From: Sphingobacteriaceae bacterium
GTDB taxonomy: Bacteria > Bacteroidota > Bacteroidia > Sphingobacteriales > Sphingobacteriaceae
Direction: 5' to 3'
Assembly: GCA_903644075.1 (NCBI GenBank)
Contig: CAHJXH010000004.1
Span: forward strand, 1 to 55,188
DNA length: 55,188 bases
Part shown: one piece after another, positions 1 through 55,188 of the stretch
Layout: every line of letters starts with the position of its first letter
Numbering within the stretch: position 1 is the stretch's first letter
Translations under genes and position numbers: made by a program
The notes under the pieces: generated by a model
Database searches by the model: none
Seen by the model: only the letters and a program-made list of their open reading frames with translations
What the model was told of the DNA's origin: nothing

Positions 1-197
1 GGATCATTAGTGGTGGGTGTTTTGTCGGGCATCGTCACTGCCATCGCTTCATTTTTTTGCAGCGTAGTGGTGAGCATAAAAAAGGTGATGAGTAAAAAAG
101 CAAGATCAACCATTGCGGTAAGGTCAACACGTGCTGCGATCCTGTTGCGTCCGGATCTGCCACCTGCCTTAGCAGGCGAAGAATTTAACTCGGCCAT
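1..197 (-). CDS. ExbD/TolR-type biopolymer transport protein, N-terminal part (cut by window edge)
   Basis: Reading the minus strand from an ATG at 197 gives about 65 residues that run off the left edge. There is a short basic cytoplasmic N-terminus (RSGRNRIAARVD), then one membrane helix with the motif LTAMVDLAFLLITFFML. The Asp of MVDLAFLL (about residue 31) is the conserved proton-path Asp of ExbD/TolR. In this family the protein works with ExbB and TonB at the inner membrane to energise outer-membrane transport. No ExbB lies directly upstream, where a DUF6089 gene sits instead, so any partner must be beyond the window. A 14-base perfect palindrome (272-285) lies in its upstream region. 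The identification is firm, but only the N-terminus is visible. Confidence 0.85.
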   Translation of the reverse strand, partial: MAELNSSPAKAGGRSGRNRIAARVDLTAMVDLAFLLITFFMLTTTLQKNEAMAVTMPDKTPTTND

Positions 198-315
198 AAT
201 CGTAAAGTTTAAGGTAAAACTGGTTTATATTACTTAATGCAATATACAATTATAACGCAAGTTGATGCATCTTTGTTGCAACAAATCTTGAAATTATTAT
301 TTAAAGTCTAGATCG

Positions 316-1119
316 TTATCGCCTGCTATTGTTTACAAAATAACAGCGGTCTGAGATCCAGGTATAGGATATAGAAATAGAGAAAAACATATAGCTATCA
401 CGCGGACGGCCATCACCACGTTGTGTACCGGCTACTTGAGCATCCGTTAACCCGGTGCGGTTAGTAATAGGGTCTCCACCACCTGTTCTTACAAATTTGG
501 AAATGTCCGTCGGGTAGTATCCACTAACATCGTCCAGATAGTCAGTATTAGTATAATGATAGGTAGCATCGGCTGTAAGACTAAGCTTGCCCAGAAAATT
601 ATATTTAACGCCAATACCATACGGGATGCTTAAAGCAATTTTAGAGTAAGGTTTGGCCTCCCCTTCTGTACTACCAGAGCGCAGGTCGTATCTTAAGCCA
701 TCATCGGCTTTAGCCGTCGGCGTATAATAAACCCCGCCCAACCCTAAAAAGATGTAAGGCGTAAAGCTATTTTTATATATCCCGGGGCGATACTCTAAAA
801 AGTTAACCTCTGCCCTTGCACTTACTTCGTGCAGGGTGGTTAAAAAATTAAGGTTACGATTACGATTTTCCGGATACGATGAATTTTTATCATCGGCCGA
901 AATCCATCCAAATGTATAAGAGCCTCTTGCCGAGAAATACGGGCTATAATTTTTTCGGGCGAAGATGCCGATATTGCCGCCGCTTACCTGTAAAGGGTTA
1001 CGGGAGTTTAAATCGCCCATGTAACCCGAGCCGCCAATAAGGCCACCCAATTCCCAGGTTTGCGCCTTGGCTGCAAGCGTAGCTGTTAGTAAAAGTAAAA
1101 GCGTAAATATTCTCCGCAT
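316..1119 (-). CDS. DUF6089 family outer-membrane beta-barrel protein
   Basis: 267 residues with a signal peptide (MRRIFTLLLLLTATLAAKA, cleaved before QTWE). Alternating beta strands follow, rich in Gly and aromatics (WELGGLIGGSGYMGDLN near the N-terminus, FISISYTWI-like strands near the C-terminus). The GGxxYxGDLN start is typical of Bacteroidota DUF6089 proteins, which are predicted to be eight-stranded or similar outer-membrane barrels of unknown function. It is the last gene of a minus-strand operon and starts 9 bases after the NAD kinase stop. The pairing of NAD kinase with DUF6089 is a recurrent Bacteroidota arrangement, often near envelope biogenesis genes. No function can be assigned from sequence. 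Confidence 0.8.
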   Translation of the reverse strand: MRRIFTLLLLLTATLAAKAQTWELGGLIGGSGYMGDLNSRNPLQVSGGNIGIFARKNYSPYFSARGSYTFGWISADDKNSSYPENRNRNLNFLTTLHEVSARAEVNFLEYRPGIYKNSFTPYIFLGLGGVYYTPTAKADDGLRYDLRSGSTEGEAKPYSKIALSIPYGIGVKYNFLGKLSLTADATYHYTNTDYLDDVSGYYPTDISKFVRTGGGDPITNRTGLTDAQVAGTQRGDGRPRDSYMFFSISISYTWISDRCYFVNNSRR

Positions 1120-1128
1120 CCAATAATA

Positions 1129-2004
1129 TTAATAGTTACGGGCATCTAAACCCCACAGTAACTTGTTTCTTAACGTTTTCAGGTAACTCTCATTATTCAG
1201 GCGTACTAAGTTAAGCCCAAAACCTGCTTTCGAAATACTAAATTTCATATTTTCTCCCAGTACCGCCGTACGCGAATCGCATGAGATGAGGTAGTTTGCA
1301 CCGCGGGTTTCTACATCAAAAGAAAGCTCGCTGCTATCCGGGAACACAATTGGCCTTACATTTAAGTTATGCGGTGATACCGGTGTAACTACAATAGTGT
1401 TTGATTGCGGGAAAATAATTGGCCCACCGCAGCTTAACGAATAAGCCGTAGAACCTGTTGAGGTTGATATGATAATACCATCACCCCAATAAGTGTTTAA
1501 AAACTCATCGTTTAAATAGGCATGCATGGTTATCATGGCCGCATCATCGCGTTTGTGGATGGTAATATCATTAAGCGCAAAATTGCAGTCACCAAATACC
1601 TCCGCGTCCGATTTTATGCAGATCAGCTCGCGGTTGTCCAACGTATAATCACCGTTCAGCACGGCTTCAATAGCACCTTCAATATCACCTTTATTTACAC
1701 TGGCCAGGTACCCTAAACGCCCAAAATTGATACCCATTACCGGGATGCCGCTATCGCGAACCATGGTAACGGTATCGAGCAAGGTTCCATCGCCACCCAA
1801 GGTTAAAAACAGATCGATGTACCCTTTTAATGGGATCGACAGATCTAAAACCTGGTAATCAAAATGAGAAATTTTGCCGTCGAGAAATTCCTGGAGTAAT
1901 GGATGTATAAATACTTCGGCTTTGCCTTGCAGTTGTTCAAATACTTTTTGGGCAAAGGGTAAAACGGAGTCGTTAAACTGTCGGCCGTAAACTACTATTC
2001 TCAT
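1129..2004 (-). CDS. nadK: NAD kinase
   Basis: 291 residues, the usual length. It phosphorylates NAD to NADP with ATP in the cytoplasm. The GGDGT signature is at residues 70-74 (LTLGGDGTLLD). The second family block, WGDGIIISTSTGSTAYSLS, contains the glycine-rich substrate loop and is followed by GGPI. The ATG at 2004 gives the normal start MRIVVYGRQ. The gene lies 9 bases after the CBS-domain gene and 9 bases before DUF6089, so it is almost certainly co-transcribed with both. No anomalies were seen. Confidence 0.95.
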   Translation of the reverse strand: MRIVVYGRQFNDSVLPFAQKVFEQLQGKAEVFIHPLLQEFLDGKISHFDYQVLDLSIPLKGYIDLFLTLGGDGTLLDTVTMVRDSGIPVMGINFGRLGYLASVNKGDIEGAIEAVLNGDYTLDNRELICIKSDAEVFGDCNFALNDITIHKRDDAAMITMHAYLNDEFLNTYWGDGIIISTSTGSTAYSLSCGGPIIFPQSNTIVVTPVSPHNLNVRPIVFPDSSELSFDVETRGANYLISCDSRTAVLGENMKFSISKAGFGLNLVRLNNESYLKTLRNKLLWGLDARNY

Positions 2005-2013
2005 ACGGTCTTC

Positions 2014-2673
2014 TTAAAAATTGAGGTAGTTCATCAGCGAATCATAACGATCTTTGGTATCGTCATTATCATCGGTATGGCCAAACACTGCTTTTACATC
2101 ATATCCATAACGTAAAAAAGTAGCCGAAATACCTGAAGTATCTTGTTTATTAATTTTGAGGGTAACCTCCATGCGGGTCGAATCTGGGAATGTGCGTGCG
2201 TATGAGCTTAAGATCTGTGCATTATCAGACTCAACAATCTGGGCCATGTGTGCCAGCGAATTATTTTTATTGGTAATTTCCAGCACAATAATTACACCCG
2301 GATCTGTAGCCGAAGTTAGCTGCGCAATGCCGTTTACCATGGCATTAACGGTAATAACACCCAGGTAGGTTTTATTTACACTTAATACAGGTATTACACT
2401 TATTTGCCTTTGGTAAAAAGCTGCAATAACTTCATAAATGTGCTGCGATTCTAAAACATAAGGCACAGTAAGCGTTAATGGCAGTGCACTTAAAAGTGTT
2501 TCGTGATTGGGGTCTGTCAGTTCCTCTTCGGCTAACAAACCCAAATACTGATCGTCGTTTATAATGGGCAGGTGCCTCACCTTAAACTCGGCCATACGGT
2601 CGAGCGCCTGCTGAATGGTATCAGTGGTGTGCAACGGTGGTATAGCATTAACAATCAGCTCTATTGCAAGCAT
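2014..2673 (-). CDS. CBS-domain pair protein with C-terminal ACT-like region
   Basis: 219 residues with no signal peptide. Two CBS motifs fill the N-terminal half: one around residues 8-60 (HTTDTIQQALDRMAEFKVRHLPI) and one around 70-125 (VLESQHIYEVIAAFYQR, SVIPVLSVNKTYLGVIT). The C-terminal part (about 130-205) has an ACT-like pattern (GVIIVLEITNKNNSLAHMAQI). CBS pairs bind adenine nucleotides and ACT domains bind small ligands, so a cytoplasmic ligand sensor is likely; the target is unknown. It starts 1 base after the hydrolase stop and is followed 9 bases later by nadK. That operon position makes regulation by adenylate or NAD status an attractive inference. Confidence 0.85.
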   Translation of the reverse strand: MLAIELIVNAIPPLHTTDTIQQALDRMAEFKVRHLPIINDDQYLGLLAEEELTDPNHETLLSALPLTLTVPYVLESQHIYEVIAAFYQRQISVIPVLSVNKTYLGVITVNAMVNGIAQLTSATDPGVIIVLEITNKNNSLAHMAQIVESDNAQILSSYARTFPDSTRMEVTLKINKQDTSGISATFLRYGYDVKAVFGHTDDNDDTKDRYDSLMNYLNF

Positions 2674-2674
2674 A

Positions 2675-3442
2675 TTACTTTTTATTTTTTACCTTCTGCA
2701 AAAACTCTTTCAAGTACATATTAAACTCTACGGGGCGTTCCATCATCGGCGCGTGGCCGCATTGGTCAATCCAGTATAGTGTGCTGTCGGGCAGTAGTTT
2801 GTTAAATTCAACAGCTACTTCCGGCGGCGTTATATGATCATTTCTTCCCCATATTAAACCTACGGGGATTTTTATTTTAGGTAAATCCTTACCCATGTTG
2901 TGCCTGATAGCCGATTTTGCCATGGCCAGTATCCGTATTACACGGTTACGGTCGTTAATGGTGGTGTAAACCTCATCAATCAGGTCATCAGTTGCAATTG
3001 CCGGATCGTAAAAGGTATATTGTACTTTCTCTTTCACAAAATCGCGGTTCTCGCGGCGCGGAAATGATCCTCCGAATGCATTTTCATACAAGCCGGAACT
3101 GCCGGTTAATACCAGCGTTTGGATCATGTCCGGGTGTGCCAAGCAGTAAATTAAACCAACGTGCCCACCCAGGGAATTCCCTAATAATGTAATGTTAGTT
3201 AATTTTTTATACTTTATAAACTTATGCACAAATTTTGACAACGACTTTACACCCGTTGTCAGCAATGGCAGATCGTAAATTGGCAGTATGGGCAGCACTA
3301 CGCGGTATTGATCTTTAAAAGCATCAACCACATCTTCCCAATTACTTAAAGCACCCATAAGGCCGTGCAGAAGTAACAGCGTTTCGCCCTTTCCCTCTTC
3401 TATATATGTGAAACCGTTTTCTTCCCGAAGCGCGTAACTCAT
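2675..3442 (-). CDS. alpha/beta hydrolase
   Basis: 255 residues with the alpha/beta-hydrolase fold. The oxyanion loop is LLLHGLMGALSNW (about 23-35). The nucleophile elbow GNSLGG has Ser90, the acid is Asp202 in GRNDHITP, and the catalytic His230 is in QCGHAPMMERP. All three triad residues are present, so it should be active as a cytoplasmic ester, thioester or C-C hydrolase of unknown substrate. It is the first gene of a four-gene operon (hydrolase, CBS, nadK, DUF6089), reading from a probable promoter at 3510-3539. Only one base separates its stop from the next ATG. Confidence 0.88.
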   Translation of the reverse strand: MSYALREENGFTYIEEGKGETLLLLHGLMGALSNWEDVVDAFKDQYRVVLPILPIYDLPLLTTGVKSLSKFVHKFIKYKKLTNITLLGNSLGGHVGLIYCLAHPDMIQTLVLTGSSGLYENAFGGSFPRRENRDFVKEKVQYTFYDPAIATDDLIDEVYTTINDRNRVIRILAMAKSAIRHNMGKDLPKIKIPVGLIWGRNDHITPPEVAVEFNKLLPDSTLYWIDQCGHAPMMERPVEFNMYLKEFLQKVKNKK

Positions 3443-3509
3443 AAAAAACTCTATCTATTTAGTGTTGTACCAATCTTTAATTCAGTATAAAAGCATTATT
3501 TATACGCTA

Positions 3510-3539
3510 TAAAGATACTTTTAAGAAATTGAGTTGCAA
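3510..3539 (-). promoter_or_regulatory. Probable promoter of the hydrolase-CBS-nadK-DUF6089 operon
   Basis: On the minus strand a TTG (3537-3539) is followed after 19 bases by TATCTTTA (3510-3517). This differs in one base from the Bacteroidota -7 consensus TAnnTTTG and has a normal spacing. The expected transcript start near 3503 would give a leader of about 60 bases before the ATG at 3442. Confidence 0.45.
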
Positions 3540-3556
3540 CAATTATAGCAACTTAA

Positions 3557-4006
3557 TTATGCCAGTAATTGTTTAACCACTTCTGATATTGTTTTGCCAT
3601 CGGCTTTGCCTGCAAGCTCTTTATTAGCTGCACCCATTACCTTACCCATATCTTTAACAGATGTAGCACCTACCCTGCTAATCAGGTCTTTCAGGTAAAC
3701 TTCTACCTCTTCTGTACTCATTTGCTTTGGCAAATAAGCTTCAATAACAGTCTGCTCCTGTGCTTCTATCTGGTATAAATCGTCGCGGTTCTGGGCTTTA
3801 TAAATATCTGCAGATTCTTTACGTTGCTTAACCAGTTTTTGCAACACTCTAATTTCGGCCTCTTCGCTTACTTCGTCTGCCGCACCTTTTTCGGTGAGTG
3901 CCAATAACAATGCTGATTTAATAGCACGCAAACCGCGCAATTTATCTGCATCCTTAGCCAGCATGGCCGTTTTAATATCCTGGTTTATGGTTTCAATTAA
4001 TGACAT
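3557..4006 (-). CDS. GatB/YqeY domain-containing protein
   Basis: 149 residues, the usual YqeY length. It starts MSLIETINQDIKTAMLAKD and contains LRGLRAIKSALL and the charged stretch RVLQKLVKQRKESADIY. The C-terminal helical domain ends TSVKDMGKVMGAANKEL..GKADGKTISEVVK. This C-terminal domain is shared with the tail of GatB, where it contacts tRNA; free-standing YqeY proteins have no settled function. It stands alone, with a 114-base gap to the hydrolase downstream and a repeat-rich 107-base gap to the SDR gene upstream. Confidence 0.92.
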   Translation of the reverse strand: MSLIETINQDIKTAMLAKDADKLRGLRAIKSALLLALTEKGAADEVSEEAEIRVLQKLVKQRKESADIYKAQNRDDLYQIEAQEQTVIEAYLPKQMSTEEVEVYLKDLISRVGATSVKDMGKVMGAANKELAGKADGKTISEVVKQLLA

Positions 4007-4030
4007 TTTTTATGTTGATTAAGTTAAGCG

Positions 4031-4110
4031 GTTGATTAGGTTAAGTAGTTGATTGGGTTGAATGAGTGAGCTGATAACCTAATCAACTTAATCTAACTCA
4101 ATCAACTACT
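4031..4110. repeat. Overlapping imperfect inverted repeats between yqeY and the SDR gene
   Basis: A perfect 12-base arm pair (4031-4042 and 4076-4087; GTTGATTAGGTT against its complement) overlaps a second pair (4045-4060 and 4095-4110) that matches at 15 of 16 positions. Both are built from the same phrase, GTTGATTRGGTTRA. They fill nearly the whole intergenic gap. The phrase resembles the repeat flanking the four-helix-bundle gene at 6.4-6.8 kb. Confidence 0.7.
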
Positions 4111-4113
4111 CAC

Positions 4114-4872
4114 CTATCTCCTAAATATATTCGTTGCCGTTGCTTGCGCGGTTGGCATTACTATTATTTCGTTTATGTTTACATGCGCCGGGCGCGATAC
4201 TGCAAACCAAATGGTTTCGGCGATATCTTTTGCCACAAGCGGGTCAAAACCTGCGTATACTTTTTTGGCGCGTTCTTTATCTCCTTTAAAACGCACTTCC
4301 GAAAACTCGGTTTCAACTGCGCCCGGGTGTACAGCTGTTACCCTGATACCATGGCTTAATAAATCGATACGCATACCTTCGCTTAAAGCAGTCACGGCAG
4401 CCTTGGTCGCACAGTATACATTGCCATTGGCATATACTTCTTTACCGGCTATCGAGCCTAAGTTAATAATTTGTCCGTGCCCGTTTTCAATCATCCAGTT
4501 TGATACTACTTTGCTTACGTAAAGCAAACCTTTTATGTTGGTATCAATCATGGTATCCCAATCGTCATAACTGCCGCTTTGTATGGGGTCTAAACCCTGG
4601 CTCAGGCCGGCGTTGTTAATCAGCACATCTACATGTTTCCAATGTTGCGGCAAACTCTCCAGGTTACTGATCACAGCATCGCGGTTACTTACATCGAAGG
4701 CCGAAACTGCGACTTCAACATTATATTTTTCGTTGATCTCCCTGGCCAGTTTTTCCAGACGATCGTGACGACGGCCGGTTAGTACCAGGTTATATTGTTG
4801 AGCAGCAAATAAATGGGCACAAGCCTCACCGATCCCTGCGGTGGCGCCTGTTATTAAAGCAATTTTAGCCAT
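4114..4872 (-). CDS. SDR family NAD(P)-dependent oxidoreductase (YdfG-like)
   Basis: 252 residues with a classical short-chain dehydrogenase pattern. The cofactor loop TGATAGIG is at 8-15, and NNAG is near 86-89. The catalytic triad is Ser140 (NLGSIAG), Tyr153 and Lys157 (YCATK). The TGRR stretch after strand 2 suggests a preference for NADP. The C-terminal HVNINEIIVMPTAQA is typical of the YdfG (3-hydroxy acid / L-allo-threonine dehydrogenase) group. The exact substrate is not visible. It is a single-gene unit by spacing. Confidence 0.9.
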   Translation of the reverse strand: MAKIALITGATAGIGEACAHLFAAQQYNLVLTGRRHDRLEKLAREINEKYNVEVAVSAFDVSNRDAVISNLESLPQHWKHVDVLINNAGLSQGLDPIQSGSYDDWDTMIDTNIKGLLYVSKVVSNWMIENGHGQIINLGSIAGKEVYANGNVYCATKAAVTALSEGMRIDLLSHGIRVTAVHPGAVETEFSEVRFKGDKERAKKVYAGFDPLVAKDIAETIWFAVSRPAHVNINEIIVMPTAQATATNIFRR

Positions 4873-4915
4873 AGGTGTGTAACTACGGCAGCGAAATTAT
4901 GTTTTTTTAATTTAC

Positions 4916-5653
4916 TTATTCGAAGTATAAGCTAAAACTTATCGTATGGAGGAATAATTTACTTATAGGAGATGAATATGGGTGGCTCTCTGGAAGTAAT
5001 ACGTTATTAAACGAATTGCTCACTTTAAGTTCGGGCGATAGTTTAAAATATTCGAAATAAATATCGCAGCCTATGGCAGCCTCCCATGCATTGTAGTTCC
5101 GGGTTAGTTTAACCATTTTATCATCCAGCCCACCTTCTGTATCGTCAGGCTTTTTATTAATGGCGAATGATGTTTTTACACCACCCAGTACATAAAAACG
5201 AAAATCGCCCATCCGGTCTGATTTTAGTTTAAGTGAAAGTGGTATATCAACCGATGTGGTTTGTATTTGCTTGGTGATGTTACCGCTCGGGTCCTGGTAG
5301 GTATAATGAATTTCCTTATCCGCAAAAACCAACTCCGGCGTGGTGCGCACTTCAAGGTGATCTGTAAGTGTATACCGGGTAACAAAACCAATGCCGAAAC
5401 CAGGTAGGCTATTTGAGCCGATAGAAGTAAGCGGTGTTTTATACTTTACCCCTTGATCATAGTACTGATCTTGCCAGGTAGTCTTCTTAACAATTTTAAA
5501 ATCGCTGTTTATGTATTGAAATGTAAAGCCGAAACTCAGGTCGGTCTGATCGGCGCCACCGCCCCATGATGGGACTATGGTATATTGCGCCCATGATTTA
5601 CAGGTGCAAAAAATCAATAAAAAAACGATCAGATACCCGGCTTTTCTTCTCAT
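4916..5653 (-). CDS. porT: PorT family outer-membrane protein (type IX secretion)
   Basis: 245 residues with a signal peptide (hydrophobic YLIVFLLIFCTCKSWA, mature start QYTIVPS). An outer-membrane beta-barrel pattern runs to a terminal aromatic-rich strand (LFLHTISFSLYFE). Its ATG overlaps the ubiE stop in an ATGA arrangement (5650-5653). This ubiE-porT order is conserved in many Bacteroidota. PorT/SprT proteins are needed for type IX secretion, and a T9SS-sorted protein is encoded at 18273. The family call rests on length, barrel pattern and gene order rather than on a diagnostic motif. Confidence 0.75.
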   Translation of the reverse strand: MRRKAGYLIVFLLIFCTCKSWAQYTIVPSWGGGADQTDLSFGFTFQYINSDFKIVKKTTWQDQYYDQGVKYKTPLTSIGSNSLPGFGIGFVTRYTLTDHLEVRTTPELVFADKEIHYTYQDPSGNITKQIQTTSVDIPLSLKLKSDRMGDFRFYVLGGVKTSFAINKKPDDTEGGLDDKMVKLTRNYNAWEAAIGCDIYFEYFKLSPELKVSNSFNNVLLPESHPYSSPISKLFLHTISFSLYFE

Positions 5654-6381
5654 TTAATACCCGTGTAAATAGAACAGATGCCAAAAGTTAACGATCTGTG
5701 CTTTGTTTGCTTATACCCTACCTTGTCCATTAATGTTACAAAACTTTTGCCATCCGGAAATGCGGCAACAGATTCGGGAAGGTAAGAATAAGCTCTTGAA
5801 TCTTTAGAAAAAAGCTTACCAATTGAAGGAGTAATATAATTAAAGTAAAAACTATACAACTGCTTTATGGGGAAACCTTTTGGTTTTGAAAATTCTAATA
5901 TCACAGCCTTGCCACCCGGTTTTAGTACCCGAAGCATATCGGCCAATCCTGCTTCCAAATGTTCGAAATTGCGCACACCATAAGCAACGGTTACGGCATC
6001 AAACTTCCCGGCATCAAATGGCAGGTTTTCTGAGTCGCCGGTATATACTTCAAACTTATCATTCAGGTTGCGTTTGGTTATTTTTTGCTTCGCAACTTCC
6101 AGCATGCCTTCAGAAATATCAACCCCTGTTATTTTTTCAGGATTAAGTATTCCCAAGGCTTCAAACGCGAAATCGCCTGTACCGGTAGCCACATCCAGGA
6201 TATGTTTGGGCTGATCTTTCTTTAATTCGTTGATTGCTTTTTTGCGCCAGATGATATCGATCCCTAACGACATAAAGTGGTTCAGGAAATCGTAAGTACC
6301 GGATATATTGTTAAACATATCGGCTACCTGCTCTTTTTTGGTAGCCTGCTGACTATTATAAGGAGTTACAGTTTTGCTCAT
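5650..6381 (-). CDS. ubiE: Demethylmenaquinone methyltransferase (UbiE/MenG)
   Basis: 243 residues from the ATG at 6381. It is a class I SAM-dependent methyltransferase that performs the last step of menaquinone synthesis. The family signature YDFLNHFMSLGIDIIWRKK lies near the N-terminus, followed by the SAM loop DVATGTGDFAFE, the acidic strand end VDISEGML, and VAYGVRNFEHLEAGL. The open frame reaches 6393 with a TTG, but that codon lies inside TAACTTTG (6391-6398), a match to the -7 promoter box, so the ATG (MSKTVTPYNS) is preferred. It is translationally coupled to porT by a 4-base overlap. Confidence 0.95.
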   Translation of the reverse strand: MSKTVTPYNSQQATKKEQVADMFNNISGTYDFLNHFMSLGIDIIWRKKAINELKKDQPKHILDVATGTGDFAFEALGILNPEKITGVDISEGMLEVAKQKITKRNLNDKFEVYTGDSENLPFDAGKFDAVTVAYGVRNFEHLEAGLADMLRVLKPGGKAVILEFSKPKGFPIKQLYSFYFNYITPSIGKLFSKDSRAYSYLPESVAAFPDGKSFVTLMDKVGYKQTKHRSLTFGICSIYTGIK

Positions 6382-6390
6382 TTCTGAAAG

Positions 6391-6398
6391 CAAAGTTA
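6391..6398 (-). promoter_or_regulatory. Candidate -7 box of the ubiE-porT promoter
   Basis: TAACTTTG on the minus strand matches the Bacteroidota consensus TAnnTTTG exactly and lies 10 bases before the ATG of ubiE. Its first bases belong to the repeat that flanks the four-helix-bundle gene, so the repeat may have contributed part of the promoter. No clear -33 TTG is seen. Confidence 0.4.
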
Positions 6399-6433
6399 TT
6401 AAGTTATTTGTTATTGAGTTATTAAGTTAATCG
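6395..6433. repeat. Left flanking repeat of the four-helix-bundle gene
   Basis: AT-rich units of the type GTTATTRAGTTATT are repeated here. The segment 6410-6429 matches the reverse complement of 6812-6831 at 19 of 20 positions. Together the two form inverted repeats just outside the small gene at 6434-6802. Confidence 0.75.
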
Positions 6434-6802
6434 TTATTGGGTCAATTTAGCTTTTTTAAGATAAGCAATGTATCCATTGAGTAACCTAAGACAATGATCG
6501 TGTTGTTCTTTTAATTCCACTAGTTGTTCCGCTGACAAATATTTACAGTCGAAGGCACATATTAAATGATCCAGCGTTTCATTTAAAGACCCTCTTGCTG
6601 TTCTACAAAACTGTATATTTTCTTGATGATGGAAACGGCCAAAGCCTTCTGCAATATTTGCGGTTATGGAGCGTGAGGATCTGATTATTTGATCTGTTAA
6701 CCGAAATTTTTCTTCATTTGGAAATTTGAGGGCTAAGGATTGAATTTCAATTCGCAGCTTTTGCGAAAACTTCCAAACCTCCAAATCCTCAAATGAGTTC
6801 AT
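6434..6802 (-). CDS. Four helix bundle protein (23S rRNA intervening-sequence type)
   Basis: 122 residues from the ATG at 6802 (MNSFEDLEVWKFSQKL). The longer reading to a TTG at 6811 runs into the flanking repeat and is less likely. The hallmark IRSSRSITANIAEGFGR is present, with FEDLEVW at the start and long amphipathic helices throughout. The family forms pentameric four-helix bundles. It was first seen in insertions within 23S rRNA genes and later widely between ordinary genes in Bacteroidota; its role is unknown. Inverted AT-rich repeats lie immediately on both sides (6395-6433 and 6803-6845), which suggests that gene and repeats move as one unit. Confidence 0.9.
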   Translation of the reverse strand: MNSFEDLEVWKFSQKLRIEIQSLALKFPNEEKFRLTDQIIRSSRSITANIAEGFGRFHHQENIQFCRTARGSLNETLDHLICAFDCKYLSAEQLVELKEQHDHCLRLLNGYIAYLKKAKLTQ

Positions 6803-6845
6803 AATAACCAATAACTTAATAACCCAATAACTTAATAACCATTAG
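6803..6845. repeat. Right flanking repeat of the four-helix-bundle gene
   Basis: AT-rich units (AATAACTTAATAACC type) occupy the entire gap between the four-helix-bundle start and the permease stop codon. Positions 6812-6831 are the inverted partner of 6410-6429, matching at 19 of 20 positions. Confidence 0.75.
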
Positions 6846-8552
6846 CTACACCCCCTCCATTTTCCCAATCCTGCTATGCTTGTAGCTGTAGGTAAAGTAA
6901 ATTACCAGGCCTATAACCAGCCAGATTAAGAAACGTAACCAGTTGGTATAGCCCAACTCGGTCATCAGGTAAAAGCAGCTTAGCAGGCCTAATACAGGTA
7001 TCAGCGAAAGCTTTTTAACAAAGGACAGTACGCTTAATCCTGCAGAAAGAATGATAAACAGGAAGTATGGAAAATTCTCATGACTATTATTACCGGAGAA
7101 CAAGCCCATAATTGGTTTCCAGAAAAAGTATATACCAATTATAAAAAGAGCCGGGACTATCAGTTGTGAATTGATATATGGGATTTGGAATTTCCCTTTT
7201 ACAGATGCTTCTTTAGGAAGCAAAAGTACACCGCCACAAACCAACACGAAGGCGAATAGGGTACCAATACTGGTAAGGTCCGTTACTTCAGTAAGGTTCA
7301 TAAATAACGCTGGGATGGCTACCACAAAACCGGTTACAACAGTTGCAAATGATGGTGTTTGGTGTACCGGGTGAATACGCGAAAAAGCTTTAGGTAACAA
7401 CCCGTCGCGACTCATGCTCATCCAGATGCGCGGTTGACCCAGTTGGAATATCAATAACACACTTGCCGTTGCAATTACCGCACTGATAGATATAACATAG
7501 CTGATCTTCTTCAAACCGACATGCGAAAATACAAATGCCAGCGGATCGCCAACATCAAGCTTTTTATAGCTCACCATACCGGTAAGTACCAGGGCAATCA
7601 AAACATATAATACAGTACAGATTACTAAGGAGTAGATCATACCGCGAGGCAGATCGCGTTGTGGGTTCTCGCATTCTTCGGCAGTAGTTGATATGGCATC
7701 GAAACCAATATAGGCGAAGAATACACCAGAAACACCTTTCATCACCCCACCGAAACCGTTAGGTAAAAATGGATGCCAGTTGGCAGGTGTTACATAAAAG
7801 AATCCTAAAATTATAACGGCAATAACCACGGCAATCTTTAAAAGTACCATCGCATTGGTTACCTTTTTGGTTTCGCGAATGCCAATATATACCAGGTAAG
7901 TAATTACAATTACAATAGCCAGCGCAGGGATATTGGCGATCAGCTTGAAGTTACCAAAACCAGGTGCGGTTGACCAGGCAATGGCCTCGCTGCGCAGTTT
8001 ATCGGTAATATCTGCTACATGCCCACTGGCTGTTAACTGTTGAATGGTCCCCTGGGCGCGGAAAGCACTCAGGTAATCCATGGTCAAATATTCGGGCATG
8101 TGGATGTGGAAACCTTCGAGCAGGTTCACAAAATATTCGCTCCAGGATATTGCTACCGCGATGTTACCGATGGCATATTCCATCAGTAGATCCCAACCGA
8201 TGATCCAGGCGATCAACTCACCGAACGATGCGTAAGCATAGGTATAAGCGCTACCCGCAACAGGGATACGCGAAGCAAATTCGGCATAACACATCGCCGA
8301 AAACCCGCATGTGATAGCAGTTATTACAAAAAGGATGGTAACACCCGGGCCGCCATTGAAGGAGGCCACGCCGATAGTGGAGAAAATACCTGCGCCTACT
8401 ACGGCGGCTATACCCATAAGGGTAAGGTCTTTTACATTTAATACTTTACGGAGGTGCGATTCTGTGCCAGAATGTTCGCTATCGCTGTAACCACTGGCAA
8501 CATCAGCAAGTATGGTATCGATCGACTTTTTACGGAAGATATTTTTCGACAT
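6846..8552 (-). CDS. APC family amino acid permease
   Basis: 568 residues with about 12-14 membrane helices after a 45-residue cytoplasmic N-terminus. The first helix carries the APC signature MGIAAVVGAGIFSTIG, and FFAYIGFDAISTTAEECENP is the conserved helix-6 region of the cationic/YfnA-like group. A long hydrophilic loop (about residues 150-195) precedes helix 5. It should be an inner-membrane amino acid importer or exchanger; the substrate cannot be read from sequence. It stands divergent from the PAP2 gene with 77 bases between them, and its stop abuts the repeat of the four-helix-bundle unit. Confidence 0.9.
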   Translation of the reverse strand: MSKNIFRKKSIDTILADVASGYSDSEHSGTESHLRKVLNVKDLTLMGIAAVVGAGIFSTIGVASFNGGPGVTILFVITAITCGFSAMCYAEFASRIPVAGSAYTYAYASFGELIAWIIGWDLLMEYAIGNIAVAISWSEYFVNLLEGFHIHMPEYLTMDYLSAFRAQGTIQQLTASGHVADITDKLRSEAIAWSTAPGFGNFKLIANIPALAIVIVITYLVYIGIRETKKVTNAMVLLKIAVVIAVIILGFFYVTPANWHPFLPNGFGGVMKGVSGVFFAYIGFDAISTTAEECENPQRDLPRGMIYSLVICTVLYVLIALVLTGMVSYKKLDVGDPLAFVFSHVGLKKISYVISISAVIATASVLLIFQLGQPRIWMSMSRDGLLPKAFSRIHPVHQTPSFATVVTGFVVAIPALFMNLTEVTDLTSIGTLFAFVLVCGGVLLLPKEASVKGKFQIPYINSQLIVPALFIIGIYFFWKPIMGLFSGNNSHENFPYFLFIILSAGLSVLSFVKKLSLIPVLGLLSCFYLMTELGYTNWLRFLIWLVIGLVIYFTYSYKHSRIGKMEGV

Positions 8553-8629
8553 TAAATTTTAATCAAATTACGGAAGTCAAACATAACTATTTTTTCGATC
8601 TATTTGGGCGCATTATCGTAATTTGCGCC

Positions 8630-9292
8630 ATGAAGCTGCGTATTACCGACGTATTATATCGATTACGGTTATTTTTTATTCCATATCTTATTATTCTGAG
8701 CGCATGTTTAATCATTAAGCTCATCTACACCCGCGAAGGCATCTATTTTGCGGTGAATAGTTACCACAATACATTTGCCGACTACTTTTTTATCGGTGCA
8801 ACAGACGTAGGCGACGGCTTGTTCATGCTGTTTGTAGTTATTGCTCTGGCCCTGTTTAGTTATCGTAAGGCATTTTTAATGGCCAGCAGCTTTTTAATAA
8901 CAACCGTATTAGTGCAAGTAGCCAAACGGCTGGTACACGCTCCCCGCCCATCGGTTTACTTTACAGATCATGCCCATATTTATTATGTAAATGGGGTGAA
9001 GCTTTTTACATCAAACAGCTTTCCATCGGGCCATACAGTACAGGCATTTACCATGGCTGTTGTGCTGGCTTATTTTGCCCGGCAAAAAAGCTGGGGCTTT
9101 ATCCTTTTGCTGTTAGCCATTTTGGTAGGCTACTCGCGCATGTACCTGAGCGAGCATTTTTTCGAAGATGTAATGGCAGGCTCTATCATTGGTACAGTGG
9201 CAACAATAATATGGCTCACTATCATAGATAGCAAGCCATTTATACATACCCAGGCCTGGGCCCGGGGCTTATTGAGTAAGAAAAAAAGTTAA
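8630..9292 (+). CDS. PAP2 family phosphatase
   Basis: 220 residues with about six membrane helices. All three parts of the PAP2 active site are present: KRLVHAPRP (KxxxxxxRP), SFPSGH (PSGH with the acid-base His) and SRMYLSEHFFEDVMAG (SRxxxxxHxxxD with the nucleophilic His). Such proteins dephosphorylate lipid phosphates such as undecaprenyl diphosphate, phosphatidate or PGP at the outer face of the inner membrane; the actual lipid is not visible. It converges on the next gene with a 4-base overlap of stops (9289-9292). Confidence 0.92.
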   Translation: MKLRITDVLYRLRLFFIPYLIILSACLIIKLIYTREGIYFAVNSYHNTFADYFFIGATDVGDGLFMLFVVIALALFSYRKAFLMASSFLITTVLVQVAKRLVHAPRPSVYFTDHAHIYYVNGVKLFTSNSFPSGHTVQAFTMAVVLAYFARQKSWGFILLLLAILVGYSRMYLSEHFFEDVMAGSIIGTVATIIWLTIIDSKPFIHTQAWARGLLSKKKS

Positions 9293-9951
9293 GCCGTTAC
9301 CTGCTTGCGTTTACGGCTGCGTACCACCATTACAATGATAATGATGAGGATTATGCCGCCCGCAATTAATGCTATTTTTAAAGCCTTATGCATGCCGGTA
9401 AACTTACCGTATGTACTGTACTGATCTGTACCGTCGAAACTTGCGGCTGTTTTTATTGAAGCAAAAAACTGGTCGGCTTCTTTTTTGGCAATGTCCTCAC
9501 GTTGCAGCGGATACACAAACTGGAAAGTATAGGTTGCATCTTTCGTATACAAAATCCTGAATTTCCTGATCTGCTCACCCTGGGTGTCATCACTGGTACT
9601 TAATGCAAAATCACGTACCTCAACATTATTAACAATGGTATCGTGGCTGTTTAAGATGGTTCCGTTACCCGAGCTTTTGAGCAGCTTGTTAGTATATTCT
9701 TTAAAAACCTTATTAAGGTCCTTCTCCTTTTTAAGCGGTTTATCAGTAGGGTTTGGTGCTTTAATTACGATCATAAAACCCAGTGTACCGGTTCCGGAAT
9801 AGATAGTTTGGCCGAGGGTATCGCGTTTTTCAAATTCGGCAGGTAAGGAAACCGTTACCAGGTTATCTATTTTTACAGGTTTAATTACCTGAGCATGGGC
9901 TGTTGCTATTGCAAGTATGGTTATATAAAAACCTATCAGTATCTTTTTCAT
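9289..9951 (-). CDS. Hypothetical secreted protein with C-terminal membrane anchor
   Basis: 220 residues. The signal peptide (MKKILIGFYITILAIATAHA, then QVIKPV) is followed by a soluble domain of about 165 residues with alternating strands (NLVTVSLPAEFEKRDTLGQTIY). A membrane helix at about 195-213 (ALKIALIAGGIILIIIIVM) and a basic tail RSRKRKQ come last. The predicted topology is periplasmic domain, inner-membrane anchor, short cytoplasmic tail. The family is not recognised; the fold resembles lipoprotein-like PsbP/DUF-type domains only in a general way. It lies 66 bases downstream of the M3 peptidase on the same strand. Confidence 0.75.
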   Translation of the reverse strand: MKKILIGFYITILAIATAHAQVIKPVKIDNLVTVSLPAEFEKRDTLGQTIYSGTGTLGFMIVIKAPNPTDKPLKKEKDLNKVFKEYTNKLLKSSGNGTILNSHDTIVNNVEVRDFALSTSDDTQGEQIRKFRILYTKDATYTFQFVYPLQREDIAKKEADQFFASIKTAASFDGTDQYSTYGKFTGMHKALKIALIAGGIILIIIIVMVVRSRKRKQVTA

Positions 9952-10017
9952 AGTTATTTGTTATAACTAAAAAAACACCGATAGGTTTTAAAGAAGGTTA
10001 GGAATGATGCCCTGTAA

Positions 10018-11718
10018 TTACAATTTAGCCAGTTCGCTCTTCACAAAAGCAACCAGTTCTTTCACGTATTCGGCGCTGAAATCAAATTTAATTCCTGCTG
10101 TTTCGTAAATCTCTTTAATGGTTTTGGTGTAACCTAATTTTAAGGCATCCAGGTATTGCTGAAGCCCTTTTTCAGGATTTTCCTTGTAGTTTTTCCATAC
10201 CGCAATTGCGCCTAATTGTGCCATACCGTATTCGATATAGTAAAATGGCACTTCGAAAATATGCAGCTGTTTTTGCCACAGGTTGGCTTCTGCTTCTTTA
10301 TTATCGCTCCACTCAACAAAGCTGGCACCAAAACGCTCATAGATTTGCATCCAGGCATCGCGACGCTGCTCGTCGGTATGGTCGGGGTTGGTATAGATCC
10401 AGTGTTGAAACTGGTCTACCACGGCTACCCAAGGCAGGGTTTTAATTACATCAATTAATTGATCGCGTTTAGCACGTTTCAATTCTTCCGGATCACTGAA
10501 AAAAACATCCCAGTTATCCATCGAAATTAACTCCATCGACATGGAAGCCAATTCGGCAACCTCTGATGGGCAATGTTTAAAATCGTTCAACTCTAAGTCT
10601 GCCGTCAAAAAGGTATGTACCGCATGGCCGCCTTCGTGTACCATGGTAGTCAGGTCGCGGAAAGTATTGGCCGAATTCATGAAGATAAAAGGTGCACCAG
10701 TTTCGGCCAGCGGATAGTTATACCCCCCCGGGGCTTTACCTTTGCGGCTCTCCACATCAAACAGCTTGTTTTCTTTCATGATCTCCAAACGCTCACCCAA
10801 ATAACGGCTGATGTTGCTGAAACACTGAATTGATTTCTCGATCAGTTCTTCACCATTCTGGAAAGGTTTTAATGGAGCCTGACCAGTAATATCAACATCC
10901 GTATCCCAAGGCTTTAAAGCCTGTAATCCTAAGGCTTCTTTACGTTTTTCGGCTTGCTCTTTCAGCACAGGCACCACTTCCAGCTCAATGGCTTCGTGGA
11001 AACTATAGCAATCCTGTGGCGTGTAATCAAAGCGCCCTAATGCCTGGAACATATAATCGCGGAAGTTTTCGAAACCCGCGTTCAAGGCTACTTTATGGCG
11101 AAGCACACGCAGCAGATCGAACAGTTTATCCAGCTCTTCCTTATTCTCCAAACGGCGACCGGTGATCTTCTCCCAGGCCTCCCGGCGTTTTTCACGATCA
11201 GGACTTTTTAAGATAGCCGCAGCTTGTTCTAAAGTAAATTCTTTATCACCAATATGTACCGACATGCCGCCGGTGATCGACTGGTATTTCTGCTGTTCTA
11301 CCTGAATCTCGGTCTGGATTGGAATATTTTCCTCGCGGAATAATTCTAATGATTTTTTGATGCTACGCAGATAAACGAAATATTTATCATTATCCAGTTG
11401 GTCGAAGAATTCACTTTCAACCAGCTTTTTATTCAGCTCATTGCTGTAAGGCGCAATCTTCGGCTCAATTTCGGTAGCGAAGTATTGGAAGTTTTGCAAC
11501 AACTCCTCGCTCACGGTATCGCAGGTCATGCGAATATAGCGCCATGCAAAATCCTCTTCAATAGCAGCTTCAAACTCGCTGCGGTCGCGCAGCCATTGCT
11601 CTAATTCTTCAACCGAGTTAATCTGGCGATCGCGCAGTTCAATCAAAAGTGGCTCTAAGTTTTCCCACTTCATTTCCAGGTTTTCTGGTATATAATGTTT
11701 TGCTTTTTTATGGATCAT
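10018..11718 (-). CDS. pepF: M3 family oligoendopeptidase
   Basis: 566 residues, the normal length for PepF-type M3 metallopeptidases. The zinc motif HEGGH is at 361-365 (TTMVHEGGHAVHTF), and the third ligand Glu sits in the following CPSEVAELASMSMEL block. An AETGAPFIFMNSANTFRDL stretch precedes the zinc site, as in the family. It cleaves short peptides in the cytoplasm. The ATG at 11718 gives MIHKKAKHYIP, a usual start. A repeat-rich 205-base region separates it from the upstream epimerase gene. Confidence 0.93.
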   Translation of the reverse strand: MIHKKAKHYIPENLEMKWENLEPLLIELRDRQINSVEELEQWLRDRSEFEAAIEEDFAWRYIRMTCDTVSEELLQNFQYFATEIEPKIAPYSNELNKKLVESEFFDQLDNDKYFVYLRSIKKSLELFREENIPIQTEIQVEQQKYQSITGGMSVHIGDKEFTLEQAAAILKSPDREKRREAWEKITGRRLENKEELDKLFDLLRVLRHKVALNAGFENFRDYMFQALGRFDYTPQDCYSFHEAIELEVVPVLKEQAEKRKEALGLQALKPWDTDVDITGQAPLKPFQNGEELIEKSIQCFSNISRYLGERLEIMKENKLFDVESRKGKAPGGYNYPLAETGAPFIFMNSANTFRDLTTMVHEGGHAVHTFLTADLELNDFKHCPSEVAELASMSMELISMDNWDVFFSDPEELKRAKRDQLIDVIKTLPWVAVVDQFQHWIYTNPDHTDEQRRDAWMQIYERFGASFVEWSDNKEAEANLWQKQLHIFEVPFYYIEYGMAQLGAIAVWKNYKENPEKGLQQYLDALKLGYTKTIKEIYETAGIKFDFSAEYVKELVAFVKSELAKL

Positions 11719-11729
11719 GGTATTTGATC

Positions 11730-11760
11730 TGCAAATGTGCAGATGTGCAAATATGCAGAT
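11730..11760. repeat. Short imperfect direct repeats upstream of pepF
   Basis: Four adjoining copies of a unit close to TGCARATRTGCA occur directly 5' of the peptidase gene. This could be a low-complexity regulatory patch or part of a dispersed repeat; sequence alone does not decide. Confidence 0.4.
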
Positions 11761-11774
11761 TATTGTGAGAATCG

Positions 11775-11919
11775 GAATTTACTGAATTCAAGAATTAACA
11801 GAATTATGGCAAATATTGTCTGAACCAGAATTCATAGAATTTTTAGAATTATAAGATTTACCTTGATATTAAAATCGTTATTTCAATACATTCTGTTAAT
11901 TCTTTAATTCAGTAAATTC
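11775..11919. repeat. 145-base inverted-repeat element (MITE- or REP-like)
   Basis: Two 30-base arms (11775-11804 and 11890-11919) are reverse complements at 29 of 30 positions, with an 85-base AT-rich centre that contains further GAATT-type units. The right arm stops 4 bases short of the epimerase stop codon (11924). No coding capacity is seen. Size and structure fit a non-autonomous palindromic element that could also end transcription from the epimerase gene. Confidence 0.75.
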
Positions 11920-11923
11920 TGGT

Positions 11924-12856
11924 TCAAGACTTTTTAAACAGCGTTTGCGAGAGCTCAACGATACCATCACGATAGGTTGTTGGCTTTACATTGAAGAATT
12001 TCTCAAACTTATCTGAATTGAAAACATAGTTATGATCATACTGATAGTACATCTCAACCGAATCTTTTACCAGCGGATTAAATAAACCAAATAATTGCAT
12101 CATCAGCTTATTGATGGTAGTGTATTTGGGTTTAGTGTTAAATACATCGGCAGCCAATTCCATAAACTGTACACCAGTTAATGGCGCAGCTGTTGGCACA
12201 TGCCAGATTTGGCTATCACTTTCGGGCTTTTGGCCGAGCAGGTACATGGCATTGCCACAATCGGGGATATAAGAAAATGAGTGTAGCGTTTTAGATTTAC
12301 CTATCCATTGGGCTCTTTCGCCTTTGGCATATTTAGCCAACACCATGCCGTCGAAGAAACTGTTCATAGTTTCGGCACCGTAAAAATCGGCGGCACGTAT
12401 GATACTTCCTTTAACGTTACCTTCTTTTATCTCATCCATTAATTGCGTGGCAATTTTAGCGCGAACCTCGCCCTTTACACTTAGGGGGTTGTATGGTGTG
12501 GTTTCTAACATCGGGCCGTTTACCAGGCCGTACATGTATACGTTATCGAAAAATATAAAGCGGGCACCAGTTTCTTTAGCTGCGTTAATCATGTTTTGCA
12601 TAATAACCGGCCATTGCTGCTGCCAAATAATTTTATTGTAAACCAGCCCTGCACACAGGTAAATAACATCCGATCCTTTTGCGGCTTGCAACACTTCGGC
12701 ATAGTTCAATAAGTCTGCTTTTTGCCAGGTGATATTGTTACCTGTGAAAGTTGATGGGCGCCTGCTCACCAGACGAACGTTTTCATTTTCACTAATTAAT
12801 TTGCGGGTTAAAGCGTTGGCTACCGGGCCGCCTGCTCCAAATATGGTGTGTATCAT
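11924..12856 (-). CDS. NAD-dependent epimerase/dehydratase family protein
   Basis: 310 residues from the ATG at 12856. It is an extended SDR with a Rossmann start MIHTIFGAGGPVANAL (GxGGxxA variant of the GxxGxxG loop), VRLVSRRPS after strand 2, and YMYGLVNGPM with Tyr at the usual catalytic region. The frame is open to an ATG at 12886, but that codon lies inside TATGTTTG, a -7 promoter match, so the internal start beginning at the Rossmann strand is preferred. The substrate, probably a sugar nucleotide or other metabolite, is not evident. Upstream lies a 280-base non-coding region with a TGTTCC repeat cluster. Confidence 0.85.
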   Translation of the reverse strand: MIHTIFGAGGPVANALTRKLISENENVRLVSRRPSTFTGNNITWQKADLLNYAEVLQAAKGSDVIYLCAGLVYNKIIWQQQWPVIMQNMINAAKETGARFIFFDNVYMYGLVNGPMLETTPYNPLSVKGEVRAKIATQLMDEIKEGNVKGSIIRAADFYGAETMNSFFDGMVLAKYAKGERAQWIGKSKTLHSFSYIPDCGNAMYLLGQKPESDSQIWHVPTAAPLTGVQFMELAADVFNTKPKYTTINKLMMQLFGLFNPLVKDSVEMYYQYDHNYVFNSDKFEKFFNVKPTTYRDGIVELSQTLFKKS

Positions 12857-12879
12857 TGTTTTTCTGTTTTTGTATGATA

Positions 12880-12887
12880 CAAACATA
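12880..12887 (-). promoter_or_regulatory. Candidate -7 box of the epimerase gene
   Basis: TATGTTTG on the minus strand matches TAnnTTTG and lies 23 bases before the preferred ATG at 12856. The -33 element is weak. The box overlaps the alternative upstream start codon at 12886. Confidence 0.45.
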
Positions 12888-13074
12888 CAAGTAGTCTGAA
12901 ACAGAAAACGTTATCTTAAGATAATAAAAACAGGGGCGATGAGGGTGATAGTGGCTAAGCTTTTTAGGGAAGAGACATCTTCAGAGGGTGTTCTGGACTT
13001 TTAAGTCATTTTTTATATTCGCATTAAAAACGTCTTAAAGACATCATCAGCCCACTTTTGCACCATATTACCAT

Positions 13075-13122
13075 GGTGTTCCGGGTGTTCCAAAGTGTTC
13101 CGCTTTCAAAAAACGGAACACC
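13075..13122. repeat. Cluster of GTGTTCC repeats (three direct, one inverted)
   Basis: GTGTTCC occurs three times in direct orientation (within 13075-13082, 13084-13091 and 13094-13101), spaced 9-10 bases, and once inverted (GGAACACC, 13115-13122). The third and fourth copies form an 8-base stem (GTGTTCCG/CGGAACAC) around a 11-base loop. The cluster sits between the Crp-type regulator stop (13137) and the epimerase promoter. It could be a terminator-like hairpin without a clear T run, or a multi-site operator. Confidence 0.55.
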
Positions 13123-13136
13123 TAAATGTGAAAGTT

Positions 13137-13736
13137 TTAAACCAGGATGCGCCTGCGGATGCGCGAAAGGGAAACGGGTGTAATACCCAAAAAGTTGGCA
13201 ATGTAGTGTTGCGGCATCCTACGCAGAATATCCCTGCCCGATTCTAAAAGTTTGATATACCGTTCTTCTGGCGATTGGGTGATGAAGGCAGTAACCCGGT
13301 CGTCATAACAGCACAAGTAATACTCAGCTACTAACCGGCCGAAGCGTTCCATTTTGTGGCCGAGCTTTTCACTGGCCAGCATTTCCTGCAAGCTTTTATG
13401 GCTGATGAGAATGAGTTCGGTGTCTTCCAGGGCCTGGATATAATTATTGGCAGGCTCGCGTTTTAAAAAGCTCGTGTATGAACTCATAAACTCGTTCTCG
13501 AAACTAAAGTAACCTGTTATATCGGTACCGTCATTGGTCAAGTGAAAGTACCGCACCGAGCCTTTATTTACAAAGCCGAAATGGTTGCACACCTTTCCGG
13601 CTTCAATGAAATAGGTTTTCTTTTTTAAGCTAATAAACTCCAGGTAACTGCAAAACAATTCCCATTCATCGTTAGTAAAAACGACGAACGGCTGTAGGTG
13701 CTCCCTAAAGTTATATTTAGCTTTTAGCGTATCCAT
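13137..13736 (-). CDS. Crp/Fnr family transcriptional regulator
   Basis: 199 residues. The N-terminal cyclic-nucleotide-binding-like beta-roll runs to about residue 115 (KKKTYFIEAGKVCNHFGFVNKGSVRYF). A dimer helix follows (about 120-150), then a C-terminal HTH (MPQHYIANFLGITPVSLSRIRRRI). The phosphate-binding cassette of true cAMP receptors is not conserved, as is usual in Bacteroidota members of this family, so the ligand is unknown. Its start overlaps the end of ubiA by 13 bases (13724-13736), so the two are co-transcribed. The coupling hints at regulation linked to quinone or redox state, which is inference. Confidence 0.88.
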   Translation of the reverse strand: MDTLKAKYNFREHLQPFVVFTNDEWELFCSYLEFISLKKKTYFIEAGKVCNHFGFVNKGSVRYFHLTNDGTDITGYFSFENEFMSSYTSFLKREPANNYIQALEDTELILISHKSLQEMLASEKLGHKMERFGRLVAEYYLCCYDDRVTAFITQSPEERYIKLLESGRDILRRMPQHYIANFLGITPVSLSRIRRRILV

Positions 13737-14578
13737 AATCTATCGATTAAGAATAGCGTGGCAAATACTACACTTGCAATACCGTTGGTAGTCATAAAGG
13801 CAAAGTTTACACGACTGAGATCGTTGGGTTTAACCAGGCTATGCTGATAAAACAGCATGCTGCAAAACACGCCGATACCTAAATAATAAGGGATGCCTAC
13901 ATGCGTAAAAAACACCGGCATAATAATAAACGCCGCCGATAATACATGCAAAAAGCTCGACAGGTTTAAGGCTTTCACCTTGCCTAGGTAAGCAGGTATA
14001 GAGTGTAGTTTTTCGTTTCGGTCAAAGTCTTCATCCTGTAAGGCATAGATAATATCGAAACCACTCACCCAGCATAAAACAGATAATGAGAATAGTATCG
14101 GCAAAATGTTAAACTCGCCTGTAACCACTAAATAGGCACCTATTGGAGCTAATGATAAACCCAGGCCTAATACCATATGGCAAAGTGCCGTAAAACGCTT
14201 GGTAGCGCTATATCCCATCACCACAAATAAAGCCACCGGCGACAGGTAAAAGCATAACGGATTAATAAACCAGGTAGCCGCTAAAAATAAGGCACAGTTT
14301 ACCAAAGTAAAAGTAAGCGCCGCTGCAGGACTAATCCGCCCAGCCGGGATATCACGCACCTTTGTACGGGGGTTTTTAACATCAATGTCCCTATCCAGAT
14401 AGCGGTTAAAGGCCATGGCCGAGTTACGTGCGAAAACCATGCACAGCACCATCAGCAAAAGTTTCTGCCATTCAAATTTGTGATTAGTAGTGGTTACTGC
14501 CAAAAAGAAGCCGATAAAGGCAAATGGCATTGCAAATATGGTGTGTGAAAATGTTACTAAGGAGAAGTATTTTTTCAT
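13724..14578 (-). CDS. ubiA: UbiA family prenyltransferase (4-hydroxybenzoate octaprenyltransferase-like)
   Basis: 284 residues with about eight membrane helices. The first Asp-rich motif N58-x3-D62-x3-D66 lies in FNRYLDRDIDVKNPRT. The second, SGFDIIYALQDEDFDRNEKLHS, carries the D-x-x-x-D pattern. The enzyme attaches a polyprenyl chain to an aromatic acid in the inner membrane. In organisms with menaquinone as the only quinone, relatives of this length act in the futalosine route (MqnP), so a menaquinone role is more likely than ubiquinone. It ends in a 13-base overlap with the Crp-type regulator. Confidence 0.88.
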   Translation of the reverse strand: MKKYFSLVTFSHTIFAMPFAFIGFFLAVTTTNHKFEWQKLLLMVLCMVFARNSAMAFNRYLDRDIDVKNPRTKVRDIPAGRISPAAALTFTLVNCALFLAATWFINPLCFYLSPVALFVVMGYSATKRFTALCHMVLGLGLSLAPIGAYLVVTGEFNILPILFSLSVLCWVSGFDIIYALQDEDFDRNEKLHSIPAYLGKVKALNLSSFLHVLSAAFIIMPVFFTHVGIPYYLGIGVFCSMLFYQHSLVKPNDLSRVNFAFMTTNGIASVVFATLFLIDRLWIR

Positions 14579-14598
14579 GTGTGTTTATTCAAAAAGCC

Positions 14599-14626
14599 CG
14601 TCATTGCTTCGTTCCTCGCAATAACG
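14599..14626. repeat. REP-like hairpin between yihA and ubiA
   Basis: CGTCATTGC and GCAATAACG (8 of 9 complementary) enclose TTCGTTCCTC. The phrase CGTCATTGC...GAGGAACGAAG (in the reverse sense) is a palindromic repeat often seen between Bacteroidota genes. It occurs once in this window. Confidence 0.6.
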
Positions 14627-14654
14627 TTATCATTTATTATTCTGCGTTGTTCTT

Positions 14655-15278
14655 TTATTTATAATCCATATTATCAATACCGGTAAACTTGGCATTAATA
14701 CTATCAATAAAACCAAGCACTTCATCACGGCCTAATTTATTCTCGGCTGAGGTAATAAAGTAATCAGGCATCGGGTCGAAAGTCTCAGTCAGCTTACGTT
14801 TAAACTGGGCAACGTTTTGGTCAGTTTTTAAGCCCGATTGCTTATCGGCCTTGGTAAATATAATTACAAATGGCAGGCCATGCTCGCCAAGCCAGTTGCA
14901 AAATTCAAGATCAATCTTTTGGGGCTCGAGGCGGCTATCGATCAATACCATTACGCATTGCAGGCTTTCTCGCTTATCGAGGTAAAAGCGGATAAACTTG
15001 TTCCAGTCTTCTTTTTTACTTTTAGAGATCCGGGCATACCCATAACCGGGTAAATCGACCAGGAACCACTCGTCGTTAATTAAAAAATGGTTAATTAACT
15101 GGGTTTTACCGGGGGTTTGCGAAGTTTTAGCCAGGCCTTTTTTAGCGGTAAGCATATTAATAAGCGAAGACTTGCCTACATTCGAACGCCCTATAAACGC
15201 ATATTCTGGTTTTTCGGGTGGAGGGAGTTTGGATACCTGCGTATTACTGCAAATAAATTCTGCCGATTTTACAATCAT
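14655..15278 (-). CDS. yihA: Ribosome biogenesis GTP-binding protein YihA/YsxC (EngB)
   Basis: 207 residues from the ATG at 15278. GTPase motifs are G1 GRSNVGKS (30-37), G3 DLPGYG, G4 TKAD and a terminal SAEN. It is an essential TRAFAC GTPase assisting 50S subunit assembly. The frame is open 15 codons further to 15323, but that extension crosses a complete promoter (TTG 15312-15314, TACCTTTG 15283-15290), so the start MIVKSAEF is chosen. Transcription would begin at or just before the ATG, giving a leaderless or nearly leaderless mRNA. Confidence 0.95.
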
Positions 15279-15282
15279 AATG

Positions 15283-15314
15283 CAAAGGTAGGGTTTTAGT
15301 TTTAAGCATAGCAA
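15283..15314 (-). promoter_or_regulatory. yihA promoter
   Basis: On the minus strand TTG (15312-15314), a 21-base spacer and TACCTTTG (15283-15290) match the Bacteroidota TTG/TAnnTTTG promoter. The -7 box ends only 4 bases before the ATG at 15278. Confidence 0.65.
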
Positions 15315-15389
15315 TATTGCCAATTTTACACTGCTCCTACAGTTATTACAAAGGTTAATATTAAATTTGAATGTTTAAACATATAATTT

Positions 15390-15884
15390 ATGCCTGATTA
15401 TAAAATTCCAGCTCAAACCCGCATTGGGCACGTTCATTTAAAGGTAAGTAACCTGCAACGCTCGTTAGATTTTTACTGCGGACTGCTTGGCTTTGAGCAG
15501 ATGGTTAATTATGGCGACAGCGCTGCTTTTATATCTGCAGGCGGGTATCACCACCATATTGGCTTAAATACCTGGCATAGTAAAAACTCACCTCCTGCAC
15601 CGGAGCATGCGCCGGGTTTATACCATACTGCTATTTTGTATCCTGAAAGAAAAGATTTGGCCGCAATATTTAAACGCTTGATAGATGCTAAATATCAAAT
15701 CACAGGCGCATCAGATCATGGTGTATCAGAGGCTATCTATCTGAATGACCCGGACGAAAACGGAGTTGAACTTTATTGGGACCGCCCGCGTGATCAATGG
15801 CCACTAGACGAGCAGGGTAATTTTACCATGTTTACCAAGCGATTAGATATAGAAGGTTTAATGGCGACGTTGGAAGAGAAATAA
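15390..15884 (+). CDS. VOC family (glyoxalase / extradiol dioxygenase-like) protein
   Basis: 164 residues with two beta-alpha-beta-beta-beta modules. The candidate metal ligands are a His in GHVHLKV (13-19), a His in LYHTAILYP and a Glu in NGVELYWDRP, which is the pattern of catechol-2,3-dioxygenase-like (CatE/YfiE) proteins. The conserved HHHIGLNTWHSK is also typical of this group. It is cytoplasmic and the substrate unknown. It is a single gene, followed by an array of four GAGACACAA palindromes and a strong bidirectional hairpin. Confidence 0.88.
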   Translation: MPDYKIPAQTRIGHVHLKVSNLQRSLDFYCGLLGFEQMVNYGDSAAFISAGGYHHHIGLNTWHSKNSPPAPEHAPGLYHTAILYPERKDLAAIFKRLIDAKYQITGASDHGVSEAIYLNDPDENGVELYWDRPRDQWPLDEQGNFTMFTKRLDIEGLMATLEEK

Positions 15885-15898
15885 GCGATTTTTTCGTA

Positions 15899-16073
15899 GA
15901 GACACAATACCTTGTGTCTCGTTTACAAATCAAATGAACATCAGTAGAGACACAATATTTTGTGTCTCGCGTTTGCAAATCACATAATATACAGACCTTT
16001 ATACGAGACACAAGGTATTGTGCCTCTACGGGAGATAAGAGAATATTAAAAGAGACACAAGATATTGTGTCTC
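15899..16073. repeat. Array of four GAGACACAA palindromes
   Basis: Four 22-base hairpins, GAGACACAA-N4-TTGTGTCTC, lie at 15899-15920, 15947-15968, 16005-16026 (one mismatch) and 16052-16073. Centre-to-centre distances are about 48, 58 and 47 bases, with CGTTTRCAAATCA shared after the first two. Several are flanked by GTA or TAC. They form most of the 240-base gap between two convergent genes. The pattern is that of dispersed palindromic (REP/MITE-type) sequences in tandem, not a CRISPR. Confidence 0.85.
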
Positions 16074-16087
16074 TACGGATAATATCA

Positions 16088-16127
16088 AAAACAGAAAAGG
16101 GCTTCAATTGAAGCCCTTTTCTGTTTT
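16088..16127. terminator. Bidirectional terminator between the VOC gene and kup
   Basis: A perfect 40-base palindrome (core ACAGAAAAGGGCTTCAA and its complement, 16091-16124) has A runs on the left and T runs on the right. It is suited to stop both the rightward VOC transcript and the leftward kup transcript. It overlaps the first two bases of the kup stop codon. Confidence 0.8.
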
Positions 16128-18069
16128 ATTTAATGCGATGTATCTGCACCGTTTCTGGGTCAGCCAACATTAGCGGTACTTTTTCAACCGTAACAAAACT
16201 CAGGTCGAGGCCAAAGTTGCGCTCTTCTGATAAGCTGATCTTTTTCAGTTGCGTATAAAGCGCCATCACACCTTTTTCGTATAATGACAAGTAGTGCGAT
16301 CGTGATACCACTTTCTCGATAACCACAAAGCGGAAATCGCCTACAATTTTGTGCTTATTCAGCGATTCGTATTTACTGGTAATGTCTACTTCACCTTTTT
16401 TAACCAGGTCTTCTACCACTTTTCTAAACAACAGATTAATCTGCTGCTCAACGCGGAAACCTAATTTAAAGTCGATTCGGATCAGTTTGTTCGGCACTAA
16501 AAAGTCTACTTCGTACTCACGGGTATAAGGCTCGTCCATTACATCCACGTGTACCAACCAATATACATCGGCACGTTTAGGCTGCTTTTGTAGTATCGAG
16601 TATATGATCTTCGATTCTATCTCTGAATTGAAATTGGCGCTGGTTAAGTAAACCAATTGTGAGGCATATTTACTTACGCTGTTATCATCGCTTAGTTCTT
16701 TAATAATAGTGTAGTAATCCTCAATCTCAACAAACTTAACGTAGCGGTTACGGATTTTACGGGCTGTATGCCAGGTCCACATAATCCAGAACAGCACCGC
16801 GCCTATTGATAGCGTAAACCAACCACCATGCACAAATTTAACCAGGTTACCGAATAAGAAGGTTCCTTCTATAACCAGGTAAACAGTAAGAAATAAGTTG
16901 ATAATATATTGCGGAACCTTGCGCCGTTTCAGGAATTTGGACACCAAAATGGTGGTCATTAACATGGCTACCGTGATACTTAAACCGTAAGCAGCCTCCA
17001 TCTTATCAGAAGCACGGAATAACAGCACCACACCAATACAACCCGCGCACAACAGCCAGTTAACGCTTGGTACGTATAACTGTCCTTTTTGCTCAGACGG
17101 ATAATTGATCTTTACCTTAGGCCAAAGGTTTAAACGCACTGCCTCAGCAATAAGCGTAAATGAACCTGAAATTAAGGCCTGACTGGCTATAATAGCAGCG
17201 ATAGTTGCAATGCTGATACCATAGATTAAGAACCACGTTGGCATAATTTCATAAAATGGGTTATGAATATTTAAGTCTTTAGTTTGTCCCTGAAATTTCA
17301 GTAACCAAACCGCCTGGCCTAAGTAGTTTAATACCAAACAGCTTTTTACATATACCCAGCTTACGCGGATATTATCGCGGCCGCAGTGGCCTAAATCAGA
17401 ATATAAAGCCTCGGCACCTGTAGTACACAGGAAAACCGCACCTAAAATAGTTAAGGCCTTAGGGCTGGTTGTTAATAATTCGAATGCGTAATATGGGTTA
17501 AGCGCCTTCATTACATACGGGGCCTGGGCAATTAATGCAACACCTAAAACGCCCATCATGGTGAACCATAAAAACATAATTGGGCCAAACGCCTTACCTA
17601 CCAGTGATGTACCGAACTGCTGTATAAAGAACAGGAAAGCGATAATCAAAATAACAATTTGCACTGTTGGCAGGTTTGGATAGTAGCTTTTTAAACCCTC
17701 AATAGCCGCCGAAATAGTAATAGGCGGTGTAATAATACCATCGGCGAGCAGGGCACAACCACCTAATACGGCCGGTACAATGAGCCATTTGGCCCGCCTG
17801 CGCACCAGCGAAAAGAGTGAGAAAATGCCACCCTCACCTTTGTTATCAGCCCGCAGGGTAATAACTACATACTTGAGTGTGGTTTGTAAAGTTAAGGTCC
17901 AGAAAATACAGGAAACCCCTCCTAGTACCAGTACTTCTGAAATGTGCTGGCCACCTACTATAGCTTTAAAAACATATAATGGGGATGTTCCGATGTCACC
18001 GTAGATAATACCTAAACTGATAAGTATACCAGCGGCGGTGAGCTTGTTGAGATCTTTGTGTTGTGTCAC
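16126..18069 (-). CDS. kup: KUP/HAK/KT family potassium transporter
   Basis: 647 residues with 12 membrane helices in the first 430 and a soluble C-terminal domain. The N-terminal signature GIIYGDIGTSPLYVF is conserved, with DNKGEGGIFSLFSLV and TTGAEALYSDLGHCGRDNIR further on. It is an inner-membrane K+ uptake system, usually proton-coupled. The only suitable start is GTG at 18069 (MTQHKDLNKLT). It converges on the VOC gene across a strong palindromic terminator. Confidence 0.94.
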   Translation of the reverse strand: MTQHKDLNKLTAAGILISLGIIYGDIGTSPLYVFKAIVGGQHISEVLVLGGVSCIFWTLTLQTTLKYVVITLRADNKGEGGIFSLFSLVRRRAKWLIVPAVLGGCALLADGIITPPITISAAIEGLKSYYPNLPTVQIVILIIAFLFFIQQFGTSLVGKAFGPIMFLWFTMMGVLGVALIAQAPYVMKALNPYYAFELLTTSPKALTILGAVFLCTTGAEALYSDLGHCGRDNIRVSWVYVKSCLVLNYLGQAVWLLKFQGQTKDLNIHNPFYEIMPTWFLIYGISIATIAAIIASQALISGSFTLIAEAVRLNLWPKVKINYPSEQKGQLYVPSVNWLLCAGCIGVVLLFRASDKMEAAYGLSITVAMLMTTILVSKFLKRRKVPQYIINLFLTVYLVIEGTFLFGNLVKFVHGGWFTLSIGAVLFWIMWTWHTARKIRNRYVKFVEIEDYYTIIKELSDDNSVSKYASQLVYLTSANFNSEIESKIIYSILQKQPKRADVYWLVHVDVMDEPYTREYEVDFLVPNKLIRIDFKLGFRVEQQINLLFRKVVEDLVKKGEVDITSKYESLNKHKIVGDFRFVVIEKVVSRSHYLSLYEKGVMALYTQLKKISLSEERNFGLDLSFVTVEKVPLMLADPETVQIHRIK

Positions 18070-18222
18070 TATATTGTTAAAAGATTCTGCAAAAGTATTA
18101 AATGTTTGGTTATAACATAACCCTGATATTTATCGTATACTTAACACATAGACAGTTGAACTACCACAAAAGATTGACTTTTGTTAAAAATTGTTAAAAT
18201 TATTAATAAAAACATATTGTAC

Positions 18223-18255
18223 TTGGTACATTAAGCTTGTTAATTTATAGTTTTG
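18223..18255 (+). promoter_or_regulatory. Promoter of the T9SS-sorted small protein
   Basis: TTG (18223-18225), a 22-base spacer and TAGTTTTG (18248-18255) match the Bacteroidota promoter. The start codon at 18273 follows about 17 bases after the box. Confidence 0.6.
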
Positions 18256-18272
18256 CAATGTGAACTAGAATT

Positions 18273-18785
18273 ATGAGGCAAAAATTTACTTTTTATTTTT
18301 TATGGATATTTTTAATTGCATCTGCAATATCCATAAATTTTGCCTTTGCCTCTGGCGACAAGTTTAAAACGGATACTGCTTACCTGCATATTAAAAATGC
18401 AAAACCTGCTACACGTACTTCTTACTTAAAAGGTGGGTTCCATTTAAACTTCCCTTCTTTATCATCTTCCTCAAAAGCAGGCATGGCTAAACCTGCAGAT
18501 GCTAAGCCAGCAGATGATAGTAAAACGTTAAGCAACGTAACTATATTTCCAAACCCGGTTACCGATCAAATTAATCTTAAATATACCATTACCCGTAATA
18601 CCAATGTAACCATAAAAATTATGGACGTACTGGGTAATAACGTGCTTACCCTCCTCTCGCAACGGATGGAGCCGGGCGAGCAGAAATTCTCTTACACCCT
18701 AAACAAGCAACTCACCAGCGGCTTTTACTTTGTTCGCGTGGTAGTTGGTACGGAGTCTGTGATTAAACGGATCTCGGTGTTGTAA
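18273..18785 (+). CDS. Small secreted protein with T9SS type A sorting domain
   Basis: 170 residues. A signal peptide (about 1-27, ending FAFA) is followed by a linker of only 55-60 residues, rich in Ser, Lys, Ala and Asp (KPADAKPADD). The type A C-terminal sorting domain covers about 90-170: FPNPVTDQINLKYTI, MDVLGNNVL, MEPGEQKFSY, LTSGFYFVRVV, and the terminal KRISVL. Proteins with this domain cross the outer membrane through the type IX system, and PorT is encoded at 4916. The sorting domain makes up half of the protein, so the exported part would be a short peptide-like cargo. Confidence 0.88.
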   Translation: MRQKFTFYFLWIFLIASAISINFAFASGDKFKTDTAYLHIKNAKPATRTSYLKGGFHLNFPSLSSSSKAGMAKPADAKPADDSKTLSNVTIFPNPVTDQINLKYTITRNTNVTIKIMDVLGNNVLTLLSQRMEPGEQKFSYTLNKQLTSGFYFVRVVVGTESVIKRISVL

Positions 18786-18829
18786 CCGGAAGAGAAGCAA
18801 GAATCAAGAGACAAGAATCATACGCTGTC

Positions 18830-18891
18830 GCAAGTTTAGCGTAGCGTAACTTGTGACTCGAAACTGAGGTAAGCTTTCAGCTTACTTCAAG
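18830..18891. repeat. Two hairpins between the T9SS cargo gene and the FAH gene
   Basis: GTCGCAAGTTT...TAACTTGTGAC (about 18827-18857) forms an imperfect stem around AGCGTAGCG, and GTAAGCTTTCAGCTTAC (about 18871-18887) forms a 6-base stem. They may end the upstream transcript and look like dispersed repeats, preceded by a CAAGAATCAAGAGACAAG-type stretch related to 36950-37021. Confidence 0.5.
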
Positions 18892-18976
18892 GTAATCAAA
18901 CGCAAAATTTTAATTACAGCCAACATCCTGGGCATTTTAATGTTTAGCTTTGGCGTTTACACCTGTTTATATCCGT

Positions 18977-19588
18977 ATGAAAATAATTGCCATCGGCCGT
19001 AATTATGCCGAACACGCCAAAGAGCTGAACAACCCTGTACCAACAGTACCCGTTATTTTTATGAAGCCCGATACCGCTTTATTAAAAGATAATAAACCTT
19101 TTTACCTGCCCGATTTCTCTAACGATGTACATCATGAAATTGAAGTAGTTTTAAAAGTGAGCAAAGAAGGCAAGCACATCGACGAGAAATTTGCCGCCGG
19201 GTATTTTGACGAGATAGCCATCGGTATCGATTTTACCGCACGCGATATCCAGCAAAAACATAAAGAAAAAGGTTTACCGTGGGAGCTTGCCAAGGCATTT
19301 GACAATTCGGCCCCGATCAGCAATTTTATCCCTAAGGATAAATTTGCCGATCTATACAATATGAACTTTAAGTTAGATATTAACGGCGAACCACGCCAGG
19401 TTGGTAATACAAAAGACTTGTTGTTCTCGTTCGAAAAGATCATCGCTTTTGTATCAAAATACATCACCCTTAAAAAAGGCGACCTGATTTACACCGGCAC
19501 TCCAGAAGGCGTAGCCAAAGTAAACGTAGGCGACCACCTGGAAGGTTACCTGGAAAATGAAAAACTGTTAGACTTCTACATCAAATAA
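18977..19588 (+). CDS. Fumarylacetoacetate hydrolase family protein
   Basis: 203 residues from the ATG at 18977 (MKIIAIGRNYAEHAKEL), the usual start for the FAHD1-type group. Metal ligands are Glu54 and Glu56 (HHEIEVVL) and Asp85 (GIDFTARD). The GTPEGVAKV loop near the C-terminus is conserved. Relatives act as acylpyruvase or oxaloacetate decarboxylase, or cleave similar 1,3-dicarbonyl compounds; the substrate is not set by sequence. An upstream TTG at 18950 overlaps the promoter-like TAGCTTTG (18945-18952) and was rejected as start. The M23 peptidase follows after 3 bases. Confidence 0.9.
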   Translation: MKIIAIGRNYAEHAKELNNPVPTVPVIFMKPDTALLKDNKPFYLPDFSNDVHHEIEVVLKVSKEGKHIDEKFAAGYFDEIAIGIDFTARDIQQKHKEKGLPWELAKAFDNSAPISNFIPKDKFADLYNMNFKLDINGEPRQVGNTKDLLFSFEKIIAFVSKYITLKKGDLIYTGTPEGVAKVNVGDHLEGYLENEKLLDFYIK

Positions 19589-19591
19589 CGC

Positions 19592-21307
19592 ATGCTGAAA
19601 TACCCCGTTGTCGCTCTTTTATTTGTTCTTGCTTTATCTACCGCAAATACAAAAGCACAAACACCTACAATACAAAGTAAAACCTACCCGCAAAATATTT
19701 TCCGTTACCCGCTCGATCTGCCGCCCAGCACTGCCGGCGGCTTCGGCGAGCTACGTGGTAACCACTTCCACTCTGGCTTAGATTTTCGCACCAACCAGCG
19801 CGAAGGCTACCCGGTGCATGCAGTTTACGATGGTTATATCTCGCGCTTAAGGGTACAGTTCGGCGGCTTTGGTAATGCGTTATATATCACGCACCCCAAC
19901 GGTTACACTTCGGTATATGGCCACCTGCAAAGGTTCAGCCCTGAGATATTACAGGTATTGCGCGAACAACAACGCATTCAGCAAAAGGATCTGGTTGATA
20001 TCAGCCTTACCCCTATGCAGCTCCCGGTTTATAAAGGGCAGATTGTGGCATGGTCGGGCAACACAGGTGGCTCAGCCGGCCCGCATTTGCACTTTGAGTT
20101 GCGCGATAGTGAGAATGAGCAAACCATCAATGCACAACTGTTCGGCTTAACCATTCCGGATCAGGTACCTCCTACTATCTCGGCAATGGCTATTTACAAA
20201 TTAAACGGCAATCCCTTTAGCGAGAAAACAGCGCATAACTTTTACCCTGTGGCAGGAGCAAATGGTCATTATCATTTGGTAAACCCACAAGTCCTGGAAA
20301 TTGGCAACGATGCCGGTTTGGGTATTGCCTGTGTTGATCAAAACAGCGCATCAGCTAATCGTAACGGTGCCTACTCTATCGAAATAAAGTTAGATGGCAC
20401 TACCATTTACACCATGGCAATGGAACGTTTCGCCTTTGATCAAACGCATGCCATTAACGCTTATATCGACTATCCAACAGCGCAAACCACCGGGCGCATG
20501 ATCCAGAAGTGCTTTATAATGCCGGGTAGCAAAATCACCATCTACCCGCAATCTGTAAACCGTGGTATTATTAAATTAACTGACGATGCCGTGCATGATG
20601 TTGAGTATGTAGTAAAAGACGTTGCCGGTAACACATCAACCTTAGCAGTTAAAGTGAAGGCTGGTCCGGAAAGTAAAACCATTGCGGCACAACCTGCTGC
20701 GGGTACAATCCGCTTCCATTACGATCAAACTAATGTGTTTACCAACGATAATCTGAAAATCACAATTGCACCGGGAAACCTATACGATGATCTGGATTTT
20801 AGCTTTGCTAAACTGCCTAAACATGTTGGGGCTTACTCGGCCACGTACCGTTTGCATAACCGTTTAACGCCAATTCACGATCAGTTTGATGTTTGGATTA
20901 AGCCCGACAGTACTATCGGCAAATTGGTTGATAAAGCCGTTATTGTAGGTGCCGAAGATGCCATTTACGAGGATGGTTTTGTGAAAGCCCATGCCAAAGG
21001 ATTTGGTGATGTGTACGTTAGGGGTGATACCGAAGCGCCATTTATCCACCCATTAAATATTATTAATGGTGGAAGTATGGCTCGAAAACCAAAAATTTCC
21101 TTTAAAATTGGCGACAATTTATCGGGCATTAAATCTTACCTCGGCAAAATTGATGGCCAGTGGGTGCTGATGGAATGGGATTTTAAAACAAAGATCCTAA
21201 ACTATACCTTTGACACCAGCATTACCCCCGGTAAGCATAAACTCGAATTAACAGTTACAGACAATAAAGATAACGCGGCTACATACACCGCCGATTTTTA
21301 CAGATAA
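19592..21307 (+). CDS. M23 family metallopeptidase, secreted
   Basis: 571 residues with a signal peptide (about 1-22). The LytM-type domain occupies about 45-170. Zinc ligands are His60 and Asp64 (FHSGLDF) and His165 in GPHLHFELRD, with the catalytic His163. The remaining 400 residues are beta-rich with Ig-like character (DNLSGIKSYLGKIDGQWVLMEW, ending DNKDNAATYTADFYR). It should cut peptidoglycan peptides in the periplasm. Its stop shares one base with the ATG of bcp (TAATG), so translation is coupled. Confidence 0.9.
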   Translation: MLKYPVVALLFVLALSTANTKAQTPTIQSKTYPQNIFRYPLDLPPSTAGGFGELRGNHFHSGLDFRTNQREGYPVHAVYDGYISRLRVQFGGFGNALYITHPNGYTSVYGHLQRFSPEILQVLREQQRIQQKDLVDISLTPMQLPVYKGQIVAWSGNTGGSAGPHLHFELRDSENEQTINAQLFGLTIPDQVPPTISAMAIYKLNGNPFSEKTAHNFYPVAGANGHYHLVNPQVLEIGNDAGLGIACVDQNSASANRNGAYSIEIKLDGTTIYTMAMERFAFDQTHAINAYIDYPTAQTTGRMIQKCFIMPGSKITIYPQSVNRGIIKLTDDAVHDVEYVVKDVAGNTSTLAVKVKAGPESKTIAAQPAAGTIRFHYDQTNVFTNDNLKITIAPGNLYDDLDFSFAKLPKHVGAYSATYRLHNRLTPIHDQFDVWIKPDSTIGKLVDKAVIVGAEDAIYEDGFVKAHAKGFGDVYVRGDTEAPFIHPLNIINGGSMARKPKISFKIGDNLSGIKSYLGKIDGQWVLMEWDFKTKILNYTFDTSITPGKHKLELTVTDNKDNAATYTADFYR

Positions 21308-21771
21308 TGGCAACTTTAACAACAGGCACCAAAGCACCCGACTTTACCGCCAATGACCAAAACGGAAAAACAGTTTCTTTAGCAGACTTTAAAGGAAAAA
21401 CTACCATCCTTTATTTTTATCCAAAGGATGATACTCCGGGCTGCACAGCCGAAGCCTGCGACTTTAGGGACAACTACCAGTTTTTGAGCAGCCAGGGCTA
21501 CGAGGTAATTGGTGTGAGTGTTGATGATGAGAAATCGCACAAAAAATTCGAGACCAAATACAGCCTGCCTTTTACCCTGATTGCCGATGTTGACCACACC
21601 ATTGTGGAAGCTTATGGCGTTTGGGTGGAGAAAAATATGTACGGCAAAAAATATATGGGCGTTGCCCGCACCACTTTTATTATTGATGCTGAAGGCGTGA
21701 TTAGCAAGATCATCGAAAAAGTTGATACTAAAAATTCCTCTCAACAGGTGTTGGACCTGCTGAAGAACTAA
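21307..21771 (+). CDS. bcp: Thioredoxin-dependent thiol peroxidase (Bcp)
   Basis: 154 residues, a typical BCP/PrxQ length. The peroxidatic Cys46 and resolving Cys51 are in TPGCTAEACDFRD. The YFYPKDDTPGC stretch and the conserved VARTTFIID strand confirm the family. It reduces hydroperoxides in the cytoplasm using thioredoxin (trxA is at 36491). Start and stop overlap with the M23 gene by one base. Confidence 0.95.
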   Translation: MATLTTGTKAPDFTANDQNGKTVSLADFKGKTTILYFYPKDDTPGCTAEACDFRDNYQFLSSQGYEVIGVSVDDEKSHKKFETKYSLPFTLIADVDHTIVEAYGVWVEKNMYGKKYMGVARTTFIIDAEGVISKIIEKVDTKNSSQQVLDLLKN

Positions 21772-21800
21772 AATATTATATAACCAACCTTCCTTAATTA

Positions 21801-22646
21801 ATGACTACTGATATTTCTGAATTAAAAAATGTCGCGTCGCAAGTAAGACGCGATATTGTACGTATGGTACACGGTTGCCAGAGCGGCCACCCCGGCGGCT
21901 CTTTAGGCTGTACTGATTACCTGGTTGCCCTGTATTTCTCGGCAATGAAACACGACCCGAAGTTTAGCATGGATGGCATCGGCGAAGACCTGTTCTTTTT
22001 GTCGAACGGGCACATTTCTCCGGTATTTTATAGCGTACTGGCACATGCCGGTTATTTTGATAAAGCCGAGCTGGCTACCTTCCGTAAAATTGGAAGCCGC
22101 CTGCAAGGCCACCCTACTACACACGAGCATTTACCGGGCGTACGTATTGCCTCTGGTTCATTGGGCCAGGGTTTATCGGTTGCCATCGGTGCTGCACAAG
22201 CAAAAAAATTAAATAAAGACAGCAGCCTTGTTTTCACCCTGCATGGCGATGGTGAGTTACAGGAAGGCCAGATCTGGGAAGCGGCGATGTATGCCCCTCA
22301 CAATAAAGTTGATAACCTCATTGCTGCTATTGATGTTAACGGCCAGCAAATTGATGGTTCTACCAAAAATGTATTGTCATTAGGCGATCTGCATGCTAAG
22401 TGGGTTGCTTTCGGTTGGGATGTTCTGGAAGCAAAGGGTAATGATATGGAATCGCTGCTCGCTGTTTTAGCCGAAGCTAAAAGCCGCACCGGCCAGGGCA
22501 AACCAATTGTAATTCTATTACATACCGACATGGGTTATGGCGTAGATTTTATGATGGGAACCCACAAATGGCACGGTACCGCCCCTAACGATGCGCAACT
22601 GGCACAAGCTTTAGGACAGCTGGAAGAAACTTTGGGAGACTATTAA
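21801..22646 (+). CDS. Transketolase, N-terminal (thiamine diphosphate-binding) subunit
   Basis: 281 residues. The N-terminal transketolase half starts LKNVASQVRRDIVRMVHGCQSGHPGGSLG. The thiamine-diphosphate motif begins GDGELQEGQIWEA and ends with Asn in DVNGQQIDG. In the split form it pairs with a separate C-terminal subunit, here encoded 114 bases downstream. Together they work in the non-oxidative pentose phosphate pathway. The stop codon shares its last A with the palindromic element that separates the two subunit genes. Confidence 0.93.
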   Translation: MTTDISELKNVASQVRRDIVRMVHGCQSGHPGGSLGCTDYLVALYFSAMKHDPKFSMDGIGEDLFFLSNGHISPVFYSVLAHAGYFDKAELATFRKIGSRLQGHPTTHEHLPGVRIASGSLGQGLSVAIGAAQAKKLNKDSSLVFTLHGDGELQEGQIWEAAMYAPHNKVDNLIAAIDVNGQQIDGSTKNVLSLGDLHAKWVAFGWDVLEAKGNDMESLLAVLAEAKSRTGQGKPIVILLHTDMGYGVDFMMGTHKWHGTAPNDAQLAQALGQLEETLGDY

Positions 22647-22760
22647 ACCCCCTCCGACTCCCCCAAAGGGGGAGAGTTAAAAGACATTATTCGTAAAACC
22701 AGAATATTAAAACATTGCCCTAAAAGCCCCTCTCCTTTGGAGAGGGGTTGGGGAGAGGTT
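22646..22760. repeat. Bipartite GC-rich palindromic element, copy 1
   Basis: The element begins AACCCCCTCCGACTCCCCC and ends with a segment whose reverse complement begins AACCTCTCCCCAACCCC. It holds two hairpins (CTCCCCCAAAGGGGGAG and CCCCTCTCCTTTGGAGAGGGG) at the ends of an AT-rich centre. It runs exactly from the stop of the N-terminal transketolase gene to the ATG of the C-terminal one. Copy 2, at 31672-31765, has the same plan. Confidence 0.8.
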
Positions 22761-23720
22761 ATGAAAAAATACACTTACACAGATAAAAAAGATACCCGTT
22801 CGGGCTTTGGCGCCGGACTATTAGAAGCAGGTAAACGTAACGACCAGGTGGTTGCCCTTTGCGCCGACCTGATCGGCTCATTAAAAATGCAGGATTTTAT
22901 TGCTGCTTTCCCTGAGCGCTTTTTCCAAACCGGTATTGCAGAGGCTAATATGATGGGCATGGCTGCAGGTTTAACCATCGGTGGCAAAATTCCTTTCACA
23001 GGTACATTTGCAAATTTTTCAACCGGTAGGGTTTATGATCAGATCCGTCAGTCAATCGCTTATTCAAATAAAAACGTTAAGATCTGTGCTTCACACGCAG
23101 GTTTAACTTTGGGCGAAGACGGTGCAACACACCAGATCTTAGAAGACTTAGGCTTAATGAAAATGCTGCCCGGCATGACCGTAATTAACCCTTGCGATTA
23201 TAACCAGACTAAAGCGGCTACCATTGCCATTGCAGAATACGAGGGCCCTGTTTACTTACGTTTCGGCCGCCCGGTTGTGCCTATTTTTACAGATCCTGAT
23301 CAAAAATTTGAGATCGGTAAAGCTTGGATGGTGAACGAAGGTGCAGATGTGAGTATATTCGCAACAGGCCATTTGGTTTGGGAAGCGATACAAGCAGGTG
23401 AAAAGCTGGCTGAAGAAGGTATCGATGCCGAGATCATTAATATACACACCATTAAACCCTTAGATGCTGAAGCTATTTTAGCATCTGTACGTAAAACAGG
23501 TTGTGTGGTAACTGCCGAAGAGCATAACCGTTTAGGTGGCTTAGGTGATAGCGTTGCACAAGTGTTAGCAACTAAACTACCTACTCCGCAAGAGTATGTG
23601 GCTGTAGATGACAGCTTTGGCGAAAGTGGTACACCAGAGCAACTGATGACTAAATACGGTTTAGATGCTGCTCATATTGTTGCAGCTGCTAAACGTGCCA
23701 TCGCCAGAAAAACAAAGTAG
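22761..23720 (+). CDS. Transketolase, C-terminal subunit
   Basis: 319 residues from the ATG at 22761 (MKKYTYTDKKDTRSGFG). It carries the pyrimidine-binding half of transketolase: FFQTGIAEANMMGMAAGLTIGG (with the catalytic Glu of GIAE) and ASHAGLTLGEDGATHQ, followed by the C-terminal domain (VSIFATGHLVWEA, GCVVTAEEHNRLGGLG). An open frame back to a TTG at 22737 translates only the GC-rich repeat and was rejected. The ATG follows the element directly, so the leader, and perhaps the promoter, comes from the repeat. Confidence 0.93.
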   Translation: MKKYTYTDKKDTRSGFGAGLLEAGKRNDQVVALCADLIGSLKMQDFIAAFPERFFQTGIAEANMMGMAAGLTIGGKIPFTGTFANFSTGRVYDQIRQSIAYSNKNVKICASHAGLTLGEDGATHQILEDLGLMKMLPGMTVINPCDYNQTKAATIAIAEYEGPVYLRFGRPVVPIFTDPDQKFEIGKAWMVNEGADVSIFATGHLVWEAIQAGEKLAEEGIDAEIINIHTIKPLDAEAILASVRKTGCVVTAEEHNRLGGLGDSVAQVLATKLPTPQEYVAVDDSFGESGTPEQLMTKYGLDAAHIVAAAKRAIARKTK

Positions 23721-23761
23721 GCTAATAAATGCTTTATAGGTTAAACTATTAAATAAAATAA

Positions 23762-24316
23762 ATGTCTGCACAGGTTGAAGATGCTGAAATACTAAGCAAG
23801 TTCCAGGACGTAAAAACCTGGAACGAAGCCTTTAATCTTTTGTTGAAGAAATATCAGCAGAAAATTTACTGGCACGTTAGGCGCATGGTTATTGATCATG
23901 ACGATGCCGACGACCTGGTACAGGACGTTTTTATTAAGGTTTGGAAAAACCTCGAAGGCTTTCGCTGTGATGCCCAGCTTTACACCTGGATGTACCGCAT
24001 TGCCACTAACGAATGTATTACCTTCTTAAACAAAAAGAAGCAAAAAAATAACATTTCGTTAGATGAGATTTCGTACGAACTGGCCGATACCCTTGCTTCA
24101 TCATCTTATTTTGATGGCGATAAAGCACAAATGAAATTACAACAAGCTTTGCTTACCCTGCCGGATAAGCAAAAGCTTGTTTTTAACATGAAATACTACG
24201 ACGACATGAAATACGAAGAAATGTCGGAAGTGCTGGGAACCAGTGTGGGTGCTTTAAAGGCATCATTTCACCTGGCCGTAAAAAAAATCGAAAGTTTTCT
24301 GTTATCTAATGATTAA
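23762..24316 (+). CDS. ECF-type RNA polymerase sigma factor
   Basis: 184 residues. Region 2 covers about 18-90 (YQQKIYWHVRRMVIDHDDADDLVQDVFIKVWKN, then TWMYRIATNECITFL). Region 4 covers about 118-180 (LLTLPDKQKLVFNMKYYDDMKYEEMSEVLG, then VGALKASFHLAVKKI). No extra C-terminal domain is present. It directs RNA polymerase to an unknown regulon. It begins 41 bases after transketolase and is followed after 51 bases by a repeat-bearing membrane protein that has the topology of an anti-sigma factor, then by a small periplasmic protein. Confidence 0.93.
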   Translation: MSAQVEDAEILSKFQDVKTWNEAFNLLLKKYQQKIYWHVRRMVIDHDDADDLVQDVFIKVWKNLEGFRCDAQLYTWMYRIATNECITFLNKKKQKNNISLDEISYELADTLASSSYFDGDKAQMKLQQALLTLPDKQKLVFNMKYYDDMKYEEMSEVLGTSVGALKASFHLAVKKIESFLLSND

Positions 24317-24367
24317 TTTTAATTTTTGCTTTAAACCTTTGCTCCCTATTTATATCTATAATACGAT

Positions 24368-25276
24368 ATGACAAGCGATATAGACAATAAAGAATGGCCA
24401 GATGAATATCCGTCACTAAAACAGGTTAACCCAAATAACCCGTTCACAGTGCCCGGCGGCTACTTTAATGAGCTGGAAGGGAGGATTATGTCTGTCATTA
24501 ATTTAAACGAGCTACCATCGTCGCAGCCATTTGCTGTACCCGAAAATTATTTCGAGGAATTAAGCAGCAATATTGTAAGCAGGATCAATATTGAAGAAAA
24601 ATTAAATATAGATGAGCAAAACTTCATTGTCCCTCAAAATTATTTTGAGAACATGGAGCTGCAAATCAAAAGCCGTATTGCTGTTGAGGATGTTTTAAAA
24701 GCAGATGAGCAAACGTTCAGCGTTCCCCAAAATTACTTTGAGGATATGGCCGATCAGATTAATAGCCGCATCGCTATTGAAGAAGCCTTAAAAGCAGATG
24801 AACAAAGCTTTGCTGTACCTCAAAACTATTTTGAGGATATGGCCGCACAGATCACCAGCCGCATTACTGTTGAAGAAGCCCTGAATACCGAGACACCATT
24901 TACAGTTCCTGATCAATACTTTGAGCAGTTGAACCGTAAAATATCAAACCAGGTTGCAGGTTTAGAAGTTGCTAACCGCAGAGGAGTGATCAGAAGGCTG
25001 GTATCAACCGCTGCATTTAAATATGCGACCGCTGCCTGCTTTACACTGATAGTTGGCGCCGCTATCTTTATCGGCGAAGTCAATAGCCCTTCTTCTAAAC
25101 ACAATAGCTCATATTTGCACAAAGCACTTTCTGATGTGCCCGATAATGCTATCGAAAGCTATTTACAATTGCACATGGATGCCGGCGATACCAGGAGTGT
25201 GATAGATGATGCCGACAAAGGCCAAATAAATAATTCAAGCACCGATGATCTGGCAGATTATCTGAGCAATAACTAA
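24368..25276 (+). CDS. Putative anti-sigma membrane protein with six F-x-VP-x-x-YF repeats
   Basis: 302 residues with no signal peptide. Residues 25-197 hold six tandem repeats of about 29-31 residues, each with the core F-x-VP-x-x-YF-x-x-(L/M) followed by I-x-S-R-I. The VP-YF cores are VPGGYF, VPENYF, VPQNYF three times, and VPDQYF. A basic stretch (NRRGVIRRL) precedes one membrane helix at about 217-237, which puts the repeats in the cytoplasm and the last 65 residues in the periplasm. Position after an ECF sigma gene and this topology suggest an anti-sigma factor or scaffold; no zinc-type HxxxCxxC motif is present. Single copies of the VPxxYF motif occur in other Bacteroidota membrane proteins of this context; six tandem copies look unusual. 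Confidence 0.75.
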   Translation: MTSDIDNKEWPDEYPSLKQVNPNNPFTVPGGYFNELEGRIMSVINLNELPSSQPFAVPENYFEELSSNIVSRINIEEKLNIDEQNFIVPQNYFENMELQIKSRIAVEDVLKADEQTFSVPQNYFEDMADQINSRIAIEEALKADEQSFAVPQNYFEDMAAQITSRITVEEALNTETPFTVPDQYFEQLNRKISNQVAGLEVANRRGVIRRLVSTAAFKYATAACFTLIVGAAIFIGEVNSPSSKHNSSYLHKALSDVPDNAIESYLQLHMDAGDTRSVIDDADKGQINNSSTDDLADYLSNN

Positions 25277-25285
25277 TAACCCGGA

Positions 25286-25795
25286 ATGAATACGCTGATG
25301 AAATATCTTTTTTTTGTGCTGCTGCTTTTTTGTATGCGGTATGAAACGAGTGCGCAGCCCGGCTCCCTTCCATATCGTAGTACCACCGCGCCTAACTACA
25401 AGCCAAATTTTAACAGCCAAAATAACAACAGGCCAAATGGCATGCGTAAGCTTGATGCCGTTAGAAACGATTACATTAATAAAAGGTTGAACCTGACACC
25501 GGAAGAAGCAGACCGCTTTTGGCCTGTTTATAACCAATACCAAACAGAATTAGGTAATGTTTTGCGCCAGCGCCGCATCAATAATTCGAGCCCGCAGGCC
25601 AATGGCATTGACCAGGTTGACCGTGATATTAATTACGAACAACAGATCCTATCGATCAGGAAACGCTATAAAGACGAGTTTCTAAAAATACTCCCACCCG
25701 AAAAGGTAAGCTTACTTTACAAAAGCGAACGCGAGTTTAAAGATGAGTTAATTAAACAACTCCGCGAACGTAGAAGCCAGGATCCGCAGCGGTAG
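25286..25795 (+). CDS. Periplasmic helical protein, Spy/CnrX-like, of the sigma module
   Basis: 169 residues with a signal peptide (MKYLFFVLLLFCMRYETSAQ). Low-complexity residues (Asn, Ser, Pro rich) follow, then helices: NKRLNLTPEEADRFWPVYNQYQTELGNVLR and QQILSIRKRYKDEFLKILPPEKVSLLYKSEREFKDELIKQLRER. The LTPEEADRFWPVYNQY motif recalls LTxxQ-type periplasmic helical hairpins and Bacteroidota proteins labelled sensors of ECF-type sigma factors. It follows the repeat protein after 9 bases, so the three genes read as one module. An internal ATG at 25298 is an equally good start. Confidence 0.78.
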   Translation: MNTLMKYLFFVLLLFCMRYETSAQPGSLPYRSTTAPNYKPNFNSQNNNRPNGMRKLDAVRNDYINKRLNLTPEEADRFWPVYNQYQTELGNVLRQRRINNSSPQANGIDQVDRDINYEQQILSIRKRYKDEFLKILPPEKVSLLYKSEREFKDELIKQLRERRSQDPQR

Positions 25796-25828
25796 TTGAT
25801 TAAGTTTTCAACCAAATAGAAAAATATA

Positions 25829-25858
25829 AAAGGCTTATCATATTCATGGTAAGCCTTT
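25829..25858 (+). terminator. Terminator of the sigma module
   Basis: AAAGGCTTA (25829-25837) pairs with TAAGCCTTT (25850-25858) around a 12-base loop and is followed by CTTACTTTTG. The ATG at 25846 lies within the loop, which argues against it as the aminotransferase start. Confidence 0.6.
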
Positions 25859-25860
25859 CT

Positions 25861-25868
25861 TACTTTTG
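25861..25868 (+). promoter_or_regulatory. Candidate -7 box of the aminotransferase gene
   Basis: TACTTTTG matches TAnnTTTG and ends 4 bases before the ATG at 25873, implying a nearly leaderless transcript. No clear TTG is seen at -33. Confidence 0.5.
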
Positions 25869-25872
25869 TGGC

Positions 25873-27060
25873 ATGTTAACTTTACGCCAGCTGTTTTTAG
25901 CCAATAATGCACAGACTACAGATTTCCCATTACTACTGGAGTTTGAACGTGCTAAAGGGGTATACATGTACAATGCAGAGGGCAAAGCCTATATGGACCT
26001 CATTTCGGGCATTGGCGTAAGTAACATCGGCCATAGCAATAACGAAGTGATAACTGCCATCAAAGACCAGGTTGATAAATACATGCACCTGATGGTTTAC
26101 GGCGAATATGTGCAAACCCCGCAGGTACGCTTTGCTGAGAAACTGGTAAGCCTGCTACCTCAAACACTTAACTCCGTATACTTTGTAAACTCTGGTGCCG
26201 AAGCTGTTGAGGGCGCTTTAAAACTGGCTAAACGTTACACCGGTCGTAAAGAGATTATCTCTTGCCATAACTCCTACCACGGCAGTACGCATGGTGCATT
26301 AAGCGTTATGGGTAATGAGCATTTTAAAACAGCTTATCGCCCTTTATTACCAGATGTAAGTTTCATCAATTTTAATAATGCTGATGATCTGGCCAGTATT
26401 ACAAAGCAAACAGCTTGCGTAATTATAGAAACCATACAAGGCGAAGCAGGTATCCGCGTACCCGATCTGGCTTATATGCAGGCCTTGAGAAAACGTTGCG
26501 ATGAAACCGGAACGCTATTGATCCTTGATGAAATACAGGCGGCCTTTGGCCGCTCGGGTAAATTATTTGCGTTTGAGCATTTTGGTATTGTGCCTGATAT
26601 TTTATTACTGGCTAAAGCGCTAGGCGGCGGCATGCCTGTGGGTGCCTTTATTGCATCGACAGAAATTATGTCGGCATTAAAGAATAATCCTATACTGGGG
26701 CATATCACCACGTTTGGCGGTCACCCGGTTTGTTGCGCTGCGGGGCTTGCTGCGTTGAATGTGCTACTGACCCAAAAATTAGTTGAAGGGGTTGATGAGA
26801 AAGGCCAGCTGTTCCATCAGCTTTTGGTCCATCCTGCCATTAAAGAAATTCGAGGCAAAGGTTTGATGCTTGCTGTAGAGCTGGAAAGCTTCGATTTCAA
26901 CAAAAAAGTAATAGACCGCTGCATTGAAAACGGCCTGATTGTAGATTGGTTTCTGCATTGTGATAACTCCATGCGCATTGCTCCTCCCCTCATCATTACT
27001 CAAGACGAAATTAAACAGGCTTGTGCAATAATTCTCGAAGCTATTAGCTATTTCAGTTAA
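25873..27060 (+). CDS. Class III (ornithine/acetylornithine-type) aminotransferase
   Basis: 395 residues from the ATG at 25873 (MLTLRQLFLANNAQTTDFP). It is a PLP-dependent fold-type I enzyme. SGAEAVEGALKLAKRYTGR is the phosphate-binding helix, LDEIQAAFGRSG carries the PLP-contacting Asp, and LLAKALGGGMPVGAF the Schiff-base Lys. HITTFGGHPVCCAAG completes the site. The family includes acetylornithine, ornithine and GABA aminotransferases; the substrate is not decided here. No arginine genes are adjacent. The upstream ATG at 25846 lies inside a terminator hairpin. Confidence 0.9.
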   Translation: MLTLRQLFLANNAQTTDFPLLLEFERAKGVYMYNAEGKAYMDLISGIGVSNIGHSNNEVITAIKDQVDKYMHLMVYGEYVQTPQVRFAEKLVSLLPQTLNSVYFVNSGAEAVEGALKLAKRYTGRKEIISCHNSYHGSTHGALSVMGNEHFKTAYRPLLPDVSFINFNNADDLASITKQTACVIIETIQGEAGIRVPDLAYMQALRKRCDETGTLLILDEIQAAFGRSGKLFAFEHFGIVPDILLLAKALGGGMPVGAFIASTEIMSALKNNPILGHITTFGGHPVCCAAGLAALNVLLTQKLVEGVDEKGQLFHQLLVHPAIKEIRGKGLMLAVELESFDFNKKVIDRCIENGLIVDWFLHCDNSMRIAPPLIITQDEIKQACAIILEAISYFS

Positions 27061-27167
27061 ACACCTGCGGGTCATCTTCCCGTAATTAGCCTTATTACCT
27101 GGCTATCATAGTGTATTGGTATAGTTTATGCCTTATATTACATGCAAGTGTGCATTTGCTATAAAAA

Positions 27168-27209
27168 GCAACGTAAAAGCACATTTTCAACTTCACGTTG
27201 CCCTTTTTT
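27168..27209 (+). terminator. Hairpin with T run upstream of the glycosyltransferase operon
   Basis: GCAACGT (27168-27174) pairs with ACGTTGC (27195-27201), followed by CC and eight T. It lies 108 bases after the aminotransferase stop and 77 bases before the glycosyltransferase ATG. It may end the first transcript or act as an attenuator in the leader of the second. Confidence 0.55.
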
Positions 27210-27285
27210 TTAGTCATTCTGTGTCAGAAAAAGGAGAATTTGCTTCCACTTGCCCAATTTCAATATAATACATCTTACTAAAAAC

Positions 27286-29562
27286 ATGAAAATAGCGTAC
27301 ATCTCAACCTATCCACCCCGCGAATGCGGTATTGCTACATTTAACCAAAATTTGATGCGCGCCATCAGCGCAAACTTTCCGGAAAGAAGAAGTTTGTCGC
27401 AAAGCGGTTTTGTGGTAGCTGTTAATGATTCTGAAAACCTACAGGAATATGAATATCCTGAAGAAGTGAAATATGTGATCCGCCAGAACCATCAGAAGGA
27501 TTATATCCGCGCGGCCAACTACATCAATACCAGCAATGCCGATGTTTGCATCCTGGAGCATGAGTTCGGTATTTATGGTGGCGAAAGTGGCATCTACATT
27601 TTGCCTTTATTGAATCGTTTGGAGAAACCGTTGATCTCTATTTTACACACGATATTAAAAGAGCCAAGCTACGTTCAGCGTATCATTATCCGCGAAATTG
27701 CCGAGCAATCATCGAAGGTAATTGTAATGAGCCAGCGTGCTGTTGAGTTCTTAACTACCATATATGACATCGCGCCAGAAAAAATTCAGATCATCGAGCA
27801 TGGCGTTCCTGATTTGGAAGAACCTGAATTAAACCCTGTTCGTGAGCTTTCTGCATTTAAAAACAAACGCGTGCTACTTACCTTCGGCTTAATAAGCCGT
27901 AATAAAGGATTAGAAACTGTTGTAAGGACTTTACCTAAAATTGTTGAAAAGCATCCCGATGTGATGTATGTGGTATTAGGCAACACCCACCCTGGCGTGG
28001 TAAAACACTCTGGCGAAGAATACCGCGACAGCCTGAAAACTCTGGCTGCACAATTGAAGGTATCTAACCATTTGACCTTCATCAACAAGTTTGTATCAGA
28101 AGAAGAGCTGATCAATTACCTGACTGCTGCTACTGTATATGTAACCCCGTATTTAAACGAAGCACAAATTACCAGCGGTACATTATCATATGCCGTAGGT
28201 TCGGGAGCAGCTGTAGTGTCAACCCCATACTGGCATGCTACTGAGCTATTAGCCCATAATCGTGGCCGTTTATTCGATTTTAAAGATGCTGATGCATTGG
28301 CAGATAGCGTAAATGACCTTTTAGATAACGAAGATACCCTGAATACGCTTAAGCAAAACGCTTACGAATATGGCTTGCACCTACGCTGGCCAAAAACCGG
28401 TGCCGAGTTTATCCGCGTGGCACAGGAATCATGCTTAAATCATGACTTCAGCGACAAGATTTTAAAGAACAGCATTGTTGATCCGGAGATACTGCCAAAG
28501 TTCAGCTTAGCGCACGTACACCGCCTTACAGACGATACCGGCATTGTTCAGCATGCTAAATACGGTATCCCTAACTTAAAAGAAGGTTATTGTTTGGATG
28601 ATAATGCCCGCGCCTTAATTATGGCATTGATGGCTTATCAGCGCAATAAAAGCCAGGAAGCTTTAGAACTGCTACCTATTTACCTGAGCTATATTCACTA
28701 CATGCAATGCGATGATGGTAATTTCCGCAACTTCCTGAGCTTCGACCGCCGTTATTTAGACGAGGTTGGTTCTGAGGATTCATTCGGCCGTACTATTTGG
28801 GCGCTTGGCCATCTGATCAGTTGTGCGGCTAATAACTCATACCGTGAGTTTGCGATGGAAATTTTCCATAAATCATACCCGCACTTTAGAAACCTTCAGC
28901 ATATCCGTGGTATGGCAAATACCATTATCGGAATTTGTTTATACCTGAAGGTTTATCCTACCGACGAAGGAATGCAGGCAGAAATGGTAAGGTTAACCCA
29001 ACCGTTGATTGATGCTTACGAAAAAACACAATCGCCAGACTGGCAATGGTTTGAAGAAGGTATGACGTATGATAACGCCATCCTGCCATTAGCACTGCTT
29101 CACTCATGCGAAATTACCGGCGACGAAAATGCTAAACGCATTGCGATGAATACCATGGCCTTCTTAGATAAATTAACCCTATCTAACGGCTATTTAAGCC
29201 CGGTTGGTAATGATGGTTGGTACTACCGTGGTGGTGTATTTCCTACGTTTGATCAGCAGGCCATTGAAACTATGGCTATGGTAATGATGCACTTCCAGGC
29301 TTATGAAACTTTCCGCCAGCCAGAGTATATTGAAAAAATGTTTTTAAGCTATAAATGGTTCTTGGGCGAAAATACATTGCGCGCACCATTGTATGACTAC
29401 GAAACTAAAGGCTGCTGCGATGGTTTGATGCCAAATGGTATAAACCGTAACCAGGGTGCCGAAAGTACCTTAGCGTATTTGATTTCGCATTTAACGGTAT
29501 TAAAAGCATTTGAGCTGGAGTACGAATACAAAAAATTTGATCAAGCTATCAAAGTCTGCTAA
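27286..29562 (+). CDS. GT4-type glycosyltransferase fused to an (alpha/alpha)-toroid domain
   Basis: 758 residues from the ATG at 27286 (MKIAYISTYPPRECGIATF). The N-terminal half (about 1-385) is a GT-B glycosyltransferase: LLTFGLISRNKGLETVV opens the nucleotide-sugar domain, and VTPYLNEAQITSGTLSYAVGSGAAVVSTPYWHATELL is the E-x7-E-type donor site. The C-terminal half (about 400-745) is helical with repeated Trp/Asp/Glu motifs (GYCLDDNARALIMAL, WFEEGMTYDNAILPLALLHS, GWYYRGGVFPTFDQQAIE, NRNQGAESTLAYL). This fits an (alpha/alpha)6 barrel as in glycoside hydrolases and epimerases, but the activity is not known. The second GT starts directly after its stop. An upstream TTG (27250) was rejected as start. 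Confidence 0.88.
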   Translation: MKIAYISTYPPRECGIATFNQNLMRAISANFPERRSLSQSGFVVAVNDSENLQEYEYPEEVKYVIRQNHQKDYIRAANYINTSNADVCILEHEFGIYGGESGIYILPLLNRLEKPLISILHTILKEPSYVQRIIIREIAEQSSKVIVMSQRAVEFLTTIYDIAPEKIQIIEHGVPDLEEPELNPVRELSAFKNKRVLLTFGLISRNKGLETVVRTLPKIVEKHPDVMYVVLGNTHPGVVKHSGEEYRDSLKTLAAQLKVSNHLTFINKFVSEEELINYLTAATVYVTPYLNEAQITSGTLSYAVGSGAAVVSTPYWHATELLAHNRGRLFDFKDADALADSVNDLLDNEDTLNTLKQNAYEYGLHLRWPKTGAEFIRVAQESCLNHDFSDKILKNSIVDPEILPKFSLAHVHRLTDDTGIVQHAKYGIPNLKEGYCLDDNARALIMALMAYQRNKSQEALELLPIYLSYIHYMQCDDGNFRNFLSFDRRYLDEVGSEDSFGRTIWALGHLISCAANNSYREFAMEIFHKSYPHFRNLQHIRGMANTIIGICLYLKVYPTDEGMQAEMVRLTQPLIDAYEKTQSPDWQWFEEGMTYDNAILPLALLHSCEITGDENAKRIAMNTMAFLDKLTLSNGYLSPVGNDGWYYRGGVFPTFDQQAIETMAMVMMHFQAYETFRQPEYIEKMFLSYKWFLGENTLRAPLYDYETKGCCDGLMPNGINRNQGAESTLAYLISHLTVLKAFELEYEYKKFDQAIKVC

Positions 29563-30573
29563 ATGAAGGTTGCCGTTTTAGCCCCTGTTGCCTGGCGCAC
29601 ACCGCCCAGGCACTATGGCCCGTGGGAACAAGTAGCCTCAAACATAGCCGAAGGACTGATTAAAAAGGGCGTTGAAGTAACCCTTTTTGCAACCGGTGAT
29701 TCTATTACCGCTGGTACATTGGATGCTATTTGCGAAAAGGGTTATGAAGAAGACCGTACCCAGGATGCTAAAGTGCTGGAATGCCTGCACATTAGTAACC
29801 TGATGGAAAAGGCTTCTGAGTTCGATCTGATCCATAACAACTTTGATTTTTTACCGCTTACTTATTCGGGGCTAATCAAAACGCCGTTGATCACTACGAT
29901 CCACGGCTTTTCATCGCCTCGTATAATCCCGGTTTATAAAAAGTATAATGACCGGGGATATTATGTATCCATCAGTAATTCGGATCGTAGCCCGGAGTTA
30001 AATTATCTGGATACAGTTTATAATGGTTTAGATACCCGGGATTTTACCTTTATTGATCAGCCGGAAGATTACCTGTTATACTTTGGCCGCATTCATCCCG
30101 ATAAAGGTACTGTAGAGGCTATTGAAATAGCAAAGAGAAGTAAACGTAAGTTACTGATTGCAGGGATTATCCAGGATGAAGGTTATTACAAAAACAAAGT
30201 AGAACCTCACATTGATAATGAGCAAATCGTTTACGTTGGGCATGCCGGGCCGGATAAACGCAAAGAACTTTTAGGGAAAGCGGCGGCCTTGTTACACCCT
30301 ATCAGCTTTAATGAACCCTTTGGCATGAGTGTGGCCGAAGCAATGCTTTGCGGTACACCTGTAATTGCATTTAACCGCGGCTCGATGCCTGAATTGATTA
30401 ACGATAAACAAACCGGTTTTTTGGTTAACACTGTTGACGAAGCAGTTGATGCAGTTAATCAACTATCAGCTATTAATCGTAAAGATTGCTATGATTGGGC
30501 ATCGACCAATTTTTCGTGCGATAAAATGGTGGATGATTATTACCAATTGTATCATAAAATATTAGGTAGTTAG
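29563..30573 (+). CDS. Glycosyltransferase family 4 protein
   Basis: 336 residues. It begins MKVAVLAPVAWRTPPRHYGPWE, the acceptor-domain pattern of a GT4 subgroup (PPxxYGGxE-like). The donor domain holds YLLYFGRIHPDKGTVEAIEIA and the E-x7-E region FNEPFGMSVAEAMLCGTPVIAFNRGSMPELI. It is cytoplasmic. It starts at the base after the previous stop, so the two glycosyltransferases are co-translated. A strong terminator follows (30598-30627). With the GH130 enzyme at 31767 it suggests synthesis and turnover of a mannose- or similar sugar-containing glycan, which is inference. Confidence 0.9.
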   Translation: MKVAVLAPVAWRTPPRHYGPWEQVASNIAEGLIKKGVEVTLFATGDSITAGTLDAICEKGYEEDRTQDAKVLECLHISNLMEKASEFDLIHNNFDFLPLTYSGLIKTPLITTIHGFSSPRIIPVYKKYNDRGYYVSISNSDRSPELNYLDTVYNGLDTRDFTFIDQPEDYLLYFGRIHPDKGTVEAIEIAKRSKRKLLIAGIIQDEGYYKNKVEPHIDNEQIVYVGHAGPDKRKELLGKAAALLHPISFNEPFGMSVAEAMLCGTPVIAFNRGSMPELINDKQTGFLVNTVDEAVDAVNQLSAINRKDCYDWASTNFSCDKMVDDYYQLYHKILGS

Positions 30574-30597
30574 TTATTGAACTACTAGTTACTATTT

Positions 30598-30627
30598 AAA
30601 GCCAGGCAATATGCCTGGCTTTTTTTT
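30598..30627 (+). terminator. Terminator of the two-glycosyltransferase operon
   Basis: AAAGCCAGGCA (30598-30608) pairs perfectly with TGCCTGGCTTT (30612-30622) around a 3-base loop, and the T run continues to 30627. Confidence 0.88.
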
Positions 30628-30657
30628 GGGATCAATTTTAGGAATTAAAACAAATTG

Positions 30658-30696
30658 GAAAAATTTCTATTTTATTTAGAAAAAATTCTATATTTG
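30658..30696 (+). promoter_or_regulatory. Promoter and paired operator-like repeats of the Xre/RES operon
   Basis: GAAAAATTTCTAT (30658-30670) and GAAAAAATTCTAT (30679-30691) match at 12 of 13 positions and start exactly 21 bases apart, two helical turns. The second copy also forms the palindrome TAGAA-N4-TTCTA and overlaps the -7 box TATATTTG (30689-30696). The ATG of the antitoxin follows at 30700. This is the expected arrangement for autorepression by an antitoxin. Confidence 0.6.
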
Positions 30697-30699
30697 TAT

Positions 30700-31224
30700 A
30701 TGAGCAAGATGACTAAAAAAGATGGCACTGCTAAAAAAGCCACCTATAAAAACGAGCCAATAAATAACAACATGGTAAATGATTATGCAGTAGCCTATGA
30801 AAAAACACCTTCTGTTGGTATTGATGCATCTGTTTATCATCCATTTTATGCTAACCAGGTAGCGTTGCTTACCAGCTCTAAAAAAGGCCTTGAAGCCAAG
30901 GCAGCTCTTGATTTTTTAAACCTGTCTGGCTTTAGTCATCAGCAGTTTCAGGATACTTTTAAAACCACGGTTAAAACCATACAAAACTACACCAACCAAG
31001 CCCAAAAGCTTGATGCCTCACTTAGCGAAAAAATATTAAAAGCATTTGCACTATTCGAGAAAGGCATAGCCATATTTGGTTCTGCCGATGTTTTTCATAA
31101 CTGGCTTCATCAACCGGCTTATGGTTTAGGTAACCAAATCCCTTTTGATATCCTGGATACTTTTACCGGTGTTAATCTCATCGAGGAAGAGCTCATCCGC
31201 CTCGAGTACGGTGATTTAGCCTAA
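30700..31224 (+). CDS. Xre/MbcA/ParS-type antitoxin (DUF2384)
   Basis: 174 residues from the ATG at 30700. The middle is helical (LNLSGFSHQQFQDTFKTTVKTIQNY, a degenerate Xre-like HTH). The C-terminus is the antitoxin/toxin-binding domain: DVFHNWLHQPAYGLGNQIPFDILDTFTGVNLIEEELIRLEYG, matching the W-L..P...LG...P..LL.T..G pattern. It neutralises the RES-domain toxin, which starts 3 bases after its stop, and probably represses the operon. The frame is open to a TTG at 30655, but that stretch is promoter and operator sequence. Confidence 0.9.
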   Translation: MSKMTKKDGTAKKATYKNEPINNNMVNDYAVAYEKTPSVGIDASVYHPFYANQVALLTSSKKGLEAKAALDFLNLSGFSHQQFQDTFKTTVKTIQNYTNQAQKLDASLSEKILKAFALFEKGIAIFGSADVFHNWLHQPAYGLGNQIPFDILDTFTGVNLIEEELIRLEYGDLA

Positions 31225-31227
31225 GGT

Positions 31228-31683
31228 ATGCTTGTCTACAGAATTACGCTTACTAAGTTTGCCGATAAGCTTGTAGCCTCCGGCCGTGCTGCGCGGTGGA
31301 ACCCCAATGAAACCGAGATTATCTACACAGCATCTTCACGTTCATTAGCTTGTTTAGAGAATGTGGTACATAGAAGTCAATTGGGACTTAACCAGCTCTT
31401 CAGTGTTATGACTATTGAGGTACCTGATTCGGTTAAAAAAGAAATAGTAAAACTCAACGACCTACCACCAGACTGGCGCGAGTTTGCACAAATGCCCTTA
31501 ACGCAAAGCATTGGCGAAAACTGGCTATCTAAAGCACAAACTGCGATACTGCAGGTACCATCATCTATTATTGAAGAAGAGGTTAATTATCTCATCAACC
31601 CGCAGCATTCGGATTTTAGAAAAGTTAAACTTTTGAGGAGTGAGAAGTTTGTGTTTGATATGCGGATAAAGAACCCCTCCTAA
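31228..31683 (+). CDS. RES domain toxin
   Basis: 151 residues, usual for the family. MLVYRIT opens the domain, GRAARWNPNETEIIYTASSRSLACLENVVH carries the conserved Arg, Tyr and Glu, and ILQVPSSIIEEEVNYLINPQH the conserved Ser region. RES toxins degrade or modify NAD+ and halt growth until bound by the DUF2384 partner. Most relatives end soon after an FDPR(L/I) motif, here FDMRI. The last residues, NPS, and the stop codon are supplied by the palindromic element that starts at 31672. Confidence 0.9.
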   Translation: MLVYRITLTKFADKLVASGRAARWNPNETEIIYTASSRSLACLENVVHRSQLGLNQLFSVMTIEVPDSVKKEIVKLNDLPPDWREFAQMPLTQSIGENWLSKAQTAILQVPSSIIEEEVNYLINPQHSDFRKVKLLRSEKFVFDMRIKNPS

Positions 31684-31765
31684 CCTCCCCGAAGGGGAGG
31701 AAAAAGAAGTTACAGTTCAAAATATTTTTAAAGTCCTCTCCTTTGGAGAGGATTTAGGAGAGGTT
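31672..31765. repeat. Bipartite GC-rich palindromic element, copy 2
   Basis: It begins AACCCCTCCTAACCTCCCC and ends with a segment whose reverse complement begins AACCTCTCCTAAATCCTC. Hairpins CCTCCCCGAAGGGGAGG and CCTCTCCTTTGGAGAGG lie near the ends of an AT-rich centre. It is of the same design as 22646-22760. It covers the RES toxin stop codon and ends one base before the GH130 stop codon. Confidence 0.8.
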
Positions 31766-31766
31766 A

Positions 31767-33233
31767 CTACGCTCCATCACTCAGCAATCTGTCAATCAAA
31801 GCATCAACTTCAACTTCAGCAAATGAGGTAGAGTAATCTGATAGCCCATAAGGGATAATCAGTTTATTGTTATGGATAATAGAACCACATGAGTAAATTA
31901 CGTTAGGTACATACCCTTCACGTTCTTCACTGTTAGGTACCAGTAATGGTTCTTTTAAACGGCCAATTTCTACGGCAGGATCGTCTAATTTCAGTAAACT
32001 TACACTTAATACGTATTTACGCATCGGGCCTACACCGTGGGTTATCATTAACCAGCCATGTTCGGTCTCGATAGGCGAACCGCAGTTACCTATCTGTACA
32101 AATTCCCAGCTAAATTTAGGTTTCTGTAGTTGGATCGGTTTCTCCCAGATGTTAATCTTGTCCGAATACATAATGTAGTTATTGCAACCATCAATGCGGG
32201 AAATCATTACATATTTACCATTGATCTTACGCGGAAACAGGGCCAGGTTTTTATTCTGCGCACCATCGCCATATAAGGGCATAATCCGGAAGTTATAAAA
32301 ATCGTTGGTCTGCAATAACTTTGGCATAATCAGCGCACCATCGTAAGCAGTGTAAGTAGCGTAGTAAACCGGGCTACCGTCATCATTTATAAATTTCACA
32401 AAACGGGCATCCTCAATACCTTTTCGTTCATATTCGGAGATTGGGAATATTACCCTGTCGGAAATATCAGTATCCATCGAGAATACGATCTCATAATACG
32501 AATCGGCCAACCAGAGGATCTTGTCATACTCCAATTTCTTCAAATCGTCTTCCTGTAGCTTTTGCGAATCGATGAGGATGCGGCGCAGATTAGCATATTC
32601 GAAATGATGATCAAGTTTGCCTTCAATCTCATTCAATACATCGATATTGATCTGTGTAACTATCGCCTTGTCGAAGAAAAGCTTTTTGTTGTAAACAGCA
32701 TTTCGCACTATTTCGGCTTCATCAATATAACTACCGGCAGGTATTACGGTGATGTTGTTATAACGATCTATCAGTGCACGGCGGAAAGTGATTGACGAAA
32801 TGTGCCCCTCGCCCACTGCCCTGAAACTGATAATTACCCTACGCTCGCCATCTTCCAAATCGCTCTGGTCTGGGTCTTCAACAATTGATGGGTTAAAAAA
32901 TGCAGCAGATTCGATAGAATATTCGTGGGTAAAATACGAGCCGATCAGCAGTTTCAGATATACTGTAAGGCTGTCGTAATCGATATTCAGTTCCTCGAAA
33001 AGGTTCTTCAGCTTACTGCAATGGCGGTTTAAAACACGGGTGATATTACGGTGCCGTTTAGAATATTCCTGAAGCAGGGGCGAAATAATGCCGAAGGCTT
33101 CTTCTTCGGTTAACTCCATAACCCGTTGTATTACTTCTTTAGCACGGTCATTACCATTAAAAAAAAATCGTGCAATAACACGCTTCGGATCGGGATTTAC
33201 TCTGACGGGCTTACGCTCAATAGAAAGTCTCAT
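31767..33233 (-). CDS. Glycoside hydrolase family 130 protein with helical N-terminal extension
   Basis: 488 residues. An N-terminal helical region (about 1-150) precedes a five-bladed beta-propeller typical of GH130. Motifs are GIEDARFVKF (general acid Asp region), LALFPRKINGKYVMISRIDG, GNCGSPIETEHGWLMITHGVGPM and the late VPNVIYSCGSIIHNNKLIIPYGLSD. The family contains phosphorylases and hydrolases of beta-mannosides; whether phosphate-binding residues are kept cannot be judged here. It has no signal peptide, so it acts in the cytoplasm, consistent with the cytoplasmic glycosyltransferases nearby. It is convergent with the Xre/RES pair across a palindromic element. Confidence 0.88.
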   Translation of the reverse strand: MRLSIERKPVRVNPDPKRVIARFFFNGNDRAKEVIQRVMELTEEEAFGIISPLLQEYSKRHRNITRVLNRHCSKLKNLFEELNIDYDSLTVYLKLLIGSYFTHEYSIESAAFFNPSIVEDPDQSDLEDGERRVIISFRAVGEGHISSITFRRALIDRYNNITVIPAGSYIDEAEIVRNAVYNKKLFFDKAIVTQINIDVLNEIEGKLDHHFEYANLRRILIDSQKLQEDDLKKLEYDKILWLADSYYEIVFSMDTDISDRVIFPISEYERKGIEDARFVKFINDDGSPVYYATYTAYDGALIMPKLLQTNDFYNFRIMPLYGDGAQNKNLALFPRKINGKYVMISRIDGCNNYIMYSDKINIWEKPIQLQKPKFSWEFVQIGNCGSPIETEHGWLMITHGVGPMRKYVLSVSLLKLDDPAVEIGRLKEPLLVPNSEEREGYVPNVIYSCGSIIHNNKLIIPYGLSDYSTSFAEVEVDALIDRLLSDGA

Positions 33234-33384
33234 ATAAAAACAATTAACACATTAACAGCGGCACAGCGAAATTGATTGCAGCAATTATATAAACCTTAAA
33301 CTATATTTCAACATTTAAAGTTCTATTTATTCAAACACGTTTATTTTGAGGATAAGTTTTACTTTTTTGTAATTTGCCCGTAAT

Positions 33385-34062
33385 ATGAATGTTTTAATTG
33401 TTGAAGACGAAAAAAGTTTAGCCCTTGAGGTTGATGAATACCTAAGCCACGAAGGCTTTACGGTAGAACATGCCCGTACGCGCAAATCGGCAGAGGAAAA
33501 AATCTTCGTAAATAATTACGATTTTATTTTGCTTGACCTGGGCTTACCCGATGGCGATGGCTTTGAACTGCTAAAAATGTTTAAGCAATTAAAAGACCGC
33601 GACGATGCCGTAATTATCTTAACCGCACGTGCCGCTGTGGACGACCGCGTGCGCGGACTGGAAGAAGGCGCTGATGATTACCTGCCCAAACCATTTTCGC
33701 TTAACGAACTACTGGCCCGCATGCATGCCATAACCCGCCGCAAGCACAAGCTGGAAAGTAATGAAATTACGGTTAAAGGTTTCAAAATAAACATCCAGAA
33801 CCGTACGGTAAGTTTTGGTATCGAGCGCATTAACCTTACACGCAAAGAATTTGAAATACTGAACTACCTGGTTTTAAACAAAAACAGGGTAATATCGCGC
33901 ACCAATTTAACCGAGCACGTTTGGGGTGATGTACTGGAAATTAACTCCGACTCGAACTTTGTGGATGTGCACGTTAAAAACCTGCGCAAAAAGTTATCTC
34001 AACACGCCCCTACCGATTGGTTTGAGACTGTACGCAGCATTGGCTACCGCATCAATATCTGA
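33385..34062 (+). CDS. OmpR-family response regulator
   Basis: 225 residues. The receiver domain has the acidic pair in VEDE (7-9), phosphoacceptor Asp51 (ILLDLGLPDGDG), the switch Thr in ILTARA and Lys in LPKPFS. The winged-helix DNA-binding domain (about 128-225) shows LTRKEFEILNYLVLNKNRVISRTNLTEHVWG and the terminal VRSIGYRINI. It is paired with the histidine kinase 12 bases downstream and divergent from the GH130 gene, which may be a target (inference). Confidence 0.94.
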   Translation: MNVLIVEDEKSLALEVDEYLSHEGFTVEHARTRKSAEEKIFVNNYDFILLDLGLPDGDGFELLKMFKQLKDRDDAVIILTARAAVDDRVRGLEEGADDYLPKPFSLNELLARMHAITRRKHKLESNEITVKGFKINIQNRTVSFGIERINLTRKEFEILNYLVLNKNRVISRTNLTEHVWGDVLEINSDSNFVDVHVKNLRKKLSQHAPTDWFETVRSIGYRINI

Positions 34063-34074
34063 TAAACCCGGCTC

Positions 34075-35397
34075 ATGAAACTGCAGTTTAAACTGGCTTT
34101 ATATAATACACTTACCAAGGTGGCCATTATCTTTTTTACGGGCGGCGTTATTTTAATATCGTTAGAGAAGATCTCCTACCACCATATTTCGCTGAGGTTA
34201 GAAACCAAGAAAAATGAATTTCTAAAAAGCCTGTCGTCTAAAAGGATTTCACAAATTCTGGCGCAAAACGAAAGCTTTACCGACTACAACATTTTGAAAG
34301 ATGATTACATTATGTTGAAGCAGGTAAAATACGAGTCGATTACAACCGTAATTGATACATTTAGCACGGCTCAGCGTACTATTGATAAAAGCATCGACAT
34401 GTACCGTATTTTAACCTGTAAATTCAATTACAATAAACGCACCTACCTGTTAGAGGTTGGCAATACGATTGATGCCGTAGAGGAGCTTAAAAACACCATT
34501 AAGGGATTTACTTTGGTGATACTCATATTTGCACTATCACTTACACTGCTAAGCGACCTTATTTTTACTAAGTATCTGCTTAAACCATTTTACAATATAA
34601 TAGAGCATAAACTCATCAGGGTAAATGACCCGCTTAATTTCGATTATCAGAAGGTAGAAACATCAACCCAGGATTTTAACCTGCTGGATGATAGCATTAA
34701 CTCGCTGATGAAGAAGATAACGGACATGTTTATACTCGAGAAACAATTTATAGCCAATGTTTCGCATGAGTTATTAACGCCGATATCAATTATGAGTTCG
34801 CGCTTGGAGAACCTGCTGTTACATGAAACACTGAGCGAAGAAGCAGAGAATAAAATTTTTGCTTCGCTTAAAACGTTGATCCGTTTAAAGTCAATCATCA
34901 ACAGCCTTTTATTGATTTCGCAGGTAGAAAATAATCAGTTCAACAAAAATGATATTGTTAAAATACCCGAAATTATTACCGAGATAAATGAAGAACTGGA
35001 AGACCGTTTAGAGGATAAAGACATTACGCTAACAAACGATATTAAATATGAACAGGCAATTATTGGCAATCGTAGTTTAATGCACACGCTGCTGTTTAAC
35101 CTCATTAATAATGCTGTTAAATATAATTATAAGGGAGGCAGCATTATTATTAATGATGAGGTGGTTAACGGCATTTATGTACTTGAAATTAAAGATACGG
35201 GCGTTGGGATGGATAATGCACAAATTGAAAAGGCCTTTACCCGTTTCGAAAAGTTGGACACTGATGAACGGGAGAGCTACGGTTTAGGATTGGCCATTGT
35301 AAAGAGTATCGCTGCTTTCCACAAAATAGATATCGATGTGGTATCCGAAAAAAACAAAGGCACATTAATAAAACTTAAATTTAACGAACGCCGGTAA
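34075..35397 (+). CDS. Sensor histidine kinase of the OmpR-type pair
   Basis: 440 residues. Two membrane helices (about 14-32 and 143-165) bound a periplasmic sensor region of about 110 residues with no recognised domain. The HisKA motif FIANVSHELLTPIS has the phospho-acceptor His231. The ATPase domain has N box NLINNAVKY, G1 DTGVGMD and G2 GLGLAIVKS. It phosphorylates the adjacent regulator at Asp51. The stimulus is unknown. A terminator follows at 35470-35505. Confidence 0.93.
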   Translation: MKLQFKLALYNTLTKVAIIFFTGGVILISLEKISYHHISLRLETKKNEFLKSLSSKRISQILAQNESFTDYNILKDDYIMLKQVKYESITTVIDTFSTAQRTIDKSIDMYRILTCKFNYNKRTYLLEVGNTIDAVEELKNTIKGFTLVILIFALSLTLLSDLIFTKYLLKPFYNIIEHKLIRVNDPLNFDYQKVETSTQDFNLLDDSINSLMKKITDMFILEKQFIANVSHELLTPISIMSSRLENLLLHETLSEEAENKIFASLKTLIRLKSIINSLLLISQVENNQFNKNDIVKIPEIITEINEELEDRLEDKDITLTNDIKYEQAIIGNRSLMHTLLFNLINNAVKYNYKGGSIIINDEVVNGIYVLEIKDTGVGMDNAQIEKAFTRFEKLDTDERESYGLGLAIVKSIAAFHKIDIDVVSEKNKGTLIKLKFNERR

Positions 35398-35469
35398 CTT
35401 CACTAAATCTTCATATAGCATCCGCATCTTTGAGATGTAAAGTTTTAGTTTCGAGTTACCCCTATTTGG

Positions 35470-35505
35470 AGGCTGTTCGGTTTAAAGTTCCGGGCAGCCT
35501 TTTTT
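35470..35505 (+). terminator. Terminator of the two-component operon
   Basis: AGGCTGTTCGG (35470-35480) pairs with CCGGGCAGCCT (35490-35500), 11 pairs including two G-U, followed by a T run to 35505. It touches the stop codon of the convergent DUF58 gene. Confidence 0.75.
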
Positions 35506-36424
35506 ATATCATCTTATTTCGTTTGATGAGATAAGCCTTCAACAAATCGTAATAGCCATTGTGTATCCCTGCATCAATCAAATCAATATGGTATTGGGCA
35601 CATTTCAGTACCAATTCTTCACGATAATTTTTTAAGGCCGCTGTATAGCTATCACGCACTCTGTTGGGATGCACCCTAATCTCCTCCCCGTTTTCCATAT
35701 CTATGAAATGATGCGGGCGGTTATCGAAATTAAAGTCTACCTCGTGGGCACGATCATTCACATTAAAAATAATTACTTCGTGCTTATTGTATTTTAAATG
35801 CTGAATGGCCGCAAATAACTCATTCGTTTTTTCGGCGCTCATGCTATTCTCCAGCATATCGCTGAAGATGACCACCATTGATCGCTGGTGAATTTCCTCT
35901 GCTACACGGTGCAGCACTTTACTAATATTGGTACTCGTATTAATTTTAGGTTGATTATAAGCCTGCTCTAACTGCGCATATAAATGGAACAAATGTGTAG
36001 TGGTTGATCTGGCCGCACTTAACATCTCCAATTCATCGGCAAACAACCCCAGGCCAAAGGCATCGCGCTGCTTTTTAAACAGGTACATCAACGAGGCAAT
36101 GGCATATACGCTGAATTGCAGCTTGCTCATGCCCTTGGCAGGGAAGTTCATGGATGATGAGGTATCCAATAGTAAATAACTGCGCAGGTTTGTTTCTTCC
36201 TCGTACTGCTTTACAAAAAGCTTATCGGTACGGGCAAAGAGTTTCCAGTCGATGTTTTTTACAGACTCGCCCGTGTTGTATAATCGATGCTCGGCAAACT
36301 CCACAGAAAAGCCATGGAAAGGGCTTTGGTGCAAACCGGTTATAAAACCTTCTACCACTTGCCGGGCCAAAAGTTCGAGGTTTGCCAGGTGCCTTACCTG
36401 CTGATCGCTGTTGAGTTGTGCCAT
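35504..36424 (-). CDS. DUF58 domain-containing protein
   Basis: 306 residues with no membrane segments. The DUF58 core GESVKNIDWKLFARTDKLFVKQYEEE (about 53-78) leads into a von Willebrand A-like fold, with LLLDTSSSMNFP as the MIDAS-type DxSxS. Members usually work with MoxR ATPases and BatA/B proteins, often near aerotolerance genes, but here no MoxR is adjacent. It lies downstream of trxA on the same strand, separated by a strong hairpin, so it may have its own promoter in the 66-base gap. Confidence 0.88.
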   Translation of the reverse strand: MAQLNSDQQVRHLANLELLARQVVEGFITGLHQSPFHGFSVEFAEHRLYNTGESVKNIDWKLFARTDKLFVKQYEEETNLRSYLLLDTSSSMNFPAKGMSKLQFSVYAIASLMYLFKKQRDAFGLGLFADELEMLSAARSTTTHLFHLYAQLEQAYNQPKINTSTNISKVLHRVAEEIHQRSMVVIFSDMLENSMSAEKTNELFAAIQHLKYNKHEVIIFNVNDRAHEVDFNFDNRPHHFIDMENGEEIRVHPNRVRDSYTAALKNYREELVLKCAQYHIDLIDAGIHNGYYDLLKAYLIKRNKMI

Positions 36425-36436
36425 GTTCTAAAATAC

Positions 36437-36465
36437 AAAAAACGCCGTAACTAAGTTACGGCGTT
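36437..36465 (-). terminator. trxA terminator
   Basis: AACGCCGTAACT and AGTTACGGCGTT (36441-36465) are perfect complements around a single base. On the minus strand the stem is followed by a run of six T, so it ends the thioredoxin transcript before the DUF58 gene. Confidence 0.88.
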
Positions 36466-36490
36466 CCATATATAATATTGTATGCTGGGG

Positions 36491-36811
36491 TTAAGCCAGT
36501 TGTTTTTCTAACTTACCAGACAATACCGATTTTGGCACTGCACCGATTTGCTTGTCAACAATTTCTCCGTTTTTGAAGAACAATAACGCAGGGATGTTAC
36601 GGATACCGTATTTCATTGAGATACCTGGGTTATTATCTACGTTAACTTTACCTACAATTGCTTTGCCATCGTATTCTTTCGCGATATCTTCTACTACCGG
36701 GCCAACCATACGACAAGGACCGCACCATTCTGCCCAAAAGTCAACTAATACGGGTTTATCTGATTTTAACACAAGCTCCTCAAAGTTTGCGTCAGTAATT
36801 TCTAAAGCCAT
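36491..36811 (-). CDS. trxA: Thioredoxin
   Basis: 106 residues with the full thioredoxin fold. The active site is WAEWCGPCRM with Cys30 and Cys33. The cis-Pro loop IRNIPALLFFKNGE and the conserved KVNVDNNPGISMKYGI are present. It is a cytoplasmic disulfide reductant and the likely electron donor for Bcp at 21307. It is transcribed from a good promoter (36835-36866) and ended by the hairpin at 36437-36465. Confidence 0.96.
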   Translation of the reverse strand: MALEITDANFEELVLKSDKPVLVDFWAEWCGPCRMVGPVVEDIAKEYDGKAIVGKVNVDNNPGISMKYGIRNIPALLFFKNGEIVDKQIGAVPKSVLSGKLEKQLA

Positions 36812-36834
36812 GATATTTTTTAATTTAATTTCAA

Positions 36835-36866
36835 CAAATATATACTATTCAAAATACTTGCCACAA
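36835..36866 (-). promoter_or_regulatory. trxA promoter
   Basis: On the minus strand TTG (36864-36866), a 21-base spacer and TATATTTG (36835-36842) match the Bacteroidota consensus. The ATG lies 24 bases after the box. Confidence 0.65.
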
Positions 36867-36949
36867 GTGCAAGTATGACAATGTGACAATTATATTATCA
36901 GAATGTTTTCTTTTGACTGTTTTAAGAGAATCAGCAATTCGGGAAGGAA

Positions 36950-37021
36950 CCAAGAGTCGGAAATCAAGAATCAGGACAAACTCAATGATTAAGAGCTTGT
37001 CTTGGCTCTTGATTCTTGATT
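36950..37021. repeat. Imperfect inverted repeat downstream of the deaminase gene
   Basis: Arms of about 22 bases (around 36962-36984 and 36990-37013) match at about 18 positions and are built from AATCAAGA- and CAAGAATC-type phrases. Similar phrases occur at 18793-18815. It reaches the deaminase stop codon at 37022 and may end that transcript. Confidence 0.5.
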
Positions 37022-37501
37022 CTAATAATCAGTACGCAAGTCTGACTCTTCCCACTGGCTAAAGGCCTTTAAAGCCTCATCTCTTAACATTTGCACTACC
37101 GGTAGCTTACGTTGGGCCATCGGGAGTTCCAATTCATTATAAATAAAATGATCATCGAAGCCAATTGCGGCCGCATCGGCCTTGGTATTGGCGTAATACA
37201 TTTTATCTAAACGGGCCCAATAAATAGCGCCAAGGCACATAGGGCAAGGTTCGCAGCTGGTGTATATCTCGCAACCCTCTAAGCTAAAGGTATTTAGTTG
37301 CTGACAAGCTAACCGGATAGCAGACACTTCGGCATGTGCTGTTGGGTCGTTTGTGGGTACTACTTTGTTGGCGCTTGCGGCTACAACTTCGCCGTTTTTA
37401 ACTATTACAGCGCCAAAGGGGCCGCCTAATCCATCCTGCACATTTTTTACAGACAGGTCTATAGCCATCTGCATAAATTTTTCGTGTTGTGTAATTTCCA
37501 T
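37022..37501 (-). CDS. Nucleoside (guanine-type) deaminase
   Basis: 159 residues from the ATG at 37501 (MEITQHEKFMQMAIDLS). It is a zinc cytidine-deaminase-like fold: HAE in PTAHAEVSAIR gives the His ligand and proton-shuttling Glu, and SCEPCPMCLGAIYWAR gives both Cys ligands. The GGPFGAVIVKNG start, NDPTAHAE and a C-terminal Tyr fit bacterial guanine deaminase (about 156 residues) better than tRNA adenosine deaminase. It would convert guanine to xanthine. An upstream TTG at 37531 lies in the ompH terminator and was rejected. Confidence 0.85.
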   Translation of the reverse strand: MEITQHEKFMQMAIDLSVKNVQDGLGGPFGAVIVKNGEVVAASANKVVPTNDPTAHAEVSAIRLACQQLNTFSLEGCEIYTSCEPCPMCLGAIYWARLDKMYYANTKADAAAIGFDDHFIYNELELPMAQRKLPVVQMLRDEALKAFSQWEESDLRTDY

Positions 37502-37519
37502 ATCTTCTATAAATACAAA

Positions 37520-37543
37520 AGCCCCAATCAAAAGATTGAGGCT
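37520..37543 (-). terminator. Terminator of the OmpH-family gene
   Basis: AGCCTCAATC (minus strand, 37534-37543) pairs with GATTGGGGCT (37520-37529) around a 4-base loop, with one G-U pair, then a T run. It stands between the OmpH gene and the deaminase gene, both on the minus strand. Confidence 0.75.
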
Positions 37544-37565
37544 TCGGCATGTATTTGGTTAAAAA

Positions 37566-38177
37566 TTATTTTTTGTCTTTTGTGTAAGCGTCGTTAAGAC
37601 CTTTAACAACATCGGCAGTAATATCAAGGCTTGCATCGCCGTAAAGCATATTAGCATTACCTTTTTGGTAAGTTAACACCAATTTATAGCCTTTATCTTT
37701 AGCATATTGTTTTACGAACTCAGAGATTTTTTCGTACAATTTAGCTTGCTCAGCACCCTGGTCATTTTGAACCTGGGCACCTGTATTTTGTTGGTAAGCT
37801 TGTAGCTCCTGTTGTTTACGCTGTAATTTTTGCTCAGTTGCCTGGCGTGCATCAGCAGCCATAGTAGCCTGATCTTTTTGATACTCTGCAACCTCACGTT
37901 GAAAAGCCTGGCCTTTTGATTGCAGATCGGCCTGGGCAGCTTTGCCTTTGGCTTCCATACGGGCAGTCATATCCTTTACATAAGTATATTTGGTAAGGAG
38001 TGTATCCTGATTAATGTAAACAATGTCAGATTTTGCTGTGCCTGCAGCGCTGGTTGATGCAGCAGCAGGTGTAGCGGTAGCCTTATCGGCAGTTTTGTTT
38101 TGGTTGCAAGCAACAACCGCAGTTGCCAGCGTAACACCTAAAGTAAGTTTTGTGAAAACCGAACCCATTTTTTTCAT
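37566..38177 (-). CDS. OmpH/Skp family periplasmic chaperone, probable lipoprotein
   Basis: 203 residues. The signal peptide ends in ATAVVACNQNK, where the Cys (about 24) could be lipidated. An Ala/Thr-rich linker follows, then the OmpH core DIVYINQDTLLTKYTYVKDM and a long coiled coil (about 70-160, rich in Gln, Lys, Ala). The C-terminal strand pair is KLVLTYQKGNANMLYGDASLDIT. OmpH/Skp proteins hold unfolded outer-membrane proteins in the periplasm. A lipid anchor would be a departure from soluble Skp. It is divergent from gyrB. Confidence 0.87.
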   Translation of the reverse strand: MKKMGSVFTKLTLGVTLATAVVACNQNKTADKATATPAAASTSAAGTAKSDIVYINQDTLLTKYTYVKDMTARMEAKGKAAQADLQSKGQAFQREVAEYQKDQATMAADARQATEQKLQRKQQELQAYQQNTGAQVQNDQGAEQAKLYEKISEFVKQYAKDKGYKLVLTYQKGNANMLYGDASLDITADVVKGLNDAYTKDKK

Positions 38178-38200
38178 TCTACGTTTATAAATTTTACCGA

Positions 38201-38208
38201 CAAAGATA
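38201..38208 (-). promoter_or_regulatory. Candidate -7 box of the OmpH-family gene
   Basis: TATCTTTG on the minus strand matches TAnnTTTG, 23 bases before the ATG at 38177. The nearest upstream TTG is 28 bases away, longer than usual. Confidence 0.4.
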
Positions 38209-38298
38209 AAATTTCAATCTAATTATCCTAATCATTCAATTTGCTTATTCGCGCGTGCTTTTTATCCACACGCCTGCCTTAATATGCTCAAAATTTCG

Positions 38299-38306
38299 TA
38301 TTTTTG
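38299..38306 (+). promoter_or_regulatory. Candidate -7 box of gyrB
   Basis: TATTTTTG matches TAnnTTTG, 22 bases before the gyrB ATG at 38329. No clear TTG is seen at the -33 position. Confidence 0.45.
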
Positions 38307-38325
38307 TTAGTTATTTTATTATTAA

Positions 38326-40287
<1,962 letters not shown>

Positions 40288-40332
40288 CCCAAGCATCAAC
40301 ATAACCTGCCTGTTAAATACAACCTGCAGAGA

Positions 40333-40366
40333 GAAAAGCCTTCGTAATTGAAGGCTTTTCTTGTTT
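40333..40366 (+). terminator. gyrB terminator
   Basis: GAAAAGCCTTC (40333-40343) and GAAGGCTTTTC (40350-40360) form a perfect 11-base stem with a 6-base loop, followed by TTGTTTG. Confidence 0.85.
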
Positions 40367-40565
40367 GTATCTGTTTGTAAAACCCGTACACCTTTTTTAC
40401 GTATATTAATTTATGATTAACGTAAAGCCTCATTTAAAGGCAGATCCCACCAATAATATTTAGTTTTAATAAAATCCGATTGCTTATTTTTTTGTAATAT
40501 TAACTTTAAGAAAAGATAGTTTATATCGTATTGTTTAGCCTGTACCTATTAAATTATTAGCCCCA

Positions 40566-42743
40566 TTGAAATACACTCTAACATTACTTCTTTTATGCCT
40601 ATATCTCATCGGCAATGCCCGTGCAGGTAATAGTAGTGTTGACAGTCTCAAAAAGCTAATTAATCAAGGCAGCAAATCATTTGCCGATACCTTAACTGTT
40701 AACAGGTTAAACAAACTTGCAGGTACTTATTTTCAATCAAACCCCGACAGTACTTATTATTACGGAAAAAAGGCGGTAGATCTATCGCGCAAAATAAACT
40801 ACGATGCAGGGCTGGCTAATGGCTTATTACAAACCGGGCATGTAGATTACTTTAAAGGTAAATCGACAGAAGCGCAACAAGAACTTGGTGAAGCCATTGG
40901 GATTTTCAAAAAACTAAATGATAAAAAAGGCCTTGTTGCCAGCTACCAATTTTTAGGGTCGATGTACACCCTGTTGGCAGATTATCCACAAGCCATAAAG
41001 AATCTTACCCTGGCTATTGATATTAACAACAGCCTTGGGGATGATGAACTGATGCAAACTAACCTGTACAAAAGCATGGGTAACGTATATTTCAGTAAAG
41101 GCGAACTATCCAAATCGCTTGATTATTATTACAAGGGCCTTTTTATAGCTATCAAAAACCATTACACCCTACCCGCAGGCAATTTGTATAATAACATTGG
41201 CGCTGCCCTGCAAGATATGGAGGTTTATCCCAACGCGCTTGAGCATTTTAACAAGGCGCTCGAAATTTTAGGTAAAACAGATAATACCCAGGCGCTTGGC
41301 ACCATCAATCAAAATATTGGCGAAATACTTTTAGCGCAGAATGATTTGGATGGTGCTATCCGTTATTTAAACAAAGCCAATTATATTGTAAATAAACAAA
41401 ATGATAAAGATGGCCTAAGTTCGGTTTATACAGATTTGGGGTTATGTTATGCTGCTAAAAAAGATTTCAGCAGGGCCATTAGCTATATCGATACATCTTT
41501 GGAAATAGCCAAAAGGTATAAAATTATTTATAACCAGGCTTATGCCCTGATAGGCTTGGCCGACGTGTATAATCAACAAAAAGATTACAAAAATGCTTAT
41601 AAATTCGCCCTTGAAGGGCAGCAACTATCGGTTAAGCTGGGCAACTTATCAGTAAAAGCGAATGCTGCTTTACAGTTGAGCAAAGCTTTAGCCGGCCTGG
41701 GCAAGAGTGCACAAGCGTATGAGTTTTTAAATGAATACATCAATTTTAAAAATCAATTAAAAAGTAACGAAAGTATCGAGAAGTCAACCTCCTATAATTT
41801 CGAACTCACTTTTGCTTTAAAGGAACGACAGCTCAAGCAACAGCAATATGAGAAGGATCTTATCTATCGGCAAAAAGCAAATAGCCAGCGTTTAATCAAT
41901 ACCATATTTGTGGTAATTATCCTGGCCATGGTTTTAATATCGGGGGTTTATTACCGCGAGAAAAAGAAACAGCAAAACATTAATGTAATGCTGGAACACA
42001 AAAACCACGAAGTACTGGACCAAAAGGCAGACCTTGACGAGCAGGCTAAAAAGCTCAATGATCTTAATACCTTAAAAGACCGCTTAATCTCCATCCTCGC
42101 CCACGATCTCCGTGCGCCATTAAGTACTTTACGGGGTTTATTTGGTTTATTACAAGACGATACCATTACCCACCAGGAATTGGTAGAGATGATACCCAGT
42201 GTATTGAAAAAACTCGAGTACACATCCGATTTTTTGGATACACTGCTCTTCTGGATTAACAGCCAGATGGAAAGCTTTGATATTTCGGTGAAACAATTTT
42301 CTGTTTCTGAACTGGTACAAAATGAGGCTGAAAGCAATAAAGATGAAGCAGCATCGAAAGGTATCAACTTCATGACCGATATACCTGATGGTTTAACCGC
42401 CACTGCCGATCCTAACTCTATCCGTATTGTGGTACGTAACCTGATAACTAATGCCATTAAGTTTTCTGATAAAAACGATACGATCCATGTTTCGGCTTAT
42501 CAAACCGATCTGAAGATTATCGTCAAAGTGACCGACACCGGCGTAGGCATGTCGCCCGAGCAATTAAATAAGTTATTTAAAAGCAAGGTAGATAGTAAAA
42601 ACGGCACCAACAACGAGTCGGGTACGGGCATGGGCCTGTTGTTTTGTAAAGATTTGATCGAAAAATGCAACGGCGAAATTTGGGCCACAAGCGAACCGGG
42701 CGTAGGTACCGTGTTTACCTTCAGCATCCCTGTTAATTGTTAA
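40566..42743 (+). CDS. TPR-containing sensor histidine kinase
   Basis: 725 residues. TTG at 40566 is the only start that yields the signal peptide MKYTLTLLLLCLYLIGNARA; no in-frame ATG lies nearby. A periplasmic tetratricopeptide array covers about 50-385 (repeats such as GNLYNNIGAALQDMEVYPNALEHFNKAL). A coiled stretch (about 395-440), one membrane helix (444-462) and a second coiled stretch follow. The kinase core has His513 in LAHDLRAPLS, N box NLITNAIKFS, G1 DTGVGMS and G2 GTGMGLLF. No receiver domain or regulator gene is adjacent, so the partner is encoded elsewhere. Its end overlaps the convergent LysR gene by 11 bases. Confidence 0.9.
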   Translation: MKYTLTLLLLCLYLIGNARAGNSSVDSLKKLINQGSKSFADTLTVNRLNKLAGTYFQSNPDSTYYYGKKAVDLSRKINYDAGLANGLLQTGHVDYFKGKSTEAQQELGEAIGIFKKLNDKKGLVASYQFLGSMYTLLADYPQAIKNLTLAIDINNSLGDDELMQTNLYKSMGNVYFSKGELSKSLDYYYKGLFIAIKNHYTLPAGNLYNNIGAALQDMEVYPNALEHFNKALEILGKTDNTQALGTINQNIGEILLAQNDLDGAIRYLNKANYIVNKQNDKDGLSSVYTDLGLCYAAKKDFSRAISYIDTSLEIAKRYKIIYNQAYALIGLADVYNQQKDYKNAYKFALEGQQLSVKLGNLSVKANAALQLSKALAGLGKSAQAYEFLNEYINFKNQLKSNESIEKSTSYNFELTFALKERQLKQQQYEKDLIYRQKANSQRLINTIFVVIILAMVLISGVYYREKKKQQNINVMLEHKNHEVLDQKADLDEQAKKLNDLNTLKDRLISILAHDLRAPLSTLRGLFGLLQDDTITHQELVEMIPSVLKKLEYTSDFLDTLLFWINSQMESFDISVKQFSVSELVQNEAESNKDEAASKGINFMTDIPDGLTATADPNSIRIVVRNLITNAIKFSDKNDTIHVSAYQTDLKIIVKVTDTGVGMSPEQLNKLFKSKVDSKNGTNNESGTGMGLLFCKDLIEKCNGEIWATSEPGVGTVFTFSIPVNC

Positions 42744-43647
42744 CCGGCAGGGCTACCATTTCCTTTTCAAATATTTCCTGTATCATCGCAATCTGCTCTG
42801 CGTAAATCGTTTTTTTACGGGTACCAAAGTATAATGTATTCTCCATAACGTTGTTACCCTGCCAAAGTATCTTCACATGGCCGGCATCCAAATCGCGCCT
42901 GGATAAAAAATCGGGTATAACAGCAACGCCTTTTCCACCACTCAGACAGCGCAGAATAGAACACATGTTGGGTACAATAAAGTTAGGCCTAAAATCGGGC
43001 CGCTTGCCGAAGTTATTATGCCAAAACTTACGCAGATGCTCCATGTCGCCTGTTGTGCCGTACCAGGTTTGCTTTTTAAGCCAGGCATGAACCCCTTCCA
43101 GATCATCATTTTTTAATAGTTCATCAAACTCATCAGTTGGCGTTTGCGAACCTGTAACTACTACTATCTTCTCTTTAAAAAATGGCTGATAGTTTAACCC
43201 TCTGTAATCTCCTTTTTGAGGCGTGATGATCATGTCTAAAATACCCCCATCTAAATCACTCAGCATTTCGGGGTATTCGCCAAATTTTAAAAAAACGTTA
43301 AATGGCAAGGTAGGCAGGTACGATTCTAGCGTGAATTGAAATGTTTCGAAACACATCCCAACGCTAATAGTTGGTACATCTTTCTCGGTGCTTTTATGAA
43401 AGTGCCGCTCAGCCTCTTCCAGTTTACACACCGCCTCCTGTATGTAGTTATATAAGATCTTCCCACGCTCGGTCGATACCATTTTACGGGATGTACGATC
43501 GAACAATTTATACCCCACATAACTTTCCAGCGAACTTAAGTGTAAGCTTACACCCGGCTGCGATATAAACAGAGATTCGGCCGCACCGGTAAGTGAGCCG
43601 GTTTCATATATAGCTTTAAATGTGCGAAACCATTCTAAATTCACCAT
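42733..43647 (-). CDS. LysR family transcriptional regulator
   Basis: 304 residues. The N-terminal winged HTH reads FRTFKAIYETGSLTGAAESLFISQPGVSLHLSSLESYVG. The effector-binding domain (about 90-300) has two Rossmann-like lobes. It is divergent from mdaB-ygiN with 102 bases between the starts, the classic layout in which LysR controls its neighbour. A quinone or electrophile as inducer is an inference from those target genes. Confidence 0.92.
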   Translation of the reverse strand: MVNLEWFRTFKAIYETGSLTGAAESLFISQPGVSLHLSSLESYVGYKLFDRTSRKMVSTERGKILYNYIQEAVCKLEEAERHFHKSTEKDVPTISVGMCFETFQFTLESYLPTLPFNVFLKFGEYPEMLSDLDGGILDMIITPQKGDYRGLNYQPFFKEKIVVVTGSQTPTDEFDELLKNDDLEGVHAWLKKQTWYGTTGDMEHLRKFWHNNFGKRPDFRPNFIVPNMCSILRCLSGGKGVAVIPDFLSRRDLDAGHVKILWQGNNVMENTLYFGTRKKTIYAEQIAMIQEIFEKEMVALPVNN

Positions 43648-43715
43648 AATCTATCTATTATAATTATGATACAAATATATTATTTATATTATTTTAATAG
43701 ACGATAAATGCGCGG

Positions 43716-43723
43716 TACTTTTG
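43716..43723 (+). promoter_or_regulatory. Candidate -7 box of the mdaB-ygiN operon
   Basis: TACTTTTG matches TAnnTTTG, 26 bases before the mdaB ATG. The AT-rich, partly dyad sequence just upstream (43650-43700), shared with the divergent LysR start, is where a LysR operator would be expected. Confidence 0.5.
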
Positions 43724-43749
43724 ATCCGTAATTAAAACAGAAAGATAAA

Positions 43750-44385
43750 ATGAAAAAAATATTTGTAATAAACGGCGGTCAGGTTTTCGGTCATTCGGGC
43801 GGTAAATTCAATAAAACGTTACTGGATACTACCGTTAATTTTTTCGAAAATCAGGCGGATTTCGAGGTTCGCTCAACAGACATCAATAACCCTTACGATC
43901 CTATTCAGGAAGCAGAGAATTACAAATGGGCTGATATTATTATTTACCACACACCAATCTGGTGGTTCCAGGTACCGCACGATTTTAAGAAGTATATCGA
44001 TACCGTATTTTCGGCAGGCTATCAGAACGGTATTTATAAAAGCGATGGCCGTTCGTCAGCTAATCCGGCTATTAATTATGGTACCGGCGGGTTGATGCAT
44101 GGCAAACAGTATATGGTAACTTCATCATGGAACGCCCCCGAAGAAGCTTTTACACTGCCTGGTGAATTCTTTAATCAACATAGTGTGGACGAAGGCATCT
44201 TATTCGGCTTCCACCGTATGAATGCATTTACCGGGATGGAACAATTAGAAAGTATCCATTTTCACGATGTGATGAAAAATCCCGACATTGACACCCTGAT
44301 GGCACGTTACCGAAATCATCTAAATAAATTATTTATCAATACAAAAGAACATGAGCATCTACCTCACAGCATTATTGAAATTTAA
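43750..44385 (+). CDS. mdaB: NAD(P)H-dependent quinone oxidoreductase (MdaB-like)
   Basis: 211 residues with a flavodoxin-like fold: KKIFVINGGQVFGHSGGKFN starts the FMN/FAD phosphate loop. IYHTPIWWFQVPHDFKKYIDTVF is the MdaB hallmark, and SWNAPEEAF and LFGFHRMNAFTGM are also family features. It performs two-electron reduction of quinones, preventing redox cycling in the cytoplasm. Its last 35 bases overlap the next gene, a YgiN-type monooxygenase. Control by the divergent LysR regulator is likely. Confidence 0.9.
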   Translation: MKKIFVINGGQVFGHSGGKFNKTLLDTTVNFFENQADFEVRSTDINNPYDPIQEAENYKWADIIIYHTPIWWFQVPHDFKKYIDTVFSAGYQNGIYKSDGRSSANPAINYGTGGLMHGKQYMVTSSWNAPEEAFTLPGEFFNQHSVDEGILFGFHRMNAFTGMEQLESIHFHDVMKNPDIDTLMARYRNHLNKLFINTKEHEHLPHSIIEI

Positions 44386-44641
44386 AACCGGCGAAGCCGA
44401 CAATGTAAAACCGCTATTGTTGGACTTAGTAGCAAATTCGCTTAAAGAAGAAGCTTGCCTGCAATACGAACTTTACCAGGACAGCGAAAATGAAAACCTA
44501 TTCATTTTCCATGAAACATGGAAAGATGCCGCCGGTTTAGAGCAGCATACCCAGCAGGCCCATTACAAACAGTTCGAACAACAGGCTGGGCCATTGTTAG
44601 AAGAAACACCGGCACTTTATAAAACACAGCGGATAGCCTAG
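44351..44641 (+). CDS. Antibiotic biosynthesis monooxygenase (YgiN-like quinol monooxygenase)
   Basis: 96 residues with an ABM ferredoxin-like fold: MSIYLTALLKFKTGEADNVK, EEACLQYELYQDSENENLFIFHETWKDAAGLEQH, and a C-terminal helix. Relatives such as E. coli YgiN oxidise quinols and are encoded next to mdaB, forming a proposed quinone redox pair. The ATG lies 35 bases inside mdaB in another frame, a long overlap that implies coupled translation. Confidence 0.87.
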   Translation: MSIYLTALLKFKTGEADNVKPLLLDLVANSLKEEACLQYELYQDSENENLFIFHETWKDAAGLEQHTQQAHYKQFEQQAGPLLEETPALYKTQRIA

Positions 44642-44653
44642 TTATAAAAAGTA

Positions 44654-44683
44654 TCCTGCCTCTAGTTGAGGTGGGATTTTTTT
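44654..44683 (+). terminator. Terminator of mdaB-ygiN
   Basis: TCCTGCCTC (44654-44662) pairs with GAGGTGGGA (44668-44676), nine pairs with two G-U, and is followed by seven T. It overlaps the stop of the convergent cupin gene. Confidence 0.75.
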
Positions 44684-45166
44684 ATTTCCGACACAACCTT
44701 TCAAGCAAATCCGAATGCTGCTGATAACGTTTCGTCATCACATCCAACTCCGCCATTTCAAATTCGGCAAATTCAAAGCCAGGAGCAACGGCGCAGCTAA
44801 CTAAAGTAAAGCTTACGCCCGAAGGTATCTCAGCAGCAAACCATAACCCGGCTTCTATCACTACCGATAAATTGCCTGTATCAGTATCAGATAATTCATA
44901 ACTGTAATAATCGCCCGCTTCGTTAATTACATGGATGCATAAGGGCGCGCCTTTATGAAAATACCAGATCTCATCTGATGCCAGGCGATGAAAACCTGAG
45001 TAATCTTTCCCTTCCAGCAAATAGTAAATAGATGTGCATGCCTGCTTTTGCAATGAATCCCTGCTTACCATAATCCCCGAACGGAATACCTCTTTATAAA
45101 AACCACCTTCGGGTGTGGTTGAAGATCGAGATGATTGATCCAGTAGACTGAAGTGTTTGAATCCAT
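44682..45166 (-). pseudogene. DUF985 (cupin_5) protein, frameshifted near residue 19
   Basis: The body is a clear DUF985 cupin: EGGFYKEVFRSG, CTSIYYLLEGKDYSGFHRLASDEIWYFHKG, and GLWFAAEIPSG. The family normally begins with L-x-L-x-PHPEGG. Here an ATG at 45166 encodes MDSNTSVYWINHLDLQPHP in one frame, and EGGFYKEVF continues in another. One base is missing within the GGG at 45111-45113 (plus strand). Read in the body frame alone, the gene would need a GTG start at 45197 and an N-terminus unlike the family. Either the gene is broken, or this is a sequencing error in a short homopolymer. The intact protein would be a cytoplasmic cupin of unknown substrate. Confidence 0.72.
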
Positions 45167-45224
45167 AAGGCAATGATATTGAAATAAATTCCCGCACAAC
45201 AGCAGAAAAAAATATTTTAATTTA

Positions 45225-45249
45225 ATATACATAATTTTCTTATGTATAT
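45225..45249. promoter_or_regulatory. PadR operator (perfect 10-base inverted repeat)
   Basis: ATATACATAA (45225-45234) and TTATGTATAT (45240-45249) are perfect complements separated by 5 bases. The ATAC/GTAT half sites resemble known PadR-family operators (ATGT-N-ACAT type). The repeat covers the -33 region relative to the box TATATTTG (45260-45267) of the padR promoter, so binding would block transcription. Confidence 0.7.
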
Positions 45250-45259
45250 AATAAAATTA

Positions 45260-45267
45260 TATATTTG
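45260..45267 (+). promoter_or_regulatory. -7 box of the padR operon
   Basis: TATATTTG matches TAnnTTTG and ends 4 bases before the padR ATG at 45272, implying a very short leader. Confidence 0.6.
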
Positions 45268-45271
45268 ATTT

Positions 45272-45610
45272 ATGAGTAATAACCAACTGATAAAAGGCAC
45301 CCTGCAAACCATTATACTAAAGCTACTGGAAGATAATAAGCAGATGTATGGTTATGAAATAACCCAAAAAGTAAAGGAGACTACATCGGGCGAAATTTTA
45401 CTCACCGAAGGTGCCCTATACCCTGCCCTGCACAAATTAGAAGCCGACGGCCTGCTGGAAACCCATGCCCAGGTGGTTGATAACCGCGTACGCAAGTACT
45501 ACGCCCTAACCGAAAAAGGCGGAAAAGAAGTAACCAGCAAAATAGAAGAAGCGCAAAACTTTATAGAGCAGTTAAACCTATTATTAAACCTTAAACCCGG
45601 CCTGCAATGA
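45272..45610 (+). CDS. PadR family transcriptional regulator
   Basis: 112 residues. It has the PadR winged helix: LIKGTLQTIILKLLEDNKQMYGYEITQKV, LTEGALYPALHKLEADGLLETH, and RKYYALTEKG. The short C-terminal helix identifies it as subfamily 2. It probably represses its own operon through the palindrome at 45225-45249. The stop overlaps the next ATG (ATGA, 45607-45610). The downstream pair of membrane proteins is a typical PadR companion arrangement. Confidence 0.94.
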   Translation: MSNNQLIKGTLQTIILKLLEDNKQMYGYEITQKVKETTSGEILLTEGALYPALHKLEADGLLETHAQVVDNRVRKYYALTEKGGKEVTSKIEEAQNFIEQLNLLLNLKPGLQ

Positions 45611-46278
45611 TTATTACCAAAGCACAAAGCCAAAGCTTACATCAATACCTGAGTGGCATATTTAGCTATCGTGAAACATTGACCGAAGTTTACGACCACC
45701 TGCTTAGCGCGCTCGAAACTTATGATGGCCCCTTAACTTTTGATGATGCTGTAAATACCATTATCAAAACCGACTTTGGCGGCAAAGAGAAGTTCTATGA
45801 CCTGGAGAAACAATTTAAAGCTACGGCCTCTGAGGAAATCAGATCGCAACTGTGGAGTACCTTCTTAAAAAACCTGAGGTTGTGGGGAGTAGCATTCGGA
45901 CTGGTATTCTTTGCATTAAGCTCTTATTGCCATTTTAAAATTACAAATAAGGACATCATATTTGGTGTATTAGCGGTTACCGGCTTTTTGTCATTTACAC
46001 TAAGTGGACTGCGCACCTTTAGAACTGGATACTTATATGGTATGACGAAAAACTCTGTAAAAGACCGAATCCTACTCGACATAGGCTCTATCCCTACACG
46101 TTTCCTGCTAATAGCAATGCTATTAAATACAACCATTGCCAGCAACCTATTGGGCAGGTTATCACCTGACATACAATATGGCGGCACATTAATTATCTAT
46201 ACTGCCCTATCTACTTTCTTAGTATCTTACTATCAGTGTTTCCATAAAGAATATAGTTTAAAAGCCATCAACAACTAA
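45607..46278 (+). CDS. PadR-associated membrane protein 1 (HAAS-like N-terminus)
   Basis: 223 residues. The N-terminal helical domain (about 1-75) carries YRETLTEVYDHLLSALETY, a helical pattern like the HAAS domain found beside PadR regulators. About four to five membrane helices follow from residue 92 (LWGVAFGLVFFALSSYCHF). It shares the (Y/V)EVYD-x-(L/V)-x-HxLSAxE motif with the next gene, so the two are paralogues. Its start is coupled to padR by a 4-base overlap. The substrate or signal is unknown. Confidence 0.78.
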   Translation: MIITKAQSQSLHQYLSGIFSYRETLTEVYDHLLSALETYDGPLTFDDAVNTIIKTDFGGKEKFYDLEKQFKATASEEIRSQLWSTFLKNLRLWGVAFGLVFFALSSYCHFKITNKDIIFGVLAVTGFLSFTLSGLRTFRTGYLYGMTKNSVKDRILLDIGSIPTRFLLIAMLLNTTIASNLLGRLSPDIQYGGTLIIYTALSTFLVSYYQCFHKEYSLKAINN

Positions 46279-46285
46279 TACCTGT

Positions 46286-46972
46286 ATGCCTTTAACTGCC
46301 GCCGAGTTAAACTGGGTAACCCAATGCGTAAACATCTATAAAATCCCCTACCAGGAAGTTTATGATGAAGTGCTGGACCATATTTTAAGCGCCATTGAAC
46401 AGGCACGTGAGGCAGGTAACAATGAACCAATAGAAACTCTTTTCCAAAATGTAATTGACGAGCATTTCAACGGGCATGCTGGTGTTGAACAAATTGCAAA
46501 TGTTCAGAGAAAGGTATACAGCGAAAAAGTTTATCGCATTTTATGGCGCAACTTTCGTTCTGTTTTAGACTGGAAAGCAATTTCCTTTATTGCCCTTATC
46601 GTGCTGATAGCACATTACATACCTGCTAAAATATCAGCTACGAAATTTTTACTGACACCAATTTTTATTATCGAATTTATCCCACTTATTTATGTATACA
46701 CTCAAACCCGCATTATTAAAGTAAGTAAAGGCAAAAACTCATTAGTTCGTAACAACCTGCTTTACATTAGTTGTATGCCCTTTACGTTGCTTAATTTATA
46801 CCTGCAGCTACCCAGTCTCATTGATACTATTAATGATAGCAAAACGATGCATAACTTTATACTTTCTCATCCCGAAATTGCCGCTTTGGTGATGTCTTTA
46901 ACCCTAATCTATAGTATCAGCAGTATTTATTTATGCAGGGAAGAGTTACAGCCCTACAGGCTACCCGCTTAA
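46286..46972 (+). CDS. PadR-associated membrane protein 2 (HAAS-like N-terminus)
   Basis: 228 residues. The N-terminal helical domain includes YQEVYDEVLDHILSAIEQA, parallel to YRETLTEVYDHLLSALE in the previous gene. Five or so membrane helices run from about residue 95 (WKAISFIALIVLIAHYI) to the end. It follows the previous gene after 7 bases. The two proteins have diverged strongly in their membrane parts, suggesting an old duplication with different roles. Its last codons overlap the convergent tamL gene by 4 bases. Confidence 0.78.
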   Translation: MPLTAAELNWVTQCVNIYKIPYQEVYDEVLDHILSAIEQAREAGNNEPIETLFQNVIDEHFNGHAGVEQIANVQRKVYSEKVYRILWRNFRSVLDWKAISFIALIVLIAHYIPAKISATKFLLTPIFIIEFIPLIYVYTQTRIIKVSKGKNSLVRNNLLYISCMPFTLLNLYLQLPSLIDTINDSKTMHNFILSHPEIAALVMSLTLIYSISSIYLCREELQPYRLPA

Positions 46973-49254
46973 AATGGATAGCCGATAGCTAAGTTAAATA
47001 TCCCGTTTCCAAGTTTTGGTGTAACCCAGCTACCACCTGTTTGCCAAGGTTTAAGAATAGGGATACCATAATCGGTACGCAAAACCAGTATCGTTAAATC
47101 GAACCGTAAACCAAAGCCAACATCGGCAGCCAGTTGCTTGTAAAAGTTTTTGCCAAAAGTGTCCTCCCCAGGTGCCGGCTTATTATCCGTATCTGTTAAT
47201 TGTTGATGGTTAAGGTTCCATACGTTACCGGCATCTACAAACAAGGCCCCGTTAACTATGCTGAAAAGTTTAGTCCTATACTCCACATTGGCTTCGATTT
47301 TAATATCCCCCGACTCATCAGGCAAGAAACCATTGTTCTTCACGTAATAATTAGGATCTACCGTACCCGGCCCTACAGACCGCGCCCTGAAACCTCTTAA
47401 ACTATTAGCACCGCCCGAATAAAACTGTTGGCTATAAGGCAGGTTAGTGGAGTTACCATAAGCCAAACCAAAACCGGTAGACAATCGTGTTGCGATCTTG
47501 CTGTTAGGCCCCAGCTTATGGAAATACCTGATCTCGTTTTCCAGTTTTACATACTGATTAAATGGCAGCCCAAACAACTTGGTGGTATCACCACTCTTAA
47601 CGTTCGCACCTTTTATCAAACCATAAATATTATTAGATAAACTTATCTTACCCGAGTACAAATAGGTATTAGTACGGTTAGCATCAATCGTGTTATCATA
47701 AGTAAAGCTATAGCTAGGGCCCCAGGTAAACTGCGGCGCTATTACATGTGATAATGATGGATTACCTGTGTTTTTAATACTATCCTGATACTTTTCGGTC
47801 ACGCTACGCGGGTGTGTATAGGTTACTTCCAGCAAGTTTAGGGCATGCTGGCGATATTGGTCCTGTTTCCATTGGTAACCAAATGAGCCGTTGTATGAAT
47901 CTAAAGTATACAACTGACTACGGATAACCAGCGAGCCACCCAATGTTAACGTGGTGTGCGGTATATAAGCATTATCTGCCTTAAAATTAAACGGACTAAC
48001 AAAACGCGGCCAGCTCAACGAGGTTTGCACCCCAATCTGCGATACCGCATAGCCGCCATTTGCCTGCCCTACCTGCCCGTCATTACTACCTATAAGGCTA
48101 ACGGTTAAAAGTTCGCCGCCTTTAAAGGCGTTGCGGTTTTTCCAGCTCACGCTGGCCTGCACACCATTATAACTGGCCGAGGTGGTACGCCCCAGCAAAT
48201 CAAACTGAATAGATTTTTTAGGATATTGTGTTAGCTGATAATATATATCCAGCAAAGGCGAATCCGGTGTAACATCCTCAAAACGGTTCTTCACAAACTT
48301 AAAGGGCCCCAATTCAATAAAACGGTTTAATGATTTGGTATGGTCTGTACGGTTATATACTTCGCCGGGTTGAAGCAATACGGTATTTTTAAATACCCAG
48401 GGCTTAACCGTTTCGCGTTTGCCCCGCACAATATAATACCAACGGTATTTTTGGGCCGAATCGAGTTTTAAAGCCGTATCACGCAAAGTATAGTTAGGAT
48501 AAACATAAATATTGCGGATGAAATAGATAGTTCGGGCTAACTGCGAGGTTTCTTCTTTAACCTTTACAAACATATCAACCTGGTGTCCTTCAATGGTGCT
48601 ATCAACCTTTAGCTTAATATCATCAGGTGCGAAATAGAAAAAACCTTCTTCCTTTAAACGGGCATCAATACGGATACGCTCATTCTTAATCACATCAAGA
48701 TTATAATTATCGCCAACTTTAAGCAAGCTCTGCTTAGCTGTACCGGCTACGGCAGTATCAATACCTTCGGGACTTGTAGGGAAAACCACTTTCCTTATTT
48801 TATATGCCGGGCCGGTAGTAGCGGTATAAACCGCTTTTGCCGTACGGCCTTTACTAACAGTATCGCCAATTACCTGTGCCTGGAAATAGCTTACATTTTG
48901 CAGGCGGTTTGTTAATATCTGGCTGTTTTTATCCAGGTCTACATCGCTTGCAAAAACAGGCGGCTCACCTTGCTTGTGCAGCCATGCCCTAAATCCTTTT
49001 GTTTTTTTGGTTTGGGTGATGTTCCATAAATATAACTTGGGGCGCAAACCCAAAATAGCACCATTAGGTTTTGGTCGAAGCAAGGCTTCTAACTGCGCAG
49101 TCAATGCCTTCGAATCGGCTTTTTTGATATCCTTATTAACAATTTTAACTTGCCCGCCGGTATACAATTTCTCGCCCTTGGGCAAGTATTTAGTATTACT
49201 GCATGCATTTAACACAATAGCCAACAGCAATAAATATGATAGATTTTTAGTCAT
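46969..49254 (-). CDS. tamL: TamL: BamA/TamA-family outer-membrane lipoprotein
   Basis: 761 residues. The lipoprotein signal (LLLLAIVLNAC, Cys about 18) is followed by SNTKYLPKGEKLYTGGQV, a mark of the lipidated TamA-like proteins of Bacteroidota. POTRA-type domains come next (for example YKIRKVVFP and IYFIRNIYVYPN), then the Omp85 barrel with FYSGGANSLRGFRARSVGPG (the VRGF/Y-like motif) and a C-terminal strand ending GYPF. It inserts or assembles outer-membrane proteins together with TamB, whose stop lies 3 bases upstream of this start. Confidence 0.87.
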   Translation of the reverse strand: MTKNLSYLLLLAIVLNACSNTKYLPKGEKLYTGGQVKIVNKDIKKADSKALTAQLEALLRPKPNGAILGLRPKLYLWNITQTKKTKGFRAWLHKQGEPPVFASDVDLDKNSQILTNRLQNVSYFQAQVIGDTVSKGRTAKAVYTATTGPAYKIRKVVFPTSPEGIDTAVAGTAKQSLLKVGDNYNLDVIKNERIRIDARLKEEGFFYFAPDDIKLKVDSTIEGHQVDMFVKVKEETSQLARTIYFIRNIYVYPNYTLRDTALKLDSAQKYRWYYIVRGKRETVKPWVFKNTVLLQPGEVYNRTDHTKSLNRFIELGPFKFVKNRFEDVTPDSPLLDIYYQLTQYPKKSIQFDLLGRTTSASYNGVQASVSWKNRNAFKGGELLTVSLIGSNDGQVGQANGGYAVSQIGVQTSLSWPRFVSPFNFKADNAYIPHTTLTLGGSLVIRSQLYTLDSYNGSFGYQWKQDQYRQHALNLLEVTYTHPRSVTEKYQDSIKNTGNPSLSHVIAPQFTWGPSYSFTYDNTIDANRTNTYLYSGKISLSNNIYGLIKGANVKSGDTTKLFGLPFNQYVKLENEIRYFHKLGPNSKIATRLSTGFGLAYGNSTNLPYSQQFYSGGANSLRGFRARSVGPGTVDPNYYVKNNGFLPDESGDIKIEANVEYRTKLFSIVNGALFVDAGNVWNLNHQQLTDTDNKPAPGEDTFGKNFYKQLAADVGFGLRFDLTILVLRTDYGIPILKPWQTGGSWVTPKLGNGIFNLAIGYPF

Positions 49255-49257
49255 GGT

Positions 49258-52200
49258 TTAGTTAAATAGTTCCTCTTCCTCGGGTTCTTGTTCTTGCTGT
49301 TCTTGCGATTGTCCGCTTCCGGTTGTAGTAACCGCCTTTTTGTCGTCGGCAGGTTGCTTGGCATCATCGGTTGCTTTTTGTTCTTTCTTTTCCTCTTTCT
49401 GGTCCTTATTATATTTCTTTTGCAAAGCCTTATCCTGTTTGCTCTTTTTAAACAACTGGCTAAACCTGTTATAATCCATAGTGAGGGTAAAGCCCAAACC
49501 TGTTTCAATAACCTGGCCCTGCAATACAATGTACTCATCGCGTCGGTAAGCTCTGAGGGTATAACGGCCATCTTTACTTAATTTATAATTGGCCGATAAA
49601 TTGCCTGCAACATTGCTCGTTTTCTCGCCCTGCTGCGCACCTTCCAGATTAAAGTTGTTGCCCACTGTCACGGTCAGCCTATCGTTCAGGAAGCGTTTGG
49701 ACAGCCCTATATTCAAATCCGTTCGGTCTTGCGCCTGCCCCGAAGAATAATCCTCACCCGATTGCAGGTCGAAGTTCAGGTCAACACCTGCTATCAGGTT
49801 TCCTGCTAAACGGTTCAACTGGTCTGATAACAGACTGCTTACTGTATTGCGCACTAAGCCTTCAGCAGTGGTACTTCCACCCTTACTTTCCAGTGGGTTA
49901 TCGCCTATAAAGTGACCCAGCACCAATACACCCAATACCTGCTTATTCATTTCGTTTGGATCTGATCTCACCTGATCTAAACGGGTATTTACAATGGTGA
50001 TAATATTTGGCGATACGGTGTAGTTACTATCCGGCAGCACAATATCAAAACTAATAGCCGGCGACATGAGCTGATTTTTAAGGTTCAGGTTTACGTTAAA
50101 CGGCAGTTTTTGCTTTAACATGGTTGCCTGTACATCATCAGTTTGGTCTGCCACCAAATCAATAGGTGGTACCTTAGCTATGTAAACTGCTGTCAAGTCA
50201 ATATTGGCTGTTGTTGGGTCACCCGTCCAAACGATGGTGCTGCCAGGTTTAAAGTTAAACTTGCGCACTACAGTTGCATAAGCAAGTGTATATGAACCCG
50301 AAGCTACGGTGTAGGTGCCGGTAAGGTTAACCTTGCCGCTTGGGTCAATACCACCTTGTAGGGCTGCTTCGCCTTTAATATGTACCACGTCGCCGTTACG
50401 TTCATCTATCACGATATTAAAATTGGCTGCTTTGCTAATTTTTACCACCATGTTAATGTCCATACCAGTAACTTCCGATTTTTTGAGAGAGTCCAGCCGT
50501 TTAGCCAGTAGCACCGAATCTGTTTTAGGCTCGTCCTGGTCAAAGAACTCCACCACTCCTTTCCTGTCTTCCACACTCGGGTCGTCAGTAGGCAACACAA
50601 TGGTCAAATCCGTTTTATCGTTTACATCCAACTCACCATCAACAATTGGTTTGGCCATATCGCCACGCACCTTAATACGCGTATCAATAAACAGCTTGCC
50701 GTAGTATAATTTATTGTCGGCATGGGTTGAGTTCATCACCCTAAAATTCTTGGCGTTAATATCCAGCCCGAATTTAAAATCGGTATAGGTTGTGGTGTAA
50801 ACAGCACCCGTTATCACGGCTTTGGCCCCGGTAGAATCTACCATGGTAAAATCGTTAAAATGGATCCCATCGTTGGTAAATGAGATACTCTCGTTCGGCA
50901 TCTGGAAGTACGAGTTGAGCATCGAGACGTTAAAGCCAACCTGGTTAAACTTAACATCGCCCCTTATGGCCGGCGCATCCGTAGTCCCCGTTATTTTAAG
51001 CTGGCCCGAAATTGCACCCTTTGCCCCTCTTATAGCGCCAAATGTAAAGCCCTGGATGCTCTTCATATTCAGTGTCACAATATTGAGGTTCATATCAAAC
51101 CTGGCTTGCGGGGCGGTATAATATACACCATCCAAATTCACTTCGTTGCCCTTACCAGTAATACTCACGTTGGCTGCGTAGGCGTCCGCTGTCTGGTTAT
51201 TTACCTTGATGGCAACATTACCCACCGTATCCTGCCTGAAACTAAAATCAGTAAGGTTCATATTAGCCGTAAACTTAGGCGATTTCTGAAAGTCGCTCAC
51301 TGTAGCATCACCATTTAATGTACCACCCACCAGTGTAGAATCCTGGCGTGCTATCTTGGCCAGATCCTCAATATGGAAATTGGTGAATTTAACATTGATC
51401 GGTGCGTTAAGCGTTTGCGGGTTACTGTTTACGCTTAATATCTGGCCGTTATTTGATATCGTAAAATCGCGGGCCAATATTCCTTTGGCGCCAAACTGCA
51501 ATGCGTTGTTGGGGTTAACAGCCCATTGCATATAATCGAGCATTAAACCGTTTTGCAGGAAACTAAACTGGTAGCCACCAGCCAGGGCGCTGAATACACC
51601 CGCCAGTCTGAAACGCTCTTTTTTTGTAGCATCGCGCATTTGCACGTTAATATTCAATTTATTGTTTTGGGCATTGCCGGTAATGCTCGGATAAAGCAGA
51701 TCTAGCGAGGTGCCCACCTTAATATCATCAAAGGTTAGGCTATAGTTAAGCGCATTATTGCTTGTATTAATATTGAGCTTACCATTGGTAATATCATTGG
51801 TACCATAAATTACTTTCGGTATGGTTCCGTTAACCAACAGATCACCGGTGGTACTGTTAAAATGTCCGTTAATTAATATCGGGTCCAATCGCTTTAAATC
51901 GGGCACTAACTGACCCACCATAGGTGTTTTTACAACATGGAGATCAAATGTAAACTGTTGTGGCGAATACTTCGGTTTGGCCTTCTGACTTACCATGCTG
52001 GTATTATAATATTTGTCGATATTATCCTGTAAAGCAGTGGCAATTTCGGTGAGTTTATATTTACCGCCGAGGTGCGCTGTTAGCATCGGGATCTTTAAAC
52101 GCAGGCTGCTGCTATCGGCATTGGCGGTAGACACCAGGCTTATGGTATCCATCTTGATCCGCTGCCCTTTATTTACCAATACCATATCGGTAATTAAAGC

Positions 52201-54444
52201 CTTACCATTCAGATAATCCGGATCGGCGGTCGGGAAATTAGCAACCAGTTTACCGTGGAAGCGCATCTCATCCTTCACAAAATGCAGTTTTTGCAGGTTA
52301 ATACTATCGATCATTAAATTGGCAACGATAGCTGGATATTTCTTATTCATATCAGCTTTAGCATCCAGGCTAAAGTTGATATTCGGATCTTTCATCCGGG
52401 CAGTTGCGGTATATTTACCATTTACAGCGCTGCCTTTGGCTACCAGGTTTTTATAGTTATAACCCTTTACCTGCGCACTTGCTACATTTGCATCAAACTG
52501 CAGGTTAAGGTGTTTAGGGTCTATACCACTACCTTTTACATTGGCGCTTAGCGTTAAATTACCCACCATTTGAGGTTGTTTGGTTAAGGCACCTGCATTA
52601 AGGTTATTTACTTTTACCTTGGCGGTATAAGCCAGGCGTTTCATATCATCTGCATTTTTGATATGGGCGTTGGCGTCAATAGCGCCGAGGCTCGAGCGAA
52701 GGGAAAGTTTGGTAGTAAGGTCTTTCATACTACCCTTCAGGTTACCTTTCAGGCTTAACCTTTCGGGGATGCTTAAACTGGCCGGAATCATCTTTTTATC
52801 AACCAGTTTATAGATATCGCGGCGGCTGGTAGTTATATCGGCAATAGTAACATCAAAGGTTGCTTTGGTCGGGTCTGTTTTACCATTTACAATCATGCCC
52901 TTCACCACGGCCGAAGCTTTGATATGTGTATCAGAAAGCCCGCGGACTTCCATATTGTTGATGTGCAAGTTATTGGCAGACCCTGCAATTTTACCATCGA
53001 TACGAAACATCGCATTTGGTGAGCTCTTAAATGGCTCCATCGAACGCATGGTAGGCATCACCAATAAAATATCTTTAAGGCCAATGTGCGTACCATCTAA
53101 ATTGGCATTGATACTTAGTTTACCCAGATCTTTGGTGATAGCATCGATAGATGGATAACCAACCTGTACATCTTTTTGCAATACAGAGTTAGGCGTTTGT
53201 ATCAACAGATCTTTCAGGTACGAGTTTTTAGGTCCGTAGAAAAATGAAGTATGGAACTTCTGCAAGGCCAACCCGCTTTTATCACTGAAAGTAAACTCAT
53301 TGATTCGGCCAGATGTACTATCGGCGCTGTAATTAATATTTTCAATATCCGTGTTGAGGTTGCGGATATCCATGTGCGCATAATCTAGCCCTTTGGCTAA
53401 TGGCTTTTGCGCATCGTTATCAAACTTTACGTTATCGTTAGTGAAAGTGATCTTACCCACCAACGCCGTCCATGGTTTGGTTGATGTAGTCGGCGTCATC
53501 AGTGTATCTACTTTTTTAGCAGCCTTTACCACAGCCTTTTGCACACTTTCGGGTTTAGATAGTCGCAAAGCCGCATCAGTATTACTTAATTCAACCGATT
53601 TAATGTCGATTTTTTGTTTTATCAGATCGAGCTTATTAAACTCCACCAGAAATTTACCCAGGTCAACGCTGGTTTTCATCTCCTTGGTCATATAATATAC
53701 TTTAACCCGGTTCACATCTATAGTGCCCAGATCGAGCTGCATATTCAATGGTTTGGTAGCGGTATCAACGGCCGCAGTTTGAGCAATTGACGAACCCGAA
53801 GGAGTTTGGATGATCCTGGCGTTTACATCCGACAGGTTAATTTTCGGGATGCTAAACTTCATTTTATCCATATCAAATGTTTTGATACGGGTATCGAAGT
53901 GACCCAGCAGAAACTTAATATCGTTGCCGGTGGTAAGGTCTTTATATTTAATGTTGATTTTATCGAGGATAACCTTATCCAGCGAAAACTTCATGGTAGA
54001 AGCGGTATCCGTAGGCTTTACTTCTTTCTTTTGTTCGCCGGCAAAGGCTTTGATAATGTAATCGAAGTTAAAAACGCTGTCTTTATTACGGCTTACGTTT
54101 GCAGTAATGCCATCGAGGTTAATTTCATTCACCTCCAGTTTATGATCCAGCAGTTTAAGCATGCTGATATCAACTTTTAATGACTTACCGGCTATAAGGG
54201 TATCCTTCTGCTGATCTTCAAAATATACATCCTGCAACACCAGCAATTTGGGCAGGCCTAGGGTGATATGGCCTATAGCGACTTTGGTATGTATTTTACC
54301 CTGTAAATAATTAACAGCCTTGTCTTTCGCGAAGTTTTGCACAGCCGGCACCTGTATCAATACAAATACAAGCAGTATCAGAAAAATAACACTCGCAATA
54401 ATCCAAAGAATAGTTTTTATAGCAATTCGTCCAAATCGTTCCAA
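49258..54444 (-). CDS. tamB: Translocation/assembly module TamB
   Basis: 1728 residues. An N-terminal membrane helix (TILWIIASVIFLILLVFVLI, about 11-30) is followed by AsmA-like and repeated beta segments forming the long groove of the TamB/YhdP class. The TamB (DUF490) domain is at about 1260-1640, with GMDINMVVKISKAANFNIVIDE. The last 75 residues are a highly charged low-complexity tail (rich in Lys, Asp, Gln, Glu; ending EEEELFN), absent from typical TamB ends. The start is TTG at 54444; no in-frame ATG lies between it and the membrane helix. It bridges inner and outer membrane and pairs with TamL. Confidence 0.92.
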   Translation of the reverse strand: MERFGRIAIKTILWIIASVIFLILLVFVLIQVPAVQNFAKDKAVNYLQGKIHTKVAIGHITLGLPKLLVLQDVYFEDQQKDTLIAGKSLKVDISMLKLLDHKLEVNEINLDGITANVSRNKDSVFNFDYIIKAFAGEQKKEVKPTDTASTMKFSLDKVILDKINIKYKDLTTGNDIKFLLGHFDTRIKTFDMDKMKFSIPKINLSDVNARIIQTPSGSSIAQTAAVDTATKPLNMQLDLGTIDVNRVKVYYMTKEMKTSVDLGKFLVEFNKLDLIKQKIDIKSVELSNTDAALRLSKPESVQKAVVKAAKKVDTLMTPTTSTKPWTALVGKITFTNDNVKFDNDAQKPLAKGLDYAHMDIRNLNTDIENINYSADSTSGRINEFTFSDKSGLALQKFHTSFFYGPKNSYLKDLLIQTPNSVLQKDVQVGYPSIDAITKDLGKLSINANLDGTHIGLKDILLVMPTMRSMEPFKSSPNAMFRIDGKIAGSANNLHINNMEVRGLSDTHIKASAVVKGMIVNGKTDPTKATFDVTIADITTSRRDIYKLVDKKMIPASLSIPERLSLKGNLKGSMKDLTTKLSLRSSLGAIDANAHIKNADDMKRLAYTAKVKVNNLNAGALTKQPQMVGNLTLSANVKGSGIDPKHLNLQFDANVASAQVKGYNYKNLVAKGSAVNGKYTATARMKDPNINFSLDAKADMNKKYPAIVANLMIDSINLQKLHFVKDEMRFHGKLVANFPTADPDYLNGKALITDMVLVNKGQRIKMDTISLVSTANADSSSLRLKIPMLTAHLGGKYKLTEIATALQDNIDKYYNTSMVSQKAKPKYSPQQFTFDLHVVKTPMVGQLVPDLKRLDPILINGHFNSTTGDLLVNGTIPKVIYGTNDITNGKLNINTSNNALNYSLTFDDIKVGTSLDLLYPSITGNAQNNKLNINVQMRDATKKERFRLAGVFSALAGGYQFSFLQNGLMLDYMQWAVNPNNALQFGAKGILARDFTISNNGQILSVNSNPQTLNAPINVKFTNFHIEDLAKIARQDSTLVGGTLNGDATVSDFQKSPKFTANMNLTDFSFRQDTVGNVAIKVNNQTADAYAANVSITGKGNEVNLDGVYYTAPQARFDMNLNIVTLNMKSIQGFTFGAIRGAKGAISGQLKITGTTDAPAIRGDVKFNQVGFNVSMLNSYFQMPNESISFTNDGIHFNDFTMVDSTGAKAVITGAVYTTTYTDFKFGLDINAKNFRVMNSTHADNKLYYGKLFIDTRIKVRGDMAKPIVDGELDVNDKTDLTIVLPTDDPSVEDRKGVVEFFDQDEPKTDSVLLAKRLDSLKKSEVTGMDINMVVKISKAANFNIVIDERNGDVVHIKGEAALQGGIDPSGKVNLTGTYTVASGSYTLAYATVVRKFNFKPGSTIVWTGDPTTANIDLTAVYIAKVPPIDLVADQTDDVQATMLKQKLPFNVNLNLKNQLMSPAISFDIVLPDSNYTVSPNIITIVNTRLDQVRSDPNEMNKQVLGVLVLGHFIGDNPLESKGGSTTAEGLVRNTVSSLLSDQLNRLAGNLIAGVDLNFDLQSGEDYSSGQAQDRTDLNIGLSKRFLNDRLTVTVGNNFNLEGAQQGEKTSNVAGNLSANYKLSKDGRYTLRAYRRDEYIVLQGQVIETGLGFTLTMDYNRFSQLFKKSKQDKALQKKYNKDQKEEKKEQKATDDAKQPADDKKAVTTTGSGQSQEQQEQEPEEEELFN

Positions 54445-54595
54445 TTTTAGTCTGTTTTCAAAGGGTGAAGATGATGTTACCGCCTATATTACAAATAGTG
54501 CCTAAAAGTTGTTTGTAATAACCACTCTAAACAGAAAAATTAATTATTACATTAATTTATTAATCAACTATATTGTAACAGCTATCATTAAAAAA

Positions 54596-54631
54596 GGCAA
54601 AGCCGCTTAGTGAAAACTAAACGGCTTTGCC
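54596..54631 (-). terminator. Terminator of the TldD/PmbA-family gene
   Basis: GGCAAAGCCGCTTAGT (54596-54611) pairs with ACTAAACGGCTTTGCC (54616-54631), one wobble, with a GAAA loop. On the minus strand the stem is followed by six T. It lies 35 bases past the stop of the peptidase gene and before tamB. Confidence 0.85.
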
Positions 54632-54666
54632 TGATAAATAGGTGATTTGTAGAATCAGTTTTGAAA

Positions 54667-55188
54667 CTAAACAGCGTCTGATAAGGAAGTAAATGTAAAG
54701 TCCCTAATCCGCATTGGCGGGATCATCATGTTGCTATCTGTACGCTGTGGGATACCCAGTTCGTCCAGGTTATTGAGCATAATTACCGGGCTTTCATTAA
54801 AACGGAAGTTTTTTACCGGGAACTTGATCTGGCCGTTTTCGATATAAAAAGTACCATCACGGGTTAAACCTGTGTAAAGCTGCGTCTGTGGATCAACCGC
54901 GCGGATGTACCATAAGCGGGTAACTAAAATACCGCGCTCGGTGCCTTTAATCAATTCTTCAAGCGTAGCTGTGCCCCCTTCCATAATTAAACCATCCGCC
55001 GGAGGTATCGATTTTACCCCTTTCTTTTCTGCCCAGTAACGGGAGTAGGAAAGATTTTTCACCTCACCTTTATCAATCCAAACTGTTTTCTCCAGAGGCC
55101 GACCGTCGCCAGCCCAGGTACTTGTTGGCATTTCGGCATACATCGGGTCCGAGTAAATGGTTACTTTATCATCTAACAGTTTTTCGCC
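54667..55188 (-). CDS. TldD/PmbA family metallopeptidase, C-terminal part (cut by window edge)
   Basis: The frame is open from the right edge to a stop at 54667, about 173 residues. The visible part holds RYWAEKKGVKSIPPADGLIMEGG, TLEELIKGTERGILVTRLWYIRAVDP and LYTGLTRDGTFYIENGQIKFPVKNFRFNES. These match the C-terminal barrel of TldD/PmbA proteins, where GTERGILVTxLWYIR is characteristic. The family forms heterodimeric metalloproteases that trim peptides. The zinc motif (HExxxH in the TldD partner) would lie upstream, outside the window, so it cannot be told whether this is the TldD or PmbA partner. Confidence 0.85.
   Translation of the reverse strand, partial: GEKLLDDKVTIYSDPMYAEMPTSTWAGDGRPLEKTVWIDKGEVKNLSYSRYWAEKKGVKSIPPADGLIMEGGTATLEELIKGTERGILVTRLWYIRAVDPQTQLYTGLTRDGTFYIENGQIKFPVKNFRFNESPVIMLNNLDELGIPQRTDSNMMIPPMRIRDFTFTSLSDAV

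Follow-up and report, generated by a model that had tools for sequence, protein, structure and literature searches.

A conserved three-gene sigma factor operon of Bacteroidia with a repeat-bearing membrane protein proposed as its anti-sigma factor

A three-gene module encoding an ECF sigma factor, a single-pass membrane protein with tandem repeats and an exported helical protein is a conserved operon across Bacteroidia, and seems to be an envelope-stress response common in the class. Our best reading of the repeat protein, which carries six copies in the window (the whole stretch of 55,188 nucleotides that was analysed; Table 1), is that it represents, in multi-copy form, a family of membrane anti-sigma factors absent from the Pfam and NCBIfam copies searched. 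Taken as a whole explanation, a membrane-anchored anti-sigma module with a feedback loop appears moderately probable. The original prediction for this locus had the three-gene anatomy right; it missed a candidate promoter between the first two genes and the class-wide conservation of the operon.

Table 1 Features of the sigma factor locus in the window
Feature	Position	Strand	Remarks
C-terminal transketolase subunit (context ORF)	22737..23720	+	directly 5' of sigma gene; start codon uncertain
ECF sigma factor gene, 184 aa	23762..24316	+	ORF list, domain searches
ECF-type promoter element TTAAACC-N16-ATCTATA (candidate)	24331..24360	+	sigma/repeat gene gap; last base 7 bases 5' of ATG
Single-pass membrane protein, proposed anti-sigma factor, 302 aa	24368..25276	+	
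Repeat 1, residues 26-54	24443..24529	+	'first' type NPFTVPxGYF
Repeat 2, residues 55-85	24530..24622	+	
Repeat 3, residues 86-116	24623..24715	+	
Repeat 4, residues 117-147	24716..24808	+	
Repeat 5, residues 148-177	24809..24898	+	77% identity with repeat 4 (26 positions compared)
Repeat 6, from residue 178	24899..24985	+	'last' membrane-proximal type; C-terminal limit approximate
Transmembrane segment of repeat protein, residues 220-238	25025..25081	+	
Periplasmic tail of repeat protein, 64 residues	25082..25273	+	partly helical in predicted model
Exported helical protein, CpxP/Spy-like, 169 aa	25286..25795	+	

Anatomy and conservation of the operon

The three genes lie on one strand with gaps of 51 and 9 bases in the ORF list (boundaries 24316/24368 and 25276/25286), which bears out the close spacing predicted for 23762-25795. 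The first product is an ECF sigma factor, as had been proposed, being a short protein with sigma-70 region 2 as well as region 4: Pfam region 2 (PF04542; 63.6 bits, 1.5e-17) and region 4_2 (PF08281; 51 bits, 1.1e-13) match above their cut-offs, TIGR02937 scores 103.5 bits (cut-off 42.9), and NCBIfam TIGR02985 (Bacteroides sigma-70 family 1) stays below its cut-off at 105.1 bits (126.4 required). The sigma part of a predicted model matches the structures of sigma-E and AlgU. Among relatives, the sigma factor is 77-94% identical to that of the window, and identity of the repeat protein falls as low as 27%.

Gene order is maintained throughout these relatives: the sigma gene stands in front of the repeat gene in 54 of 55 (the remaining contig starts within the repeat gene), and in all 55 the repeat gene is followed by that of the third protein. 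Class-wide, a sigma match at E<=1e-40 was present in 143 of 198 Bacteroidia genomes, that of the window included, and was the only such match in 138 of these. From the match listing we hand-picked 100 loci, one per genome, taking only some of the weaker matches and excluding the six Sphingobacteriaceae sites as well as any close to a contig end. Fetched by sigma alone, every one of the 100 contains a homologue of the third protein (weakest E 5e-11); the ORF behind sigma was picked by a motif-blind rule (the longest starting <=350 bases behind it). The regulator passed the repeat HMM in 97 of the 100, a count in which one ORF missed by the rule (L092) was entered by hand and for which the HMM was trained on regular-expression matches in the same proteins; the other three carry degenerate motifs by eye. 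A similar rule applied to 35 loci of a Bacteroidaceae-like family took the wrong ORF in five (L200, L201, L205, L206 and L214). Of the rows prepared for alignment, A1 holds 65 of 88 and A2 43 of 86, the window included.

Linkage of the repeat to ECF genes proved nearly absolute in a profile search over 119 genomes: 71 of the 72 matches listed at E<1e-3 adjoin a sigma gene, by comparison of printed coordinates by eye, so that homologues among these matches do not occur mainly away from sigma genes; unlinked members may be missed, since the profile was built from sigma-linked ones. One locus (G182:C111) has the repeat gene and the third gene without an adjacent sigma gene, and a match in an ScpB-like protein (G027) was taken as chance. 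Outside the class, one of 46 genomes (G018) held the module, in a thin, nearly empty sample.

The repeat protein and its copy number

The predicted array of six tandem 29-31-residue repeats was confirmed by a strict motif count, with F-x-[VIL]-P-x-x-Y-F beginning at residues 26, 55, 86, 117, 148 and 178 (spacings 29, 31, 31, 31 and 30); in 20,000 shuffles of the protein the count averaged 0.0005 and never exceeded 1. A single hydrophobic segment agrees with the predicted single-pass topology, and the charge bias around it (4 K/R in the 15 residues before, 2 after) fits a cytoplasmic location of the repeats by the positive-inside rule; when the bias was checked in seven family members, one ran in the opposite direction (L126) and one was a tie (L088). 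Also as predicted, the protein is free of a zinc anti-sigma motif: HxxxCxxC is absent, and no Cys or His precedes the membrane segment. No family cut-off was reached in the Pfam and NCBIfam copies searched, no Pfam anti-sigma domain was matched, and no Pfam FecR match appeared at E<=1. Sub-threshold Pfam matches to HSBP1 were discarded as artefacts of composition or periodicity, as were those to designed 31-residue toroids in the PDB.

In AlphaFold2 models each repeat forms one helix, which begins exactly at YF in all six. With the sigma factor joined to the repeats, the helices were modelled and their arrangement was not (pTM 0.26); as this prediction gives no confident sigma contact, sigma binding by individual repeats is proposed here rather than read from a model.

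Copies per protein, counted by repeat profile across Bacteroidia, are mostly one and reach eight. The single repeat is the commonest form (59 of 100 class-wide loci), which suggests that the array of the window is an expansion of a one-module family; Mucilaginibacter proteins carry 4-8 copies (at least the number counted in L029, whose contig starts within the gene). Identity among internal copies can be very high, up to 96% in L041, which points to growth of the arrays by tandem duplication. The consensus in the Mucilaginibacter set depends on whether a copy is first, internal or last: NP precedes the F in 80% of 56 first copies and in 0% of 181 internal and 0% of 56 last ones, and L10-type residues are found in 99% of the 181 internal copies versus 66% of the 56 first. 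Class-wide, NP is found in 32% of 63 single copies and, in multi-copy proteins, in 27% of the first (n=22), 9% of the internal (n=45) and 27% of the last copies (n=22). Conservation of P, Y and F among the copies is partly forced by the motif search.

A candidate promoter between sigma and regulator genes

The TTAAACC box of the candidate element occurs in the sigma/regulator gap of the window and of each of the 54 relatives that have both genes (55 of 55, with 1.1 expected; the 55 gap sequences are from close relatives). This motif was first seen by eye, then shuffle-tested upstream of sigma in the same sequences, and then in the gaps, which are other sequences. In 26 Mucilaginibacter genomes the strict motif gave 20 matches versus 1 for a reversed control; all 20 share one spacing of the four allowed, 19 sit 1-11 bases 5' of the repeat gene, and seven of the genomes are without the strict form. 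We infer that the sigma factor of the operon recognizes the element, which would imply that it switches on its own regulator. The motif also opens the regulon to computation.

The element is not general across the class. TTAAACC stands in front of the sigma gene in 29 of 100 class-wide loci (shuffles: mean 2.8, maximum 7) and is missing there from the other 71; it occurs in 9 of 99 sigma/regulator gaps, and the two-box motif is absent upstream of sigma in 24 of 30 loci of the Bacteroidaceae-like family. Where it precedes sigma, TTAAACC alternates with the end of an upstream transketolase gene, whose C-terminal motif occurs in 42 of the 100 loci; two have both.

A sigma-specific promoter had been sought upstream of 23762. 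None was found for the sigma gene in that region, and the candidate emerged in the following gap instead. A three-mismatch site at 23741-23769 was rejected, as it overlaps the sigma start codon; matches at the three-mismatch level are mostly chance, given 35 in the window versus a shuffle mean of 24.9. Over-represented 4-mer pairs upstream of sigma likewise gave no clear promoter.

Known systems, proposed mechanism and alternatives

The closest parallel is CirY/CirZ-Spy of Phocaeicola vulgatus, described in the account of the module in PMC13114119 as having the order sigma, anti-sigma, Spy-like, with spy co-transcribed and the module autoregulated. The window has the same operon order of sigma, membrane regulator and Spy-like gene, and the P. 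vulgatus genome holds a second sigma/anti-sigma/Spy locus (PMC13114119), as does genome G270. Deletion of cirZ raises cirY and spy (PMC13114119), and because this same-order module is thereby derepressed, the anti-sigma function predicted for the repeat protein is likely by analogy; its linkage to sigma points the same way, and the absence of a confident sigma contact in the joined model speaks against it. The section of PMC13114119 on the module names no repeat or motif. Members of the Bacteroidaceae-like family carry FxVPxGYF and differ from the window in having one repeat in about 115-149 aa rather than six in 302 aa; from gene order and these one-repeat members, we infer that CirZ probably belongs to the repeat family.

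The third gene encodes an exported helical protein with LTPEEADRFWPVYNQY, as predicted, and a signal-peptide-like start by eye. Its likeness to CpxP, Spy and ZraP is suggested by export, helicity, an L-T-x-x-E/Q-type motif and weak fold matches. Structural matches (CnrX, the best, Z 6.0; CpxP, Z 4.8; Spy, Z 3.8) fall in the chance range for helical bundles, at 11-13% alignment identity, and Foldseek returned no match at E<=0.001. Unlike those three proteins, that of the window is without a family match (no Metal_resist or ZraP-type match at E<=1 in Pfam or NCBIfam) and is coupled to an ECF sigma operon; a Pedobacter relative gave sub-threshold matches to Metal_resist (E 0.028) and ZraP (18.7 bits, cut-off 200). 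Joined to the periplasmic tail of the repeat protein, the third protein was predicted at pTM 0.64, with weak fold matches.

The earlier comparison with CnrYXH of Cupriavidus metallidurans holds for layout, with a cytoplasmic ECF sigma, a single-pass anti-sigma and a periplasmic helical protein. CnrY has one short sigma-binding stretch, and CnrX is membrane-bound and binds metal via His. The comparison does not extend to the third protein of the window, which is without His and shows no membrane anchor (no other hydrophobic segment by eye) and whose structural matches are weak; identity as a CnrX-type metal sensor was set aside. Class I ZAS proteins and RseA/MucA are membrane anti-sigma factors paired with ECF sigmas, and the repeat protein differs from them in its absent zinc motif and Pfam anti-sigma domain. 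The Bacteroides Reo/Dma anti-sigma factors are described in PMC13088901 as having a sigma-binding N-terminus and a single transmembrane helix, and the window protein, also from Bacteroidota, resembles them in its N-terminal repeats and single transmembrane segment; Dma, however, has a long tether and a C-terminal beta-barrel (PMC13088901), whereas the window protein ends 64 residues past its membrane segment. Identities as ZAS, FecR or Dma/Reo were set aside, their features being absent.

In the mechanism we propose, the operon would be a trans-envelope stress module of Bacteroidia with the repeat protein as its membrane-anchored anti-sigma factor. Each repeat would be a short element that binds sigma, in which an extended F-x-V-P leads into an amphipathic helix starting at YF; one such element would suffice in most species, and tandem duplication would have given Mucilaginibacter several, with an expected gain in avidity or capacity for sigma. 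The CpxP/Spy-like exported protein may serve as a periplasmic chaperone and, probably, as a feedback sensor acting via the short tail of the repeat protein. Under stress, sigma would be released and fire the promoter that lies between the sigma and anti-sigma genes, and the resulting increase in anti-sigma and Spy-like protein would close a negative feedback loop. Should the motif prove to be the sigma-binding element, it would provide a sequence handle for the cognate anti-sigma gene across the class.

How the copies share the work is a matter on which we are more tentative. The array may act as a sigma-induced sponge in which each repeat holds one sigma molecule, or in which repeats raise avidity stepwise, with species tuning the threshold and gain of their envelope-stress response by copy number; we hold this as possible, at rather less than even confidence, and the natural one-to-eight copy series is a ready experiment on how sequestration stoichiometry sets a stress response. 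Somewhat unlikely is a division of labour in which only the first (NPFTVPxGYF) or the membrane-proximal last repeat binds sigma and internal copies expand neutrally as spacers or avidity helpers. The distinct positional consensus in Mucilaginibacter, the multiplication and near-identity of internal copies and the prevalence of single-copy proteins would all suit it, but internal copies conserve their hydrophobic positions no less strictly than first ones do, and the positional types are less marked class-wide. Differing positional types within one protein, together with the many ECF candidates of the genome (39 at first look in G000, 17 of them scored), would also suit a hub restraining several ECF sigmas, one per repeat type; such a hub is very improbable, given that internal copies are homogenized within species rather than diversified and that the operon is linked to a single orthologous sigma, the sole one of its kind in nearly all genomes that have it.

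The direction of regulation and the owner of the promoter invite further alternatives. FecR-type regulators can act as positive regulators of sigma, and layout alone gives no sign of the effect, so the repeat protein might instead be a positive tether or co-activator holding sigma at the membrane; the unmatched FecR domain and the derepression on cirZ deletion (PMC13114119) speak against this, a candidate sigma-driven promoter before the regulator and Spy-like genes would fit feedback inhibition, and we give the tether little credence. ECF promoters generally have AAC and TC boxes, and the element could belong to another ECF sigma, making the circuit one of cross-regulation rather than feedback. 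In keeping with this, most class-wide loci are without it upstream of sigma or in the gap, and a looser motif over 17 genomes, partly chosen for showing the motif at the sigma locus, gave 33 matches versus 14 in the control, also before other genes. We nevertheless consider foreign ownership unlikely, as the strict motif is nearly private to the operon in Mucilaginibacter and a like motif recurs before the orthologous sigma gene in other families, in alternation with the transketolase end.

A conserved sigma/repeat-protein/Spy-like operon

Open reading frames in the window confirmed the three genes of the original prediction at their claimed positions, and Pfam and NCBIfam profile matches bore out the first product as an ECF sigma factor. 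The middle protein carries the six claimed F-x-[VIL]-P-x-x-Y-F motifs (spacings 29, 31, 31, 31 and 30; at most one in 20,000 shuffles), followed by a single membrane segment and a tail of 64 residues, in agreement with the proposed single-pass topology, and protein 3, described as exported, begins (by eye) like a signal peptide and carries LTPEEADRFWPVYNQY. Both the middle protein and protein 3 fall below the cut-off of every Pfam and NCBIfam family, as do one three-repeat and two one-repeat middle proteins and two relatives of protein 3; a Pedobacter relative of protein 3 gave sub-threshold Metal_resist and ZraP matches. A phmmer search of the middle protein against the PDB picked up designed toroids (dTor, E 1e-5) whose repeats are also 31 residues long; this shared period probably explains the match.

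Coordinates of features in the window and in two related loci
Feature	Sequence	Position	Strand	Product or motif
Region before sigma, with two transketolase genes between a peroxiredoxin gene and sigma	window	21307-23761		
Sigma gene	window	23762-24316	+	ECF sigma factor
Promoter element	window	24331-24360		TTAAACC-N16-ATCTATA
Middle (repeat) gene	window	24368-25276	+	302 aa, six repeats
Third gene	window	25286-25795	+	169 aa, CpxP/Spy-like (protein 3)
Two-repeat middle gene with Spy-like partner (L275)	G182:C111	1842-2925		
Second, diverged module (L181)	G270:C3	3026-4720		sigma / YKTPEGFL-type regulator / Spy-like

With the middle protein as query and one genome per species, 55 related loci were recovered (49 from Mucilaginibacter, five from Bacteroidetes assemblies and one from Pedobacter), with sigma preceding the repeat gene in 54/55 (the remaining contig begins within the repeat gene) and the gene for protein 3 following it in 55/55. 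The Pedobacter middle protein, searched over the phylum, matched 19 of 148 genomes, all 19 in the window's class, and all 22 matches were flanked by both sigma and the third gene. Sigma itself gave a match at E<=1e-40 in 143 of 198 Bacteroidia genomes; among 100 of these loci, fetched blind to the middle gene, every one held a protein 3 homologue (weakest E 5e-11) and 97 passed the repeat HMM, the other three having a degenerate motif by eye. Furthermore, a 28-residue-unit profile run over 119 genomes, which overlap those of the sigma search such that the two counts are not independent, reached E<1e-3 at 72 loci (our count), 71 of them adjoining a sigma gene (69 judged from coordinates against the sigma-match listing, two from fetched DNA). 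Homologues thus do not lie mostly away from sigma genes, the outcome that the original prediction had named as speaking against it. The single exception, L275, has no sigma gene alongside; a 497-aa ORF of a different kind lies upstream. The module is rare outside Bacteroidia in our sample (1/46 genomes, G018), a second repeat-profile match among these 46 being put down to chance. Many Mucilaginibacter loci among L003-L057 have, immediately upstream of sigma, DNA that resembles the end of the peroxiredoxin gene of the window (SSQQVLDLLK, by eye); in the window itself, two transketolase genes lie between that gene and sigma.

Repeat copy number and predicted structure

By HMM count, the window protein and its 55 relatives hold three repeats in one case (Pedobacter), four in 19, five in 11, six in 14, seven in 9 and eight in 2, and the 100 class-wide loci hold none in 3, one in 59, two in 14, three in 7, four in 11, five in 3 and six in 3. 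Mapped as a character onto a 112-row sigma tree, the presence of four or more repeats must change 9 times, and well-supported branches force 6 or more of these changes; array copies have therefore been gained or lost repeatedly. The consensus in Mucilaginibacter differs among first, internal and last copies, a contrast that is weaker class-wide, and internal copies are alike within one protein (up to 96% in the relative L041; 65-77% for window repeats 3-5), as expected if they arose by tandem duplication. The window array has a 93-base period in its DNA, and of the 237 repeat-to-repeat intervals in the 56 proteins, 155 measure 31 residues.

Sigma and the cytoplasmic repeat part, modelled as a single chain with intervening stops read as glycine, gave no trustworthy arrangement of parts (pTM 0.26, mean pLDDT 59); the sigma portion has matches among sigma-E/RseA and AlgU/MucA entries, and the repeat part forms six helices joined by low-confidence linkers, the Y of YF being the first residue of each helix. 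The model of the periplasmic tail with protein 3 was better (pTM 0.64); VIA-align placed CnrX at the top (Z 6.0), followed by CpxP (4.8) and Spy (3.8), all in the chance range for helical bundles, and Foldseek returned no match at E<=0.001. Since protein 3 contains no His, a CnrX-type metal site is unlikely.

A probable promoter element and its possible regulon

The original prediction missed a probable promoter element in the gap that separates sigma from the repeat gene. TTAAACC occurs in this gap in 55/55 sequences (the window and all 54 two-gene relatives; 1.1 expected from 50 shuffles) and the second box in 53/55, the gaps being cut by our ORF starts and drawn from close relatives. A strict motif with a gap of 11-14 allowed gave 20 matches in 26 Mucilaginibacter genomes (19 positive) compared to one in the reversed control; all 20 are identically spaced, and 19 have a repeat gene 1-11 bases downstream. 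Slightly looser, the motif gave 9 matches in six Mucilaginibacter genomes (control 0), 6 of them at the repeat operon as assigned by coordinates or sequence. This pattern points strongly to an ECF-type promoter that, in Mucilaginibacter, would serve the anti-sigma and Spy-like genes. The short distance from the element to the ATG hints at a transcript with almost no leader, and we infer that the operon's own sigma is its putative reader.

Class-wide regions upstream of sigma suggested, on reading, a motif of TTAAACC and then GTCTAA about 16 bases further along; TTAAACC is present in 29/100 loci (mean 2.8, maximum 7 in 100 shuffles) and both boxes in 21/100 (shuffle mean 0.59, maximum 3). A transketolase C-terminus lies upstream of sigma in 42/100 loci, together with TTAAACC in only 2; transketolase likewise precedes sigma in the window, where the element sits in the following gap. 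Counting against generality, only 9/99 class-wide sigma/regulator gaps contain TTAAACC, and the two-box motif is upstream of sigma in 6/30 loci (no shuffle control) of a family taken, from its sequences, as Bacteroidaceae. Loci L239 (G226:C354) and L233 (G173:C17), from two further families, carry the motif in the sigma/repeat-gene gap.

TTAAACC-N15/16-GTCTAA gave 33 matches in 17 genomes compared to 14 in the reversed control, in a small set that includes genomes picked for the motif at sigma. Several looser-motif sites precede genes with exported-protein-like starts (by eye). These include, as judged by a Pfam scan of the first 90 residues, genes for a DUF4136 protein in G099 (its look-alike in the window's genome has no Pfam match), an OmpH-like protein slightly below cut-off in G122 and a Spy-like protein (by eye) without a Pfam match in G025. 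Two look-alike pairs, a DUF4136-type and a glycine-rich exported protein, follow the motif in both the window's genome (L226, L236) and G099, a second Mucilaginibacter genome (L225, L235), and are candidates for a shared regulon.

Proposed restraint of sigma and comparison with CirYZ-Spy

In a probable model, drawn from the topology, the gene linkage and the precedent of CirYZ-Spy, the middle protein restrains sigma and the Spy-like protein 3 works in the periplasm; sigma, once released, would then raise both the restraint and the chaperone. Because proteins with a single repeat are the most frequent form, the repeat is the obvious candidate for binding sigma, and the arrays of Mucilaginibacter may represent a change in capacity or avidity. 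No repeat-bearing anti-sigma factor was found in the literature searched, which lies mostly outside subscription journals, the nearest works being the CirYZ-Spy paper (PMC13114119) and the Dma paper (PMC13088901).

In Phocaeicola vulgatus, the genes whose expression climbs most when cirZ is deleted are cirY, spy and two downstream genes; during colitis, insertions in the module genes were not under-represented, so the regulon, though induced, is dispensable there (PMC13114119). The Bacteroidaceae-like family has one-repeat members, and each of the 35 loci examined includes sigma together with a homologue of protein 3. One genome, G270, holds two sigma/regulator/Spy-like modules (the main L180 and the diverged L181), resembling the pair of such loci described for P. 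vulgatus (PMC13114119). Another Spy-like ORF (by eye) comes next after the L181 module.
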